NCBI GenBank assembly: GCA_029552745.1
Contig: JAKPDK010000172.1
Location: forward strand, 62,001-126,000
Direction: 5' to 3'
Source of the DNA: Candidatus Hydrogenedentota bacterium
GTDB taxonomy: Bacteria; Hydrogenedentota; Hydrogenedentia; Hydrogenedentales; SLHB01
Length of the DNA: 64,000 bases
In this document: piece after piece, positions 1-64,000 of the stretch
Numbering within the stretch: position 1 is the first letter of the stretch
How the letters are laid out: every line of letters begins with the position of its first letter
The notes under the pieces: generated by a model
What the model was told of the DNA's origin: nothing
Database searches by the model: none
Seen by the model: only the letters and a program-made list of their open reading frames with translations
Program-made: the position numbers and the translations under genes

Positions 1-124
1 TCAAAATCACATGCGGTCATAGGTCCTTTGTCAAAACCTTTTTTGTACGTCGTGATCCAAACCTTGGTTCGTGCTATTCTGATTCGGTAGAGATCTATTT
101 TCACATAACAGAAAGGAGTCTTCA

Positions 125-544
125 ATGGGCGTCAAGAAAAGGCAGATCATAGCGGTTGCTCTTTTAGCAGCGTTAATCGTCTTCGGAAGCACGCGGTTCC
201 TGCTACTCAAGGCTGGTTATCGCGACGAAGAAGCTTCACTGAAAGAACGGGTAAAAGAATACGAGCAGCAATTAGCCGCTATTCTCACGGAGCATGGTAT
301 AAATGCGAACGACTTCAGTATTACAACTCGATTCTTCATTTATCCCGAGTTTTACGTTTACGGCGACCCAGTGGGGTTACAAAAGACCACGGTGAAATTC
401 AAAGACAAATCAGGCAAGGAACACGTCCTCAGCGAAACCCGAAAAGGTTGGTACCATGACGGAACTTGGACGGGGGTTCTACCTCCCCGGCTAGATTATA
501 AATCCCTCGAAGAGCAACTCCGTGACGCGGTGTCATCGTCGTAG
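125..544 (+). CDS. Hypothetical single-pass membrane protein
   Basis: The product has 139 residues and I do not recognise its family. A short basic start (VKKRQ) is followed by one hydrophobic segment at about residues 8-28, so the remaining 110 residues are probably exported and membrane-anchored. The soluble part is charged at first, possibly helical to about residue 60, and then has a beta-rich look with several Lys/Thr-rich strands. The ATG is supported by the ribosome-binding site GAAAGGAG about 8 bases upstream. It stands alone, convergent with the prepilin gene, whose terminator lies between the two. An uncleaved signal-anchor protein is the most that can be said. Confidence 0.6.
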   Translation: MGVKKRQIIAVALLAALIVFGSTRFLLLKAGYRDEEASLKERVKEYEQQLAAILTEHGINANDFSITTRFFIYPEFYVYGDPVGLQKTTVKFKDKSGKEHVLSETRKGWYHDGTWTGVLPPRLDYKSLEEQLRDAVSSS

Positions 545-593
545 AACGTGTGCTAGCCGTTGGGAATGCGGTGCCGTCTCCGGCCACATTACT

Positions 594-634
594 CAAAAAG
601 ACCAGCGCTACGGGGGTCTTTTCCCCGTAGCGCT
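594..634 (-). terminator. Rho-independent terminator of the prepilin gene
   Basis: A perfect 12-bp stem (AGCGCTACGGGG at 604-615, complement at 623-634) encloses a 7-base loop. On the minus strand it is followed by GGTCTTTTTGAG, giving a T5 tract. There is no T tract on the plus strand, so it mainly serves the minus-strand prepilin gene ending at 666. Confidence 0.8.
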
Positions 635-665
635 GATCGACCCTACGTGAGGCGATTCGATCGCG

Positions 666-1149
666 TTAGTTCAGTGGCGGCGAGCTTGCCGTAGGCGCTG
701 AACCATCAGCGGTGAAACGAATCACACCCGACTCGTCCACGAAGTACTGCCGATAACCCGTTCTACCAACAGCCTGCGGGATGCCCGTGCACGTGTAAGC
801 CGGCAATGTGGTCGCGCTACCCAGAGTCACAGTAACTGTGAAGTTGTAACCGTGTTTCGCGCCAGCGCCCAAAACCGCATCGATAAACGGCGGGGTGGTA
901 CCGGCACCGTCCGGGTTCGCTAACTGCGCCATAGTCACCTACCCCATCAGCGTCAGCGTCAACAAAGCCCGCTGTCTGGAAACCTACCTCACCGGTAGAA
1001 ATGATGCGCATAGCGCCGGCCGCATTTGCCTCATTCGCACTCATGCGAGAACGAAGCAAGTTCGGTATTGCGATTGCCGCAATAATCGCGATAATCGCTA
1101 CCACAATCATCAGCTCAATCAACGTGAAACCTTTAGTTTTCATACTCAA
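666..1149 (-). pseudogene. Type IV prepilin / pseudopilin-like gene with internal frameshift
   Basis: The first part begins with a short basic leader, the prepilin peptidase site KGFTLIEL and the hydrophobic spine MIVVAIIAIIAAIAIPN, and continues as a pilin helix with LLRSRMSANEANAAGA. After the segment DADADGVGDYG near position 930 the frame is lost. The homologous continuation (AQLANPDGAGTTPPFID, then a beta-rich C-terminus ending TADGSAPTASSPPLN) is in the +1 frame and runs to the stop at 666. Joined, the protein would be about 160 residues, normal for a small major pilin. The start has a strong AGGAGGG site, a sigma-54 promoter lies upstream and a terminator downstream, so the locus still looks like an active transcription unit. 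A small deletion or an assembly error would both explain the break. Confidence 0.75.
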
Positions 1150-1238
1150 ACCCTCCTAGTTGCTTCCTTTGAAACAATCCGACTGGCAAACCTTTATTGC
1201 TGCCGGACACGTTCGTTCAACTTTCTGTTTTAGATGAG

Positions 1239-1255
1239 AGCAACCCGCGTGCCGA
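1239..1255 (-). promoter_or_regulatory. Sigma-54 promoter of the prepilin gene
   Basis: The minus strand reads TCGGCACGCGGGTTGCT, which matches the consensus TTGGCACG-N4-TTGCT at every defined position except one. GG and GC are separated by exactly 10 bases. The predicted start is near 1228, giving an 80-base leader. Pilin genes are commonly under RpoN control in other bacteria. The match is seen directly; activity is inferred. Confidence 0.8.
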
Positions 1256-1362
1256 ATGATTAATAAAAACATAAACCATTATTTTACAATGACTTACGTC
1301 ATTTTCTCCGTTTCGACTCTTACGGAAACTGAAGGAAACGTGACGACACGCACGATACCCAA

Positions 1363-1379
1363 GTGACAATTTTTGTCAC
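1363..1379. promoter_or_regulatory. Inverted repeat, candidate enhancer site for a sigma-54 activator
   Basis: GTGACAA-N3-TTGTCAC is a perfect 7-bp inverted repeat. Its centre lies about 143 bases upstream of the predicted prepilin transcription start, in the range used by bacterial enhancer-binding proteins. A near-identical repeat sits at the same distance from the other sigma-54 promoter of this window (33989-34004). Confidence 0.5.
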
Positions 1380-1441
1380 CTACCTAGCCTCTCAAAAGGG
1401 AGCAATGAGAAAACGAGAAACAGGTTGCCTGGCACGCAGGA

Positions 1442-2965
1442 CTATTTGATGGGGATTTCAGAACGGGTTCGCGCGTTCAAAATACGAATGTCACGAATAT
1501 GAAAATCGGAAACAGACTCCACCTCGATGTTTCGCTCGAATTGGCGCGAAACGGCGTCCAGAAGGTCTTTGTTCTCCGTCTTGAGTCTACGGGCAACATC
1601 CGGATGAACCTGTAGAATGACGTGTTTCTCGCGCGTCTCTGAGAAGAGGCTACGCAGACGCCTCAACACAGAAAAAGTCACCGTCGTGACGGAACGGACC
1701 ATCCCGCTGCCATCGCAATAGGGACACGGTTGAGAAAGGGCTTTCAATAAGTTGTGCCGGACACGTTTGCGGGTCATTTCTATCATGCCCAGCTCGCTGA
1801 TTTCCGAAATCGTTGTCTGGGCACGATCTTTTTTCAGGCATTCACTCAACTTTCGAATGAGTTCTTTGCGATTTCGTTCCAACTGCATATCAATAAAGTC
1901 AATAACGATGATACCGCCGAGGTCGCGCAAACGTACCTGCCTCGCTATTTCTTCCGCGGCTTCGATGTTCGTGCGAAATGCTGTTTCCTCCAAATGAGTT
2001 GTACCCGTAAAACGCCCACTGTTCACATCAATGGCAATCAACGCCTCTGTCTGATCGATATACAAATACCCTCCGCTTTTGAGCGGGACCTTTCTCTGGA
2101 GCGCTTTTTCAATTTCGCCCTCGAGTTCCATTTTGTCAAAGAGCGGTTTCTTGCCCCGATACAGACGAACGCGACGCCGCAAGTTCGGCGCAAAACCATC
2201 CAAAAAACTTAAGATGCGTGAGTACTCCGTCTCGCTGTCGATCGTAAGACGTTGTATGTCTGTCGTAAAACAATCGCGTACCAAGCGCAAAATCGGGCTT
2301 AAATCTTCATGCAACAGACAGGGTGCCTTGACAGAGTTCATCTTTGACTTGATTTTTTCCCAGAGCTTGGTCACATAACGCAAGTCAGCCAGGAAATCCG
2401 CCTTCTGCTTGCCTTCCCCAGCAGTTCGTAAGATTAGGCCACCCTCTTTGGGACGAATGGACTGCAAGATCTTCTTCAACCGGTCACGTTCTTGTTCGTC
2501 CTCAATCTTACGAGAGATGCCTATGTTGTTCACGGTAGGCATATACACCACGTATCTGCCGGGAAGAGTTACGTAATTCGTCAGCCTGACCCCTTTTGTT
2601 CCCAGAGTATCTTTGCTGACTTGCACCATGATTTCCTGACCTTTTCGCAGTATCTTCTCGATTCCAACTTGTCTTGACCGACGGATATTTCCGTGCGCCT
2701 TGGCTGTGCCATTTTCATAAACAAAATCCCCCTCCACATCGGGGGTGGCTATGTCGGATATGTAAAGAAACCCGTTCTTTTCAAACCCGATATCTACAAA
2801 TGCAGCCTGAATACCCTGAACAACCGAATCAACCCTCCCTTTGTAGATGTTCCCAACAACGCTGCGGCTTTCCTGGCGCTCGACAGCAAGCTCCGTCAAT
2901 CTTTTATCTTCAAGAAGCGCAATGCGCGTCTCCAGTGGCTCCACATTGATGACATATTCTTTCAT
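1442..2965 (-). CDS. rng: Ribonuclease G/E family endoribonuclease
   Basis: This is a single-strand-specific endoribonuclease of the RNase E/G family that matures rRNA and decays mRNA. The 507 residues match RNase G length and lack the long C-terminal scaffold of RNase E. An S1 RNA-binding domain lies at about 38-110 (GNIYKGRVDSVVQGIQAAFV). The two metal-binding aspartates are in AIDVNSGRFTG (about 310) and VIDFIDM (about 353). The zinc-link CPYCDGSG is near 411. The ATG overlaps the stop of the upstream DUF2344 gene by 4 bases, so the two are translationally coupled. DUF2344 proteins next to Rne/Rng occur in several phyla. Nothing in the sequence suggests loss of activity. Confidence 0.96.
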   Translation of the reverse strand: MKEYVINVEPLETRIALLEDKRLTELAVERQESRSVVGNIYKGRVDSVVQGIQAAFVDIGFEKNGFLYISDIATPDVEGDFVYENGTAKAHGNIRRSRQVGIEKILRKGQEIMVQVSKDTLGTKGVRLTNYVTLPGRYVVYMPTVNNIGISRKIEDEQERDRLKKILQSIRPKEGGLILRTAGEGKQKADFLADLRYVTKLWEKIKSKMNSVKAPCLLHEDLSPILRLVRDCFTTDIQRLTIDSETEYSRILSFLDGFAPNLRRRVRLYRGKKPLFDKMELEGEIEKALQRKVPLKSGGYLYIDQTEALIAIDVNSGRFTGTTHLEETAFRTNIEAAEEIARQVRLRDLGGIIVIDFIDMQLERNRKELIRKLSECLKKDRAQTTISEISELGMIEMTRKRVRHNLLKALSQPCPYCDGSGMVRSVTTVTFSVLRRLRSLFSETREKHVILQVHPDVARRLKTENKDLLDAVSRQFERNIEVESVSDFHIRDIRILNARTRSEIPIK

Positions 2966-3612
2966 AACCCCTCCACAACAAACGCCCGAGGGAAATAGAT
3001 CGGTACAAAGCGAATATCCGTCCTCTCAATCACAAAGTCACCGCATAATGACTGGGGAATATCAAAAACAGACTCAAGCACTTCCTCAGGTTTGAGAATC
3101 CCTTGAGGGCTAACCGCCAAACAAAGACGTACCCTTTCCTCGGTTACTTCCAATAGGGACACCATTTCTTTCAGATTGAATAAAGTTTCCCGGTCCTTTT
3201 TCTTTCGAACGTACGGCCAAGAAGGTTCCGTTCGGAATCTATCCACATGGACAGGGTCAAACTGCCCGTCGATAGTATAACAAAAAGCGGCGATGGAGGC
3301 TCTCAGATGGGGGGCTGTGGGAGGAATACGCCGTGCCCAAAGCACAGCAATTCCTTCCGGCAATACTTCTGCCAAACGTTGTTTAAATTCGTGGGACGTG
3401 ATAGGCCGAAGAATGTCCATGTCCACATATTCGCAACGACTCGTATATCCTAAGGGTAAAGGCGGCCCAGACACGATACGATAAGGGGTTTCTGCACGAT
3501 TCCCTCGAGCAATGGGCAAATTGGCTTGCGCGACCGCAGTGTGAAGTAGGCGTACAAACTCCGGATGTGACAGGTGCCTCCAGCTGGCTCCCCTCGCCAA
3601 TCGAACTCTCAT
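2962..3612 (-). CDS. DUF2344 (TIGR03936) radical-SAM-linked protein
   Basis: The sequence MRVRLARGASWRHLSHPEF and the following PLPLGYTSRCEYVDMDI are typical of the DUF2344 family. These proteins normally sit beside, or are fused to, a B12-binding radical SAM protein (TIGR03960), and their function is unknown. Here rodA is immediately upstream and the radical SAM partner is absent from the window. The family start is best matched by the ATG at 3612. The frame stays open to a TTG at 3636, so the start is uncertain. The stop overlaps the start of rng by 4 bases, suggesting a link to RNA or ribosome metabolism. Length (216 residues) is normal. Confidence 0.8.
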   Translation of the reverse strand: MRVRLARGASWRHLSHPEFVRLLHTAVAQANLPIARGNRAETPYRIVSGPPLPLGYTSRCEYVDMDILRPITSHEFKQRLAEVLPEGIAVLWARRIPPTAPHLRASIAAFCYTIDGQFDPVHVDRFRTEPSWPYVRKKKDRETLFNLKEMVSLLEVTEERVRLCLAVSPQGILKPEEVLESVFDIPQSLCGDFVIERTDIRFVPIYFPRAFVVEGL

Positions 3613-3646
3613 CCGCGGCACCAACCCATCTCCCAAAACTCTTTTT

Positions 3647-4915
3647 CTATTGGAAAAATCGTTTCCGCACCTGAATACTCAAGAGGCATCCTACGCACAA
3701 ACATGTGGTGATATAAAAAGAACCCCCATAACTCAAGAAAGGCAAGGGCATTCCCGTCACCGGCAGCAACCCCACGGTGACCGCCATATTTGTAAAAGCA
3801 TGAAATGCTAAAAGGCTCGCACAGCCCACTCCCAGCAAACGTCCCGCAGGATCAGGACATGAAAACGCCAAACTCAGTCCCCGCTGGAAGAACAACAAGA
3901 ATAAGACTATGACCGCTGTCGCTCCAACAAACCCCCATTCTTCTGCGAGAAGCGCAAAAATAAAATCAGTATGAAAATCGGGCAAGAAACTCAAGTGCGT
4001 CTGCGTACCTTTTAAGAAACCTTTTCCTGCCAGCTGACCGCTACCGACGGTGATCCGTGCTTGCAAGGCATGATAACCGGTCTTCTTCGGGTCAGGATTG
4101 GGTAATATAAAGGTCAATATCCGTTGTACTTGCGTCTCTTTCAGTTTTATGCCCAGAGGATAATGCTTGGCGTTATACGCCTCAGGGCCAATTTCCTCAT
4201 AATCAAGGGCTTGATTAATAACCACTGTCGCAGGAAACAACACCAGGAGTCCCAAAAGAAAGAAGTGCAACAAACGACACCCGGCAATATACAGCATAAT
4301 CAACGCTGCGGGTAAGAGCGCTACCGCTGTACTTAGGCTGGGCTGCAAGAAAATAAGCCCACAGGGAATGGCAACCAACACAAACGCAAACAACAAATAG
4401 CCAAGTTTCTGTAACTTGGGACCGACTCTCGAACCATACCACGCCAACATAAATATAAGGCCCAGCTTGCTAAATTCAGAAGGTTGAATTCGGATAAGTC
4501 CCAAATCCAACCAACGACGGGCACCCCGCACCGCATATCCCAGAGGAGAAAATAAGGTCAATACCAACATCGCCACAATGACTATATAGACAACGGGACC
4601 GATGGCTACAAGAAACCTGTAGTCGAGGCAAGCTACGACAACTGCACACAAAACCCCAATACCCAGAAAACCAATTTGTTTTCCAGAGTACCCCGTGAAC
4701 AATTTCCAAAAGATTTGCGAAAAGGTTGACTTTTCAGTTTCGGTGCCCAATACCGACGACGCACCGTAACTGGCACTATATTGAGTCAGCACCCCTACAA
4801 AAGCCAGAACCAGGGTCAATAAGACAATAAACGCATCCACCCTCTTCAGGTTTCGGATGTTAAAGACGCGCACATCAGCGTCGAGTAGATCGGTCTCTTC
4901 AATTCGAAGGCTCAT
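3647..4915 (-). CDS. rodA: RodA-type SEDS peptidoglycan glycosyltransferase
   Basis: RodA polymerises lipid II glycan strands during cell elongation, together with PBP2. The 422-residue product has about ten membrane segments and the SEDS hallmarks PSEFSKLGLI, QPSLSTAV and, near the C-terminus, PLPFLSYGGS. I chose the ATG at 4915 because it forms an ATGA overlap with the end of mrdA and gives the usual RodA length; the frame remains open to 5089 but that extension lies inside mrdA and has no RodA character. It is the last gene of the mreB-mreC-mreD-mrdA-rodA series and is followed 34 bases later by the DUF2344 gene. Confidence 0.95.
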   Translation of the reverse strand: MSLRIEETDLLDADVRVFNIRNLKRVDAFIVLLTLVLAFVGVLTQYSASYGASSVLGTETEKSTFSQIFWKLFTGYSGKQIGFLGIGVLCAVVVACLDYRFLVAIGPVVYIVIVAMLVLTLFSPLGYAVRGARRWLDLGLIRIQPSEFSKLGLIFMLAWYGSRVGPKLQKLGYLLFAFVLVAIPCGLIFLQPSLSTAVALLPAALIMLYIAGCRLLHFFLLGLLVLFPATVVINQALDYEEIGPEAYNAKHYPLGIKLKETQVQRILTFILPNPDPKKTGYHALQARITVGSGQLAGKGFLKGTQTHLSFLPDFHTDFIFALLAEEWGFVGATAVIVLFLLFFQRGLSLAFSCPDPAGRLLGVGCASLLAFHAFTNMAVTVGLLPVTGMPLPFLSYGGSFYITTCLCVGCLLSIQVRKRFFQ

Positions 4916-6903
4916 GGCACACTTTCCGACCGCGCCACCATCATGATCTCCTGCGCGCGCTGCTGATAGAAAAACTCTATCAAGTCTCGGGCTATCGGGG
5001 CTGCGCCCGTGCTTCCGTGCAATCCATGTTCGTAGAGCACGCAGACCGCTATCCGGGGTTCCCTGTCCAAAACACCCGCAACAAACCACGCATGGGCGCG
5101 TTTTGCATAAGGGATGAGATGTTCATCCTTCTCACTGTAACTTTCACTGATTACTTGTGCCGTGCCCGTCTTGCCGATCACATACATTCCTTGGATATCG
5201 GCCAAACGTCCTGTACCGCTCGGATAATCCTGTTTGACCACACATTGCCTCATCCCTTCGCGAACAATCTCAATAGTCTTCTCATGGATCAACGGTTCCG
5301 AGACCCTCCCGGGACTATCGAGATTTAAAAAGGGGGTCACACGCCTTCCACCATTCACTACTGAGGCCGTGAGTACCGCAAGTTGAAGGGGAGTCAGCAC
5401 ACAATGACCCTGTCCGATAGCCACATTGATCGTCTCTCCGAGCTGCCATCGTCGGTTCCACTGGTCCAGTTTAGCAAATTGGGGCGCCGTCGCTTTCCAT
5501 TCGGGGGACGGCACCAACCCGGCGATCTCCCCGGGTAAATCGATGCCCGTCAACTCTCCCAATCCCAATTTGGACGCCCATGATTTGATTTTGTCTATTC
5601 CCAAGTTCTTTCCCACATTGTAAAAAAAGACATCACAAGATACCGTCAACGCCTGAACCACGTTCACTGCTCCATGCCCACTGGGTTTCCAACATCCCCA
5701 TCGGGCTTTTCCCAAGTAAAAATGGCCTGGACAAACAAATGTCGTGTTTGGCGTTATAACCCCTTCCTCCAACGCCGCAATTGCCACAAGAACCTTGAAT
5801 GCCGAACCCGGCGGATACTGCTCTTGAAATGCACGATGACGCATAGGACGGAGGCGTCTGTCGGTCAAAAGTCTTGCTCGAGCCGACAAGCCATCTTGGC
5901 CTAACTGCAACCCTTCCTTATCCACAAAAACGTTCGGATCATATCCGGGCACACTCGCCAAGGCATAAACCTCCCCCGTATCGGCATTCAAAACGACTAT
6001 GGCGCCCCGCGGAGGTTCATAACGGATCTCCCCAGTCGCCCTATCTTTCTCTTGCACAACTGGAATTTGTTTCAGAAGTTCCTCTGCCTTCTGCTGCAAT
6101 CCCACGTCCAAAGATATGCGAATGGACCTGCCCGAAATTGCTGGAACGTTATACTCGACTGGGACGACGCGCCCCAATTGATCCCATACGGTCAGTGGTG
6201 TCCCAAAAGGATCTGTTCGGAGTTGCGGCACGCCCTGATTGAACAGCGTCACCACCATGAGCCCGTCCTTGCCTCGCAGCATGGGCTCATACTGTGCTTC
6301 CAGCCCGGAACGTCCCATCACATCGCCAAGTCGGTACTCAGGTCGTTCCTTGAGCTCTTCTTTATTCAATTCATTGAGCCAACCCATGACTTGGCCAGCC
6401 GTTTCCCCGTAAAGATACCGCCGCTGTGGCCGCGCCACGGCAAAAACACCCGGCAGGAATACAGACAACTCCTCAATCCGTTTCAGCTCCGTTTGAGTAA
6501 CATCGCGCTTCACAGGGATCTGGGTGTATGGCTTTTTTCTGTAGGTGGCGATGTCTGCAGCCAACTTTTCCGCACTAATTCCGACAAGGTATTCCAACCG
6601 CTTACAGACCTCCTGCTCTTGTCCCTCGCATTCCTTGGGGACGAGAAAGATGTCATAGCCGGCGCGGTTGCCAGCAAATACGATGTCAGGAGTGCGGCCA
6701 TAGATCGCTCCCCGCTGTGCTTTCAACGGAATTTCCCTTAATCGATTACGCTCCGCTTTATCGGCATAATAGGGACCTTGATCGATCTGTAGATATCCCA
6801 GTCGGAGAATGAGGACAACCGCAACCGCATACAAAGCCCCGATCAAAATATAGGAGCGTAGAGTAAAAGGAAGTGGAAGTTTGTTTTCTCGTGATGCGTT
6901 CAT
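4912..6903 (-). CDS. mrdA: Penicillin-binding protein 2 (peptidoglycan transpeptidase)
   Basis: PBP2 is the class B transpeptidase of the elongasome. The 663 residues begin with a cytoplasmic stretch and one signal-anchor at about 17-37, then the dimerisation (pedestal) domain. The catalytic motifs are in order: SAFK (about 365) as SxxK, SCDV (about 422) as the SxN-position motif, and KTGTAQ (about 577). The second motif reads S-C-D, as in many PBP2 proteins. Both ends overlap neighbours by 4 bases (mreD upstream, rodA downstream), indicating tight co-translation. Confidence 0.95.
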   Translation of the reverse strand: MNASRENKLPLPFTLRSYILIGALYAVAVVLILRLGYLQIDQGPYYADKAERNRLREIPLKAQRGAIYGRTPDIVFAGNRAGYDIFLVPKECEGQEQEVCKRLEYLVGISAEKLAADIATYRKKPYTQIPVKRDVTQTELKRIEELSVFLPGVFAVARPQRRYLYGETAGQVMGWLNELNKEELKERPEYRLGDVMGRSGLEAQYEPMLRGKDGLMVVTLFNQGVPQLRTDPFGTPLTVWDQLGRVVPVEYNVPAISGRSIRISLDVGLQQKAEELLKQIPVVQEKDRATGEIRYEPPRGAIVVLNADTGEVYALASVPGYDPNVFVDKEGLQLGQDGLSARARLLTDRRLRPMRHRAFQEQYPPGSAFKVLVAIAALEEGVITPNTTFVCPGHFYLGKARWGCWKPSGHGAVNVVQALTVSCDVFFYNVGKNLGIDKIKSWASKLGLGELTGIDLPGEIAGLVPSPEWKATAPQFAKLDQWNRRWQLGETINVAIGQGHCVLTPLQLAVLTASVVNGGRRVTPFLNLDSPGRVSEPLIHEKTIEIVREGMRQCVVKQDYPSGTGRLADIQGMYVIGKTGTAQVISESYSEKDEHLIPYAKRAHAWFVAGVLDREPRIAVCVLYEHGLHGSTGAAPIARDLIEFFYQQRAQEIMMVARSESVP

Positions 6904-7409
6904 TCGGTCACAATGACGGGTGCCGTCCAGAATCTTCCGACAATTCGTTCCACCAACCCAAAAACTACCGGCGTCAGTAAAGATGTGTAAAATGCCGCCG
7001 GAATAACCTCAGCAAGAATCAAACTGACTATCGGAATGGTTGGTTTCAACACATATTCGATTCCTAGGAAGAACAAACCGCCGCACAACCCCGATAAGAA
7101 CACGAGCCCCACCTTCACGACAGGGTGCTCCGTCACAAGCCGCGTACTCACCCTCCCCACAATATATCCAACAATGGCAAGTCCTAGGATGTGATGACCT
7201 ACAAGCGTATCGCCTGCCACGTCTTGAAATAACCCACCCAACACGGCGGTGAACATCGCCCATTCTTCACCCTCTCGCAACGCAAAATAGACTACCAGGA
7301 GCACCATCATATCCGGTAAAACGCCAAAAAGCCGCAACTTTTCCCATAACGTTGTTTCCAGCAAGGCGGCAAAAACAACCATTGCAAACCAAACTACATA
7401 CTTTCGCAT
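6900..7409 (-). CDS. mreD: Rod shape-determining protein MreD
   Basis: A 169-residue polytopic inner-membrane protein with about five hydrophobic segments and the MreD-like region LRLFGVLPDMMVLLVVYFAL followed by GLFQDVAGDTLVGHHILGL. MreD is poorly conserved, so the call rests equally on position between mreC and mrdA. It helps link the MreBC cytoskeleton to peptidoglycan synthesis. The start overlaps nothing upstream (64-base gap to mreC), and the stop overlaps the mrdA start by 4 bases. Confidence 0.9.
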   Translation of the reverse strand: MRKYVVWFAMVVFAALLETTLWEKLRLFGVLPDMMVLLVVYFALREGEEWAMFTAVLGGLFQDVAGDTLVGHHILGLAIVGYIVGRVSTRLVTEHPVVKVGLVFLSGLCGGLFFLGIEYVLKPTIPIVSLILAEVIPAAFYTSLLTPVVFGLVERIVGRFWTAPVIVTE

Positions 7410-7473
7410 ATCTAATTATCGCTTCTTGTGACGTCAACCTCGCAAACACACCAAAAATCAAACATACCGAAAC

Positions 7474-8403
7474 TCATGGCGCTAACTGTTCCTGCAGGGT
7501 TCTCAAGTCTGGCAAGGGGTCACCCCCAACCCGAAACTCGTCAACCGTAACAGAGCCCTCTTGACCAGTCAGATCTGCAGGATTTCGTTGAAAACGTTTT
7601 AGTAAGAAAAGCTCTTCCACCGCATAGATGTTTGCAGATGGTGCGACATAAGCACCCTGCAAGAGGGCGCCCCCTCCAAAACGTGCCGTGACTTTGCCTA
7701 TAGGAATGTTCGGCGGAAACACAGGCCCCCCGCTTGTCACAACCAAATCGCCTATTTGAACATCGTCTTTCATATCGATGTATTGCATCCGGCAAATATG
7801 CGTAAAATCACTTCCACTCCCATGAACCATTCCCATCACACGGTTTCGCGCAATCATGGCTCCCACCCGGCACTCGGCGTTGTGTAACGTATAAACATAA
7901 GACTGAAACGGCTCCACTTTAGCCACAACCCCCACCACCCCATCGGGCGTTATGGCACACATCATGGGCACAATGCCTTGCAGCTCCCCCACGTCGATTA
8001 CCAACGTTCCTTCAAATCTACCAATAACTTTTGCAGGCAAAAGTACGAATCGGCTCTCCGCACGCTGAAAGTCCAACATGGTACGAAGCCGCCGGTTCTC
8101 CGCCCACAACTCCCGAAGCGTCGCTTCGTCAAGTGTGGTCTCTGCGAGACGCGCCTTTAAGTCTTGTACTTCTTTTCTGGCTTCGTGATAGGAAAAGACC
8201 AATCCGGAAGTATAAGACAGGGCATCCTCCACCATACGGAAACCCTTCTGAAAGGGATAGACCACTACAGAAACGCCGGAACGAAGTGCCTCAAAAATCT
8301 TGGCGCCTCGAAAACCCACGCCCAACGAAGAAAGACACAAAACGACTATCGCCGCTAGAAGGAACGCGGCACGATTCCGCTGTATGCGTCGGAGAGTGAA
8401 CAA
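7474..8403 (-). CDS. mreC: Rod shape-determining protein MreC
   Basis: MreC is the periplasmic scaffold of the elongasome. The 309-residue product has one N-terminal membrane segment (about 13-30), a coiled coil rich in Arg/Glu/Leu (about 65-105) and two beta domains, with the family motif GVVAKVEPFQSYVYTLHNAE in the first and a VTSGG..FPPNIPIGKV segment in the second. The first codon appears to be TTG, 12 bases after the mreB stop; no better internal Met exists before the membrane segment. The C-terminal tail (after about 275) is less conserved and acidic. Confidence 0.94.
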   Translation of the reverse strand: MFTLRRIQRNRAAFLLAAIVVLCLSSLGVGFRGAKIFEALRSGVSVVVYPFQKGFRMVEDALSYTSGLVFSYHEARKEVQDLKARLAETTLDEATLRELWAENRRLRTMLDFQRAESRFVLLPAKVIGRFEGTLVIDVGELQGIVPMMCAITPDGVVGVVAKVEPFQSYVYTLHNAECRVGAMIARNRVMGMVHGSGSDFTHICRMQYIDMKDDVQIGDLVVTSGGPVFPPNIPIGKVTARFGGGALLQGAYVAPSANIYAVEELFLLKRFQRNPADLTGQEGSVTVDEFRVGGDPLPDLRTLQEQLAP

Positions 8404-8415
8404 GGATGCTCAGTT

Positions 8416-9441
8416 TCACTCCTCATCGCGATCGTATCTCAGCCCTTCAACGTACTTACCCGCCCCAAGAGCCACCGCCGTAAGAGGATCCTCTGCCACC
8501 GTTACATGAAGTCCTGTCTCTTTCGAAAGCAACTGGTCCAGTCCACGCAACAAAGCGCCGCCTCCTGCCAAGACGACGCCTCGGTCCACAATGTCAGCAG
8601 ACAATTCCGGAGGGGTACGCTCTAATGTCACCCGTACAGCGTCTACGATCGCCGTCACAGGTTCCCGGAGGGCTTCACGAATCTCTTCCGAAGTAATGGT
8701 AAGGATCTTGGGAAGTCCCATCACTTGGTCACGTCCCTTCACCTGCATCTCCAATTCTTCTTTCAAGGGGAACGCCGACCCGATGGCAATTTTGATCTCT
8801 TCTGCCGTACGCTCTCCTACCATCATGTTATACGTGCGTTTCAGATGTTGAATGATCGCCTGATCCATTTCGTCTCCCGCGATGCGCACGGACTTACAAA
8901 AAACAATGCCGCCTAACGAGATAACCGCGACCTCCGTTGTACCCCCACCAATGTCTACTATCATAGACCCTTGAGGTTCGTCCACCGGCAAACCGGCCCC
9001 TATCGCCGCTGCCATGGGTTCCTCAATGGTATATACTTTTTTGGCGCCCGCTTGGAGAGCACTCTCAATGACCGCACGCCGCTCCACCGCTGTAATGCCG
9101 GAAGGCACACCAATTGCCACGCGCGGCCAGACCAGCCGCCGACGATTGTGTACCTTTTGTATGAAATGGCGCAGCATGGCTTCCGTGATTTCAAAATCGG
9201 CTATAACGCCGTCTTTCATGGGCCTTATGGCAACGATGTTTCCCGGCGTTCTACCGATCATGTTTTTCCCTTCGTTGCCTACTGCGCGCACTTTGCCCGT
9301 ATCTTTGTTCACCGCCACCACAGACGGCTCACTCAGCACAATGCCCTGACCTCGTACATAGACAAGGGTGTTTGCCGTGCCCAGATCGATCCCCATGTCG
9401 TGAGAAAAAAGTCCTGGAAGTAAAGAAAAGAATCGGCGCAC
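8416..9441 (-). CDS. mreB: Rod shape-determining protein MreB (actin homologue)
   Basis: MreB forms membrane-bound filaments that direct lateral wall synthesis. The 341 residues show the actin-fold nucleotide motifs [16 protein letters not shown] (phosphate 1), [20 protein letters not shown] (phosphate 2) and [17 protein letters not shown] (adenosine site). The start is a GTG preceded by GAGG 8 bases upstream. The N-terminal [13 protein letters not shown] is a hydrophobic, basic stretch suited to membrane binding. It is the first gene of the elongasome operon and has its own strong promoter at 9534-9561. Confidence 0.97.
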
Positions 9442-9533
9442 TACTCTGTCCTCAATTCGTATGTATAGCCTATGTTACCATGCAAAAACAGAAGGATAGT
9501 TAGCGAGATGCCTAGCATACCGCCCAGCATGAA

Positions 9534-9561
9534 AGTATATCAGAAAAGACAGGCCAGTCAA
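9534..9561 (-). promoter_or_regulatory. Sigma-70-type promoter of mreB operon
   Basis: The minus strand has TTGACT, a 16-base spacer and TATACT. The predicted start near 9527 gives an 86-base leader to the mreB GTG. Both hexamers are close to consensus. Confidence 0.65.
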
Positions 9562-9650
9562 ACACCCGACTTTATTTTTGCATGAAATAAAAACTCAATT
9601 CTTAAGTAATGACGCGATCCGTACACCCAAAACTTGCCCCGGCCGATGAC

Positions 9651-11648
9651 TCATTCCATTTTCCATACGCATCTGTAATTGAACCGCCGATTCGGCGCTG
9701 TATCGCCTGAGGTACAAATCGCGATGATGTCGTCAATACTTGATGGATTGTCTGCCCACTTAAAATCAAAAACGAAACTATTCCCTTCCAACCCGATCAT
9801 TGCCCGCGGTATCGATAACTCCAAAGCGTTCCCGGCAGAAGCAAATCGTACTTGTCCGATCTCTTTCCACCGATTCTCGGCTCCTCCCGCGTCAAATTTC
9901 ATGATAGCCGCAGTGTTTTGGTCAATTATCTTGGAATTGACAATATAATCATATCCTTCCCAGCCTGTTTCATGCCGATTATCAGAATCAATAAAAAGCA
10001 ACATCCAACGAGGGTCAGTACACGCGATCATTGGTTCGCGCGTCTCGACGTAAAAAAACAACTTGTCCGCGCTCACCGCAACCTTGCTCGTAATAATGTC
10101 GTTTCTGCCCGAATTATCCGTGTAATGTAAACCGCCGTAGCCGGGATAGTCACGATGTATCGTATCTCCAACCGTGTCACGATACTCCGTTAATACAGTT
10201 TTCCAATCATCGAATTGACCGTCGATATCAATTGACGAAAAGCCACTGAGTCTCGGAATAGGTCGCACGCCTTTGTACCGCCTGATATTCTGCACCATTT
10301 GCATGTAATAATTGTCCGTATAGCCGCCCTTCATCGGTTGTATGGTACGGTTAAACTCCGCGTTGTATTGGTCTACAAAGAAAAAGGAATTATTACGACG
10401 CATAAATGGAACTGTTTTTCCCTCACCGGGCTGATATTTGCCCGCTGTCCACTCGTTCCAATCATTAATGTATAGAAACTGGGGCTGTGCCTTGATGGCT
10501 TCATCCCATCTCTCTTGGAAATAAATACCGTAGCCCTCAGGATGTTCGACGGTCTTGCCCAACCAAGGGACATAAGTCGGCACTGGCAAATCGTACTCGT
10601 TCAGTTCAGGTTCCCCGTATTCCCGAGACCAGCTCTTACCGATGCATGTTGAGGAATGTTGCGCTGGGGTCACGGCTGCCTGTTCTTTGACGCCCTCCCA
10701 CGGGGAGACTAGGGCATCAGGGTCCATGCCTTTTACCCGCGGGTCGCCAAGGTCATACCCAAAACTCCAATATCCTTCCGTGCCGACGGCGCGTTTACCC
10801 GCCCACTTATAATAGCCCCACCACATCGTTCTGAGCGTGAAGAAATCCTTCACCTCTTGGGTATAATCGCTGTAGAACTCCTCTGTAAATCGGGGATCTC
10901 CATAGTGGGGATGATTAGGGTCTGTCTTTGCCGCGGGATCGTAATGCCTGTTCGGATGTTTGATTCCCACACCGTTCGCGTCAACGTTTGGAGTACCGTT
11001 GTAAAGCAAAAGAGGTTTACCCTTCCAATAAAACCAAAGATCCTTGTATTTACCTTCCTTGTAAATCCGCTCGTATAAATCTTGGACAACCGTGATGCAG
11101 GGACCGTTAAATGCCCAAAAACAAAACTGGGGAACTTTGTTCCCCTCCGCCCTCATTTTTAGCATGACATTAAAAAGAGTGTCCCACTCCTCCCAATAAC
11201 ATACTGCGTTGGTAACGTCCATCACCAGAACATCCACCCCCGCATCGGAAAGCATGGACATATCTCTCCGAATGACATACTCATCTTTACTTAGGAAATA
11301 CCCCAGTTCAGGCTCTCCCCAATGATATGAAGGTTCCGCGCCCCATAACGGATGGTGGGCATCCAATCTCGCGCTAGGGTCTGCTTTAAGAATTTTGCTT
11401 ACGTCTGCGGTATAGGGACTCTTCCTAGTCGCATGCCAATCACTGTGCCACGTAATATAAAAAATCCCCACCACCCGCGGTTGATCGTTTTTGGGAAGCC
11501 CTACGACGTCCGCATCCGGCATAACCCTGCCCAAAGCATCGGTGGCAACCCACGTGTCAGGATAAATATCGCGAAACGTGTTGTCATCCGCAAAAACAGA
11601 GGCGCAGACTGTACCTGTCACACACAACATGCATAGCATTTTGTTCAT
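9651..11648 (-). CDS. Secreted glycoside hydrolase-like TIM-barrel protein (GH71/GH99-like) with C-terminal CBM9/DOMON-like domain
   Basis: The 665-residue product starts with a signal peptide (MNKMLCMLCVTGTVCASVFA, cleavage near 20-21). Residues about 50-470 resemble the GH71/GH99-like fold that acts on alpha-linked glycans, with segments such as GIFYITWHSDW, DAGVDVLVMDVTNAVCYWEEW and YINDWNEWTAG. The C-terminal 170 residues contain IDGQFDDWKTV and a beta-rich body with LLFIDSDNRHETGWEGYDY, as in CBM9/DOMON-like modules. The start has a good GGAGGGG site. It is monocistronic between mreB and repeat copy A. The fold call is by recognition of motifs; substrate is unknown. Confidence 0.6.
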   Translation of the reverse strand: MNKMLCMLCVTGTVCASVFADDNTFRDIYPDTWVATDALGRVMPDADVVGLPKNDQPRVVGIFYITWHSDWHATRKSPYTADVSKILKADPSARLDAHHPLWGAEPSYHWGEPELGYFLSKDEYVIRRDMSMLSDAGVDVLVMDVTNAVCYWEEWDTLFNVMLKMRAEGNKVPQFCFWAFNGPCITVVQDLYERIYKEGKYKDLWFYWKGKPLLLYNGTPNVDANGVGIKHPNRHYDPAAKTDPNHPHYGDPRFTEEFYSDYTQEVKDFFTLRTMWWGYYKWAGKRAVGTEGYWSFGYDLGDPRVKGMDPDALVSPWEGVKEQAAVTPAQHSSTCIGKSWSREYGEPELNEYDLPVPTYVPWLGKTVEHPEGYGIYFQERWDEAIKAQPQFLYINDWNEWTAGKYQPGEGKTVPFMRRNNSFFFVDQYNAEFNRTIQPMKGGYTDNYYMQMVQNIRRYKGVRPIPRLSGFSSIDIDGQFDDWKTVLTEYRDTVGDTIHRDYPGYGGLHYTDNSGRNDIITSKVAVSADKLFFYVETREPMIACTDPRWMLLFIDSDNRHETGWEGYDYIVNSKIIDQNTAAIMKFDAGGAENRWKEIGQVRFASAGNALELSIPRAMIGLEGNSFVFDFKWADNPSSIDDIIAICTSGDTAPNRRFNYRCVWKME

Positions 11649-11764
11649 AGGGTTCCCCTCCGAAAATCTTTTTTTTCAAAAATCCCAGATTTAATCCCGC
11701 AGACAAAACCAGCAAACGCCACCGGTAGAGAGTCTGACAGAATTAGTCACGAGATACAACATAG

Positions 11765-12207
11765 TGCCTTCGTCCAGTGCCGCTGGCAGTTTTTGTTATG
11801 TTGGGTTCAGGAATTTGAGAGAGGATTTTCCATGAAAGTCATTAAAAGAAACGCAGCAACCCGTGGCACCCAGAGGTACGTTTACATTGCGAAGCTCTTT
11901 GACCACTTGGGATTAACTCGTTTTTCCGTGCTACGTCTTCTTGCGCTTACAGCCTGCCCCCTGTCATTGCGAGGAGTGCCGGCAGGCACGACGTGGCAAT
12001 CCCCTCGGGTACCAGAGGATAACTGCCAATGGTAGCGCAGGCATTCTTGCCTGCGAGGGATAACCCTACCTCAGGTACTCTTGCGCTTCGCGGTTAAGGG
12101 GATTGCTTCGTCGCTTCGGGGACTCGCTCCTCGCAATGACAGCCGGGCGTATAAGCCCAGGTCCTCCTCTTCGATCCACTGCCAAACGATTTTGAACCTA
12201 TGCACAT
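11765..12207 (+). repeat. Composite dispersed repeat, copy A (longest)
   Basis: This non-coding stretch shares colinear blocks with 26041-26330 and 58632-58996. The blocks are TTTTGTTATGTT (11791), a GTCATTAAA block (11838), ACTCGTTTTTCCGTGCTACG (about 11917), CTTGCGCT, CTGTCATTGCGAGGAGTGCC (11961) with the hairpin GTGCC-loop-GGCAC, GACGTGGCAAT, and CCGGGCGTATAAGC (12143). It fills most of the 680-base gap between the TIM-barrel gene and msrB. I see no gene in it. Confidence 0.8.
11961..12142. repeat. Nested palindromic element inside repeat copy A
   Basis: CTGTCATTGCGAGGAG at 11961-11976 is repeated exactly in inverted orientation at 12127-12142, so a 182-bp unit has 16-bp inverted ends. 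Compared with copy C, about 40 extra bases carrying the right arm lie between the GCGGTT block and CCGGGCGTATAAGC. The CATTGCGAGGAG motif resembles a palindromic repeat widespread in bacterial and metagenomic genomes. I see no transposase in the window. Confidence 0.7.
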
Positions 12208-12250
12208 TGCGGTCGTTGGTAAAATGATCTTTCCTTTGACCCCATGAGCA

Positions 12251-12279
12251 GAAAACAAAACAAAGGTCTTTTAAAGGCC
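12251..12279 (-). terminator. Possible terminator of msrB / energy operon
   Basis: On the minus strand GGCCTTTAAAAGACC can fold with one mismatch and is followed by TTTGTTTTGTTTTC. It lies about 50 bases after the msrB stop. The stem is A/T-rich, so the call is tentative. Confidence 0.4.
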
Positions 12280-12330
12280 CCGCGCGGAAGTCGAACTAGT
12301 TAAAATGAAACTTGGGTGGGAATACGTGTC

Positions 12331-12912
12331 TTATTTCGTTTCAGGTTTTCGCTCTTCAAAATCCAAAGCAAGCGAGTTTATACAGTATCGTTTACCAGTA
12401 GGCGGAGGACCATCGTCAAAAACATGTCCTAAATGCGCTCCACAGACTGCACAAACCACTTCCGTGCGTACCATACCGTGGCTCCTGTCCTCTCTCAGTT
12501 CTACACTGTCCCGATCAAAAGGCATCCAAAAGCTCGGCCAACCCGTGCCCGACTCGTATTTCGTTTCGGAAGAAAATAGTTTCGATCTGCAACACACGCA
12601 AACATAGGTACCCTCTGCTTTATGATTATAGAATCGCCCTGTAAAGGGCGGCTCGGTACCGCGTCGTCTTGTCACGTAGAACTGTTCCGGCGTGAGACAA
12701 GTTTGCCATTCCTCATCCGACATATCCTTTATTTTGCCGCTCTCTACCATAGGGGAACCCTCTCGAGATGCCGCCTCTGTCTGTGGAAATCCCTTCTTAT
12801 CTTGGCTGACCATGCGTTCCGAGCTACAGCCAAGAATTAGCATCAAAACACACCAGATAAGAAAACAAGGACTTTTCAACCCTGCCTGCCTTTCTACGTA
12901 TACTAAAAACAT
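12331..12912 (-). CDS. msrB: Peptide-methionine (R)-S-oxide reductase, lipoprotein form
   Basis: MsrB repairs methionine-R-sulfoxide in proteins. The 193 residues include an N-terminal hydrophobic segment ending in the lipobox LILGC, so the mature protein is predicted to be a lipoprotein acting outside the cytoplasm. The catalytic domain spans about 65-188, with [11 protein letters not shown], the zinc pairs CVCC and CAVC, and the catalytic RYCINSLAL near the end. The start is uncertain because several codons precede the membrane segment. It follows the nfnAB fusion by 77 bases on the same strand and may be the last gene of that operon, which would fit oxidant protection of an anaerobic metabolism. 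Confidence 0.92.
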
Positions 12913-12989
12913 TTCCGAGCGGGGAATTTATTCGAAGGAAAGACAAAAGATAAGAATGAATTCGTTACGGGAGCTTATGATTGTATTGT

Positions 12990-15308
12990 TTACTTCGGAC
13001 AAGAGGCATGTCTTTTTGCTGTCAAGTACTCATCTATGGCTCTTGCCGAGCGCTTCCCGGCGCCCATGGCTTCTATAACCGTAGCGGCACCAATGACGAT
13101 GTCACCACCCGCATAGACACCGGGGATAGAAGTTGCCCCGGTCTTCTCATCAACCACAATGTTGCCATACTTGTTGATCTGGAGTTGGGGCACACTTGAG
13201 GTAAGCAACGGATTGGCACGTGTTCCCAAAGCGGGTATCACCATATCACACTCGATCACAAACTCCGAATTCGGAACGGGGACGGGACGACGACGTCCAG
13301 ATTCGTCGGGCTCACCCAACGTCATACGGACACATTTCAAGCCAACAACGCATCCCTTCTCGTCCCCAAGAATCTCCACAGGAGCTGCCAATAGTTCAAA
13401 CTGAACCCCTTCCTCTTTCGCATGTTCAATTTCCGCGGCACGTGCAGGCATTTCCGCTTCCGAACGGCGGTAGACGATGGTTACGCGTTCAGCGCCCAGT
13501 CTCAACGCTGTTCGAGCAGCATCCATCGCAACATTGCCAGCGCCTATTACAGCGATCTTCCGCCCCACTCGGACAGGCGTTGCATAATCCGGGTCATGGG
13601 CTTTCATCAAATTCACTCGCGTCAGCAACTCATTTGCGGAAAACACACCGATTAAGTTCTCACCGGGTATGTTCAAGAAAACCGGCGCGCCTGCACCCAC
13701 GGCAATAAAAATGGCCTCGTAACCCTCTTGAAATAGATCGTCTATATTCAATGTCTTCCCGACGACAACATCGGTTTTGATCTCCACACCTAACGCTTTT
13801 AGATAATCAATTTCTCTATCGAGCACTGCTCTCGGAAGACGAAAAGATGGAATACCATAACGTAGTACACCGCCCGGCTCATGGAACGCCTCAAAGACAG
13901 TCACTTGATAACCCATTCGAGCTAGATCACCCGCGCAGGTCAAACCGCCGGGTCCCGAACCAACGACTGCGACCTTTTGACCCGTTGGCGGAGCAGGTTC
14001 GGGAATTTTCACGCCGTGTTCTGCTTCCCAATCAGCCACAAAACGTTCTAGCGCACCAATCGCCACCGGGCGCTCAAATTTGGAAAGAATGCATACCCGC
14101 TCACACTGCGTTTCTTGAGGACAAACCCTACCACAAATTGCCGGCAAATTGTTTTTTTCTTTCAAAATACGCGCGGCCCGCGGAAGATCGTCCTCTTGAA
14201 TCGCTCTAATAAAGCCTGGGATATTTATTTCAACAGGGCATCCCGCCATGCAGGTAGGATTCGCGCATACGTGACAGCGCGCCGCCTCCAGTTGCGCCTG
14301 TAAACGAGTCAGACCAGGAGCTACCTCATCAAAACGGTTCTCACCCGAAACAATTCGGGACACGGAACGTAGCACATACGCTGTGGCTAAATCCTCGAAA
14401 TATTTTGGGTCGGTTTTGCTATGGTCCTCGCGCAATTCGAGCGCAGCGGCCAACTCTTCCAAACGGCAGGCGTGTTCCCGCAAAGCCTTAGTTTCACGAG
14501 CAGGTTTTTCCTTTTCGATATCACGATACGACCCCAAGCGGGTCATCAGTTCTTGAAAATCCACCGCCGCGCCATCGAACTCAGGACCATCAACACAAGC
14601 ATATTTAACGCTACCATTCACCGAAACACGGCAACCCCCGCACATGCCCGTGCCATCCACCATAATAGGGTTCAGACTGACAATTACCGGCACATTGTAT
14701 TTCTTGCAGACTTCCGTTACCGCGCGCATATGCGGGACAGGACCTATTGCTACAGCTTCATCAATTCGCTCACCGCCCGCCAGAAGTTCCTCCAGAATCT
14801 GCGCTGCGTATGCCTTTCTCCCCGATGACCCGTCATCCGTCGCGACAATAACACGGTCACTGACGGCTTCCATGCGATCGACCCAAAACAATAACGACTT
14901 ACTCCGCGCACCGATAATAGAGATGACTCGGTTGCCGGCTAGATGATACGCCTTGGTCTGCGGATACATGGGAGCAACACCCAAACCGCCGGCTACACAA
15001 CAGATCGTGCGTCCACCGCCCGAAATTTCACGATCTTTTCCCAAAGGACCTACCACATCCAACAAAACATCCCCAGGATTCATGGCGCCGATCTTGATCG
15101 TGGTATCGCCTACTTCCTGAACGACAAGGGTAATAGTCCCACGCGTTGGGTCACTATCTGCTATCGTTAAAGGAATCCTTTCCCCTGTTTCTTCAGCACG
15201 AACAAGCACAAAATTCCCCGGCTTGGCTTTCTTAGCTACCAAGGGCGCTTCAACATCAAACTCCTTGATCCTTTCTGCAAGCTCTACCTTTTTACGTATC
15301 GGGAACAT
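12990..15308 (-). CDS. nfnAB: NfnA-NfnB fusion: NADH-dependent ferredoxin:NADP+ oxidoreductase (electron-bifurcating type)
   Basis: The 772 residues join two proteins that are usually separate. Residues about 1-280 are the NfnA / dihydroorotate-dehydrogenase-electron-transfer-like FAD and [2Fe-2S] subunit, with VDGTGMCGGCRV and YACVDGPEFDG as cluster ligands. Residues about 320-772 are the NfnB / glutamate-synthase-small-chain-like subunit, with cysteine groups CHVCANPTCMAGCP and CGRVCPQETQCERVC, the FAD motif VVGSGPGGLTCAGDL, a second dinucleotide fold VIGAGNVAMDAARTAL and the terminal GGDIVIGAATVIEAMGAGK. NfnAB couples NADH and reduced ferredoxin to NADPH formation. It sits 27 bases downstream of a small gene ending the rnf series, so it is probably co-expressed with Rnf and NifJ. 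A SudAB-like or glutamate-synthase role is the alternative. Confidence 0.88.
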   Translation of the reverse strand: MFPIRKKVELAERIKEFDVEAPLVAKKAKPGNFVLVRAEETGERIPLTIADSDPTRGTITLVVQEVGDTTIKIGAMNPGDVLLDVVGPLGKDREISGGGRTICCVAGGLGVAPMYPQTKAYHLAGNRVISIIGARSKSLLFWVDRMEAVSDRVIVATDDGSSGRKAYAAQILEELLAGGERIDEAVAIGPVPHMRAVTEVCKKYNVPVIVSLNPIMVDGTGMCGGCRVSVNGSVKYACVDGPEFDGAAVDFQELMTRLGSYRDIEKEKPARETKALREHACRLEELAAALELREDHSKTDPKYFEDLATAYVLRSVSRIVSGENRFDEVAPGLTRLQAQLEAARCHVCANPTCMAGCPVEINIPGFIRAIQEDDLPRAARILKEKNNLPAICGRVCPQETQCERVCILSKFERPVAIGALERFVADWEAEHGVKIPEPAPPTGQKVAVVGSGPGGLTCAGDLARMGYQVTVFEAFHEPGGVLRYGIPSFRLPRAVLDREIDYLKALGVEIKTDVVVGKTLNIDDLFQEGYEAIFIAVGAGAPVFLNIPGENLIGVFSANELLTRVNLMKAHDPDYATPVRVGRKIAVIGAGNVAMDAARTALRLGAERVTIVYRRSEAEMPARAAEIEHAKEEGVQFELLAAPVEILGDEKGCVVGLKCVRMTLGEPDESGRRRPVPVPNSEFVIECDMVIPALGTRANPLLTSSVPQLQINKYGNIVVDEKTGATSIPGVYAGGDIVIGAATVIEAMGAGKRSARAIDEYLTAKRHASCPK

Positions 15309-15335
15309 GCTTTTGGGGCTCCAAAAAGAAGTGAA

Positions 15336-15533
15336 TTATTTCGAATTAGGAGAAGAACAAGAGGATCGGTCAACGGCACAAGAATCCATCATAAGGCAAT
15401 GACAGCATTCATGCCGCGGCAACTCACAGCTGTCGATACCATCACCCATACTTGTTCGGTACCAACGGTCAATAAACACCCATACGAGCATCAACACAAA
15501 AATGGCACACGAAGCGATGATGACCATTAACAC
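15336..15533 (-). CDS. Small membrane protein with Cys-rich tail, in the rnf operon
   Basis: The gene encodes about 65 residues. One membrane segment (LMVIIASCAIFVLMLVWVFI) is followed by WYRTSMGDG and a tail with seven cysteines in the pattern C-x6-CC-x-C-x4-C-x6-C. I do not know a named family with this layout; it recalls in outline the Cys-rich proteins beside feoB. A GTG at 15533 has GGGAGG 8 bases upstream and begins just after the rnfA stop. An ATG at 15527 is the alternative. It lies exactly between rnfA and nfnAB, so a role in cluster delivery or electron transfer around Rnf is a guess. Confidence 0.65.
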   Translation of the reverse strand: MLMVIIASCAIFVLMLVWVFIDRWYRTSMGDGIDSCELPRHECCHCLMMDSCAVDRSSCSSPNSK

Positions 15534-15537
15534 TGGG

Positions 15538-16119
15538 TCAACCTCCCAGCCCTGCAAATCCCATGAATGCCATCGAGAGAATACCTGCAATCATCAGCAC
15601 CAAAGCGGTACCGCGTGCCACGCCCGGAATATCCGCTAATTCCAGTCTCTCGCGTATGGTCGACATGACCACCAGAGCAAGGGCAAAACCGAGTCCGGAA
15701 CCTAATGTATAAACAATGGCATGGGCAAAATCGTATTCACGACGGGTTTGTTGCATCGCCACGCCCAGCACCGCGCAATTCGTGGTAATCAAAGGCAGAT
15801 AGATTCCCATGGCACGAAAAATGGTGGGACTGGTCTTCTTTAGAAACATCTCGACAAGTTGCACCATGGAGGCAATGACCACGATATACGAAATGATACG
15901 AAGGTATTCCGTGCCGGTTGCTATGAGGATCTTGTTGATACCAAACGCTACCGCCGAACTGATAAGCATTACAAAAATCACGGCGATACCCATCCGCGAA
16001 GCCGTGTCAAAACGTCCGGACACGCCGATGAACGGACATAGTCCCAAAAAGACACTTAACACGAAATTATTGATCAGCAACGCATCGATGAAGATATAAG
16101 GCAACGAGACGTTATTCAT
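15538..16119 (-). CDS. rnfA: Rnf complex subunit RnfA
   Basis: RnfA is an integral subunit of the ferredoxin:NAD+ oxidoreductase ion pump. The 193 residues form six membrane segments, with the family motifs NNFVLSVFLGLCPFIGVS near the start, LPLITTNCAVLGVAM near the middle and GSGLGFALALVVM. Length and topology are standard, and it is paired with its homologue RnfE, whose stop overlaps the rnfA start by 4 bases. Confidence 0.97.
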   Translation of the reverse strand: MNNVSLPYIFIDALLINNFVLSVFLGLCPFIGVSGRFDTASRMGIAVIFVMLISSAVAFGINKILIATGTEYLRIISYIVVIASMVQLVEMFLKKTSPTIFRAMGIYLPLITTNCAVLGVAMQQTRREYDFAHAIVYTLGSGLGFALALVVMSTIRERLELADIPGVARGTALVLMIAGILSMAFMGFAGLGG

Positions 16120-16760
16120 GATTTTGCCGCTTCCTGTTCTCGACGACGGTTACTTCTTTCCTTCCACCACGCAAAGACCAGCAACCACGTTGCAAGGGTA
16201 AAAAAGCCGCCGCTGGGCAAAAGAAAAATCACCCAGGGTTCGTAATTCGATCCGAACAGATGAAATCCCAAAAAAGTCCCCGCACCTAAGACTTCACGGA
16301 CGGTACCCAATGCCAACAACGCAAGGCTAAAGCCGCATGCCATCCCCACTCCATCCAACATGGATCGAAATACTGTATTTCGTGACGCAAAAGCTTCAGC
16401 ACGTCCCAGAATAATGCAATTAACGACAATTAATGAAATAAACAATCCCATCGCTTTATACAAAGGCACGCTTACAGCTTGAATAATATAATCGACAACC
16501 GTCACAAACGTTGCGATAATCAGAATGAATATCGCTATCCTTACTTCGCGTACCACTATCTTACGCACTAAAGAAACCAAAACGTTCGAACAGACAAGCA
16601 CGAAAAGTACCGCAAGACTCATGGCAAGCGCATTCTTGACGCTGTTCGATACGGCAAGTGTCGGACATAAGCCCAGCACCTGAACGAAAACAGGGTTTTC
16701 CTGCCATACCCCCCGCTTCAAGGCTTCGCTGTATACGTTTTCCGCATTCTTCCCCGCCAT
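16116..16760 (-). CDS. rnfE: Rnf complex subunit RnfE
   Basis: RnfE is the inverted-topology homologue of RnfA in the Rnf membrane core. The 214 residues begin with a soluble stretch (SEALKRGVWQENPVFVQVLG) and then the RnfE signature LCPTLAVSNSVKNALAM, followed by further membrane segments containing SLIVVNCIILGRAEAFAS and GMACGFSLALLALG. The C-terminus is basic and cytoplasmic. It starts 5 bases after the rnfG stop and overlaps rnfA by 4 bases. Confidence 0.97.
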   Translation of the reverse strand: MAGKNAENVYSEALKRGVWQENPVFVQVLGLCPTLAVSNSVKNALAMSLAVLFVLVCSNVLVSLVRKIVVREVRIAIFILIIATFVTVVDYIIQAVSVPLYKAMGLFISLIVVNCIILGRAEAFASRNTVFRSMLDGVGMACGFSLALLALGTVREVLGAGTFLGFHLFGSNYEPWVIFLLPSGGFFTLATWLLVFAWWKERSNRRREQEAAKS

Positions 16761-16765
16761 CTCGT

Positions 16766-17461
16766 CTATCCCTTTCTCAGGACTTCCAGGTTTTTCACTA
16801 TAATGGGTATAATATGAGAAGCCGTTTCGGTCAACATTCGCGCCACCGCCTTAGAGGAAATGGTAGCGCCGGAAATACCGTCAATTTGCCACTTCTCCGT
16901 TTTTGAACCATTCTTGACGGCTTCAACCGGATGCGCCAAACTTTGCTGATCAGGGCCGAGCGAAACATCCAGTTCTTTGAAATTCGCTAGAAAACCCGGG
17001 TCTGTCGCTATTTTATCCCCCAAACCGGGAGTCTCTTTCGATTCCAACACCTTAAAACCTGAAATGCACTGCTTGTCCGGCACGTATCCGCACATTACCG
17101 TTATCAAATCCGCATATCCTCGTCCTCGCGCTTGAAACGCAACCCCAACCAGATTGCCCTTTTCGTCGTAACCGGCAAAGATTTTGGGCAAGTCCCCTTC
17201 CATACCGGAGACTTTTGAAATCTCTCCCGTATCACGCACTTCAAAAATCTTCATTTGTTTCGCTTGGGGCAAAACCTCCAAAACAGCATCTCGCGCGATC
17301 TGAGCCAAATTCGCGCGGATCGCCGAAATCGTGAGCGAGTAAGCCAGCACAATCACCAAACCACAAATCGTAGAAATCAGTCCCAATACGGTTACCATGC
17401 GCACAGCGCTGGTCCGCTGAGGTTTTACTACGGGCATAGCCTGTAATTCTGCTATAGTCAT
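16766..17461 (-). CDS. rnfG: Rnf complex subunit RnfG (covalent FMN)
   Basis: RnfG carries FMN bound covalently to a threonine in an S-G-A-T motif. Here it is DGISGATISSKAVARML near residues 195-211. An N-terminal membrane segment (about 21-45) anchors the FMN-binding domain outside the cytoplasm, and the sequence GLGDKIATDPGF is the usual central motif of the fold. Length (231) is normal. Its start overlaps the rnfD stop by 4 bases (ATGA). Confidence 0.96.
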   Translation of the reverse strand: MTIAELQAMPVVKPQRTSAVRMVTVLGLISTICGLVIVLAYSLTISAIRANLAQIARDAVLEVLPQAKQMKIFEVRDTGEISKVSGMEGDLPKIFAGYDEKGNLVGVAFQARGRGYADLITVMCGYVPDKQCISGFKVLESKETPGLGDKIATDPGFLANFKELDVSLGPDQQSLAHPVEAVKNGSKTEKWQIDGISGATISSKAVARMLTETASHIIPIIVKNLEVLRKG

Positions 17462-18522
17462 GTCTTAACCGTCTCTTTTCTCTTAACCGTCCCGTACACG
17501 CGGGGCTGCGTAAGATTTTCTATAAGGGGAACGAATGCATTAGCAATCAAGATGGCGTACATAACCCCTTCAGGTAAGCCGCCCTTTAAACGAATTACGA
17601 CAGTGATGACACCAATCGCAACTCCAAAAATCCACACACCCAATGGAGTTGTGGGCGAGGTGACCATGTCCGTTGCCATAAAAACAGCACCTAGCATCAA
17701 ACCGCCCGAAAATAACATAAAAAACGGCGATGGATAACGTTGCGGATTTAATACATAAAAAATGCCGCTCAACAGAAATACGCTGAGCAAAACCCCTGCC
17801 GTAATCCGCCAATCCAACATGTTACGAACTACCAGATAAGCCCCACACAACAGGATCAACAGGGCGCACGTTTCGCCCGCAGAACCGGATATCATACCGG
17901 TAAACAATTTGAACGAGTCGGTGGTGATCCCTTGAAACTTAAAAAGCGCCAGCGGCGTCGCTCCGGAAAATCCGTCCACAGCCCTCTCCTGAATGAATTG
18001 AGTCAATGACGGAGGTTTGCCAAACGGTAACGCCAGGGTTGATGGGATAAAACTGGTAAATCGGCCGGCAAAAAATGCGGGAGTCCAACTGGTGATCGAC
18101 GTAGGAAATGCTGCTTGGAGGAATGCTCGCCCTACAAGCGCTGGATTAAACACATTATAACCTAGGCCCCCAAAAAGAACCTTTCCGATTGCAATCGAAA
18201 AAAACGCGCCCACTGCCGCCATCCACAGGGGAAACCCGGGAGGTAATACCAAGCCTAATAAAATGCCCGTAATGACGGCGCTCCAGTCGGACAACGTGGA
18301 AGGACGATTGCTCAAAAGACAAAAAACGTACTCCGTGATAACACAGACTGCTGTCGTGACGATTATGAGGCTGAGAGCGCTCAAGCCAAACAATACAAAC
18401 GCATAGATAACAAGGGGAAGCAGCGCGTACACCACGTTCCTCATAATTATCGGCGTGGTAATCTCGCTCTTAATGTGAGGCGAGGTGCGCAACTCCACCG
18501 CAGGATATTCAAACGTCGTCAC
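17458..18522 (-). CDS. rnfD: Rnf complex subunit RnfD (covalent FMN)
   Basis: RnfD is the membrane subunit homologous to NqrB. The 354 residues form about nine or ten membrane segments. Diagnostic stretches are GLGYNVFNPALVGRAFLQAA and the FMN attachment site DGFSGATPLALFK (Thr of S-G-A-T, about residue 190). A later FMATDMVTSPTTPLG segment is also typical. It begins 21 bases after rnfC. Confidence 0.97.
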   Translation of the reverse strand: MTTFEYPAVELRTSPHIKSEITTPIIMRNVVYALLPLVIYAFVLFGLSALSLIIVTTAVCVITEYVFCLLSNRPSTLSDWSAVITGILLGLVLPPGFPLWMAAVGAFFSIAIGKVLFGGLGYNVFNPALVGRAFLQAAFPTSITSWTPAFFAGRFTSFIPSTLALPFGKPPSLTQFIQERAVDGFSGATPLALFKFQGITTDSFKLFTGMISGSAGETCALLILLCGAYLVVRNMLDWRITAGVLLSVFLLSGIFYVLNPQRYPSPFFMLFSGGLMLGAVFMATDMVTSPTTPLGVWIFGVAIGVITVVIRLKGGLPEGVMYAILIANAFVPLIENLTQPRVYGTVKRKETVKT

Positions 18523-18543
18523 GTACTTCCTATCCTTTCTGGA

Positions 18544-19923
18544 CTAAGACTTCGCCGCTGCCTGTTTCTGCCGCACAACAGCTTTTGCAATACGAAAATA
18601 TTGCACAAGCGGAATGCTGCTTGGACACACATACGAACAACTACCGCACTCAAAACAGTCAAATAAATGATAATGCTTTGCCATGTCCTCATACTCGCCC
18701 TTCCGCCCCAGCGCGCCTAGCGCAGAGGGATTGAGCCCCATCGGACAAGCCTTGACGCATGAAGCACATCGGATACACGGAAGGGCACGTGTCTCATCGG
18801 TTGCCAAATCCGCTAGGGCGCTAGGCAGAGCATCCCGCGTCATGACCAATACCCCCGTGATCCCCTTGGTAATAGGAATGTCAACCGTACCGATGGAGAC
18901 ACCCATCATGGGGCCCCCTAGAATCACTTCTGCAAGGTCATCGCCTTTGTAACCACAGAAATCAAGCACATAACGCAACGGCGTGCCTAGTGCCGTCATG
19001 AAGTTCCCCGGGCGTGTCACTCCCGGACCTGTAATCGTAATGACCCGTTCTATCAGTCCTTGACCTCGAGGTAATAATTCCCCGATCTGCGCCAGCGTCG
19101 CCACGTTAAACACGGCTGCCCCGCAGTCAATCGGTAGTCCGCCCGAGGGCACTTCTCTGCCCAGCAAGGCTTTCACCAACATTTTCTCTGCGCCTTGAGG
19201 ATACTTGGTCTTACACACCTGCACGCTAATAGAACCATCAGCAGGCAAGTGAGGAGTTAGTGCCTCGACTGCTTTGAGCTTGTTATCCTCAACGCCAATG
19301 ATACCGCGCTGCACGCCCATCGCTTTCATGATGATCTGAAGGCCCTTGATAATGTCCGCAGGATACTCCAACATCACGCGGTAGTCCGTCGTTAAGTACG
19401 GCTCACATTCACAACCATTGGCAATGACCGTATCCACCGATTTGCCTTCCGGTACAGCCAACTTAACATGTGTCGGAAATGCAGCCCCGCCAAGTCCGAC
19501 CACCCCCGTAGATTGCACCGCCTTAATTAACTCTTCACGAGACAATGCGTCTACATTGACATCTTTACCGTACAGTACTTCCTGGGTGGCGCCGGGATAG
19601 GCTTTCAAAAAAATCGCCGGTGACATCGTGCCCCGTGCATCGCGAGCTAAGCCGATCTTTTCTATCACGCCCGTTGCCGGTGCGTGCATAGGAACCGAGA
19701 CAAAACCACTCGGCTCGGCAATAGGTTCCCCGCGGACTACCTCCTGCCCCTCGCGCACAATCGGTTTTGCTGGGGCGCCAGTGTGTTGCGACAACGGAAT
19801 GATAAGTTCCGGAGGAAAAGCCAATCGTCGAATCGGCTTATCTTCCGTCATCTCCTTAAATTCCGGCGGATGAATCCCTCGGGGAAATGTTTTCACACCC
19901 GTCCATTGACTTGCGAGACTCAT
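18544..19923 (-). CDS. rnfC: Rnf complex subunit RnfC
   Basis: RnfC is the peripheral NADH/FMN and [4Fe-4S] subunit. The 459 residues start with the RnfC N-terminus (TFPRGIHPPEFKEMT), contain the glycine-rich NADH site GLGGAAFPTHVKL and the FMN region, and end with two ferredoxin motifs, CIRCASCVKACPMGL and CFECGSCSYVCPSSIPL, each with all four cysteines. I chose the ATG at 19923, which has GAGG 5 bases upstream; a GTG at 19944 is possible. It follows nifJ by 90 bases. Confidence 0.97.
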   Translation of the reverse strand: MSLASQWTGVKTFPRGIHPPEFKEMTEDKPIRRLAFPPELIIPLSQHTGAPAKPIVREGQEVVRGEPIAEPSGFVSVPMHAPATGVIEKIGLARDARGTMSPAIFLKAYPGATQEVLYGKDVNVDALSREELIKAVQSTGVVGLGGAAFPTHVKLAVPEGKSVDTVIANGCECEPYLTTDYRVMLEYPADIIKGLQIIMKAMGVQRGIIGVEDNKLKAVEALTPHLPADGSISVQVCKTKYPQGAEKMLVKALLGREVPSGGLPIDCGAAVFNVATLAQIGELLPRGQGLIERVITITGPGVTRPGNFMTALGTPLRYVLDFCGYKGDDLAEVILGGPMMGVSIGTVDIPITKGITGVLVMTRDALPSALADLATDETRALPCIRCASCVKACPMGLNPSALGALGRKGEYEDMAKHYHLFDCFECGSCSYVCPSSIPLVQYFRIAKAVVRQKQAAAKS

Positions 19924-20013
19924 TGCGTCCTCATTGGGCAACACCCCACCTCTTCAGGCAGGAATGTGCCGCCAGTAATCCAGATCCGTTTGCGCTGCAA
20001 GAAAATGATTCTG

Positions 20014-23000
20014 TTACTTATTGAACTTTTCCGCTCGTTGAATCAGCTTGTCAATACCTTTTTCCGAACGGTCTGCTGGCAGACCTGGCTTAATCACACG
20101 GGCTGCACATTTTTCAGCAGCCTTAACGATGTCCTTGTAAGGTCCACCTTTGGGATCAATGATGACTGCTTGTTTCTTCTCGTTCCAACCAAAGATCTTC
20201 GGGTTTACCAACACACATTCTCCGCATCCGGTGCATTCCGCCGAATTCAAGAATGGGGGTACATATCCATCATCGCTCGCTTGCGCACTCACGTTTGTTC
20301 CTCCTGAAGATTCTGAACTGCCGTTGCCGCCTGCACTGACCATGGAAACGGGAGCGCTTACGCTCACCGCGGGCACAGACGCAACGCCGGCAGCACCTGC
20401 CAATTGTAACAATCCCGCCGTAAGACGCTGGACAACTTCTGAGCGGGCTTGATTGGCAATCGCTTCCACGTCGATTTTTTCTCCAACACCCGCCAACGCC
20501 TTCAGCATAGTCCAAAAATCCCTACGTTCTTCTGTCGATTTCACCATAGGTTCCGCGACGACGACTCGGGTAAGACGTCCCTTCTTATCAACTGCCCAAA
20601 TAAAGGGAATCTTCCCCTCACGGTCATCTGCGGAAAGTTCGATATATTCCGCTAGAGGAATCATGTCGTCATTCCACGTATCACGCGGCGCATTCTTGAA
20701 ATGTTTACGGAAACGTGCCTCAGACAAAGCAAAATCAGCAAAGGTCAACGGCACTTCCATCGAAGCCGGCTTTCCTTCTTCGTCCACGTACGTTAATGTG
20801 TATTTGGGCCATGGGTCGTCCAATGACGGATTCCCATCGAGATCAAAGCACTCCGCCGGTGTCTTACCTTTGTCCGGGTGATAACGGAAAATCGGATAAG
20901 CGCGAGATTCCAACGCCAATTTCGCTTGGAATTTCGCCATGTCGTCACCAATACCGTGTTCAGGCATGCACGGGCAATGGACATTGAAGATCGCGGGACG
21001 CTTCGCCATGAGCCCTTGAATAAAGCCCTCAATCAGATGTCCCGTATTGGCGATGCTGCCTTGCAACACGTACGTCGTACGATGCGCCATGCCAATGAGA
21101 CCGATTTCTTTGCGGATTTCCTGCTTACCCTTAATGGCTTTCCCATACTGAGCCATATCCGAGATTTGGCCAAAGAAACCGGAAGTACACGCTTGACCAC
21201 CGGTGTTCGAGTAGACTTGCGTATCAACGCAGAAAACTTTGATCGGTTTTCCAGACATCATCAACCGAGAAAGGTTTTGGAACCCAATGTCATAGAGGGC
21301 ACCATCACCACCCACGGCAACCACGGGCGGACACAAATAGAACTCCTCGTCAGAGAACTGAGTCCAGTTAAAATAACGCAAGAACTCATCGTGTTCCGCG
21401 GGGTTATATTTGCCCTCTAACTCAAGTTCCGCCATTCGGATCGCTTTGAAACCTTCCGCCATCTTCGCCATGTGACCCTCAAAAACGCCCATGGCAACCG
21501 ATGTGCAGTCTTGGAAAAGATGGTTCGCCCACGGGAACGGATACGGATTATAGGGGTACGTCGAACCCCACACCGAAGTGCACCCCGTGGCGTTGATCAT
21601 GCCCATGCTGGAGCGTCCGAGCCCCGTAACCCCGTTGGTGTATTTCCATTTCAACTGCTTCAGCTTTGCCAGTGTCTGGGTCACTCGCTTCAACCACTCA
21701 CTATCGAGCGGTTTGCTGGTCTTCATGCCATCCATTACAGACGTAAGGTTAGAAAGCGTGAGCTCTTTATCCTGCAGAGCAAGAAGTGCTTTCTCCATGG
21801 CGGCTGTATCACCCACATCCAGAGACTCGGCTAACTTCAGCCGAATATGGCGCTCTAAACGTGTAATCAAGTCATCGAGTTTCGCTACGTGTTTTTTCAC
21901 ACGGGGCTGCATTAACGCCTCTACGGTCGCTGTAAAGAGATGCAAAGCAGTCTTCTCACCGCAACCCAAACAGGCACCATCGCCGCCGACCATAGACTTG
22001 TAGACTTTCTTGTCTAACAGAATAGTCTCAAGTGCCCCAACAGCCTCCTCGAGATCTTCCACTCGAATGAACTCTGGTTTGGTATTGGGCAAGTCGAGCC
22101 AGAATTCCCAATTCTTGCGAAGTTTGTCTATCGTCTCTGGAGTTTGAGTCACAACCCGCAACGCATCATCAGGACATACACGGACGCATTCCATACAACC
22201 TTTGCACGTGTACGGATCGATGGTAATGGAAAGCAAGCCGCCGCTTCCCTTCTCATCCTTTTCTTTCAAGGTGAAATAGGGCTTGGTGACCGCAAACTTA
22301 AACTCTCGCAAGATAGAAATCATATCCTCTATCTCTTTTTCGAGAGCGGCACGGTCACTGCCTGTTAGGGAGCTCTGCTCTAGCGCCTCCTCAACGGCTG
22401 CAGTCAGGTGGGTCACCACAGAATCATTCTCTGTGCCCGCCGCCAATTTTTCGCGCCACTTTCTCTCGACAAAAGGTAACAACCGACGGACATACTTGAC
22501 AGGTCCAACTGTTTTTTCTACTCGTTTTGCAGCAGTCTCCAACACATCAGCCAGAGTGTTTACTAGACCTGGAATCGCGGAATCGGGACATATCGTCCAG
22601 CAGTTGCCACACCCGGTGCATTTTTCAGGGATCCACTCCGGATGTTCGAAGCGAATACCTGTCATATCCCGGAAAATACCGGTTGCCACTGGAATACAGC
22701 TCATTGCCGCAAACGGGTCAGCCAAATTGTCGTTTACCCGACCCGTCGCATAAAGACTTCCGGTCTGTTCCCAGAACCGATGAATATCCGTTACGGGCGC
22801 ATCGCTCTTCGGCATATGTTTCAACATAACCGGAAGTAACGGCTCTTTGCGCACCGGCTCTACAATGACGTCGCTCACAACTTTGTTGTATATCTCGTGT
22901 AGCTCGGTGAAGCCACGGCGTACCACTTTCATGTTGTCGTCAACGATCCGCTTGCCTTTGGAACCAAACTTCGCCTGCAGCTGTGCCTCAATAGCCCGGA

Positions 23001-24981
23001 ACAAAGCATCTTCTGAAAGATTCGCTTGCTTCATCACAGGCGACGCGGCGAAGAATGCGCCCATGAAGGCAATACCCTGCATGCGAAATTGCAACTCAGG
23101 ATCCGTTGCCACTTCGCGAGCGATCTTAAACCCATCAACATAGAACACCCGAATGTCGTTGTCGATGATCATCTGCTGGTAACGCTTCGGAATCTGCTGA
23201 TTCCATACCTGTTCGGGCGACTCCAACTCGCTTTGGATAATAAACACCCCACCTTTCTTAAGGCCTGCCAAAGGATTCGAATGACTGAAAACATTGGGGT
23301 CAGGCGACAGCACCACATCCACATAATAGTACTCACAGTTAATCCGAATGGGTTCCGGTGCTGCCGACAGGTAGTACGTCGTGGGTTGCCCCTTCTTTTC
23401 ACTACCGTACTTGGGATTCGCTTTAATGTGATATCCCAGCAAGTCAAACAACGTCATAGCAAGATTCTTACCGGTCGTGATCGCACCCCAACCCCCGATG
23501 GAGTGGAATCGCACGGTGATACTATTCTTCGGCATCAAGTTGGGGTTTTCACTGCCATGAATCGCAAGATCCTTGATATGTGGATACGCTTCAAGCAATT
23601 GTTGCTCATAGATCTCTTGTTTGGGAGTAAACGGCTTTTCATGAACAAAATCTATCGAAAGATAGAACATCTTCTTTTGTTTGCCGTTCGGCAGCATATT
23701 TTCTACTGCGCCGATAAGTGCCTCCGGCTGTAAATCACGACTGCCCATACCAAATGACGCGGAGTACAGCGGCGGCAAATCCGTGGCTTCTTTATAAACC
23801 GCATACTTAGGATAAGGCAGCGCTTTGCCGTTGGATTTTCCATTTTCCATGCACTTCAAGAGAGCTGCTCGCGTCTCGCGTATCAGCGGCAAGTCTTCGG
23901 CGAGAGGCTGATCGGTACGTTCGAGGATGCACACCCCTTTCTTACCTTTCAGCATATGCCCTAACAAATCACCCGGGAACGGTCTGAACATCGTCAGATT
24001 TATTACGCCGACTTTGAGTCCGCGCGTCTCCCGCAGGTAATCCGCTACAGCTTCGCAATTGGGCACTACACTGCCCTGTCCCATCAAGACATAGTCCGCA
24101 TCTTCCACTCGATACCCAGAAACCCGCCGATAACGACGACCGGTAAGACGATAGAACTCCTCCATGGCTTGATCCGCAAGTTCCGCCACGTGGTCGAAAA
24201 AGAACGGACGCTGCCCAGCCACACTTTGCATATAAGAATCTTGATTTTGCACCGTACCCGCCATCACAGGATTATCAACATCCCACAATTCCGGGATCCG
24301 ACGACGTTTGGAACCAAACATCAGCCTCTGTGCAGGAGTCGGACAATCAATAATGTCATCCGGACGCCCCAGGTATTCCTCAATCAGCTCCCGTTCAGGT
24401 AACATCAGCGACTCGATAAGGTGTGTCGTCAAGAAACCATCCTGACCGACCGCACCAGGAGTCAAGGATAATTCAGCAATTCGATGAGCGATGATATTCA
24501 AGTCACAGGTTTCTTGAACGTTCTTGCCCATGACTTGAAAGAACCCCGTATCATCGATAGCATGATAATCGTCATGCCCCGCGTGAACGTTCAGGGTTGC
24601 CTTGGTCATTGCACGACAACCGATGTTCAAAATATAGGTCAGACGTTTACCGACCGCAGCGTACAAAGACTCGTGCATGTAAGCAATACCTTGACCTGAA
24701 GAGAAATTACATGCGCGGAGTCCCGTCATGGACATGCCGGCGGTAACCGCCGCTGCAGCATGTTCTCCTTCCGGCTCCACGAAAATCAGGGGCCTGCCCG
24801 AGATGTTAATATGTCCTGCCGCCGCGGCCTCTGCCCAATACTCTCCCATTTGGGTCGATGGGGTAATGGGGTAAGCGCCTGCAGCATCGCTCGCTTCCCG
24901 CTCGCACATGATCACAGCCGTATTGCCGTCCATTGCTTCACGGATTCCCGGATACTTAAACTCGCTCGTCTTCTCTTTCAT
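20014..24981 (-). CDS. nifJ: Pyruvate:ferredoxin (flavodoxin) oxidoreductase, extended form with C-terminal tethered ferredoxin domain
   Basis: NifJ oxidises pyruvate with CoA to acetyl-CoA and CO2, reducing ferredoxin. At 1655 residues this one is about 450 longer than the usual 1170-1200. In order: the pyruvate/TPP domains (YPITPSTQMGEYW), the gamma domain near 490-690 (SIGGWGAITTGKNLAMTL), ferredoxin motifs CTGCGNCWTICP (about 790) and CKGCMECVRVCP (about 922) separated by a helical insert, TPP motifs GDGACLGCGEKT (about 998) and GDGALYDIGFQN (about 1220) separated by another helical insert, then a Ser/Ala/Gly/Val-rich linker (about 1527-1567) and a last domain with CTGCGEC (1583-1589) and a distal Cys at 1625, as in single-cluster ferredoxins. 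It lies between rnfB and rnfC. Confidence 0.96.
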   Translation of the reverse strand: MKEKTSEFKYPGIREAMDGNTAVIMCEREASDAAGAYPITPSTQMGEYWAEAAAAGHINISGRPLIFVEPEGEHAAAAVTAGMSMTGLRACNFSSGQGIAYMHESLYAAVGKRLTYILNIGCRAMTKATLNVHAGHDDYHAIDDTGFFQVMGKNVQETCDLNIIAHRIAELSLTPGAVGQDGFLTTHLIESLMLPERELIEEYLGRPDDIIDCPTPAQRLMFGSKRRRIPELWDVDNPVMAGTVQNQDSYMQSVAGQRPFFFDHVAELADQAMEEFYRLTGRRYRRVSGYRVEDADYVLMGQGSVVPNCEAVADYLRETRGLKVGVINLTMFRPFPGDLLGHMLKGKKGVCILERTDQPLAEDLPLIRETRAALLKCMENGKSNGKALPYPKYAVYKEATDLPPLYSASFGMGSRDLQPEALIGAVENMLPNGKQKKMFYLSIDFVHEKPFTPKQEIYEQQLLEAYPHIKDLAIHGSENPNLMPKNSITVRFHSIGGWGAITTGKNLAMTLFDLLGYHIKANPKYGSEKKGQPTTYYLSAAPEPIRINCEYYYVDVVLSPDPNVFSHSNPLAGLKKGGVFIIQSELESPEQVWNQQIPKRYQQMIIDNDIRVFYVDGFKIAREVATDPELQFRMQGIAFMGAFFAASPVMKQANLSEDALFRAIEAQLQAKFGSKGKRIVDDNMKVVRRGFTELHEIYNKVVSDVIVEPVRKEPLLPVMLKHMPKSDAPVTDIHRFWEQTGSLYATGRVNDNLADPFAAMSCIPVATGIFRDMTGIRFEHPEWIPEKCTGCGNCWTICPDSAIPGLVNTLADVLETAAKRVEKTVGPVKYVRRLLPFVERKWREKLAAGTENDSVVTHLTAAVEEALEQSSLTGSDRAALEKEIEDMISILREFKFAVTKPYFTLKEKDEKGSGGLLSITIDPYTCKGCMECVRVCPDDALRVVTQTPETIDKLRKNWEFWLDLPNTKPEFIRVEDLEEAVGALETILLDKKVYKSMVGGDGACLGCGEKTALHLFTATVEALMQPRVKKHVAKLDDLITRLERHIRLKLAESLDVGDTAAMEKALLALQDKELTLSNLTSVMDGMKTSKPLDSEWLKRVTQTLAKLKQLKWKYTNGVTGLGRSSMGMINATGCTSVWGSTYPYNPYPFPWANHLFQDCTSVAMGVFEGHMAKMAEGFKAIRMAELELEGKYNPAEHDEFLRYFNWTQFSDEEFYLCPPVVAVGGDGALYDIGFQNLSRLMMSGKPIKVFCVDTQVYSNTGGQACTSGFFGQISDMAQYGKAIKGKQEIRKEIGLIGMAHRTTYVLQGSIANTGHLIEGFIQGLMAKRPAIFNVHCPCMPEHGIGDDMAKFQAKLALESRAYPIFRYHPDKGKTPAECFDLDGNPSLDDPWPKYTLTYVDEEGKPASMEVPLTFADFALSEARFRKHFKNAPRDTWNDDMIPLAEYIELSADDREGKIPFIWAVDKKGRLTRVVVAEPMVKSTEERRDFWTMLKALAGVGEKIDVEAIANQARSEVVQRLTAGLLQLAGAAGVASVPAVSVSAPVSMVSAGGNGSSESSGGTNVSAQASDDGYVPPFLNSAECTGCGECVLVNPKIFGWNEKKQAVIIDPKGGPYKDIVKAAEKCAARVIKPGLPADRSEKGIDKLIQRAEKFNK

Positions 24982-25045
24982 GGTTCTATCCTCTATCGGT
25001 AAACGTACTTATAGTATGGAAAAACACTTCACTACGTTGTTACAG

Positions 25046-25930
25046 TCAAATCCGGACCGATGGCTCAACGGGCAATGGGCTACGCCGCACGACCCGCTTC
25101 GCCGCCGCCCCTTTTATGGGGCCCTTTTCGTCATCCAACCAAACGATGGCGCCTGTCGGACACCGTTGGATAGCAGCTGGAGAAGCCAAATGGTTCTTGG
25201 AATAATCTATGGTCGCCAAATTATTTTTGATGGTGATCAGTCCTTCGGGTGCGTCCATCACACAACGGCCGCAGGCTGTACACGCAACCTCGCACTCCGC
25301 TTCCGCCTCTTCGCCTTTGGCTTCGCTCTTACAGGCCACCCAGAGACGATGGTGCACCGGGTGTATGGAAAATAAGCCACGGGGACATGCCGTCACACAT
25401 GCCCCACAGGCAGTACACTTTTCTACGTCGACCTCCGGAAGCCCAAACTCATTCATGGTGATCGCACCAAAATCGCAGGCATCTTTGCAATCACCAAAAC
25501 CTAAACACCCCCATGCGCAACCCTTCCCACCACCAGCCACTAGAGACGCGGCCCGACAACTCTTGAGCCCCCGGTATAACGCACGAACCCGTGCAACGTG
25601 TTTACCGCCCGCACACGCCAATCGCGCCACGCGTTTTTCCCGAGACCCGGCTGAAACACCCAGCAAATTCGCTATCGCCTGGATCATCTCCGGACTGTTG
25701 ACTGTACATTGACCTGGAAGGATTTTCCCCGAAACCACTGCTTCCGCGAAGGCACGGCATCCCGCCATACCACATGCGCCGCAGTTGGCATGAGGTAACA
25801 TCGCATCTACCTCGTCAATGCGGGGGTCTTCAAAGACATAGAGTTTCTTGTTGGCAATAGCCAAAAGCGTAGCAAGGATAACTCCTAACCCTGCCATCAT
25901 TACACCGGCTGTCACGAGATGGGTAATCAT
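25046..25930 (-). CDS. rnfB: Rnf complex subunit RnfB (multi-cluster ferredoxin)
   Basis: RnfB receives electrons from ferredoxin. The 294 residues have an N-terminal membrane segment, then the 4Fe-4S domain with CGACGMAGCRAFAEAVVSG and LPGQC (about 50-80), a region with CKDACDFGAI, a complete motif CTACGACVTACPRG (about 170), and a last region with CTACGRC followed by A-P instead of C-P and a final RCPTGAI. The last ferredoxin unit therefore keeps ligands for only one cluster. I chose the ATG at 25930 because the family N-terminus begins there and the further upstream frame runs into repeat copy B. No clear ribosome-binding site is seen. nifJ follows after 64 bases. Confidence 0.93.
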   Translation of the reverse strand: MITHLVTAGVMMAGLGVILATLLAIANKKLYVFEDPRIDEVDAMLPHANCGACGMAGCRAFAEAVVSGKILPGQCTVNSPEMIQAIANLLGVSAGSREKRVARLACAGGKHVARVRALYRGLKSCRAASLVAGGGKGCAWGCLGFGDCKDACDFGAITMNEFGLPEVDVEKCTACGACVTACPRGLFSIHPVHHRLWVACKSEAKGEEAEAECEVACTACGRCVMDAPEGLITIKNNLATIDYSKNHLASPAAIQRCPTGAIVWLDDEKGPIKGAAAKRVVRRSPLPVEPSVRI

Positions 25931-26040
25931 GTCAGATAATATACCGAATTGTCCAAACAAATTTCCAATGGTAATAAGCAAACGGAAAGCACATTTTAGC
26001 GAATAGCATAGCATGAAACGCATGCAAGAAAAAATGGGGA

Positions 26041-26330
26041 GTATAAGTCCAGTAGCTTTGGCATCTTTTGTTATGTTGGGTGAGCATTGGATGAGCAATT
26101 GCAGACAGGATTATTTTTTGTAAGGTTATTGAGAGGAAGGCACTGACGCATAGCGTCATGGGTAGGTTTGATCTATCTATGCCCCCTAGTCCCCGCGCAT
26201 GCTGGTGAACACAAGGGGCTGAACCCCACGCAAGGGATAGAAAGCCTTCCCCCGCTGTCATTGCGAGGAGTGCCGCCAGGCACGACATGGCAATACTTTT
26301 AGGAATACTGTGTAGACTTAGGTGTAGGGG
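26041..26330 (+). repeat. Composite dispersed repeat, copy B (right end missing)
   Basis: Shared blocks are GTATAAGTCCAG (26041, exact in copy C), TTTTGTTATGTTGGG (26066, exact in copy A), a GGAAGGCACTGAC block (26136), and CTGTCATTGCGAGGAGTGCC (26255) with the GTGCC-loop-GGCAC hairpin. The right-hand CCGGGCGTATAAGC block of copies A and C is absent. It occupies the 455-base gap between rnfB and flgK, in which I see no gene, and begins 111 bases upstream of the rnfB ATG. Confidence 0.75.
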
Positions 26331-26385
26331 AGGCAACAATCTTATTCACGAATGGTAGCCGACAGACAAGTGGATAGAAAAAGGT

Positions 26386-28101
26386 CTACGCGCCCATACC
26401 CAACAAGGCATCTAACATTCGGTCAGTGACGGTGACCAAACGAGCAGCTGCCTCAAATGCCCGTTGATACTGCAGCAACTGAGTCACCTCTTCATCGATG
26501 GAGACACCAGACACTTCTTCCCGGCGTCGAGCAAAATCGTCTGCAAAAGCCGTCTCAGTCTGAAAAACCACATTGTTTGCCCGCGCCTCAACACCCAGTT
26601 GCGCAATGGTGGACTCATAGTAGTCGTTAAACGAAGATGAGCCACTGTCGAAAATCAACTGATTTCGAAGAGCCGCCATCTGCAACGCCGCCGTATTGTC
26701 TCCCGTCGCCAAGGGGTCAAGCGAAAAACCAGAACTCAACAACCCCGGATTGGCGATGATGTCCGAATTCACAGCAATGGTACGGGCGTCGGTACCGGTA
26801 AACAAACCGTTAATTCCAAGTGCCGTTAGGATACCCGCCGTGTCGTTCGCAAAAGTATAGGAATAGCCCGCACCAGCAGAAATACTCAGGGTGTTGTCGG
26901 CATTCACCACGGCAGAAATCGTTCCGGGCGCAACAGCATTTATCGCGGAAGCTAAGTCATTCAACGAGTCACCTGCGTTGATAGATACCGTAAAAGGAGC
27001 ACCTGCAATGAGATTTCCGGAAGAGTCATAAACCGCGATTTGGAAACTGCCGGGCACGGTAACTGAGAAAGGCAAACCTGCGGTCGTAAGAGCTATAGTG
27101 GGATCCGTCACGGCGTTGGAACTTGTGACCGTACCGGTACGGTTTACCGTGCCATTACTCTGAGAGTGAATTCGGTTGATCTGTTCTATCATCGTACCCG
27201 CAATCGTATTGAGGCGCCCCATAATCGAAGGGATAGCGGTATCGCGGATTTGAAGAGAGCCGTACAACTCCCCTCCGGTAGCACTGACCAAACTCCCCGT
27301 ATCTGCAAATCGAACTTCCAACAAGTCGTTCCGTACCGGGTCCAACGAACTATTGGGCACAACAGTGAGCGTGCGTGCCCCGGTCTCGTCTATCAAAACA
27401 TCTCCTGCGATTCGCACAGTCACTTGTCCATCGGCCGTCTCCGTGTAATTAATATTTACCAACCGTGCAAGCTGATCGAGAGCGCGGTCACGTTCGTCTC
27501 GAATATCATTCGCAACACTGTTATCCAATTCTGCAGCTCGTATTTGCCGGTTCGTAGAGGCAATAATTCCAGCCAAATCATTTATCTCGGGGACGACGTT
27601 TCGCACTTCCTCGTTGGCATTTGTTCGCAGTTGGTTCAGACGGTTTGCGAGCTCGTTCAAGGCGCCCGCGACGTCTCGGGCTGAGGCAATGAGTGCCTCA
27701 CGTACCGGGTACTCTTCGACATTATTCGCAAAGTCGTTCAACGCATCAAAAAACGTATTTAGCCGGATACCAAACCCCCGTTCCCCAGGTTCCAAGAAAG
27801 AATCCTCCAACCGCTGATAATATTGAGCGGCAATATCCGCACGTCCGAGCTCCGCCACTTGGGTTCGTGCGATGCTGTCCAGAAATGAATCGCGAACGCG
27901 GCGAACCGACTGAATACTAACACCCCGCCCGAGCAGACCGAATGAGTATCGAACAGGATTTGGTGTACCCAGCTCCACGCGTTGACGAGAATAACCTTCC
28001 TGGTTCACGTTGGCGATATTGTGCCCCGCTACGTCGAGTTGAACCCTCGACGCATACATCCCACTGCGCGCAATATCTAATGTGCTAAATAAAGAACCCA
28101 T
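26386..28101 (-). CDS. flgK: Flagellar hook-associated protein 1 (FlgK)
   Basis: FlgK forms the first hook-filament junction ring. The 571 residues begin with the flagellar rod/hook N-terminal motif (LDIARSGMYASRVQLDVAGHNIANVNQEGYSRQRV) and end with the matching C-terminal helix (TQLLQYQRAFEAAARLVTVT). Between them are a coiled helical D1 region and a variable Thr/Ser/Asn-rich beta insert (about 310-470), which is exposed in the assembled organelle. The start has AAGGGG 7 bases upstream and a sigma-28 promoter. No flgL, flgN or other hook gene is adjacent, which is unusual for flgK. Confidence 0.95.
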   Translation of the reverse strand: MGSLFSTLDIARSGMYASRVQLDVAGHNIANVNQEGYSRQRVELGTPNPVRYSFGLLGRGVSIQSVRRVRDSFLDSIARTQVAELGRADIAAQYYQRLEDSFLEPGERGFGIRLNTFFDALNDFANNVEEYPVREALIASARDVAGALNELANRLNQLRTNANEEVRNVVPEINDLAGIIASTNRQIRAAELDNSVANDIRDERDRALDQLARLVNINYTETADGQVTVRIAGDVLIDETGARTLTVVPNSSLDPVRNDLLEVRFADTGSLVSATGGELYGSLQIRDTAIPSIMGRLNTIAGTMIEQINRIHSQSNGTVNRTGTVTSSNAVTDPTIALTTAGLPFSVTVPGSFQIAVYDSSGNLIAGAPFTVSINAGDSLNDLASAINAVAPGTISAVVNADNTLSISAGAGYSYTFANDTAGILTALGINGLFTGTDARTIAVNSDIIANPGLLSSGFSLDPLATGDNTAALQMAALRNQLIFDSGSSSFNDYYESTIAQLGVEARANNVVFQTETAFADDFARRREEVSGVSIDEEVTQLLQYQRAFEAAARLVTVTDRMLDALLGMGA

Positions 28102-28150
28102 GGTCCACCCCTTTTCCGACGACCCGAAATAAAGCCTGTTACTATAGGGA

Positions 28151-28178
28151 TTATCGGCAAGGAATCGCCCAATCTTTA
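28151..28178 (-). promoter_or_regulatory. Sigma-28 (FliA) promoter of flgK
   Basis: The minus strand has TAAAG, 15 bases, and GCCGATAA. The -10 is identical to the enteric FliA consensus; the spacing is one base longer. The predicted start near 28144 leaves a 43-base leader. An identical arrangement precedes the FlgM-like gene (43203-43230). Confidence 0.75.
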
Positions 28179-28316
28179 ATCAATGAGACAATTTTTGGCT
28201 GATGAACTATGCACCGATAACACCTTTTACTTTTACTTTCCCAATGTTGAAAAGTCATTTAGAGGTTTATGGAAATCTTGTGAAACGCTTGTAATCCTGG
28301 CTAAAGTAGAAACGAG

Positions 28317-29351
28317 ATGAATTCCTTAATCGAAAATACTGCAACCGAACCCAAACGAAAGAAAAAAACGCATTTCATTTTGATTCTTCTACTTCTTTTC
28401 TCCGCCGTCGTCCTATGGGAAGAACACCGTCATAAGAGAGAAGAAAAAAAACAACGATGGCAAAACGCCGTTTATGTTTGGCAAACTGTCTGGCAAGAAC
28501 CTGTCAGACGCGCGGTAAGTACTGCAGCTGAGTCTGGTTGCCGTATCATGTTTTTAGCTGCAGAAATCCACTCCGTGAACGAAAGCGTAAGTATCAGAAA
28601 ATGCATCCCAGACTGGCAAACAATTTCTCAAATCTCACAACCCGTTACCGCTGTTTTCCGTCTGGACACCTCGATCGCGCAGGACCTGGATAAAAAGCGG
28701 GACCTCATTCTCTCGACACTGAGTGATCTGGTCAAAGAGATCCAAAAAGAAACGACTGCTAGACATTTCCAAATGAACGAAGTCCAACTTGATTTCGATT
28801 GTCCAACTTCGAAACTGCGTTCCTACGGAATACTTCTAACCAAGTTTCGTGAGGCTTTCCCAAAACTGACCGTTTCCGCCACCGTATTACCCACGTGGCT
28901 CAAAACACACGCCATGCGCTATCTCGTAGACGAACTGGATTATATGGTGGTTCAAGTCCATACGTTAGAGAGAAACAGTTCCGCGGAACAATCCCTGTTA
29001 CTTTTCAACGCCGACCGATTCGAAACCTACATTCGACGTGCGTCCTCGTGGGAAATACCTTATTTTTTGGCTTTCCCCACTTACGGATATACCGTTGTGT
29101 TTGATGAGCGGGGGGACCTCTACGGTGTCTATGCAGAAGAACCATCAGAAACACCGCGTGATGGATTTACTGCAGTAGAAGTCACCGCAGACCCCGCTCA
29201 ATTGAGCGAGTCCGTTGCCAAACTCAAAGAGGACGTACCCAAGAATTGCTTGGGGATTGCTTGGTTTCGGTTACCAATCGCCACAGACAAAAGAAATTGG
29301 TCATGGGATACTCTGGTGGATGTAATGAGTGGGAAAACCTCTCCGTTGTAG
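28317..29351 (+). CDS. DUF3142-like exported protein
   Basis: The 344 residues start with a basic, polar tail and one membrane segment (about 20-36), followed by a probable extracytoplasmic domain. The segment VQLDFDCPTSKLRSYGILL and the later LDYMVVQVHTLE look like DUF3142, a family with a TIM-barrel-like, glycosidase-like appearance but no assigned function. No catalytic residue is claimed. It precedes a secreted clan GH-A-like protein by 39 bases on the same strand, so the two are probably one operon. A promoter-like TTGTGA, 18 bases, TAAAGT lies just upstream (28278-28307) but would leave almost no leader. Confidence 0.6.
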   Translation: MNSLIENTATEPKRKKKTHFILILLLLFSAVVLWEEHRHKREEKKQRWQNAVYVWQTVWQEPVRRAVSTAAESGCRIMFLAAEIHSVNESVSIRKCIPDWQTISQISQPVTAVFRLDTSIAQDLDKKRDLILSTLSDLVKEIQKETTARHFQMNEVQLDFDCPTSKLRSYGILLTKFREAFPKLTVSATVLPTWLKTHAMRYLVDELDYMVVQVHTLERNSSAEQSLLLFNADRFETYIRRASSWEIPYFLAFPTYGYTVVFDERGDLYGVYAEEPSETPRDGFTAVEVTADPAQLSESVAKLKEDVPKNCLGIAWFRLPIATDKRNWSWDTLVDVMSGKTSPL

Positions 29352-29390
29352 AAAGACTTCCAAACAGGGGAACAAGAAAGGAAAGGTAAC

Positions 29391-31163
29391 ATGATTATTG
29401 CAGCATTATGCCTTTTCGCTGTAGAACAGGCTGTGGACCAAACGGAGGAGAACCTGCTTCGCAATCCTTCGTTTCATGAGAGTCTGGAAAGTTGGAAACT
29501 TTTGCCCAGTGATTCAATGATCCAAATCGCTATAATTGATAATGCCCCCGCAGCAGAAATCAGCGTTCCTGATACTGCCCCGATCGGGTTTCCCTGCCTT
29601 TGGCAAGAATTTCCTGCCCAGCCCGGCGATGTATTTCAAGGTTCTGCCGAAGTAAAACGCATTATGGGAAAAGATGGCCATGGTGCCTATCTCTCTATAG
29701 AGAACATCGACGCTCAAGGAAACCGTTTGGGATTCACCCAGTCGGATAGCGCGGATATCGACGGTGCCTGGTCATCCCTGCGCGTCCGCACCCAATGCCT
29801 TCCAGGCACGGCATCGGTGAGGATGCTGCTGCTTCTTAATGGTCATGGAAAGGCGTTTTTCCGAAATACATCTTTCATTAAGGTCCCTCCGAAACCCGCA
29901 ACACCTGACGTCAACCCAGTGACCATCACCGTGACACAGGAAACCGCATGCAAGGAATTTTTGGGGTTTGGATTCGAAGACGATGGCTGGTTCTATAACA
30001 GCGAAAACCTTCAGCCCAACATAACAGAAACGGACATAAAACTCCGCGAAAAACGCATCCGCTGGATGCGCCCCGATTGGGTACGTATGTTTTTCTGGTA
30101 CAAAGATTGGATGCCGCAAGAAGAAAACGCCCCCTTCACCTTCGAGTCGGAAAACATGCAAAGTCATTACAAAACACTTGCTATCTATGAACGATTAGGT
30201 GCCGCTGTAAACGTCGTGGGAGTGGAATGGGGTTTGGCTGACATTTATCGCAAACCGGAGCACACTGCAAATGCCATCGGCGAACTATTGGAATATCTAA
30301 AGAAGAAAAAAAAGTTCCGTTGCGTCAAATATTGGACGCTCACCAACGAACCCAATTTGTGGTTTTTACAGCACGGCTATTCGTTTGATGATTTCGTGCG
30401 CATGCATCAACTCGTGAAAAAGGAAATAACAAAACGTAATCTCGACATCCGCGTCGTCGGAAGTGATGAAACGAATGGGGGGACAAACTTTTTCCGTCGC
30501 TGTGTCCAGAATCCCGAATATTTTCGCACCGCCGATGTGTTCGCCTCCCATCGCTATCTGTCCGTAGCAGAACGAGACCTGGCTTCTGAATTCTTCAAAG
30601 AACGATTAGAACTGCTCAATTCTATGACGCCGCAAAAACCTTTTGTAGTTGCGGAGTTCGGTTTCCAAGATTCAAGAGCCTCCCACCTGCTCAATCCCGT
30701 CATGGAAAGTTACCCCTACGCCCTCTGGACAGCAGCCTTCGCAATCCAAGGTTTGAACCTTGGTGTATCCGGCTATTCGATATGGTGTTTGCATGAAGTC
30801 TTTTACCCCGGTAAAGCATGGATGAATTACGGTCTTTGGGATGGCAAACACAATAACTGGAATCCTAGATCCGTGTTTTACGCGTGGTCCATGTTCACCC
30901 GTCTGACAAAAGCCGGCGACACCGTTTGGCGCTGTCTGTCTGCTAGCCCAGATACCGTTGAGGCCGCACGAGTGGGAAACAAGCTCTTCTGGGTGAATCA
31001 AAGAGACAAGTCGGCTCAACTTCAAATCGAGGGGATGAGCGTGAGAAGAGTATCTGTATTTTCGGAAAAGTCAATCGCCGAAAATCCGGAAAAATACGAC
31101 TCGCATATTGTCAAGAACAACATCTTTGATGTGCCACCTTTGAGCTTCGGCTACGCGCAATAG
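29391..31163 (+). CDS. Secreted clan GH-A-like glycoside hydrolase with N-terminal carbohydrate-binding-like domain
   Basis: The 590 residues begin with a short hydrophobic stretch (MIIAALCLFAVEQA), probably a signal peptide. Residues about 20-165 have the layout of a CBM4/9/22-like jelly roll (NLLRNPSFHESLESWKL). From about 180 a TIM barrel follows, with LGFGFEDDGWFYNS, the putative acid/base in WTLTNEPNLWF (Glu about 318) and the putative nucleophile in VVAEFGFQDS (Glu about 421). The N-E-P and E at these strand ends are the clan GH-A signature; GH30 or GH39 are the closest in feel, but I cannot assign a family. A GGAAAGG site precedes the ATG. Confidence 0.7.
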   Translation: MIIAALCLFAVEQAVDQTEENLLRNPSFHESLESWKLLPSDSMIQIAIIDNAPAAEISVPDTAPIGFPCLWQEFPAQPGDVFQGSAEVKRIMGKDGHGAYLSIENIDAQGNRLGFTQSDSADIDGAWSSLRVRTQCLPGTASVRMLLLLNGHGKAFFRNTSFIKVPPKPATPDVNPVTITVTQETACKEFLGFGFEDDGWFYNSENLQPNITETDIKLREKRIRWMRPDWVRMFFWYKDWMPQEENAPFTFESENMQSHYKTLAIYERLGAAVNVVGVEWGLADIYRKPEHTANAIGELLEYLKKKKKFRCVKYWTLTNEPNLWFLQHGYSFDDFVRMHQLVKKEITKRNLDIRVVGSDETNGGTNFFRRCVQNPEYFRTADVFASHRYLSVAERDLASEFFKERLELLNSMTPQKPFVVAEFGFQDSRASHLLNPVMESYPYALWTAAFAIQGLNLGVSGYSIWCLHEVFYPGKAWMNYGLWDGKHNNWNPRSVFYAWSMFTRLTKAGDTVWRCLSASPDTVEAARVGNKLFWVNQRDKSAQLQIEGMSVRRVSVFSEKSIAENPEKYDSHIVKNNIFDVPPLSFGYAQ

Positions 31164-31178
31164 ACTTCGCAATCGTCT

Positions 31179-31220
31179 CAAAAGAAAAGCAGGCTTCAAA
31201 ACTACCTCTGTAAGCCTGCT
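31179..31220 (-). terminator. Rho-independent terminator of the candidate RNA
   Basis: AGCAGGCTT (31188-31196) pairs with AAGCCTGCT (31212-31220). On the minus strand the stem is followed by TTTCTTTT. On the plus strand no T tract follows, though the hairpin may also slow transcripts from the glycosidase gene. Confidence 0.75.
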
Positions 31221-31336
31221 CATATCCTCTCTTGCGTCGGGCTGCGTTAACGCAGCCATCCGCAAGTTATTTTAGAGGCCCAGGACATTTCGCCAGGGCC
31301 TCCGCGGAAGGAGAAACGCCACATGTGGCGCTGACC
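31180..31336 (-). ncRNA. Candidate structured small RNA (no known family recognised)
   Basis: Between the convergent ends of two genes the minus strand has its own promoter, a series of stem-loops and a terminator. The stems are CGCCA-CATG-TGGCG (31317-31330), GAGGCCC with a 14-base loop and GGGCCTC (31275-31302), a long hairpin made of CTTGCG, GGCTGCG, loop TTAA, CGCAGCC and CGCAAG with a symmetrical 3-base internal loop (31231-31266), and the terminator stem. I looked for features of 6S, SRP, tmRNA and several riboswitches and found none. It could also be a 3' end of the upstream gene's transcript. Confidence 0.55.
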
Positions 31337-31342
31337 ATCTAT

Positions 31343-31371
31343 ATTGTACCACGAGAGTAACTATAACGCAA
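31343..31371 (-). promoter_or_regulatory. Sigma-70-type promoter of the candidate RNA
   Basis: The minus strand reads TTGCGT, a 17-base spacer, TACAAT. The predicted start near 31336 places all four stem-loops in the transcript. It lies after the stop codon of the upstream gene, outside any coding region. Confidence 0.6.
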
Positions 31372-31443
31372 TAATAAAAAGGAATGATTCTCGGTGTTTT
31401 CCTTAAATAAGAATAATAATATAGTCAATAAATAATATATTTG

Positions 31444-33891
31444 CTACTCTGCTGGAAGTTGTTCCCGTTTTCCACGTCGCAAAACAACGTAACGATGACC
31501 ATTCGACAAAGTCACCGTTTCCTCATCGCGGTTAAACTCGGCCAAATACCAGCTCCCTTCCACCTCCCCTAGCACAGGCAGCAACCGCGTGCGTACTCTT
31601 CCATCAGGATAATAAAGCACAATTCTAAACTGTGGAGGACGTCCCTCGGACGACAAAAACCCTCGTAGCTCCACTTCTGGTAGTGCCGGCGGCACCTCGG
31701 GCACCGGTTCCAAAGTTACAGGTGACAAAATATCTTCCGAAGGCAACGTTTCTGTCGATGGCGTCTCTTCCCTGCCCGTTGTTTCAGGTTCCGAAGGCTG
31801 TACGACGGGCTCCTGAATAGTAAAAGACGAAACGATTTCATCCTTCCCCAAAACGATCCGATATTCTCCCGGAGGCAACTTGTAGAAAAATTTCCCCGTC
31901 ATCTGGGAACCTATCACGACATGGCTCATGCGCCCGCCCTGAACCGTTACTTCTTGATCGCCCACAACGAGCCTTGAAGGATTTCCGGCGTCCTCCCACT
32001 GGTCTGCTCCAACACGTCGCTCCACCGCAAACTCCACTGCATTCCGCAAGCCTGCTGCACGAGGGTTCAACACGAGAGGGCGTCGACCTTCATTTACCAG
32101 ATGGATCTCCACTTCAGAATTGCCTGTCTCATCAGGACTGGAAACACTGATAGGCTCTGTCAACATCGGCTTCGCACGGAAAAAGCCAAAGAAATCGGTG
32201 GAAACTACTGTGGAACAGCCAACTAAACCCACTACGACGGCAAGAACAAACACCCACCCGCGGCGTATTTTCATCAATGCGATACAACCGCCAATAAACA
32301 TGGTCAGCAGCGCGACAACATAAACTAGAAATCCGGGACGCAAAAACCATAGACCATTTTGGGTAAAGTACTCTCCGATCAACCCCACGCTGTTCATACA
32401 CTCTTGGCGATAGACGGCTATTCCCAATGTTAGGAAAAAGCAAGTCACGAGAGCGATTGACCCTCTTATACCGTTTGATGGCAAAAACGCCCCACCAAAG
32501 ACAGCGAGCGCTCCAGCAAGGGGTAACAACACTAACCAATAAACCTGGGGATTGACCTGCCGCATATCCCGGACACACTCTACGGCAGACAAGGTACCCA
32601 AACTCGGCAAGAAAAGGGCGATCATTAAGAGTCCGGCACCTATCCACAAAAAAAGAGCGTCACGAGCGACGGAAGTCTTAGGGGCACGGCGGGGCCCCCC
32701 CTCTCCCACTTCTCGATGTTCATAGGGAACAGATTGAGGGGATTCGGAATGGAACGCGCGCCGAATCAATTCGAGCGCGTTCATCAACTCCGAAGAAACA
32801 CGGGCTTTCTCTCTTGAAAAAGCGTTGAATTGACTCTTTGTGACCTCCCCAATGCTCAATCTCCCCCGAAAAACCGTCAATTGGTCCGCAAGGATTTGAA
32901 GGTCTGCCTTATAGTCACGCTCCAGCTGTTCCAATCGATCCCGACAAAACGCAATATTAGCCTCTGCGCGGTCGCGCTCTCCTTCCGCATCCGCCCGCCG
33001 ATGTCCCAAATCAACAGGATCGCCAAATCCTCGAGCCTCCAAACGATTGGCTTCTGTTATTTTTCGTTCTGCAAACTCCCGTTGAGTCAATGCATCGCGT
33101 AGCGACCGAACCCACCAATCCGCTAAAGGAGAACCTTCCTCCGGTTCATGGCGAAACGCGATTTTTCCTGAGATGTCGGGTTCATGGTCCATCGGCAAAC
33201 GTACATAGCCACCCGCTTCGTAGGGAGTCTTTACCGCTAACCACGCCCGAAGATTTACCCGACGCCGTTCTAAGATGTCTCGACGGCGCCGAAGCTTCTC
33301 TGCTTGATCCCGGTAGTTCGAAAACTCTATTTCACCAGCCTTTGCGTTTAGACTCAGTTGCGAGAGCCTTTCCAAAACCGATTTAAGCTCCGCTTCGGTT
33401 TCCGTCAGGGTTTCTCGAAGCTGATTGTTCAACTCTTCACGCACCGATTGAATTCTTTTAAGGTAACGATTCAACTGGCGTTCGTCGTAACTGCTTCCGC
33501 TGGATGATGGACTACCCTGGAGCACAGTCAGTTTGTGCGAAATCCTATATTCCAAACTTACTAAAGCTCGCAGTGTCTCGAGAACGTCCAACGGAAAAAT
33601 ATTCGGAGACGCGCCCTCTTCAGGAAACTCCGCAGCGTCCTTTCCTAAAACCACTTCAGCCTGCTCAGAAAGCTTTTCTTCCTTTGGGCGACGACTCTTC
33701 CTCAAAAATTCGGGATGTTCCTCAAGGGATATAACTTTTGTGTCGGTCGGAATCTCGTCCTCATTCGGAATACGAATTTTCTGTTTGCACGCCACACACC
33801 TGCCTGGCTTACCATACATAAAGGGACTGATCCGCATTCGTTGTCCGCAAATGCAGATAAGTCTCAGTTCCGGGGAGGACGCTTCACCCAT
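31444..33891 (-). CDS. Large membrane protein: N-terminal zinc ribbon, coiled coils, membrane block, C-terminal beta region
   Basis: I do not recognise this 815-residue protein as a whole. The N-terminus has paired cysteines (CICG then CVAC, about residues 12-36), a zinc-ribbon layout. Residues about 110-390 are charged and heptad-like, suggesting long coiled coils. About 415-565 hold five or six membrane segments. The C-terminal part has an Ig-like or beta-sandwich look (VNEGRRPLVLNP), a Pro/Glu/Thr/Ser-rich linker near 690-730, and a final domain with FRIVLYYPDGRVR and TVTLSNGHRYVVLRRGKRE. The ATG at 33891 has GGAGG 9 bases upstream; a TTG two codons earlier is less well placed. A stand-alone transcription unit. 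Confidence 0.8.
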   Translation of the reverse strand: MGEASSPELRLICICGQRMRISPFMYGKPGRCVACKQKIRIPNEDEIPTDTKVISLEEHPEFLRKSRRPKEEKLSEQAEVVLGKDAAEFPEEGASPNIFPLDVLETLRALVSLEYRISHKLTVLQGSPSSSGSSYDERQLNRYLKRIQSVREELNNQLRETLTETEAELKSVLERLSQLSLNAKAGEIEFSNYRDQAEKLRRRRDILERRRVNLRAWLAVKTPYEAGGYVRLPMDHEPDISGKIAFRHEPEEGSPLADWWVRSLRDALTQREFAERKITEANRLEARGFGDPVDLGHRRADAEGERDRAEANIAFCRDRLEQLERDYKADLQILADQLTVFRGRLSIGEVTKSQFNAFSREKARVSSELMNALELIRRAFHSESPQSVPYEHREVGEGGPRRAPKTSVARDALFLWIGAGLLMIALFLPSLGTLSAVECVRDMRQVNPQVYWLVLLPLAGALAVFGGAFLPSNGIRGSIALVTCFFLTLGIAVYRQECMNSVGLIGEYFTQNGLWFLRPGFLVYVVALLTMFIGGCIALMKIRRGWVFVLAVVVGLVGCSTVVSTDFFGFFRAKPMLTEPISVSSPDETGNSEVEIHLVNEGRRPLVLNPRAAGLRNAVEFAVERRVGADQWEDAGNPSRLVVGDQEVTVQGGRMSHVVIGSQMTGKFFYKLPPGEYRIVLGKDEIVSSFTIQEPVVQPSEPETTGREETPSTETLPSEDILSPVTLEPVPEVPPALPEVELRGFLSSEGRPPQFRIVLYYPDGRVRTRLLPVLGEVEGSWYLAEFNRDEETVTLSNGHRYVVLRRGKREQLPAE

Positions 33892-33988
33892 GGACAATTA
33901 CCTCCGTCGTGCTACACTAAAGGTACCGCGAAAACCACCGAAAATGCAAAAAGACACGTGCTTACCGTCCTTTCCGATTCCGACGAAA

Positions 33989-34004
33989 TGACAACTTTTT
34001 GTCA
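33989..34004. promoter_or_regulatory. Inverted repeat, candidate enhancer site for a sigma-54 activator
   Basis: TGACAA-N4-TTGTCA lies with its centre about 150 bases upstream of the predicted start of the sigma-54 promoter at 34120-34136. It has the same half-sites as the repeat upstream of the prepilin gene. It also lies about 98 bases upstream of the divergent gene starting at 33891, which it might control instead. Confidence 0.5.
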
Positions 34005-34119
34005 CAATACCACAGGGCTGACAGTTTTTCATATCACCCAAATTTGTCAGTTCGATCATAAAATCCCATAAGTTAGCAACTTGTTGCTACTTATTGCTTT
34101 GTTGGAACCCTATTGGGCA

Positions 34120-34136
34120 TTGGAACAAATATTGCT
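34120..34136 (+). promoter_or_regulatory. Sigma-54 promoter
   Basis: TTGGAACAAATATTGCT has GG and GC separated by exactly 10 bases and agrees with the consensus TTGGCACG-N4-TTGCT at all but two defined positions. It shares TTGCTCTC plus TCT with the prepilin promoter. The predicted start is near 34147. It precedes a terminator (34186-34225) and then the PHP gene. Confidence 0.65.
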
Positions 34137-34146
34137 CTCTTCTTTT

Positions 34147-34225
34147 TGAGTGCCCATCCCGCCTAAGCACGCAGCGCACGACGATGCGAAACCCTCGGTA
34201 TCCCCTACCGGGGGTCTCGCTTTTT
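34147..34225 (+). ncRNA. Candidate sigma-54-dependent small RNA or attenuator leader
   Basis: The predicted transcript from the sigma-54 promoter meets a strong terminator after about 80 bases. No open frame of note is present. Either it is an independent small RNA or the leader of the PHP gene 70 bases downstream, with conditional termination. The boundaries are predicted, not observed. Confidence 0.45.
34186..34225 (+). terminator. Rho-independent terminator / attenuator
   Basis: GCGAAACCCTCGGTA pairs with TACCGGGGGTCTCGC (two non-Watson-Crick positions) around a TCCCC loop, followed by T5. No plus-strand gene ends nearby, so the hairpin must act on a transcript that begins in the intergenic region. 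Confidence 0.75.
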
Positions 34226-34294
34226 ATCGGCACATAAAAGCGCTACAATGGTGAGAATTTTATACAGACACTTTGAAAACAGGAGTGAAGCCAC

Positions 34295-35656
34295 GTGCCC
34301 CCAGCAATGTCACAAAATGTTCCCAAGAAATCACTTCTCAGAAGACTCACGAAAGCTGCCGCCCTGTTTTTACTGGTTATCGTGGCGCTTCTGTTGGTTG
34401 CGTTTCTTGTTGTGTTTCGCGCAGCGATCTATCACCGTCTGGTTACATTCCCCGCAGAAAAAAGCGCATGGGAAACGATTCGAGCCCAACGGGAGCAAGT
34501 GGTGTTGGATGACGGTTGGATGGAAATACGCGGAGCCTGCCATAGCCACTCGGAATTATCACACGACAGTGAAATACCTTTCGCGGAGATACTCGCCGCA
34601 CTGAAACAAGCAGAGCTCGAGTTTATTTGTATGTCCGATCATACGATTGACGGCAAAGCAGATTATTCACTCGGCTGGCGCGGCGACCACGAAGGTGTTA
34701 TTTTCATCAGAGGTTTTGAAATGGCTCACGGCTTTATGCCTTGGGGGCTGCCCGATGACACCATACTTGATAACGCCATGGAGCCACACGCCTTAGCACG
34801 TCTTATCGCAGAAAAAAACGGCCTGCTTTTCTTTGCTCACCCGGAGGAAGAACGTCTTTGGGACCTTCCCGAACTGACAGGCATGGAGATTTACAATCTT
34901 CATGCCGATTTCAAAGATGAGAAACTGGCCGATCTCTTGCCGGATCTTATCCTCAACCTGTCGGCATACCCTGATCAGACACTTCGGCTGATTTTCGACC
35001 GCCAAACCGAAATCCTTAAGCATTGGGACGCCTTGAATCAGCAACGAAAGATTGTCGGTATCGCGGCAAACGACGCTCATCAAAACACCGGCATAAGAGG
35101 ATACGTAACCGAACAAGACACGTTTCAGCTACGTGAAAGAGGCTCAGCTGATGTGATAAAAGAGTGGAATCTGAATCCCTTTTCAAAACTTTTATTGCAG
35201 ACTCTATTTGGAAACTGGCAAGGTACCCGAGAACTTTTCTCCATTACCCTTGATCCTTACGTACAAAGCCTGCGATACGTCAATACGCACCTCCTCGTTG
35301 CTGAAAAGAGTGAAGCAGCAATCTTGGATGCACTAAAGTCAGGCAGATGCTTTGTCGCATTTGACATGATCGCGGATGCCCGCGGATTCACTTTCATGGC
35401 CGAAAACGGACAGCAGAAGACGGTCATGGGCGAGCAAATATCCTTTAGCCCCGACCTCACCTTTCTTGCAGAGTCCCCTTTGCCTTGCCATTTTGCGCTG
35501 GTTCGCAATGGAGAACGGGAAGCGGAACAAACAGGCCGGATGTTTGTGTGGAAAGCCCAATCATCCGGAGTTTACCGATTGGAAGCCGAGTTGCAGGTCC
35601 GCAATGAGTGGATACCTTGGGTCTACACAAATCCCATTTTCGTGAAAGATAATTGA
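34295..35656 (+). CDS. Membrane-anchored PHP-domain protein
   Basis: The 453 residues begin with a basic N-terminus and one membrane segment (about 25-48), placing the rest outside the cytoplasm. From about 82 the PHP-superfamily metal motifs appear in order: HSHSELSHDS, CMSDHT, EMAHG, FAHPEEE and ANDAHQN. PHP proteins hydrolyse phosphoesters with a trinuclear metal centre. The C-terminal 130 residues are beta-rich and may be a separate domain. The GTG start has AGGAG 9 bases upstream. A sigma-54 promoter and a terminator hairpin precede it. Substrate unknown; the exported location is unusual for the family but not unique. Confidence 0.8.
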   Translation: MPPAMSQNVPKKSLLRRLTKAAALFLLVIVALLLVAFLVVFRAAIYHRLVTFPAEKSAWETIRAQREQVVLDDGWMEIRGACHSHSELSHDSEIPFAEILAALKQAELEFICMSDHTIDGKADYSLGWRGDHEGVIFIRGFEMAHGFMPWGLPDDTILDNAMEPHALARLIAEKNGLLFFAHPEEERLWDLPELTGMEIYNLHADFKDEKLADLLPDLILNLSAYPDQTLRLIFDRQTEILKHWDALNQQRKIVGIAANDAHQNTGIRGYVTEQDTFQLRERGSADVIKEWNLNPFSKLLLQTLFGNWQGTRELFSITLDPYVQSLRYVNTHLLVAEKSEAAILDALKSGRCFVAFDMIADARGFTFMAENGQQKTVMGEQISFSPDLTFLAESPLPCHFALVRNGEREAEQTGRMFVWKAQSSGVYRLEAELQVRNEWIPWVYTNPIFVKDN

Positions 35657-35770
35657 CATCGGCTCCAAGTAACCCGGACGAAAGCTAAGTGCACCTCTGA
35701 CCCCACGCGGGCTCTTATGTGCAAACCCTTCACTCCCACACGCAATTACCCATTACCGCGTTTCAGCAAG

Positions 35771-35799
35771 TTGAGAAACGGGCGTTCATTGTGTAAAAT
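35771..35799 (+). promoter_or_regulatory. Sigma-70-type promoter of the yicC operon
   Basis: TTGAGA, a 17-base spacer and TAAAAT. The predicted start near 35806 gives a 27-base leader to yicC. It would drive yicC, gmk, rpoZ, coaBC and the M42 peptidase. Confidence 0.7.
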
Positions 35800-35832
35800 A
35801 AGTATTTTGAACAACTTAAAACGGGACGCTTT

Positions 35833-36711
35833 ATGGCTTATAGCATGACAGGTTTTGGCAAGGCCTCTTGCCATGTTAACGGACAAGAAATTGTCGTAGA
35901 AATCAGCTCGGTGAACCACAGGTATCTCGAGCTCAGCCTTCGATTGCCGAACAATTGGTTGGCGTTGGAAGGCGATATTAAACAAGTCCTTCGGGAAAAG
36001 ATATCCCGCGGCAAACTCTCGGGAAATATCTTTCGCAAGCGTTTCGGAGCGCCGATTCAAACAATCCAATTCGACGTCGAAACTGCAAAACACTACATAG
36101 ATGCCTCTCGGGAGCTAGCCCGGCTTCTTGATACCAACGAAACGTTGACCTTGAATGTCTTGATGCAATTGGAAGGCGTTTTTGTGCCCCAAGAACCCGA
36201 AGAAGACCTGGAAACGCTCCGAGGGCCTGTATTAGCTGCAGTAGCCGAAGCAGCAGACAAGCTCAACGTCATGCGCGCCGCTGAGGGCAAGAAACTCAGC
36301 CTAGACATCCGAGAACGTTTGTTCGTGATCGCAGAAACGCTCAAGAAGATCGAACAACGCCTCCCTGAAGTATCAGCGGAATACGAAAAACGACTGAGGA
36401 CGCGCCTTCAAGAACTCAAGGGCGAAGTTGACTTGCCAGATGACCGCATTGCCGTGGAGGTAGCATTGTTGGCAGAAAAGTCCGACCCCACGGAGGAAGT
36501 GGTTCGCCTGAAAGTTCATCTGGGACACATGTCTTCGCTGTTGGAAAAGCGGGAGCCCGTAGGACGGCGTCTTGACTTCTTGACCCAGGAGTTGCAACGC
36601 GAAGCAAACACGTTGGGCGTCAAGACACGAGACAGTGGAATGATCCAAGACATTCTTTTCATCAAGGCGGAAATTGAGAAAATCCGCGAGCAGGTTCAGA
36701 ATATCGAGTAG
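35833..36711 (+). CDS. yicC: YicC family endoribonuclease
   Basis: YicC-type proteins are endoribonucleases that in E. coli affect small-RNA turnover. The 292 residues start with the family signature MAYSMTGFGKASC and end with the DUF1732 motif REANTLGVKTRDSGMIQDIL and an acidic helix. Other expected blocks (VNHRYLELSLRLP, LRGPV) are present. Full length. It is followed by gmk after 9 bases; yicC-gmk-rpoZ-coaBC is a conserved bacterial order. Confidence 0.95.
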   Translation: MAYSMTGFGKASCHVNGQEIVVEISSVNHRYLELSLRLPNNWLALEGDIKQVLREKISRGKLSGNIFRKRFGAPIQTIQFDVETAKHYIDASRELARLLDTNETLTLNVLMQLEGVFVPQEPEEDLETLRGPVLAAVAEAADKLNVMRAAEGKKLSLDIRERLFVIAETLKKIEQRLPEVSAEYEKRLRTRLQELKGEVDLPDDRIAVEVALLAEKSDPTEEVVRLKVHLGHMSSLLEKREPVGRRLDFLTQELQREANTLGVKTRDSGMIQDILFIKAEIEKIREQVQNIE

Positions 36712-36720
36712 GTTACGGTC

Positions 36721-37284
36721 GTGCAAAAGAATGGAAAAATCTTCATTATCTCGGGACCATCCGGTTCTGGAAAACATGCCATCATTAAGGAACTGATTGA
36801 TAAAGACCCTCGTTTGGTTTTGTCGATTTCTGCCACAACCCGGCCTGCCCGGCCTGGAGAAGTCAACGGTAAGGATTACTATTTCTTAAGCCAAGAAGAG
36901 TTTTCCAAAAAAATCGAAAATAATGAGTTTGTTGAATGGGCTCAGGTCCACGGATATCGATATGGGACACTTCGCGCAGAACTTCTGAGACACATTGAAA
37001 GTGGCAAAGACGTTATCTTACAAGTGGATGTCCAAGGAATGCGCGGTCTTAAACAAGCAGATTTGGATACGATTACCATTTTTATTGTTCCGCCGTCCCT
37101 AGAGGAACTAAGAAAACGACTCAACAAACGGGGCACAGAATCCGAAGAAGCGCTGGCAATACGGTTGGCAAATGCTCAACATGAACTCAACGCGCAGCGG
37201 GATTACGACTATATCGTTGTCAATGACGTTCTACCTAAAGCCGTTGAGGAAGTACAACGTATCATCGAAGAAACACGTCATTAA
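36721..37284 (+). CDS. gmk: Guanylate kinase with atypical P-loop
   Basis: Gmk phosphorylates GMP and dGMP to the diphosphates. The 187 residues contain the usual blocks: GPSGSGK (about 13-19), SISATTRPARPGEVNGKDYYF (GMP binding) and the lid region GTESEEALAIRLANAQHEL. The residue after the P-loop lysine is His and the next is Ala, where the family has Ser/Thr in one of these positions to bind magnesium-ATP. The start is GTG with AGTAGG 8 bases upstream; the ATG ten bases later is out of frame. Apart from the P-loop it looks intact. Confidence 0.94.
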   Translation: MQKNGKIFIISGPSGSGKHAIIKELIDKDPRLVLSISATTRPARPGEVNGKDYYFLSQEEFSKKIENNEFVEWAQVHGYRYGTLRAELLRHIESGKDVILQVDVQGMRGLKQADLDTITIFIVPPSLEELRKRLNKRGTESEEALAIRLANAQHELNAQRDYDYIVVNDVLPKAVEEVQRIIEETRH

Positions 37285-37337
37285 TTAAGATATGACAACG
37301 CGCGGCGAAAATTGCTGCGCAAAAGGAGGTTTTACAC

Positions 37338-37562
37338 ATGGCGAATATTTCCATTGAGTACTTGGAAGGAAAAGCTGACAGTCTGTATCGTCTCGTGATC
37401 GCAGCGGCAAAACGCGCTTCTCAGTTGGCACGGCCCGACAGCCGTCCGCTGGTATCTCCAATCTCCAAAAAGCCGCCTGTTATCGCATTGGAAGAGATCA
37501 TCGCAGACAAAATTAAGGTCGTAGCCGGCGACGGGTCGGAAGATGACGAACTCGGCGCCTAG
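37338..37562 (+). CDS. rpoZ: RNA polymerase omega subunit
   Basis: The omega subunit helps assemble RNA polymerase. The 74 residues contain the family core YRLVIAAAKRASQL and VIALEEIIADKI, with an acidic tail. A strong AAAAGGAGG site lies upstream of the ATG. It sits between gmk and coaBC as in many bacteria, and its last 20 bases overlap the start of coaBC. Confidence 0.92.
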   Translation: MANISIEYLEGKADSLYRLVIAAAKRASQLARPDSRPLVSPISKKPPVIALEEIIADKIKVVAGDGSEDDELGA

Positions 37563-38778
37563 AGAAGTTGTCCTTGGAGTCACCGGCTCCATTGCCGCGT
37601 ACAAAGCGGCTGAGATTGCATCTCAACTCGTGCAACGCGGCATAAAGGTGACTCCTGTCCTGACAACAGCTGCCTGTGAGCTGGTATGCCCTGCGACGTT
37701 CGAAGCAATTACCGGTAACAAGGCAATAACCCGGTTGTTTGAGCCCCTCTCAAACCCGGAAATAGAACATATCGCGGTAGCGAATCGCGCCGATTTGTTT
37801 TTGATCGCTCCTGCGACGGCGAATATTTTAGCGAAGGCTGCCGTAGGAATTGCTGACGACTGGTTGAGCACCACCCTGCTTGCCACACGCGCCCCTGTGC
37901 TCTTCGCGCCCGCAATGAATACATTGATGTATGAACACCCGGCGACTCAAGAAAACCTTCGTATCCTGAAACAGCGCGGTTGCCACTTTATAGGGCCGGA
38001 AAGTGGACGTCTTGCTTGCGGAACGGTGGGCGCTGGGCGCATGGCAGACCCGTCCCATATCGTCGAATTCGCCCTCACGTTGTTGGACCCACGAAACGAC
38101 CTTAGAAACGTTCGTGTCCTTATCACAAGTGGACCAACGCGCGAACCAATCGACCCGGTACGTTTCATCAGTAATCGGTCATCGGGAAAAATGGGGACCG
38201 CCCTCGCGAGAGAAGCGCTTTTTCGGAAAGCCCATGTGACCGTCATCAGCGGTCCAAGTGAAGTCGCGATGCCCTACGGCGTCGAGGTCCTTTACGTAGA
38301 AACCGCGGAAGAAATGGCGCAAGCCTGTGCAACACGCTTTTCAGAATGTGACGTTTTCATAGCGGCCGCCGCTGTAGCCGATTACAAGCCTGATCATGTG
38401 CTGGACACAAAGCATAAACGCAGCGATGGCCCTTTGCGTCTGTCCCTCGTGGAAAATCCCGATATTTTGGGCACATTGGCACAAAGAAAAGCTCCGCACC
38501 AAATTATTGTCGGATTTGCGGCAGAAACGGACAATCTTCTTGCCCACGCCCGAGAAAAACTTACGAAAAAGAACCTGGACTTTCTTCTTGCAAATCAAAT
38601 AGGCATTCCCCAATCCGGCTTTGGTACGTCAACGGTGCGTGCCTATTTGCTTCACGCATCCGGCGAAACAGCAGACCTCGGACTTCTTCCAAAAGAAACC
38701 GTGGCGGAACGCATTTTTGACCGGGTCGCCGAACTCATAAAGAAACGTACAGCGACACAAGGAGCAAGCTCATTATGA
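37543..38778 (+). CDS. coaBC: Bifunctional phosphopantothenoylcysteine decarboxylase / phosphopantothenate-cysteine ligase
   Basis: CoaBC makes 4'-phosphopantetheine for coenzyme A. The N-terminal flavoprotein half (1-185) shows LGVTGSIAAYKAAEIASQL, the catalytic His region, PAMNTLMYEHPA (the PxMN motif) and LACGTVGAGRMADPSHI with the catalytic Cys. The C-terminal ligase half has LITSGPTREPIDPVRFISN and RSSGKMGTALA, followed by AAAVADYKP. 411 residues is standard. It overlaps rpoZ by 20 bases and the next gene by 4 bases. Confidence 0.96.
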   Translation: MTNSAPREVVLGVTGSIAAYKAAEIASQLVQRGIKVTPVLTTAACELVCPATFEAITGNKAITRLFEPLSNPEIEHIAVANRADLFLIAPATANILAKAAVGIADDWLSTTLLATRAPVLFAPAMNTLMYEHPATQENLRILKQRGCHFIGPESGRLACGTVGAGRMADPSHIVEFALTLLDPRNDLRNVRVLITSGPTREPIDPVRFISNRSSGKMGTALAREALFRKAHVTVISGPSEVAMPYGVEVLYVETAEEMAQACATRFSECDVFIAAAAVADYKPDHVLDTKHKRSDGPLRLSLVENPDILGTLAQRKAPHQIIVGFAAETDNLLAHAREKLTKKNLDFLLANQIGIPQSGFGTSTVRAYLLHASGETADLGLLPKETVAERIFDRVAELIKKRTATQGASSL

Positions 38779-39833
38779 AAAAAGACTCGCTGGATTTTCT
38801 GAAGAAACTAGTAACTACTCCTAGTCCGTCGGGCTTTGAGAGTCCCGTACAAGCCCTGTGCGCCGAATACGCACGCGGCTTCGCAGACGAAATCTACAAA
38901 GATGTCCACGGAAATCAATACCATGTGCGTAATGCCGGTGCAGAGCTTCGCGTTATGTTAGCCGGACATGTAGATGAGATCGGTTTGATGATAAATGATA
39001 TCGACGATAAGGGTTTTTTGGGGTTTGTGGCTATCGGCGGTATCGATGCCTCCGTCCTCGATGGACAACGGGTTGTGGTACACGGTAAGAAAGGACCTGT
39101 GCCGGGAGTTATCGGAAGAACAGCCATACATCTCACAGACCAAGAGGACCGGGGAAAGCCGCTGAAACTGCACCAACTCTGGATAGACATCGGAGCAAAA
39201 GGCAAGAACGATGCCGAAAAAGTGGTGTCGATTGGCGACCCCGTCACCGTTGATGCCGGTTTCCTAGAACTCCGAAACGAATGCGTTGCGGCACGAGGAT
39301 TCGATGACCGCATCGGTGCGTTTGTCATTCTCGAGACACTCAAACTGCTGGCAAAACGCAAATTCGACTGCGCGGTCTATGCCGTCACCACGGTGCAAGA
39401 AGAAATTGGACTTCGGGGCGCGGTGACAAGTAGCTACGGTTGCAAACCGCATGTCGGGCTGGCTGTAGACGTAGGTCATGCGGTGGATTACCCCCACGTA
39501 GACGCCCGCAGGCACCGAGAAGGTAAGATTGGAGCAGGTCCTATCCTATATCGTGGGCCTAACATAAACCCAATAGTAGGGAAGCAACTGCTGGAAATCG
39601 CACGGAAACAGAAAATTCCGTATCAGATCGCAGCCGCTCCCCGCGCCACCGGAACCGATGCAAACGTGATGCAAATCAGCCGTGATGGAGTGGCTACGGG
39701 GCTGATAGGCATTCCAAATCGTTACATGCACAGTCCTGTCGAATTGATAAGCCTCCAAGATGCACAGCACGCCGCTGAACTTATTGCCGAGTGGATATGC
39801 ACCTTAAAACCCGGAACAAGTTTTATTCCGTAG
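38775..39833 (+). CDS. M42 family metallopeptidase (glutamyl aminopeptidase / TET type)
   Basis: M42 enzymes are cytosolic aminopeptidases that form tetrahedral assemblies. The 352 residues carry the metal ligands and catalytic residues in AGHVDEIGLMIND, ARGFDDRIGAFVILETL, TTVQEEIGLRGA and AVDVGHAVDYPH, and a final CTL tail. The ATG overlaps the coaBC stop by 4 bases. Its stop overlaps by 11 bases the end of the convergent LRR gene. Substrate specificity cannot be read from sequence. Confidence 0.93.
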   Translation: MKKDSLDFLKKLVTTPSPSGFESPVQALCAEYARGFADEIYKDVHGNQYHVRNAGAELRVMLAGHVDEIGLMINDIDDKGFLGFVAIGGIDASVLDGQRVVVHGKKGPVPGVIGRTAIHLTDQEDRGKPLKLHQLWIDIGAKGKNDAEKVVSIGDPVTVDAGFLELRNECVAARGFDDRIGAFVILETLKLLAKRKFDCAVYAVTTVQEEIGLRGAVTSSYGCKPHVGLAVDVGHAVDYPHVDARRHREGKIGAGPILYRGPNINPIVGKQLLEIARKQKIPYQIAAAPRATGTDANVMQISRDGVATGLIGIPNRYMHSPVELISLQDAQHAAELIAEWICTLKPGTSFIP

Positions 39834-42504
39834 ACGGTTGGGAGACTGCCGGGCTGTCACAGAGTATCCGACACTCGGGCAAGACAGCGCGGATACGGTC
39901 AATAAGTTCAGGCGAAACGGACGTACCCGTTAGGTCAAGGAGGTGTAGCTTTTTCAAGGCGGTCACATGCTGAGCGCCCGCGTCCGTAATCTGCTTGCAT
40001 CCGGATAAACTCAGTGCTTCCAAATTCGCCATACTATCCGCTATTAAAGCCACCGAGGCGTCGGAAATTCCTACATGATTCAAGATAAGATATCGTAAGT
40101 TATGTAACTTCGTGAGATAGGGAACGCCACCATCACCCACTTTGGAACTAATTACTGTAAGCGATTTCAAACCAGTAAGCAGAGAAACCAACAAAAGGTC
40201 ATTGTCCTGTAAAAGATCATTTGCAACAACTAGGGCATCCAAGTCGTCCGGCTTTAAGTCACGAATCCGTGAAAAGTCGGGCACACCTTCCGAATTCGCC
40301 ATTAAGAGGAGCGCATTGCCAGCAGGTAACCGTACGGGGCCGCGCGCTAGCCCCAACAAACGCCATTCCGTTGCCTCAAGCGAAACGTGCGGTGCTTCAT
40401 AAACCCTTGCTTCGGTTGGAGACAAAGGAAACAAAACACACCGTTCCTGATAGGGATTACCCTCTGCAGTTATTTTGATGTCCGAAATGCCGGAAGAAAG
40501 AGTTGCCAGGTCAGCGCCTGTCACACGAGTGTCCACCAGATAAAGTTCCTTAAAGCCGCCCACAGCCGCCAACACATTTAAGGCATCTATAGTAATAAAT
40601 CCTTGCTCCAATCGGAGCGAACCTAAAGAAGTTAACTGCTTGATTTCTTCCAGCGCCACGTCGGTGGCTACCCCACCAACCAAGGTCAGCACGGAAGTAT
40701 TCGGACTGGATAGGAAACTACGCAACGTCTCCCGGTCGGGACACCGACCCCTCAATACCAGTTCCTTCAATGAGACCATTTTTGAGAATGAGTCGGAGAT
40801 TTCTGGAGGGCTAGCCGCAACTTCGGATATATCCAAATCGAGCTTTCTAAGCGTGTTTATTGCCGCCAAGCTCTCTAAAAAGGCTTTATCAATACGTCCC
40901 TCGTCGATCCGTAGCTCCTCCAAACACCTACTAGTATTCAAGCGATCAAGCCCAAGAAGTCCGGCAGAACCATTAAGAATCAAGGTACGCAGTTTCGCGA
41001 CCTTTGCCACTGAGTCAAAACCCGGCTCTGTGATTCCAGAGCGGCACTCGAGAACTTCCAAGGATTTTAAAGAAGGCAGGAAGTCCATAGAACCTGCACA
41101 AGTCGTGCCCCCGAGAGATAACTGATGAAGAGACGGCAAAGAAGAGAGAACCTCTAGGGCACTTTCGGTGATGCCACTCGGCAGACGAAGTTCTTCAAGA
41201 AAACTTAGATTCGATAAGAAAGGCAAGGAAAGGTCTGAAAAAGAGGTATGCTCGACGTTGAGTGCTTTCAGCGAAGACAATTCCGAAAGAAACTCAAACC
41301 CCTTTGGAGTGGCTAAATCGATGCCTTCGAGAGTCAGTCGTTCAAGGTTTTTCAGCGCTGCCACGTGCTGGAGACCCAAATCCGTCAATTGAAACGTATG
41401 CTTCAATTCCAAAACTTTTAAGTTGACCAGGCGCTCAAATGCCGACATCATGTCATCCGTCAAAGCGCTATTTTGAATCAGAAGCGATTGAAGTTGCGTA
41501 CCGCATGTGTTCGCCAGAGTGTCCATATCCAGCCAGTGACATTCTTCAATATCAATTCGCAGTTCTGAATCAGGAGCCACTGTAAGCGAACCCAACGCGG
41601 TGCCCCTATATTTCCAAGACGCCCCTGCAGAACCCATATCTTCTTTAACAAACAATCTGCCCAGCACACGGTCATCAGGAAAGGATAAGGTAACTTCGGT
41701 GGGAGGTTGCGCCGAAGGAATGGGCGCAACATCCAACGCCGGTCCTTCCGAAACAATGTCTTTCTCGGGCATTGAGGGAGGCGTCGTTATCTCTGGGGAA
41801 CGGTAGTAGAAAAAAAGACCGGTGATTACAGCAAGAGCAACAAAAGCCAGAACAAGCCATCGGGAAAAACGGCGATGCGTTTTGCTTTGGCTTGTCACTT
41901 CAACAACTTCCGCAGGAAGTATCCCATCATCTGATGACGAGGAATCTTCTGCTAATTCTAACGGAGTTTCTAACGGCTGTATTTCGTCCTCTGAAGATTC
42001 CATCTCCAACTCTTCATCCTCGGGCTCCTGAATCAAGGTAGAATCTTCTATAGTCAAATGGTCTGTTTCATTTTCAGACTGAGCCTCTGCGTCGGTTTCA
42101 GCCGGTCCGCACAAAGTAACGTTGCCCTCAATTAGATCCGAAGCTGCTTCAGAGGAAAAAGTATCTTCCGCTGGCAACGAATCCGGGACACTCGCTGGGG
42201 CTGCGCCACTGAACCGCGCGGGCTCTAACTCTCCGTCTGCCACGCGTACCGCAATGTCCGCCAGTAATTTCACCCCCACACTACGCGCGGTCGGCGAAAG
42301 TTTGATAAGGCGATTACACGTGTCTGCTGCTTCAGACAGACGGTTCTGCTTGATAAGACACAATACCCGGGCATGTAAAAGCACCGGGTTGTCTGGAAAA
42401 CGTTCTATCAGAGAATCCAAGACAGTTAAGGATTCCGCATATGCGCCCGCAGAGTAAAGCTTAGAGGCTTTCTCATATTCTGAATGCAGCGTTTCTGTGT
42501 CCAT
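39823..42504 (-). CDS. TPR / single-TM / leucine-rich-repeat protein
   Basis: The 893 residues divide into an N-terminal tetratricopeptide-like region (about 1-85; YSAGAYAESLTVLDSLIERF), an acidic Glu/Ser-rich linker, one membrane segment at about 215-235, and a long C-terminal array of leucine-rich repeats (LxxLxLxxxxITDxGLxxL type, about 330-890; for example CKQITDAGAQHVTALKKL). The TPR part is probably cytoplasmic and the repeats extracytoplasmic. I chose the ATG at 42504, which has GGTGGAA 7 bases upstream. No enzyme domain is seen. Such proteins are common binding scaffolds. Confidence 0.85.
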   Translation of the reverse strand: MDTETLHSEYEKASKLYSAGAYAESLTVLDSLIERFPDNPVLLHARVLCLIKQNRLSEAADTCNRLIKLSPTARSVGVKLLADIAVRVADGELEPARFSGAAPASVPDSLPAEDTFSSEAASDLIEGNVTLCGPAETDAEAQSENETDHLTIEDSTLIQEPEDEELEMESSEDEIQPLETPLELAEDSSSSDDGILPAEVVEVTSQSKTHRRFSRWLVLAFVALAVITGLFFYYRSPEITTPPSMPEKDIVSEGPALDVAPIPSAQPPTEVTLSFPDDRVLGRLFVKEDMGSAGASWKYRGTALGSLTVAPDSELRIDIEECHWLDMDTLANTCGTQLQSLLIQNSALTDDMMSAFERLVNLKVLELKHTFQLTDLGLQHVAALKNLERLTLEGIDLATPKGFEFLSELSSLKALNVEHTSFSDLSLPFLSNLSFLEELRLPSGITESALEVLSSLPSLHQLSLGGTTCAGSMDFLPSLKSLEVLECRSGITEPGFDSVAKVAKLRTLILNGSAGLLGLDRLNTSRCLEELRIDEGRIDKAFLESLAAINTLRKLDLDISEVAASPPEISDSFSKMVSLKELVLRGRCPDRETLRSFLSSPNTSVLTLVGGVATDVALEEIKQLTSLGSLRLEQGFITIDALNVLAAVGGFKELYLVDTRVTGADLATLSSGISDIKITAEGNPYQERCVLFPLSPTEARVYEAPHVSLEATEWRLLGLARGPVRLPAGNALLLMANSEGVPDFSRIRDLKPDDLDALVVANDLLQDNDLLLVSLLTGLKSLTVISSKVGDGGVPYLTKLHNLRYLILNHVGISDASVALIADSMANLEALSLSGCKQITDAGAQHVTALKKLHLLDLTGTSVSPELIDRIRAVLPECRILCDSPAVSQPSTE

Positions 42505-42534
42505 ACAGGTTCCACCCATAACCAGCTTGCACAT

Positions 42535-42788
42535 TCTACACTACAGCAGGATAGCCAACCAGGACAACACTGCAAGACTCCTTTGGAGTGTTTACCAAAG
42601 ACCTGACTGCGTCCATTTGTAAGAAAACCGCCAGCGAAAGCCGCGGGATGGGGAAATGGCATGCAATACCTTACCCGCTACTCATTCACAAAGAAATAAG
42701 AACGTGCCATCCTCAAACGTTTTTCTCAGAAGGGGAGATCCAAATGAAGCGGTAGAAATCTTCCGAAAGCAAAACTTTAGCCCAATAA
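42535..42788. other. Intergenic region without a recognised gene
   Basis: Together with the terminator and spacer this gap is about 310 bases between the LRR gene and the FlgM-like gene. It holds a short inverted repeat (CTTTGG-N8-CCAAAG at 42581-42600) and promoter-like A/T-rich stretches, but nothing I can support as a gene or a defined site. Confidence 0.6.
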
Positions 42789-42810
42789 AAAAAAGCCGCC
42801 CCCGGCGGCT
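42787..42810 (-). terminator. Rho-independent terminator of the FlgM-like gene
   Basis: AGCCGCC pairs with GGCGGCT around CCC, and on the minus strand is followed by T8. It lies about 35 bases after the stop at 42844. Confidence 0.88.
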
Positions 42811-42843
42811 ATCAAAAGCATAATGATGCTTGACTTTTTCGAA

Positions 42844-43152
42844 TTACGCTTGATTCAGTTGAATATACTTGCTGATTCGCGCAGCCACGATCTGAACGAC
42901 TTCCTGAATCTTCTGAATTCCCTCTTCCACATGCCGCCGCGCTTCTTCGACACGCTGTTCATCTATATCGGAGATAGCATTCGCTAACCCTGCATAACGC
43001 GCAACTTCAGAAGCCGCAAGCGCATCCGTCTTTGTGCCACCTCCGGTTCCGCCGAGGGGAGAAAGCTTCTCCCGTAATTCTCGCGGTTGCGGCTGTTCTA
43101 CTTCGTTGGCACGTACAGGGCCTTCACCTATACTGAAGATGCCAACAACCAT
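42844..43152 (-). CDS. FlgM-like protein, candidate anti-sigma-28 factor
   Basis: The 102 residues show a disordered Gly/Pro-rich N-terminal half and a helical C-terminal half. The C-terminal SDIDEQRVEEARRHVEEGIQ followed by VAARI resembles the FlgM C-terminal pattern (D-x-R-xx-K/R-V-xx-L-xx-I-xx-G-xx... I-A-xx-L), and KTDALAASEVA is in the place of the FlgM DxVxLS motif. The match is weak by sequence alone. Support comes from the sigma-28 promoter upstream, where flgM is classically located. A strong AAGGAG site precedes the ATG and a terminator follows. It would bind FliA and hold it inactive until hook completion. FlaG or an unrelated small helical protein are alternatives. Confidence 0.6.
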   Translation of the reverse strand: MVVGIFSIGEGPVRANEVEQPQPRELREKLSPLGGTGGGTKTDALAASEVARYAGLANAISDIDEQRVEEARRHVEEGIQKIQEVVQIVAARISKYIQLNQA

Positions 43153-43202
43153 TTTTGCTCTCCTTAGCTACCTTGTTTTCCGGCATCCCTGCCGCTCTTT
43201 AT

Positions 43203-43230
43203 TTATCGGCATAAATGGGTCGGACCTTTA
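43203..43230 (-). promoter_or_regulatory. Sigma-28 (FliA) promoter of the FlgM-like gene
   Basis: The minus strand has TAAAG, 15 bases, GCCGATAA, the same spacing and the same -10 as at flgK. The predicted start near 43196 gives a 44-base leader, matching the 43 bases at flgK. Confidence 0.75.
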
Positions 43231-43458
43231 GCTCCTATTCTTGCTGCAATGAGGCAAAATAAGTCCATACATAACAATCACTTAACTCTGCCTTTCGCTG
43301 GAAACTGTCTGTTCCGACCATGCAAGATATCACCAAATTCATCCCCTATCAGGAAGGGATGTTGCTTTGACCGTTGTTTCATTGACGAGAGTAGTCGAAA
43401 GAATGGTTTCAGTATCAATTTATGGTATGATTACGTAAGAAATAGTTGTCAAGGTTTT

Positions 43459-44979
43459 ATGACACATAGAGAAAAAATCCTAGTCGTAGATGACGAGGCA
43501 GTCATTCGTGAGCTTCTTTCCGAGGTTCTCCAGGATGATGGCTACGTAGTCGAATCAGCAAACAATGGACAGACCGCTCTGGAGCTACTGCGCAGCTCCG
43601 ACGACTTTGTTTTGCTCTTTACTGACATCTTGATGCCGGGAATGAACGGCATTGACCTTTTACGCGAAGCTAAAAGGCTACGTCCATCTCTGATCCCCAT
43701 CGTAATGACTGCGTATGCCACCCTCGAAACGGCAAGAGCCGCAGTAAAAGAAGGTGCATACGATTACGTGCTCAAACCATTTAGTTTGAGCGAAATCAAA
43801 CTCGCCGTGGCAAATGCCCTTGAGCGCCACAGGTTGGCGAGAGAAAATGCCCGACTGCTCGAACTCACACAACTATTCCATATCAGCGAACAAATCGCCA
43901 CGATCCGAGACGAAAACCACTTGTTAAGTTTTGTATTAAAGACAGCCCTGCAACGAGTTGGAGCCACTCGTGGTTCTATCCTTGTTACCACCAGCGACGG
44001 CAAGGCGTTGGAAATACGCGCCGGCGTGGGCATTCCCGGCGACGTACTGGGTGCAGCAGTTGACCTCGACCGCAGTATTTCCGGAATCGTAGCAAAAACT
44101 GGAAAACCTCTCTTCGTCAACGACATTCGGGAAATCCCGGAGTTAGCCCGACTGGCAAGACAATTACCGGAAACGTCTTTCATCTCCGTACCTTTGGAGC
44201 AAAAAGGGCAGGGTAACGGAACAGCAGCGGATACCGGTTCGTCAAATCACCGTATCATTGCCGTTCTTAACGTATGTCAGAAGGCGCGAGGAGAACATTT
44301 CACCGAAGGCGATCTCAAGGTGCTGAGCATCTTGGCAAATCATGCCGCCGCCGCCTTGCAGAATGTCCGTTTGATTCAGGATATCGAGCACGCGCACCTT
44401 GCCACGGTCGAGTCGATGGCCCTTTTGTTAGAAGCCCGCGACCCCTACACTCAGTTTCATAGCCAACGCGTGCGTGACGTATCCGTTGCTATCGCCATCA
44501 ACCTCGGCATGTCTCCCCAAGACATCGAAGTGCTTCGGCTCGGGGCTGCCTTCCATGATATTGGAAAAGTGGGTGTGCCCGACCGAGTTTTGAACAAACC
44601 GGACCGACTGTCGCCCGAGGAATGGGAGCTCATCCGAAGGCACCCTATCATCGGTTACAGTGTGCTGGAACCAATTCACTTTTTGAAACAAGGGCACCTT
44701 GATGTCGTCCGCGGACATCATGAACGCTTAAATGGGAATGGATATCCCGATGGCATCAAAGACAAAGAGGTCCCCCCTCTGGTTCGCATCATCGCGGTTG
44801 CCGACACCTATGATGCTATGGCTAGCGATCGAGCCTATCGCAAAGCCATGCCTGAGAATCTGATCATTGCAGAACTGCGAAAAGCTGCGGGGGAACAACT
44901 GGACGCCGACGTTGTCAACATGCTCATTCACCTAATCACATCAGGTCAAATCAGCAAGACTAACGGTAACAACAGATAA
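43459..44979 (+). CDS. Response regulator with receiver, GAF and HD-GYP domains
   Basis: The 506 residues join a receiver domain (about 5-120; ILVVDDEAVIRELL, acceptor Asp in LLFTDILMPG, KPF lysine), a GAF domain (about 150-305) and an HD-GYP domain (about 310-490; HDIGKVGVPDRVL, HHERLNGNGYPDGI). HD-GYP proteins hydrolyse cyclic di-GMP. The metal and GYP residues are all present, with the insertion NGNGYP. I chose the ATG at 43459 because it directly precedes the receiver domain; the upstream open frame has no domain and lies in the promoter region. It is divergent from the FlgM-like gene. No partner kinase is adjacent. Confidence 0.93.
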   Translation: MTHREKILVVDDEAVIRELLSEVLQDDGYVVESANNGQTALELLRSSDDFVLLFTDILMPGMNGIDLLREAKRLRPSLIPIVMTAYATLETARAAVKEGAYDYVLKPFSLSEIKLAVANALERHRLARENARLLELTQLFHISEQIATIRDENHLLSFVLKTALQRVGATRGSILVTTSDGKALEIRAGVGIPGDVLGAAVDLDRSISGIVAKTGKPLFVNDIREIPELARLARQLPETSFISVPLEQKGQGNGTAADTGSSNHRIIAVLNVCQKARGEHFTEGDLKVLSILANHAAAALQNVRLIQDIEHAHLATVESMALLLEARDPYTQFHSQRVRDVSVAIAINLGMSPQDIEVLRLGAAFHDIGKVGVPDRVLNKPDRLSPEEWELIRRHPIIGYSVLEPIHFLKQGHLDVVRGHHERLNGNGYPDGIKDKEVPPLVRIIAVADTYDAMASDRAYRKAMPENLIIAELRKAAGEQLDADVVNMLIHLITSGQISKTNGNNR

Positions 44980-44983
44980 GTCC

Positions 44984-45760
44984 TTAATCACTGACATCCT
45001 GCTCTTTGGTACGGATCCCCACCAGGTCATTGCAACACGGTGGACGCCAACCAAACCAAGAAAGTACACGATAGGTCAGGATCATCCCAATCATCTCCAT
45101 ACCCAGCAGCGCGGCACGCCACTTCTTTCCGGTGACGGAAGAGACCCCGACACGTTTGCGATAGTTGACAGGTATTTCGATAAAAGGGATCTTGTTAAGT
45201 ATCGTCAACAACGCGATCTGAGGACCAAATGCGGAGCCACCGACAGAAAACTGCGGTGCAATTTTCTCATACGCCGACCGGCTCAAGAGACGCATGGAAC
45301 AACCCACATCCGTCAACAAGGTCGTATTAAAAAGAAACTCGACCAACTTCGCAACGGACCAATTGCCCCATTTCAAAAAGAATCCCATGTTGGCGCCTTC
45401 CCAAACGAACTCTCGTTGGGTGCGGGTACCAAAAACCACGGGCACGTCATCGGAATACGCCAACAACTTGACGACATCGTTCCCCACAAACGTCCCGTCA
45501 GGTTCCGCAATGATTAAAAGATCTCCAGAAGCTTCGGCCAAACCCCGCCAAATGGCGTATCCGTATCCCTGTCGCGTTTCGTAAACGAGTCGAGCGTGGG
45601 TTTGCCGCACCTCGTCATCTGTCCCCGGTGCAGCATTGTTGTTGACTACAATGATTTCATCTACATATCCGTTCGCAAAAAAGTCGTTCACGGCATCTCG
45701 TATAGAATCTTTTTCGTTGTACGTCGGAAAAATCACCGATACTTTTTTATCACGCCACAT
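44984..45760 (-). CDS. Family 2 glycosyltransferase (DPM1-like)
   Basis: A 258-residue cytoplasmic GT-A protein with VSVIFPTYNEKDSIRDAV at the nucleotide-sugar site, VDEIIVVNNNAAPGTDDEV, ARLVYETRQGYGYAIWRGL and the DxD-region LLIIAEPDGTF. It resembles enzymes that transfer mannose or another sugar to polyprenyl phosphate. It lacks the C-terminal membrane segments some relatives have. It lies 3 bases after a GT-C membrane glycosyltransferase, which would use a polyprenyl-linked sugar, so the two may work in sequence. Confidence 0.85.
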   Translation of the reverse strand: MWRDKKVSVIFPTYNEKDSIRDAVNDFFANGYVDEIIVVNNNAAPGTDDEVRQTHARLVYETRQGYGYAIWRGLAEASGDLLIIAEPDGTFVGNDVVKLLAYSDDVPVVFGTRTQREFVWEGANMGFFLKWGNWSVAKLVEFLFNTTLLTDVGCSMRLLSRSAYEKIAPQFSVGGSAFGPQIALLTILNKIPFIEIPVNYRKRVGVSSVTGKKWRAALLGMEMIGMILTYRVLSWFGWRPPCCNDLVGIRTKEQDVSD

Positions 45761-45763
45761 ACG

Positions 45764-47434
45764 TCACCAGTAAGTGAAGAACAAAGTTTCTATAAACCAG
45801 CACTGAAACGCCATAAAGCATAATGTCACAGCAAGCGTTTGTAAACGCCCTTCTTGTCTAACATAAAACGCAAGCTGCGTAGCGCTAGGCACCAGCAGAA
45901 AAGGCAACACGTACATCGCCGAACGTTCCCCTTCGCCCCGCGCTAGATACAGGAAGTCCAGGGCAAGAAACGTCAGCAGAAAAACCCACGCCAGCGATTT
46001 CCTTTGCCCTTTCGCCTCGCGCAAAAATCGATAACACAAAACCGTGACGGGGATACCGGCAAAAAACAACCAACATGCCGGATTGAGAATCTTCCATATC
46101 CAACTCGGATACCTTGGACCAAGGCGATCAATATTCGCCTGATCAAGATCGAACTGCTCTTTTGCCAACCGGAAACACTCAAACACGTCGAAGCCAGACC
46201 ATAACCACAGCAACACATGAAAACAGAGAAACGAAAACGCCATCAGTGCCGCAGTGCGTATCACATGTTTTCTACTGTCTCTCGAAAACAGTTTCCAAAG
46301 CCCGACTAAACCGAAAAACGAACCTATCCCAATAAGAGAAAAAGAAAGGATCGACATGATGCCATAGACAATACCCGCCCCCACAGCATACCACAACGAC
46401 TTACCGTTGATAGCCCGCCAAAACAAAAACAAAGCCGTCAGGGTGAAAGGCATAAATAAGATATCCGCGCTGGTCGCTGTAAACAAGACAGCCATTGGAC
46501 TCAGGCAATACAAAAGGCATGCAGCATATGCTGTCATAGCATCGGTCACGTCACGCACCCAGTAATAAAGAGGAAACACTGCCAAACTACCAAAAAAGAC
46601 CGTCGCAATGGAAAGCCCCAAAGGCGTCCTGCCTGCGCCTAAATCCGCCAAGAGCCAGAGTACAACTACCGGCCCAGGAGGATGGACTTTTGAATGCATT
46701 GACAGAAATGGGTGCATCTTATTGTAGTCTTTAAAAAGACCCCGAATTGAGAGCCCTCGTCCTATATCGCCAATATATTCATAAGACTGTCGACTATATG
46801 CCACAGTCAAGCCTTCGCTTCCGCCCCGAATTCCCGCCAAAGACATCGAAAAAACGACCACAAACAGATAGAAAAACACAAGGGCACAAAATGTTTGTTT
46901 GGGAGTTAAAGACTCTTGGTTATGAGAAAAAACGAGAAAACCTTTTTTGATCAAGAAAAAGAAAATAGCAGTTATAAATGCGAATGCCAGGTGCATCTTG
47001 ACGCTGGTCCAAATCGTATAAAAAAATTTCCCCTCGCCCTCACTGGAATGACGCAGATTTTGCCAAAAGGAAATAATAAGGCCCAAAACCAAAAAGAAAA
47101 CCAATCCCCAAACTATTCGCCGTTTCCAGGTTCCTATCGGTAATAAAAGGTGCGGATACCAAGCTGTTAACCATACACCCACAAAAAAAAGGAACAGCCC
47201 CATGGGCTCCAGTAACGAAGAAAAGACTGGTTTTGGCAAGCAATAAAAAGGGGTGGGATGGCGATAGATCGCTTCTATCCCCAAAATGCTCAACACGCCC
47301 ACAACAAAAAGGTAAGTAAAAAAAACACAGCTAAACACTGACAAAAGGCGTTTTGCCAGCATGGTAGACTGAATTGGCGTAGGCAGCATCCGGCACATAC
47401 AGGGCATTTTAGAAAAATCTGGAGATGAAATCAC
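45764..47434 (-). CDS. GT-C fold membrane glycosyltransferase (GT39/GT83-like)
   Basis: The 556 residues have about 12 membrane segments. After the first segments a periplasmic loop contains VAYSRQSYEYIGDIG and SKVHPPGPVVVLWL; HPPG-type loops are typical of GT-C enzymes that use polyprenyl-phosphate sugars. No soluble catalytic domain. The GTG at 47434 overlaps the TAG stop of the DUF502 gene (TAGTG); the ATG at 47362 (MLAKRLLS) is an alternative start closer to the first membrane segment. Target of glycosylation unknown. Confidence 0.75.
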   Translation of the reverse strand: MISSPDFSKMPCMCRMLPTPIQSTMLAKRLLSVFSCVFFTYLFVVGVLSILGIEAIYRHPTPFYCLPKPVFSSLLEPMGLFLFFVGVWLTAWYPHLLLPIGTWKRRIVWGLVFFLVLGLIISFWQNLRHSSEGEGKFFYTIWTSVKMHLAFAFITAIFFFLIKKGFLVFSHNQESLTPKQTFCALVFFYLFVVVFSMSLAGIRGGSEGLTVAYSRQSYEYIGDIGRGLSIRGLFKDYNKMHPFLSMHSKVHPPGPVVVLWLLADLGAGRTPLGLSIATVFFGSLAVFPLYYWVRDVTDAMTAYAACLLYCLSPMAVLFTATSADILFMPFTLTALFLFWRAINGKSLWYAVGAGIVYGIMSILSFSLIGIGSFFGLVGLWKLFSRDSRKHVIRTAALMAFSFLCFHVLLWLWSGFDVFECFRLAKEQFDLDQANIDRLGPRYPSWIWKILNPACWLFFAGIPVTVLCYRFLREAKGQRKSLAWVFLLTFLALDFLYLARGEGERSAMYVLPFLLVPSATQLAFYVRQEGRLQTLAVTLCFMAFQCWFIETLFFTYW

Positions 47435-48183
47435 TACTCCGCTTCGACAACAGAAGACTCGGTCTGGCCTAGAGTGTCCGACTCTTTGCGGCGAGACGGA
47501 ATGTACGCCCCACCCGAAACAATTAGTTTCATTGCGTCTTCGACCGTCATATCCAGTTCCATTATCTCAGATGGCGAGACATAAACAAGATACCCCGAAG
47601 TAGGGTTGGGGGTAGTTGGGATAAAAACAGCCACCAAAGGTTTTGCCGTTACCTCCGTAATCAGTCCTCCCTCTTCCGCTGTGACAAAAGCCACGGCGTA
47701 CATCCCAGGATGGGGAAACTGGATAAGACAAACCCGCTGGAAAATTCCCCCTTTGCGACTCATGAACGTGTCACGAATCTGTTGCACCGCTCGATAAATG
47801 CGATTGACGAACGGTATGACCTGAACTACTTTCTCACCCAGCGCAATGATCCGTCTGCCAACCAAATGCCGCGTGAGAACGCCGGTCCCCAAGAATAGGA
47901 CAACAACAAGCAGAACACCCAAACCATATACATATGAAATATCTGCCAAAAAGCCCAGCCGGGGATACTTGGCGCCTAGCTCGTTAAGAAAGCCTACAAG
48001 ATCTTTAATAAGACGTTCCGTACCCAATATGAACTTGTTCACGAAAAACCAGGTCACCCAGACGCTAATAAGCAGCGGTACCCAGACCAGCATGCCCGCC
48101 ACAAGTGTACGCCATATCTCACTCCAAACGAGCTGGAGCCTACCCCACAGACCTTTCGGTTTCTGTTTAGGTTTTCGAAACAT
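47434..48183 (-). CDS. DUF502 family membrane protein
   Basis: The 249 residues have two membrane segments in the first third (about 28-50 and 80-105) and a soluble domain with GRRIIALGEKVVQVIPFVNR and FVTAEEGG and VFIPTTPNPTSGYLVYV, all characteristic of DUF502, a family without a known activity. The tail is charged. The start overlaps the end of the upstream CBS gene by 17 bases, and its stop overlaps the GT-C start, so the four genes form a compact unit. Confidence 0.9.
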   Translation of the reverse strand: MFRKPKQKPKGLWGRLQLVWSEIWRTLVAGMLVWVPLLISVWVTWFFVNKFILGTERLIKDLVGFLNELGAKYPRLGFLADISYVYGLGVLLVVVLFLGTGVLTRHLVGRRIIALGEKVVQVIPFVNRIYRAVQQIRDTFMSRKGGIFQRVCLIQFPHPGMYAVAFVTAEEGGLITEVTAKPLVAVFIPTTPNPTSGYLVYVSPSEIMELDMTVEDAMKLIVSGGAYIPSRRKESDTLGQTESSVVEAE

Positions 48184-49450
48184 CGGTTCCCTCGCTTCGT
48201 TGGACCAAATCCAGACGAATTCTATTTACGCGATTGACTCCCGCGTCCAATATAGTTACTTGAAACGACTCTGTTCTGATGACCTCACCCGCCGCCGGAA
48301 TCCTTCCCGCAATGTGCATCACCCAGCCACCTACAGTTTCCACTTCATCGTCGTCAATTTTCAGGCCTATTACATCGACCATCTCGTCGAGCGACGTTCT
48401 GGCATCCACCACATAAGCATTCGGCCCTATCTGCTGAATAGCTTTTTTCTCCAAATCATGCTCGTCGTGGATTTCCCCAAAAATCTCTTCTAAAACATCC
48501 TCTATCGTGACCAATCCATCGGTGCCGCCGTACTCGTCGGTAACAATCGCAATATGTCGCTTTTCTTTTTTGAATTTTTCAAACAAATCCCCCACCTTCA
48601 TCGTGTCGGGGATATGCAGCGGCTCACGCATAAAACGTCGGATATCCGGGTCTTCCGGCCTATCGTCCAGCAAAACGTCATGCGCCTCAATAATGCCGAT
48701 TATCTGGTCAATGGTTTCATGGTAGATGGGAATACGCGTGCGCCCCGACTCCTCAAACAACGCGAGAAGTTCATCCCTCGTCGCCGTATCAGGCAGCGCT
48801 TGAATATCGATCCTCGGGGTCATTATGGCTTTTGCCTGCGTCTGATAAAGATCAATCACCGAATGAATCATTTTCTGTTCGTCACGTTCGATTGTGCCTT
48901 GTTCGGCACTTTCATCGACAAGGACTCGCAAATCCTCCCGCGACATCATCAAGGCGCTTATGTTACGCTCTTCCCCACCCGCTGCTTTCAATAGCGCCGT
49001 GGTTGCCCAAGCCACCGGTGCCGCCAAAGGTTGTAGGACGTGATAAAATGGTTCTATTATGGGCAAAAAACCCAAACTTAAACGGTTAGGATGCGCGCGA
49101 AAAATACTCTTAGGAATGATTTCCGAAAAAAGCAAAAAAACCGGTGCAACCATTGCTGTGGCGACCAGTTCCCGCAATTCACCGGGGATTTCAAGTGAAT
49201 TAAGCTGCGTCGTGACTGCGATTGTTCCACTGATAACCGCCAAATTCGTGCCGATGAGCAGCGTGGTGAGCATCCGCCCCGGTTGATAAATATGCTCGAG
49301 CAAACGCTTGGCACGCCTGTCTTTCTTTTCTTCGGCGAGATGCCGAATTCGTATGGGATTCGTCGAAACAAAGCCCGTTTCGTAGCCTGCAAATAACCCT
49401 TGAAGAACCACCGCTATCCCAAACACTACTAGAGACGAAAAAAGGCTCAT
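48167..49450 (-). CDS. HlyC/CorC family protein: DUF21, CBS pair, CorC-HlyC domain (first of two)
   Basis: The 427 residues start with a DUF21 membrane domain (about 1-180; GYETGFVSTNPIRIRHL), continue with a CBS pair (about 205-325; MTPRIDIQALPDTATRDEL, VTDEYGGTDGLVTIEDVL) and end in a CorC/HlyC C-terminal domain (about 345-420). The family binds adenine nucleotides and is linked to magnesium and cobalt efflux or resistance. A near-identical architecture follows upstream. Its ATG overlaps the end of that gene by 4 bases. Confidence 0.9.
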   Translation of the reverse strand: MSLFSSLVVFGIAVVLQGLFAGYETGFVSTNPIRIRHLAEEKKDRRAKRLLEHIYQPGRMLTTLLIGTNLAVISGTIAVTTQLNSLEIPGELRELVATAMVAPVFLLFSEIIPKSIFRAHPNRLSLGFLPIIEPFYHVLQPLAAPVAWATTALLKAAGGEERNISALMMSREDLRVLVDESAEQGTIERDEQKMIHSVIDLYQTQAKAIMTPRIDIQALPDTATRDELLALFEESGRTRIPIYHETIDQIIGIIEAHDVLLDDRPEDPDIRRFMREPLHIPDTMKVGDLFEKFKKEKRHIAIVTDEYGGTDGLVTIEDVLEEIFGEIHDEHDLEKKAIQQIGPNAYVVDARTSLDEMVDVIGLKIDDDEVETVGGWVMHIAGRIPAAGEVIRTESFQVTILDAGVNRVNRIRLDLVQRSEGTDVSKT

Positions 49451-50919
49451 GATTCCTCCTCTCGGTGCTCTCGCAATGGCCTCCCCACTTTCGTCGTTTG
49501 CACTTTTACCGTAAGAGCACGTTTCCCTTCACATGCCTCCACCGTAAAACGAACGTCCCCGTAATCAATAATATCGCCCGGCTCAAGCACCTTTTCGGAA
49601 CGGTCCATAAGAAATCCCGCCAGCGTTTCATGTTCTTCGTCTTCGATGGTAATCCCAATGAGTTCTTCCAGACGGTCCAGCGGTAAATTGCCCTCAACCC
49701 GAAACTCGTTCTCCGCAAGAACTTCAAATACAGGTTCACCGGCCTCGTCCCCATCCGGCATAGCCCCGACCACTTCCCCCAGTGCGTCATCCAACGTCAC
49801 AATGCCTTCAGCCCCACCGTATTCATCAACTACCACCGCCAAGTGAATACGGTGACGACGCGCCTCTTCAACAAACTTATGCACGGTCATCGTTTCCGGG
49901 ACAAAATATGGCGGACGCACAAACTCCGTCACCTTCCGGTGCAGCTCCCCTTTAGAAAAGCTAGGAATCAAGTCCTTCACCACCAGAATTCCCAAAACGT
50001 TGTCCAGATTATCGCGAACCACGGGCATACGCGAATACCCATGATGACGCAGGGCTACCAGAGCATCTTCCACAGTCGCGTCCTCCGGAAGCGTCACGAC
50101 GTCGGGACGCGGAACCAAAATCTCTCGTAACAAGACGTCGCGAAACTCAAGTATTCCCTGAATAATCTGCCGTTCCTCTTCTTCGAGAACCCCCTGCACC
50201 TCCCCGTCTGAAAGAACCGCTTTGAATTCGTCATCAGTTAGAAAGGGGGCTGCCCGAAGTTGATGAAAACGCGTCAAGCGGAAAAGGCCGTCTGTTATGC
50301 GTAGCAAGCCTTCCCGAATTGGAGCAAGCAACTTGTCAAAAAACATCAGGGGGTATACAGCAAAACGGGCAAAAGGCTCCCCCAGACTCACCGCAAAAAC
50401 CTTCGGCATGATCTCACCGCATAACACCAGCACCGTGGTGCACACGGCAACCGACAAAGCATATGCCGCCGGGGGGCTTACAACCGTTCGAAACGTCTCC
50501 TCTGTCCGAGTGCCCAAGACTACAGCGAACAGCACATTCACAATCATGTTGCCCACGAGTAAGGTTGACAAAAGGCGGGCGGGGTTGTTCATCACCTGGG
50601 CTACCCGCGTGCCCGTCAGGCTTCCCTCTTGAGCAAGGGCTCGCAACCGAAGACGGTGAATGGAGAAAAAGGCAGTTTCCGACCCCGAAAAAAACGCCGA
50701 TAGCACCAAAAGAAAACCAGACAGCACCAACACGGACGGAGGAAATTTTTCCATCCAAAAAGCCAGGTCGCGAACATTTCGAGTGATCTGCTCTTCAGGG
50801 TTGACATTATCGCCGGAAAACGCGCGCGGCAACAGTATGCCACTCGCTATGACCAGAGAAACAAGAATGGCAAACGAAATAAAGCGTCTCTTGTGACGCG
50901 GGCCAGTCTCACAACTCAA
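49447..50919 (-). CDS. HlyC/CorC family protein: DUF21, CBS pair, CorC-HlyC domain (second of two)
   Basis: The 490 residues carry an extra N-terminal signal-like segment (about 11-32) and a loop before the DUF21 membrane domain (SAFFSGSETAFFSIHRLRL). The CBS pair has LVPRPDVVTLPEDATVEDAL and VVDEYGGAEGIVTLDDAL, and the CorC/HlyC domain follows (about 395-475). The start is a TTG overlapping the ybeY stop by 4 bases. It is a paralogue of the adjacent gene and probably arose by tandem duplication, with divergence in the N-terminus. Confidence 0.9.
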   Translation of the reverse strand: MSCETGPRHKRRFISFAILVSLVIASGILLPRAFSGDNVNPEEQITRNVRDLAFWMEKFPPSVLVLSGFLLVLSAFFSGSETAFFSIHRLRLRALAQEGSLTGTRVAQVMNNPARLLSTLLVGNMIVNVLFAVVLGTRTEETFRTVVSPPAAYALSVAVCTTVLVLCGEIMPKVFAVSLGEPFARFAVYPLMFFDKLLAPIREGLLRITDGLFRLTRFHQLRAAPFLTDDEFKAVLSDGEVQGVLEEEERQIIQGILEFRDVLLREILVPRPDVVTLPEDATVEDALVALRHHGYSRMPVVRDNLDNVLGILVVKDLIPSFSKGELHRKVTEFVRPPYFVPETMTVHKFVEEARRHRIHLAVVVDEYGGAEGIVTLDDALGEVVGAMPDGDEAGEPVFEVLAENEFRVEGNLPLDRLEELIGITIEDEEHETLAGFLMDRSEKVLEPGDIIDYGDVRFTVEACEGKRALTVKVQTTKVGRPLREHREEES

Positions 50920-51428
50920 CTGGCAACACCCTCCTTCTTGGATCGAGTCCCGGGCTTACGCTTTGGAGCCTTCCCCTGACGCCATGCTGCGTCCAACGAA
51001 ATCCCCAAAACTTCCGCTTGTGCCCGCATCATAGTTTCCTTTTCGTGCCTTGTCCGATGGTCATACCCGAGCAGATGAAGCATACCGTGACAAAACAACA
51101 GACAGACTTCGTTACGCATATTGACGACGTCGCCGGGATAGCGACGTTCCACTGTCTCGAGCGAAATCACAAGATCACCTAAAATTCGCCAACCATCTAG
51201 GGAAACCGGTTCCTGAGGAAACGCCATAACGTCGGTGGGACGGTCGATACCGCGGTACGTCTTGTTAAGCTGTCGAATGCAAGCATCATCACAAAACAAA
51301 ACACTCACCTCAACCGAGTCGCTGACATGTTCCCTACGGCAAATCCGTTCAACAATACGCTTCAAGACATCTCGGCGATAGAGATATTTGCGGCGTGACT
51401 GATTAGAAATACGCAGCGTTATCTTCAC
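50916..51428 (-). CDS. ybeY: Endoribonuclease YbeY
   Basis: YbeY is a single-strand endoribonuclease acting in 16S rRNA 3' maturation and ribosome quality control. The 170 residues contain the zinc motif HGMLHLLGYDH (H-x3-H-x5-H) and the family stretch RGIDRPTDVMAFPQ. The start is a GTG overlapping the end of the HD gene by 4 bases. ybeY with phoH and the PgpH-like gene is a conserved bacterial order. The basic C-terminal tail (KRKPGTRSKK) is a small extension. Confidence 0.95.
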   Translation of the reverse strand: MKITLRISNQSRRKYLYRRDVLKRIVERICRREHVSDSVEVSVLFCDDACIRQLNKTYRGIDRPTDVMAFPQEPVSLDGWRILGDLVISLETVERRYPGDVVNMRNEVCLLFCHGMLHLLGYDHRTRHEKETMMRAQAEVLGISLDAAWRQGKAPKRKPGTRSKKEGVAS

Positions 51429-53932
51429 GGCTGACGTACTCCGGGGGAACCTATATAGGCCTCTGTCGCTTCGACGTCTCGCGTTTCGGGATATGGTATC
51501 CGGCGGTGCCCGGCGACGACAAGCCGCTTGGTAATCACTTCACCAATCGTGTTCAGGTCCTTCAGTGTCAACGCACACTCATCAAATTGATGATCTTCCG
51601 ATCTAGCCCGTATAAGCTTATCTACCAGTTCCCGGATGCGCTCTTCATTAGGATTCTTCAACGATCGCACCGCTGATTCCGCCGCATCACATATCATCAA
51701 AATGGCTGTCTCTCTGCTCTGAGGACGAGGTCCCGGATATCGGAAATCTTCTTCACGCACATCACCGTGTTTCTGCTGTGCCAACGCCTGCTGATAAAAG
51801 AAACTGATGAGACACGTGCCGTGGTGTTCGAATATCGCATCAATCAACGGTTTGGGAAGATGGTGTTCGCGCGCCATTTCCGCACCTTCATACACATGGG
51901 AAGCGATCGCCCGAGCGCTCAGACGCGGAGATAGCATATCGTGAATATTGGGTCCCGTTTGATTCTCGGCAAAATATTCGGGACGCTTCAACTTGCCAAT
52001 GTCGTGGTAGTACGCGCAAACACGCGCTAACAGCCCATTGGCACCGATTGCCTCACTGGCTGCCTCCGCAAGTTGCCCCAACATGAGGCTATGGGCATAC
52101 GTTGCCGGTACTTCAATAGCCAAACGACTTAGCAATTCATTGTTGAGGTCCGAGTACTCCAAGAGTTGAATGTCCGTAGTAATCCCAAATAGATGTTCCA
52201 AAGAAGGAAGTAACGCAGGAACCATTAACAAACAGGCCGTTCCATTGAGTAATACAAGCACCATATTTCGTGACAGTTCATGGACGTGAGTACCTGAAGT
52301 CAATGTCACGGCTGCCGCGGCGATAACCCCTATCCCCATCGCTTTTAACGCTGCCCGCGTCATGTCGCTCCGCCGCCGTACCTTATAAATGCTGAAAATC
52401 CCGGCAAACGACATCGAGCTACCTACCACGAACAAGGGCCAGCTGTAGTTATATTGGATGGAAACGAGCACTGCGAGTAAAAGGGCGGTAACGGCGGCTA
52501 TCCTTGTGTTCAGAAGAATGGCAGATAGAATCCCCGCAACGGCAAGCGGTACCACACAACCGGAAGGCTCGATATAATAACTCACTCGTCCCAACAACAA
52601 TATGCCGATCTGCAGCAACAAGGTCAGAGACAAATCGCGAGTCATGGAGGCTTGGTGCTCTGGTACCAGTAAGGTCAACGATCGCACGAGACAAATGAGC
52701 ACAAGCCCTACCAAAACAGCATTCGCCAGTACGGATATGAGGACTCCGCGTGGCTCCTGCCCGCTCATTTTCTTCTCCATGTAGGTCTGATAATCCAACC
52801 GCGATTGCTCCGTCCACGGGTGTCCACGCTCCTGGATTGCCTGATCCCGTTCAATCCATTTTTCGACAGGCTCTACCTGCTTTCGGGCTGCCTCGCGGGC
52901 CCCTTCCGTGGTAACTGCGTCAAAAACCAGCGTTTCACCCAAACTTAACTGGGCAATCGCATAAGCCGCATTCTCCATTTCCAGGGCGTCGCCTGTTTCC
53001 TCTGGACTCGGTGCCTCAGGAGGAACGGCCGTGTTCCCTAATTTTATACGTTCCCGCAACATACGCCGCGCCGTCGTGATTACCGGTGCATCACTGCGCG
53101 CAAACTCCTCTGTTCGGGAATGGTCAAACATGGGTTTATCCCGTAGGATCTGAACACTCCGCGGTTCCCGATCCCGCGCCGTGCCGACACGACTTGCATC
53201 CGACGGCGTTTCCGGATTCAAGACGCCATAGTGCAGAGTGTATTCCAGTGCTCCCCGGGCAAGATCCGCAAGACGGTCAACATAAGCCAGTGTAATACCT
53301 CTTCCTCCAGGCAATGGTTTTAGGTTGACGACGGGTGCAGGCTGTCCCTCCGGAGCTTGCGCAAATTCTCTCTCGGGGATGGACTCCAAAGTGGGAGTCA
53401 GCCAAAGAGCCAAGGCGCGAGCGTCTGTGAGGTCTTGAAAAGGAGGTTTCCCGACAAGATCGGCGGCATACTTTTCCACCGCCGCCGCGACAATTTCTTG
53501 CGTCGGCTGCTGAGAATTGGACTCACGTAAGGCTTTAAAGATATGTTCCTGGAGAGGTTCCCGTTGAGACTTTATGAACGCGACTCGATCTTCAAAATCC
53601 TTCAGTCTGGCTTCCACCAAAGAACGGTCTACGCGATACGTGTCGGGTACTTTGGCTGCCGCTGCTTCCTGGGCTAGCCGCGTGGCTTCCAAATCCACCG
53701 TACGAAACCGAAAATCGGCTGTGATAGTTTCAGAAGCAAAACCCTCTGTTCGAACTACATAACCCGTGGGAGCTACTGACGTCCAGCGATGGGAAACCAA
53801 GCCGGTCATCACAACAAAAGCGGCAACAAGGACAACTACCCGAACCCACTCCTTCTTTGCAGAGGGTTGGGATGCACGTTGTGTTGAGCCGGCAGAACGC
53901 GGTTTTCTGCCGCGTATCCCGAAAAGACTCAT
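51425..53932 (-). CDS. PgpH-like 7TM-HD phosphohydrolase (cyclic di-AMP phosphodiesterase family)
   Basis: The 835 residues start with a basic tail and a membrane segment (about 32-50), then an extracellular domain of about 350 residues (7TMR-HDED type), a block of seven membrane segments (about 405-590), and a cytoplasmic HD domain (about 610-810) with YYHDIGKLKRPEYF, EHHG and a final Asp. In Listeria PgpH this HD domain hydrolyses cyclic di-AMP. The family also occurs in Gram-negative lineages where the substrate is not proven. It overlaps phoH and ybeY by 4 bases each. Confidence 0.9.
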   Translation of the reverse strand: MSLFGIRGRKPRSAGSTQRASQPSAKKEWVRVVVLVAAFVVMTGLVSHRWTSVAPTGYVVRTEGFASETITADFRFRTVDLEATRLAQEAAAAKVPDTYRVDRSLVEARLKDFEDRVAFIKSQREPLQEHIFKALRESNSQQPTQEIVAAAVEKYAADLVGKPPFQDLTDARALALWLTPTLESIPEREFAQAPEGQPAPVVNLKPLPGGRGITLAYVDRLADLARGALEYTLHYGVLNPETPSDASRVGTARDREPRSVQILRDKPMFDHSRTEEFARSDAPVITTARRMLRERIKLGNTAVPPEAPSPEETGDALEMENAAYAIAQLSLGETLVFDAVTTEGAREAARKQVEPVEKWIERDQAIQERGHPWTEQSRLDYQTYMEKKMSGQEPRGVLISVLANAVLVGLVLICLVRSLTLLVPEHQASMTRDLSLTLLLQIGILLLGRVSYYIEPSGCVVPLAVAGILSAILLNTRIAAVTALLLAVLVSIQYNYSWPLFVVGSSMSFAGIFSIYKVRRRSDMTRAALKAMGIGVIAAAAVTLTSGTHVHELSRNMVLVLLNGTACLLMVPALLPSLEHLFGITTDIQLLEYSDLNNELLSRLAIEVPATYAHSLMLGQLAEAASEAIGANGLLARVCAYYHDIGKLKRPEYFAENQTGPNIHDMLSPRLSARAIASHVYEGAEMAREHHLPKPLIDAIFEHHGTCLISFFYQQALAQQKHGDVREEDFRYPGPRPQSRETAILMICDAAESAVRSLKNPNEERIRELVDKLIRARSEDHQFDECALTLKDLNTIGEVITKRLVVAGHRRIPYPETRDVEATEAYIGSPGVRQP

Positions 53933-54948
53933 CAGGCTTCGCTCACACCCGAGGATGCATTGGTTCTACGCGCGGCACGCTGCACCTCGGAATCCGCCTC
54001 ATACGCATCCACTATCTCTTGTACCAGCGGATGACGAACCACATCCGCGCGCGAGAGGTGAACAATCGCCACCCCTTCCACAGACCGAAAGATTCGTTGA
54101 GCCTCAACCAAACCGGATTTCACACCCTTCGGTAGATCAATTTGAGTGACATCGCCCGTGATCACGGCTCGAGAGCCTTCTCCCAAACGAGTCAAAAACA
54201 TTTTCATTTGTTCGTTCGTGGTGTTTTGCGCTTCATCGAGAATCGCGAACGAATGACTCAAAGTCCGTCCCCTCATGAAAGCCAGGGGCGCCACCTCTAT
54301 CATCTCACGTTCAATCATTCGCTGTACCCGATCAAGGTCCACCATAGAATACAAGGCATCATAAAGAGGCCGTAGATAGGGATTAACCTTCTGTTGCAAA
54401 TCGCCGGGTAAAAAACCGAGACTTTCACCCGCTTCCACAGCAGGACGCGTCAACACCAGGCGATGCACCTCTTTGTTCATGAGCGCTGAAACTGCCGCTG
54501 CCATCGCCAGAAGCGTCTTACCCGTGCCCGCAGGCCCAATGGCAATGGTTACCGCATGTGTTTTGATCGCGTCGAGATACTTCATCTGCCCCCGTGTCCG
54601 GGGCTTGATCGCTATCTCTTTCCGGAGGCCACTGCCCACACCGCTCAAAATATGGCCCAGTTCGTCCGCTTGGTTGCGGCGTGCCTCGTTCAACACATAA
54701 GCCACATCAGCCAAATTGGGCACATGACCCGTCCTCACTGCAGCGAGCAACTCATCCAAAATCGCGCCCACCAATGAGGTATCACGCTCATTTCCCACGA
54801 TAACGACTTTTGCACCGCGGTCAATGATGCGAACGGGAGCCTCTTGTTGTATCCAGCGCCGAATTTCGCCGTTGCGCCCAAGTAATTTTACGGCCTCATC
54901 TTGGCTTTGAAGATGTATCTCGCGAACCAGTTGTGTTGTCCACTCCAT
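53932..54948 (-). CDS. phoH: PhoH family ATPase
   Basis: PhoH is a P-loop ATPase linked to RNA metabolism. The 338 residues have an N-terminal KH-like part and then GPAGTGKTLLAMAAAVSAL (Walker A), AILDEAQNTTNEQM (Walker B), LPGDLQQKVNPYLRPLYDAL and TGDVTQIDLP. Fully standard in length. The ATG lies 53 bases inside the end of the ftsB-like gene, so the start could be slightly further in, but the early residues fit the family. Confidence 0.95.
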   Translation of the reverse strand: MEWTTQLVREIHLQSQDEAVKLLGRNGEIRRWIQQEAPVRIIDRGAKVVIVGNERDTSLVGAILDELLAAVRTGHVPNLADVAYVLNEARRNQADELGHILSGVGSGLRKEIAIKPRTRGQMKYLDAIKTHAVTIAIGPAGTGKTLLAMAAAVSALMNKEVHRLVLTRPAVEAGESLGFLPGDLQQKVNPYLRPLYDALYSMVDLDRVQRMIEREMIEVAPLAFMRGRTLSHSFAILDEAQNTTNEQMKMFLTRLGEGSRAVITGDVTQIDLPKGVKSGLVEAQRIFRSVEGVAIVHLSRADVVRHPLVQEIVDAYEADSEVQRAARRTNASSGVSEA

Positions 54949-55261
54949 GTTCTGGGGCTGATAACGTCCTTTCTTCCGGAAGTTCGACCCGATACACCCG
55001 CTCGTTTACCCGCACCAGGTGCTTTGTGCGACGTATAGTCGCCTCGATCTCCACCGGATCATCGTCCAGAACGTCGACACGCTTTTGCAACGCATCGCGC
55101 TCTGCCAACAACGCATCGCGTTGTTGCTGCAAGGACTTAACCCCTTTTTCGATCTCTTTTTGAGCTTGGTACTTCTGAAACAGATCGCGCCCGTACACGT
55201 AGCTACTTGTCGCTACAACAGATAGCAACAGCGCCACCAGATATCTTCGTACCGAACTCAT
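54896..55261 (-). CDS. Septum formation initiator protein (FtsB/DivIC family)
   Basis: The 121 residues have a short N-terminus, one membrane segment (about 6-23), a coiled coil (about 33-65; KSLQQQRDALLAERDALQKR) and the FtsB-like end DPVEIEATIRRTKHLVRVNERVYRV. FtsB/DivIC proteins connect the divisome with septal synthesis. The C-terminal 30 residues are an unstructured extension that overlaps phoH by 53 bases. It directly follows enolase, a frequent neighbour of ftsB in proteobacteria. Confidence 0.85.
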   Translation of the reverse strand: MSSVRRYLVALLLSVVATSSYVYGRDLFQKYQAQKEIEKGVKSLQQQRDALLAERDALQKRVDVLDDDPVEIEATIRRTKHLVRVNERVYRVELPEERTLSAPEHGVDNTTGSRDTSSKPR

Positions 55262-55278
55262 AAAATTCTATTAACCGC

Positions 55279-56613
<1,335 letters not shown>

Positions 56614-56640
56614 TCAATTTCCTTTAACCTATTTCCTAAT

Positions 56641-56669
56641 AGTTTATCCTAAGAACCGTTTTCAAACAA
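56641..56669 (-). promoter_or_regulatory. Sigma-70-type promoter of eno
   Basis: TTGTTT, a 17-base spacer and TAAACT on the minus strand, with the predicted start near 56634 and a 45-base leader. Confidence 0.5.
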
Positions 56670-56682
56670 TGTTTTCTTTTCG

Positions 56683-57534
56683 TCAGCCCTTCCAGGGGAA
56701 CAAAAAGTCTCGAAACCCTCGATTCAGATAGTCGTCCTGTTCATCATGGAAAAAGGTTTCATAGTCTTCTCTAGTAAAACGGCGTTTGGTTATCGGTGAA
56801 AGTTTTACGCCCGATGACGAGCTCGATAACACTTCTATCGCCGCATATTTCCTTGACAATATCTCATAAAAACTACCTGTGAGAACGGCAAGAGCCGCCC
56901 CGTAGCCAAATACCAGAAAGGGAAATACAACCGCCCCCAAGACGGTCAATGCCAATACATGCAACATCACTACCAAAACGAGAAAAAAATTGTCAAGAGT
57001 CAGCAGCGCGGCAAGTCGAAATGTTGCAAACACGCCGGATTTCTTCTGAACCAAGGTTGGGAAAACAACCACTCCCGTCAATATACAAAAGAAAAGAAGC
57101 CACAAGGCGATCCCACTGATGCCATAAGCCAGCACGGGGAATGTCGATCCGAACTTCACGGCATAAAACCAGACGTTCACCCCCAGGCAGCTCAATAAGA
57201 AGCCATAAAAAAAGCCAAGACCTACAGCCCGCCGTGAATAAAGCCGAATACCTTCAAACATGGTTCTGATCGAACCATCCCGGGTGTCTATTAACTCTTT
57301 CACCATATGTGCCAAGCCTGCTGTCGCCACCGGCAGACCTACACAAACACCCAAAATGGCGAGAGGCACCCCCAGAAAAACTGATACAGACCGATCAGGC
57401 ACACAAAATGCCGCAAAACTTAACACGCAAAGGGGTAACCAGCAGACGAACCAAATTGCAGAAGCGATCATTAATTTTCCGAGATGGTCGTAACCCACCC
57501 AAAAAGCCATCTTCAAGGTTCGGCTGAGCATCAA
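56683..57534 (-). CDS. Six-transmembrane protein, DUF624-like appearance
   Basis: The 283 residues form about six membrane segments and end with a charged cytoplasmic tail (KLSPITKRRFTREDYETFF and DEQDDYLNRGFRDFLFPWKG). The N-terminal TLKMAFWVGYDHLGKLMIAS resembles DUF624/YesL-like proteins, which occur near glycan or secretion genes and have no known activity; this is only a resemblance. It lies between eno and the SurA-like gene on the same strand, 6 bases after the latter. Confidence 0.7.
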   Translation of the reverse strand: MMLSRTLKMAFWVGYDHLGKLMIASAIWFVCWLPLCVLSFAAFCVPDRSVSVFLGVPLAILGVCVGLPVATAGLAHMVKELIDTRDGSIRTMFEGIRLYSRRAVGLGFFYGFLLSCLGVNVWFYAVKFGSTFPVLAYGISGIALWLLFFCILTGVVVFPTLVQKKSGVFATFRLAALLTLDNFFLVLVVMLHVLALTVLGAVVFPFLVFGYGAALAVLTGSFYEILSRKYAAIEVLSSSSSGVKLSPITKRRFTREDYETFFHDEQDDYLNRGFRDFLFPWKG

Positions 57535-57540
57535 AACACA

Positions 57541-58515
57541 TTAATCAAGAAAAGTGCGTACCCGGCTGCGTTTGCGCAAGTCTGCCATCCATTTGTCATA
57601 TAACTTCTTGGCTTCCTGGGCGCGAAGAGCCGGCTCGATTTCTTTTCTTACCTCTTCCAGAGAGCGAAGGCCCGCCTCCCTTTTCGCGTCTACTCGAAGA
57701 AGATGCACACCGTTTTCTGTCTCTATAATGTCGCTGACCTGCCCGGGCTGCAAAGCAAAAGCAGCCTGTTCTAAAGCCTCCTGTAGGTCACCTCGTTTCA
57801 CCCATCCTATGATCCCGCCCTCTGCGGCGCCCGGAGCTTCCGAATGCGCTTGTGCCAAAGCTGCGAAATCTGCACCCGAGGCCAACTCCTCACGAAGTTG
57901 TTCCATGCGAGCACGCACTTCCGCCCGTTTTTGCGGATCCTTGGGTGCACTGAGAAATATCTGTCTTACTTGCACTTCTTCAGGCCGTTCAAATTCCGCC
58001 CGATGATCCTGATAGTACTGCATAACATCGGCTTCAGACACACTAACTGACTTGGAAAAGGCTTCCCGCTTATCCACGCTCATTTTGTACGCCAGTAACT
58101 GCTTACGCAGTCGCGTCCGCAATTCATTCATGGTTTCTCCAGAGGCTTGGAGGTCCTTTTGAAAATCATCTTCAGAGGGATAGAGCTTTCGTAACTCGGT
58201 TAACCGTTGCTCAATAAGGTCGTCCGAAACGTTTAGTCCAGCCAATAACGCTTCCCGATACAAGATCTTGTTATCAATCGCCTGCTCCAGGGTCGCGCGA
58301 ATCTGTTCCTCAACGCGTTGGTTATACACCTGTTCATTGGGCACGGTTCTGCGCAGTTCGGCAAGATATGGCCCCAGTTCCGTCATTACCTCGCTCAGAA
58401 GAATCACTTCAGTGTCTACGCTGGCAAGAACCTTGTCAATCAACTCGGTATAACCAGTCAATCCCGTGGAAAAAACTGCAACAAGAAGAAAACTAAAAAC
58501 GACTTTATGCCTCAC
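57541..58515 (-). CDS. SurA/PpiC-type peptidyl-prolyl isomerase
   Basis: The protein has a signal peptide (VVFSFLLVAVFSTGLTGYT), a SurA-like N-terminal chaperone domain (about 25-170; VDTEVILLSEVMTEL) and one parvulin domain (about 175-275; QVRQIFLSAPKDPQKRAEV, AAEGGIIGWVKRGDL, GQVSDIIETENGVHLLRV). SurA assists outer-membrane protein folding. One parvulin domain is present, where E. coli SurA has two. I chose the GTG at 58515, which has GGTGGAG 8 bases upstream and leads directly into the signal peptide; an ATG at 58551 is the alternative. Confidence 0.85.
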   Translation of the reverse strand: MRHKVVFSFLLVAVFSTGLTGYTELIDKVLASVDTEVILLSEVMTELGPYLAELRRTVPNEQVYNQRVEEQIRATLEQAIDNKILYREALLAGLNVSDDLIEQRLTELRKLYPSEDDFQKDLQASGETMNELRTRLRKQLLAYKMSVDKREAFSKSVSVSEADVMQYYQDHRAEFERPEEVQVRQIFLSAPKDPQKRAEVRARMEQLREELASGADFAALAQAHSEAPGAAEGGIIGWVKRGDLQEALEQAAFALQPGQVSDIIETENGVHLLRVDAKREAGLRSLEEVRKEIEPALRAQEAKKLYDKWMADLRKRSRVRTFLD

Positions 58516-58631
58516 GAATGTCACTCCACCGTTATCAAACCCATTTCCCATTCAGAAAACAATTCCCTAAATAACTTAACTTTACATAATATCGTAGCAT
58601 AACACAGCGACGAAACAAGTGACAATTTTTT

Positions 58632-58996
58632 GTATAAGTCCAGCATCCTTGGCATTTTTGTTATGTTCAATAGGAAGTGAACAGAGAACGTTGCACAAAG
58701 GTCATTAAAGGAAAGGCACCGACTTATGGCCCCCCAAAGCACGTTTGAGCCATTTATGCACCCCTAAAGCGTTTGTGATTACTCGTGTTTACGTACTACT
58801 TCCTCTTGCGCTATGACCCGACCTCTGTCATTGCGAAGAGTGCCGTAGGCACGACGTGGCAATGCCCTTAGGTATCCAGAGATTATTCCGACCTCTGCCG
58901 CACGCCCCCTTGCGCTGCGCGGTTCAAGGGCAACCGGGCGTATAAGCTTGGGCTTTCTCCGCGATGCAATATCAAACGTTTGTGAACTTGTGCAAT
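58632..58996 (+). repeat. Composite dispersed repeat, copy C
   Basis: Blocks shared with copies A and B are GTATAAGTCCAG (58632), TTTTTGTTATGTT (58655), GTCATTAAAGGAA (58702), ACTCGTGTTTACGTACTAC (58782), CTCTTGCGCT, CTGTCATTGCGAAGAGTGCC (58825) with GTGCC-loop-GGCAC, GACGTGGCAAT, GCGCGGTT and CCGGGCGTATAAGC (58936). It starts 117 bases upstream of the SurA-like GTG and fills the 500-base gap before the receiver-PilZ gene. I see no gene in the gap. Confidence 0.8.
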
Positions 58997-59023
58997 TTTT
59001 TGTAATACCCCTGACGTCCATCA

Positions 59024-59788
59024 CTAGATTTCTGGAAAACCTTCCAAAACCTCAAAAGCCGGGATGTAGGGAACGGGTTGAACCGTCTGCAGCCACGCAA
59101 GGAACGGCGCAAGAGTCTCTTCAGAGATATACTCAAACTCTACTCCGTAAAAGTACCCCTGCGCGTCACCATCACCTTCAAAACGTGCCCTCCAACGAAT
59201 CAATCCAATAGCCTCGAGCCGAGACAACTCCGAAGACTCCCAGTCTGCGCACACAGCCACGTGGTCGCCATGAGCGAGATGGAATTCCGTGGACTGAAAA
59301 CACATACCCCCACGTCCCAAATCTATGATTCGGGTACGACGACCCTCTTCAAGATCAGCAGCCGCAATGGTAACACGATACCATGGCACGTCCGCGGGAC
59401 GATTCTTCCACCTTTCTTCCAGAGGCGAGGTCAACCGGTACACACTTTCGACAAGGGCATGCAAAGAAAAAGGCTTGGTGAAAACTGCTTCAGCACCGCG
59501 CCGATACCCTTCAGCAGGGTTGATATCCGAAAAAGCCGAAACAAGAATGACCACAGGCGAAAAAACGTTTTCCTTCTTGAGCCGTTCCAGGAGTTCCAAG
59601 CCGTTCATCTCTTCCATTCGAATATCTGTAACAACCACATCAGGTTTATACACTTCAATTTTCTCGAGCGCGTCGATCCCGTTTTTTGCCTGATAAACTG
59701 GAAAACCTTTCATCTGAAATTCAAAGAACAACATCTCGCATAGGTCAGGTTCATCCTCGACCACGAGTATCCGCTTTTGATCCGTCAT
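59024..59788 (-). CDS. Response regulator with C-terminal PilZ domain
   Basis: The 254 residues join a receiver domain (about 5-120; ILVVEDEPDLCEMLFFEF, acceptor Asp in VVVTDIRM, TKPF lysine) and a PilZ domain (about 140-235; RRTRIIDLGRGGMCFQS and later WRARF..GYFYGVEFEYI). PilZ binds cyclic di-GMP through R-x3-R and D/N-x-S-x-x-G; here the second motif reads D-L-G-R-G-G, so binding is not certain. The ATG directly abuts the stop of the multi-PAS kinase (TAAATG), which is the likely partner. Confidence 0.88.
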   Translation of the reverse strand: MTDQKRILVVEDEPDLCEMLFFEFQMKGFPVYQAKNGIDALEKIEVYKPDVVVTDIRMEEMNGLELLERLKKENVFSPVVILVSAFSDINPAEGYRRGAEAVFTKPFSLHALVESVYRLTSPLEERWKNRPADVPWYRVTIAAADLEEGRRTRIIDLGRGGMCFQSTEFHLAHGDHVAVCADWESSELSRLEAIGLIRWRARFEGDGDAQGYFYGVEFEYISEETLAPFLAWLQTVQPVPYIPAFEVLEGFPEI

Positions 59789-62176
59789 TTAGGAACCTTT
59801 CTGCTTCGCAGTGCGATGTTGTTTACGCGGCAATCGTACAACAAACCGAGTATTAGGTGATTGTGTATCTAGGAAAAGCTGGCCATCATGTTTTTCGACG
59901 AGTGTCTTCGAAATGCTCAGACCCAACCCCGTGCCTTTTTGCGTAGATTTGGTCGTAAAAAACGCATCGAAAATCTTTTGAGTCATTTCTGCGGGAACAC
60001 CGGGACCACTGTCCGACACAGAAATCTCCACCCACTCTCCGGACCTCTCCAAGCGGACTTCCACCCAAGCACCTTTTCGGCCCACGGCCGCGTCAAAGGC
60101 GTTATTTAACAAATTAATCAAAACTTGAGCGATTTGAGTTTCCCTACCCTGAACCTCCATAGCATCCTCTGGGGCGACGAACCGCAACGCCACACCATAC
60201 GCCTTAAACCGTGTGCTACACAGGTCAATGGTATCAAGGATGAGGTCTCGTAACGAAACAGGAGAAAAGGGCTCGGACAAGCCTTCGCGAGAAAGCGCTC
60301 TCAGACCACGAACAATCCGCTCGATTCGTCCGACATTTCTTCGAATATGACCTGCCAAACGCCCCGCGTGCTCCGAGTCCAAAACTCCCGCCCTCAAAAA
60401 ATCTTCTAATTGCTCGCACGCCGCGGAAATCGTCGCCAGCGGATTATTAATCTCATGAGCAATATTCGCTGCCATCGTACCCAACGCAGACAACCGGGAT
60501 GCGGCAATCATCGCCATCTGATGTTCCACAAGTAACTCTTCCTGGCGCTTGCGTTCGGTAACATCGACAATGGTGACACGCACGTGCTTATGCTCCATTT
60601 CGGGCATACGCGTCATCAATATTTCACACTGAAACTCTTCCCCAGTTATCTTACGATGTACCCACTCAAAACGGACCGGTTTGCCCGACAACGCGGCGCG
60701 CATATGGGATCTTGCAACATCGGAAGATTTTCGTCCGTCGGGTTGGGTTTCCGGACTAAGGTCGAGCGGCCCGTACTCGAGCAACTGGGAGCGGTTCAGG
60801 CCAAAAAGGCGCGCCGCTACTCCGTTCGCGTCGACGAACTTTCCTGATTTCGCGTCAACCACCGCAATGCCGTAGGGAGCATATTCCACCAGCGTGCTGT
60901 ATCTCTTTTCACTGAGCCGCAGTTCTTTTTCCGCTTTCACAAGGCTTGTAATATCCACGGTATGAAGCAGGACGGAATCAGGAGAAACAAATGCATAATG
61001 CACATCGAGATACTTCATCTCCCCCGTGGACCTCAGCTGATAATCCATGCGACGCGAAAACGTCGATTGTTCTCTATAGCATCTCTCAATATCCGCCACA
61101 ATGTCCGGACGATCCGCATACAAATGGTGCAAGGAAATTCCTACAAGCCTTCTGATGCCGCCATGGGTCATCTCAACCCCGGCGTCGTTGAAGGAACTTA
61201 GAATAAAGTCGTTACCCACCTTTCTCCAGATATACGTAGGTACGGGAATGCTGCGCCATAACGCACGAAATCGTTCTTCGCTTGCCCGAAGCGCCGTCTC
61301 AATGTTTTTCTGAACCGTTATGTCCATTGCGGTGGCAGTAATGCCTTTGATGTTGTTCTCTTCGTCTCGCATTGCGGATATCGACATTAACGTCGGGAAG
61401 ACCGATCCGTCTTTTCGTTTGTGCCACACCTCCTCCACCGCAAACGCCATGTTCCTCTTAATTGTTTCATTGATACGGTTGACTTCCGCCATTTGTTCTT
61501 GCGTGTGCAGTATCGACACGTGTTTTCCTATCAACTCCTCCGGCTCATATCCATGCATTTTCGCAAAAGCACGGTTCACATAGATCAAGGTATCGTTGGA
61601 GTCGATGGCACCTACACCGTAATTAGCAGGCTCCACCACTGTTTGGAAAAACCGCGCCCTCTCTTGAAGTGTTCTTTTTTCCGTGTGGTCGGAAGTCAAT
61701 ATCAAAACCGCCGCAGGAACCGTTTCCTGTTCGCGCAACGGTTCTATCCGTGTCCGATACCAGCGCAACGCCCCCTTGATATCGATATATGACTCGTCAA
61801 TTACCGGCTTCCCCTGTTCCAACGCCCTTTGGACAAGCCCCAGGAGACAGACGGCATCTTCGGGACTAAAGAGTTCTTGAATGTTTCTACCCACAATTTC
61901 TTTCGGGGTGCGCTGCAACATGTTTGACGCAATCTCGTTTACGTATAAGAAAAAACCGTTTCGATCAACGACGGCAACACCCTTGCGAATCGCTGCGACA
62001 AGTCCTTCGAGAATGTATTCGGGAGGAAGGTTCCCCTTTGAAACAATATCCTTCACCCAATATTCCCCCTGGGCATAAGTCGTTGGTTCCCCTTGTTTAC
62101 TCGCTTCCATACTCGCTTTGAAAAACCTTATGTAATTCCAACAAACTTGACGTAAATTGGCGGCTGACACCTTCAT
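59789..62176 (-). CDS. Multi-PAS sensor histidine kinase
   Basis: The 795 residues contain about four PAS domains (about 55-175, 180-300, 305-420, 430-545; for example VNEIASNMLQRTPKEIVGRN and MHGYEPEELIGKHVSIL) and then a HisKA/HATPase core with IAHEINNPLATISAACEQL (His about 571), LINLLNNAFDAAVG, DSGPGVPAE and GTGLGLSISKTLVEK. No membrane segment is seen, so it is probably cytoplasmic. Each PAS could bind a different ligand; none is assignable. It is followed by the receiver-PilZ gene and preceded by udk with a 13-base gap. Confidence 0.93.
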   Translation of the reverse strand: MKVSAANLRQVCWNYIRFFKASMEASKQGEPTTYAQGEYWVKDIVSKGNLPPEYILEGLVAAIRKGVAVVDRNGFFLYVNEIASNMLQRTPKEIVGRNIQELFSPEDAVCLLGLVQRALEQGKPVIDESYIDIKGALRWYRTRIEPLREQETVPAAVLILTSDHTEKRTLQERARFFQTVVEPANYGVGAIDSNDTLIYVNRAFAKMHGYEPEELIGKHVSILHTQEQMAEVNRINETIKRNMAFAVEEVWHKRKDGSVFPTLMSISAMRDEENNIKGITATAMDITVQKNIETALRASEERFRALWRSIPVPTYIWRKVGNDFILSSFNDAGVEMTHGGIRRLVGISLHHLYADRPDIVADIERCYREQSTFSRRMDYQLRSTGEMKYLDVHYAFVSPDSVLLHTVDITSLVKAEKELRLSEKRYSTLVEYAPYGIAVVDAKSGKFVDANGVAARLFGLNRSQLLEYGPLDLSPETQPDGRKSSDVARSHMRAALSGKPVRFEWVHRKITGEEFQCEILMTRMPEMEHKHVRVTIVDVTERKRQEELLVEHQMAMIAASRLSALGTMAANIAHEINNPLATISAACEQLEDFLRAGVLDSEHAGRLAGHIRRNVGRIERIVRGLRALSREGLSEPFSPVSLRDLILDTIDLCSTRFKAYGVALRFVAPEDAMEVQGRETQIAQVLINLLNNAFDAAVGRKGAWVEVRLERSGEWVEISVSDSGPGVPAEMTQKIFDAFFTTKSTQKGTGLGLSISKTLVEKHDGQLFLDTQSPNTRFVVRLPRKQHRTAKQKGS

Positions 62177-62189
62177 CCAATACTGATTT

Positions 62190-62816
62190 TTACAACAAAC
62201 CCAATGCGTCCTTTATGCGCTCTCCAATTATTTCAATAACAATGGCTTCATCCCTTGTGCCGTCGACAATCAAATCAGCTCGTTGCTTTGCAGACCACAC
62301 ATATACTTCAGCCGCGGGACGAACGGTCGTTTCATACTGTCGTATCACAGATTCCTTCGTACGTCCGCGCTCCACTATATCCCGTTGACAACGTCGCATA
62401 AAACAAACAGCGTCCGGAGCGTCTACATAGACCTTCAACTGTAACTTGTCGCATGGGAAAGGAACGTGTAGGGCATGCAATCCCTCCAAAATCATCACCG
62501 GACAAGGGCACACTCGTTGTGTTTCCGCTTTTCTGACATGCTGTGCAAAGTCATATACAGGTATTTCAACTTCCTCATCTCTCCTCAACAAATCAAAATG
62601 ACTCTTAAGAAGTTGCCAATCTAGCGCATCCGGCACATCAAAATTAACCCCACTTCTTTCCTCGAAAGGGACATGGGACAGATCAAAATAATAAGCATCC
62701 AAAGGCAACAACCTCGCGCTTCCTTCAGGTAGCTGTTCCAAGAGACGCCGCGCCAGAGTGGACTTGCCCGCGCACGAGGGACCACCGATGCCAACCCAGA
62801 ATTGTCTCTCGAGCAT
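62190..62816 (-). CDS. udk: Uridine kinase
   Basis: Udk phosphorylates uridine and cytidine with a nucleoside triphosphate. The protein has the P-loop GIGGPSCAGKSTLARRLLEQL, the substrate region LPLDAYYFDLSHVPFEERSG and DVPDALDWQLLKSHFDLL, and a C-terminal QRDIVERGRTKESVIRQYETTVRP motif. The usual family N-terminus begins close to the ATG at 62816; a GTG at 62840 and an ATG at 62825 are also open. The gene starts the udk-kinase-regulator run. Confidence 0.88.
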   Translation of the reverse strand: MLERQFWVGIGGPSCAGKSTLARRLLEQLPEGSARLLPLDAYYFDLSHVPFEERSGVNFDVPDALDWQLLKSHFDLLRRDEEVEIPVYDFAQHVRKAETQRVCPCPVMILEGLHALHVPFPCDKLQLKVYVDAPDAVCFMRRCQRDIVERGRTKESVIRQYETTVRPAAEVYVWSAKQRADLIVDGTRDEAIVIEIIGERIKDALGLL

Positions 62817-62851
62817 ATTGCCCATACCCCAATCTCTCACTTAACAAACTA

Positions 62852-62880
62852 ATAATACAGCATTTATGTTACCCTAACAA
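62852..62880 (-). promoter_or_regulatory. Sigma-70-type promoter of udk operon
   Basis: TTGTTA, a 17-base spacer and TATTAT on the minus strand. The predicted start near 62845 would transcribe udk, the PAS kinase and the receiver-PilZ gene. Confidence 0.65.
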
Positions 62881-63071
62881 TTTACCAAGATAATAAAGAC
62901 GGTGTGGAAAAAGAAAAATGAGTTCACCTGGATGGGTTTGATACCAGTCATCTGGTTCAAACAAAAGATACTCCCAGCATTGCGTTGCGAAAAACCTTGC
63001 CCCCCTATCAAGCGAGGTTACGAGGAATTACCCACCGCCTTGTAACAAGCTTGTTGCCCTGTCTGACCCCG

Positions 63072-63104
63072 CAGGAATCCCCGCATCCACACAGGGGATT
63101 CCTG
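63072..63104. repeat. Strong hairpin after the kinase gene
   Basis: CAGGAATCCCC at 63072-63082 and its exact complement at 63094-63104 flank an 11-base loop. There is no T tract on either strand, so a classic terminator is doubtful; it may stabilise the 3' end of the minus-strand kinase transcript, which ends at 63120. Confidence 0.5.
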
Positions 63105-63119
63105 TCTACTGACAAAAGA

Positions 63120-64000
63120 TTATGCCGTTGTCGCGTTGGCGGCGGGCTCTGCGGACGGAACAACTTCCTCCGCACGAGGTTCTTTCAGTATCACGGTAAA
63201 GGTACTTCCCACGTCCGGCTGACTTTTGACACGGATCTCCCCAGCATATAGCGTCACCAATTTTTTCACGATGGAAAGCCCCAAACCGCTACCCAAAATG
63301 TTGCGGGTTTTCTCATTCTTAATTCGCACAAAGTCCTGAAAAAGCTTCGCACGTTCTTCCTCAGTCAACCCAATTCCGGTGTCGGTAACACTCATCACAA
63401 CTTCGCCGTCTCGTTTCCGTATTTGAACCGTTACCTTGCCATTATCACGGTTGTATTTGACGGCATTCGTGACAAGGTTGCCCAAAATCATCTCAATCTC
63501 GCTCCTGTCCGCGGTCATAATGACAGGAGCCTCTGCATCCAAATGGATTGAGATATTCCGACCCTGCGCCGAGGGCAACGCCGTTTCGATCACGGTACGA
63601 GCGACGTCACACACGTTGACCTCCGTAAGTTCGCGGCGTTTGTTCCCAGACTCGATACGCGTCAGGTCTAACAAATCATTAATAATTTTTCTCATCCCGC
63701 CTAAACGTTGCACACAGCGGTCAAGTATTTCCTCACGTGTCTTCGGGTCGTCGCCGGCAACACCGGAACGTAACACAGACAGATACCCTTCCACGGCGTT
63801 AATAGGCGCTTTCAGTTCATGAGCCACCAAACTAATAAATTCAAACCGAACCCGACGGCGCTCTTCGGCAAGTCGTTGTGCTTGGCGCGTAATAATGAAA
63901 TGTTTGGCGGCTTTCGCAACCGTGCTTTTCAGCTCACTGGGCGTAAATGGTTTGGGTAAGAAATCGTAAGCACCTTGTTTCGTGGCACGCACCGCCGTCT
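63120..64000 (-). CDS. Hybrid receiver-histidine kinase, 5' end outside the window
   Basis: The gene is cut by the window edge; the last 293 or so residues are visible. They start inside a receiver domain (AYDFLPKPFTPSEL, with the KPF lysine), continue with a coiled linker, the H-box LVAHELKAPINAVEGYLS, NLVTNAVKYN, DTGIGLTEEER and GSGLGLSIVKKL, and end in a short Ala-rich tail. The reading frame stays open to 64000, and the receiver lacks its N-terminal half here. It is a receiver-first kinase, a layout used in phosphorelays. Partner unknown. Confidence 0.9.
   Translation of the reverse strand, partial: TAVRATKQGAYDFLPKPFTPSELKSTVAKAAKHFIITRQAQRLAEERRRVRFEFISLVAHELKAPINAVEGYLSVLRSGVAGDDPKTREEILDRCVQRLGGMRKIINDLLDLTRIESGNKRRELTEVNVCDVARTVIETALPSAQGRNISIHLDAEAPVIMTADRSEIEMILGNLVTNAVKYNRDNGKVTVQIRKRDGEVVMSVTDTGIGLTEEERAKLFQDFVRIKNEKTRNILGSGLGLSIVKKLVTLYAGEIRVKSQPDVGSTFTVILKEPRAEEVVPSAEPAANATTA

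Follow-up and report, generated by a model that had tools for sequence, protein, structure and literature searches.

Organization of the locus

The window, i.e. the whole 64,000-nt stretch of DNA that was analysed, comes from a Candidatus Hydrogenedentota genome (G000) of 4.36 Mb in 188 contigs, and carries in one divergent intergenic region a row of short elements, which are given below with the flanking genes by window position.

31444–33897, minus strand: gene of an 817-aa zinc-ribbon/coiled-coil/membrane protein, divergent from the RNA gene and its conserved synteny partner
33989–34004: palindrome TGACAACTTTTTGTCA, TGACAA-N4-TTGTCA, 132 bp upstream of the −24 element
34018–34050: second inverted half-site pair CTGACAGTTTT ... 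AAATTTGTCAG, with 11-nt arms that are 82% complementary
34074–34089: perfect-armed palindrome TAGCAACTTGTTGCTA, between the putative activator boxes and the promoter
34120–34136, plus strand: sigma-54 (−24/−12) promoter TTGGAACAAATATTGCT, with the −24 GG and −12 GC at the correct 10-base spacing; homologous TGGCAYN5TTGCT in the members found by covariance model
34147–34225, plus strand: predicted non-coding small RNA of ~78 nt, predicted +1 at ~34147
34150–34179, plus strand: 5′ hairpin region, counterpart of the CGUCU/AGACG hairpin of relatives
34171–34185, plus strand: linker GCAGCGCACGACGAT, counterpart of the conserved GGAAAGCACGGUCCCAGC but strongly diverged, with only GCACG kept
34186–34225, plus strand: intrinsic terminator, with a stem-loop at 34186–34220 (loop UCCCC) and TTTTT at 34221–34225
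34295–35656, plus strand: PHP-domain gene, downstream and outside the conserved unit

The original prediction had read a palindrome, a sigma-54 promoter and a terminator in this order and had noted that no plus-strand gene ends in the region, and it was right on both points, the left neighbour being encoded on the minus strand and the next plus-strand gene starting at 34295. Within the 5′ hairpin region, GTGC (34150–34153) can pair with GCAC at either 34167–34170 or 34176–34179, and the minimum free energy fold picks the latter. Taken singly, the promoter and the terminator are weak and barely above chance: the sigma-54 pattern had one match in the window versus 0.33 expected, and 42 in the G000 genome versus 25 for the reversed control, while three terminator-like sites were found in the window versus 2.0 expected; the RNA fold of the block had a z of −2.4. 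Since single motifs prove little, conservation had to be the test.

Conservation and covariation of the RNA

A DNA search of relatives returned a weak match in genome G021 (L008), which covered the terminator only and had another sigma-54 site just upstream. A covariance model built from these two members (R1) recovered six further full-length homologues from the same family (E-values of 4e-19 to 8e-7), and a second model (R2), built from the eight sequences and run against 68 genomes, newly added G006, G019, G002, G008, G014 and G050, the last belonging to a different family; the R2 E-values are circular for its own eight sequences, though not for the six additions. The promoter-hairpin block, whose conservation in related genomes had been proposed as a check of the original prediction, was thereby found together with linker and terminator in 14 of the 68 Hydrogenedentota genomes. 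Twelve of the 25 family genomes had no match to the covariance model, and five of those 12 have a candidate from the synteny scan described below. Conservation of the entire block in relatives shows that the co-occurrence of its motifs is not a matter of chance.

In the alignment of the 14 sequences, which was fitted to the covariance model and so leans towards the structure, 94.8% of paired cells were standard pairs and compensatory changes occurred at 8 of 13 base pairs, versus 0–3 compensatory pairs and at most 57% paired when partners were slid by one to three columns. The compensatory changes lie in both helices, and the terminator helix is kept in all 14 members with such changes at five of its eight pairs, pointing to selection on the RNA itself.

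The members share a common anatomy, namely the TGGCAYN5TTGCT promoter, a predicted start ~12 bases past the −12 GC, a short hairpin that opens the RNA at its 5′ end, the linker (GGAAAGCACGGUCCCAGC in most members) and then the GC-rich terminator hairpin. Two-hairpin folds were obtained for most members, most keep a GGA after the 5′ hairpin, and the predicted RNAs are 72–95 nt long. From a reading of the folds, a CCC run lies in or near the terminator loop in 17 of 18 members or candidates of family f1. The window copy departs from the others in the linker, while its hairpins, promoter and UCCCC loop remain.

Weak covariance-model matches (L174, L175 and L127–L133) were set aside, and L143 in G008, having a sigma-54 site with the palindrome but lacking a terminator, was rejected as a non-member. 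One of the weak matches, L175:1501–1614 (G003, C123; E-value of 0.02), places a sigma-54 promoter and a hairpin-rich stretch near flagellar-type genes, and could be a paralogous RNA.

Linkage to a phylum-wide gene

Of 68 Hydrogenedentota genomes, 66 have an orthologue of the 817-aa gene, and the RNA gene is divergent from the orthologue in nine of them (G000, G003, G020, G024, G023, G006, G019, G002 and G050), so the linkage spans at least nine genomes in two families. In G021, G009, G017, G008 and G014 the RNA gene is located elsewhere and the 817-aa gene is still present. The original prediction had noted the divergent setting, but had not considered the 817-aa gene, the partner to which the RNA gene is linked in relatives.

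This synteny allowed a test independent of the covariance model, in which the DNA preceding 63 copies of the 817-aa gene was scanned for a sigma-54 site followed by a terminator. Such a pair was found on the divergent strand in 18 of the 63 regions and on the opposite strand in one, and mononucleotide shuffles gave 0–2. Clear diverged candidates missed by the covariance model were thus obtained in G001, G004, G010, G016, G022, G032 and G038, and less certain ones, with no recognizable sequence similarity, in G026, G029 and G031.

The 817-aa protein reached no Pfam cut-off. Its C-terminal domain has a confident predicted fold (pLDDT of 94), and a GspC/PilP-like identity for this domain was dropped, there being no significant PDB match by fold or sequence and no more than Pfam hints (Y4YQ_C and T2SSC). 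Judged by its distribution, it is a phylum-level core protein to which no function is assigned. Pilus genes lie near the RNA gene in some genomes (pilM in G021 and G009, a PilT-like ATPase gene in G014), but a pattern of the RNA gene always standing beside pilus genes was not upheld, its neighbours in G008 and G017 being unrelated. In G021, a 6S RNA gene (RF00013, 68 bits; L119:1079–1262, minus strand) was observed with the pilM operon on one side and the sigma-54 small RNA gene on the other.

Upstream boxes common to the RNA gene and the prepilin gene

Near the left end of the window, the following elements precede a prepilin gene.

1239–1254, minus strand: prepilin sigma-54 promoter CGGCACGCGGGTTGCT, of the gene with an N-methylation motif whose ORF runs from ~1143 on the minus strand
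1364–1378: matching palindrome TGACAATTTTTGTCA / TGACAAAAATTGTCA, 124 bp upstream of the prepilin sigma-54 promoter

A TGACAA-Nx-TTGTCA palindrome lies 123–124 bp upstream of the main prepilin sigma-54 promoter in G000, G002, G019, G003 and G020. Exact TGACAAN2-5TTGTCA palindromes number only six in the G000 genome, where the reversed control pattern has no match, and two of the six precede the RNA and the prepilin sigma-54 promoters. Over 24 RNA promoters, the density of TGACA/TGTCA was 14.2 per kb at −100 to −150 versus 0–4.2 per kb in the other bins. At the sequence level, the RNA gene thus carries the putative activator boxes of the pilin promoter, as would be expected of a member of a PilR/pilin regulon. 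The palindrome TGACAACTTTTTGTCA is probably the binding site of the sigma-54 activator, with CTGACAGTTTT ... AAATTTGTCAG probably providing further boxes for it; TAGCAACTTGTTGCTA, a palindrome not seen in the upstream regions of relatives examined, is possibly a site for another regulator. The TGACA/TGTCA boxes are not general to the sigma-54 promoters of G000, because the promoter of a response-regulator/histidine-kinase gene (L002:1380–1530, C102) is preceded by different repeats, the TTGTGCAA boxes, which by their sequence mark a second, different sigma-54 activator regulon.

In other bacteria it is established that PilR controls pilin with sigma-54 and that PilR regulons extend further (PMC6058289). 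G000 encodes rpoN and 13 strong enhancer-binding proteins; nine of the 13 were scanned against NCBIfam, none scored above the cut-off and no PilR name was obtained. L101, which has a histidine kinase next to it, is no more than a candidate for the activator.

As a separate observation, the prepilin frame (window 666–1149, minus strand) shifts after ~75 codons (MKTKGFTLIELMIV...), which could mean that the gene is disrupted, that recoding occurs here or that the assembly is wrong; relatives have intact copies (L154, L156 and L161).

A predicted sigma-54-dependent small RNA and how it may act

The locus has a −24/−12 promoter, upstream boxes and a structured, terminated, non-coding unit, the sequence hallmarks of a sigma-54-dependent small RNA gene. 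The original prediction had offered two products, a sigma-54-dependent small RNA under joint control with the prepilin or a leader of the PHP gene, and the first of these gained support from conservation, covariation, synteny and the common upstream palindrome. The block, its conservation, its covarying helices, its synteny and the palindrome before both promoters are established directly by the genome sequences. We infer that the RNA is transcribed, that one activator drives the RNA and the pilin promoters, and that the RNA acts in trans. The element is likely to be a stand-alone sigma-54-dependent small RNA gene, co-activated with pilin, whose product acts in trans without Hfq. That it is a real regulatory RNA is very probable because relatives across this little-studied phylum keep the gene, and what it regulates is very probably cell-surface behaviour.

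In the proposed mechanism, an enhancer-binding protein would sit on the TGACAA/TTGTCA boxes 100–150 bp upstream, and the sigma-54 polymerase would start at ~34147; since the same boxes stand before the major prepilin promoter, expression of the RNA and of pilin should be turned on jointly. In the resulting RNA, which would end at the built-in terminator, the 5′ hairpin would be followed by a short unpaired stretch, the linker, and then by the terminator hairpin with its C-rich loop. Without help from Hfq, the linker and/or the CCCC loop may then pair with target mRNAs at their G-rich ribosome-binding sites, the pairing of a C-rich loop with such sites being proposed on the basis of the UCCC-loop RNAs. 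Pairing with the starts of the pilin or the divergent-gene mRNA was predicted no better than for shuffled sequences, so a target was not found there. Hfq itself was not found in the 30 genomes searched, G000 included, while control genomes gave matches, which makes a Qrr-like Hfq mechanism unlikely. Tentatively, it is possible that the RNA couples pilus production to other surface functions phylum-wide and independently of Hfq, with the C-rich terminator loop as its conserved seed.

The same lack of Hfq matches would also suit an RNA that binds or sequesters a protein (a CsrA/Crc-like regulator or an RNase) rather than pairing with mRNAs, and known sigma-54 RNAs such as CrcZ do sequester a protein (PMC7602753). 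We consider this unlikely: the GGA kept after the 5′ hairpin in most members speaks for it, but most members have only one GGA outside the stems, there is no repeated protein-binding motif, and the C-rich loop and the linker look more like pairing sites.

Action mainly in cis on the divergent 817-aa gene, with the RNA product itself unimportant, is improbable. The activator-bound region could serve both promoters, or transcription of the RNA could alter supercoiling or promoter access, and the long-lasting divergent linkage is what such a role would leave. Against it, the five genomes with the RNA gene elsewhere nevertheless conserve hairpins and linker, the linker core of G003 and G020 being identical to that of G021, and the compensatory changes indicate that the RNA is under selection.

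The second product of the original prediction, a leader or attenuator in which sigma-54 transcription would be stopped at the terminator or let through into the PHP gene, was not borne out and is highly improbable. The PHP gene does start 70 bp past the terminator on the same strand, and it has orthologues in 49 of 60 relatives, but a sigma-54 site with a terminator occurred in none of 29 regions upstream of PHP orthologues (0 of 58 strand-regions). The block adjoins other genes in relatives, PHP never being the shared neighbour, and the gene past the terminator is convergent in six genomes (G021, G009, G006, G023, G008 and G014); the attenuator reading fails on this synteny and these convergent genes. 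That the row is a functionless coincidence of motifs has next to no probability left, for although every motif by itself barely exceeds chance, conservation, covariation, synteny and operator position refute it.

Relation to known sigma-54-dependent RNAs

The best reading of the sequences is therefore that these small RNAs form a predicted new family, dependent on sigma-54 and belonging to the regulon of the pilin activator. No Rfam family was matched at or above its gathering score, and the sole weak match, RF00627 (P15; 14.9 bits versus a cut-off of 70, E-value of 0.84), is at chance level; literature searches found no regulatory or small RNA described from Hydrogenedentota. The analysis supplies a covariance model that can be used at once, together with a promoter, a probable binding site for the activator and the hypothesis of a regulon comprising pilin and the RNA. 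Interest in the RNA is moderate and comes from how widely it occurs, from its connection to the pilus regulon and from the lack of Hfq. It would exemplify regulation by a small RNA in a lineage with no recognizable Hfq and would tie a phylum-wide core gene, that of the 817-aa protein, to the pilus regulon.

In its predicted mode of action the RNA resembles Qrr, GlmY/GlmZ, NrsZ and CrcZ, small RNAs that likewise depend on sigma-54, and is not of those families. The Qrr RNAs of Vibrio, activated by LuxO with sigma-54, are ~100 nt long, have their own −24/−12 promoter, upstream activator sites and an intrinsic terminator, need Hfq and respond to quorum sensing. The Hydrogenedentota RNA resembles them in having its own −24/−12 promoter, upstream boxes and an intrinsic terminator, but differs in that no Hfq was found, no Rfam family was matched and its activator boxes are common with pilin, which sets it outside the Qrr group. 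With GlmY/GlmZ (GlrR, sigma-54), which act on glmS with RapZ, it would share sigma-54 dependence and a tie to envelope functions, whereas these RNAs are longer, have another structure and show no sequence match through Rfam. Sigma-54 control of GlmY in enterobacteria is recorded as a reference in PMC7602753, which also lists the Pseudomonas RNAs NrsZ and CrcZ as controlled by NtrC and CbrB, activators that work with sigma-54; these two RNAs differ from the Hydrogenedentota RNA in length and sequence, and CrcZ is a sponge. In the PilSR/sigma-54 regulons of Pseudomonas and Geobacter, an NtrC-type regulator acts with sigma-54 at the pilin promoter and on further genes (PMC6058289), and the available part of that source mentions no small RNA.
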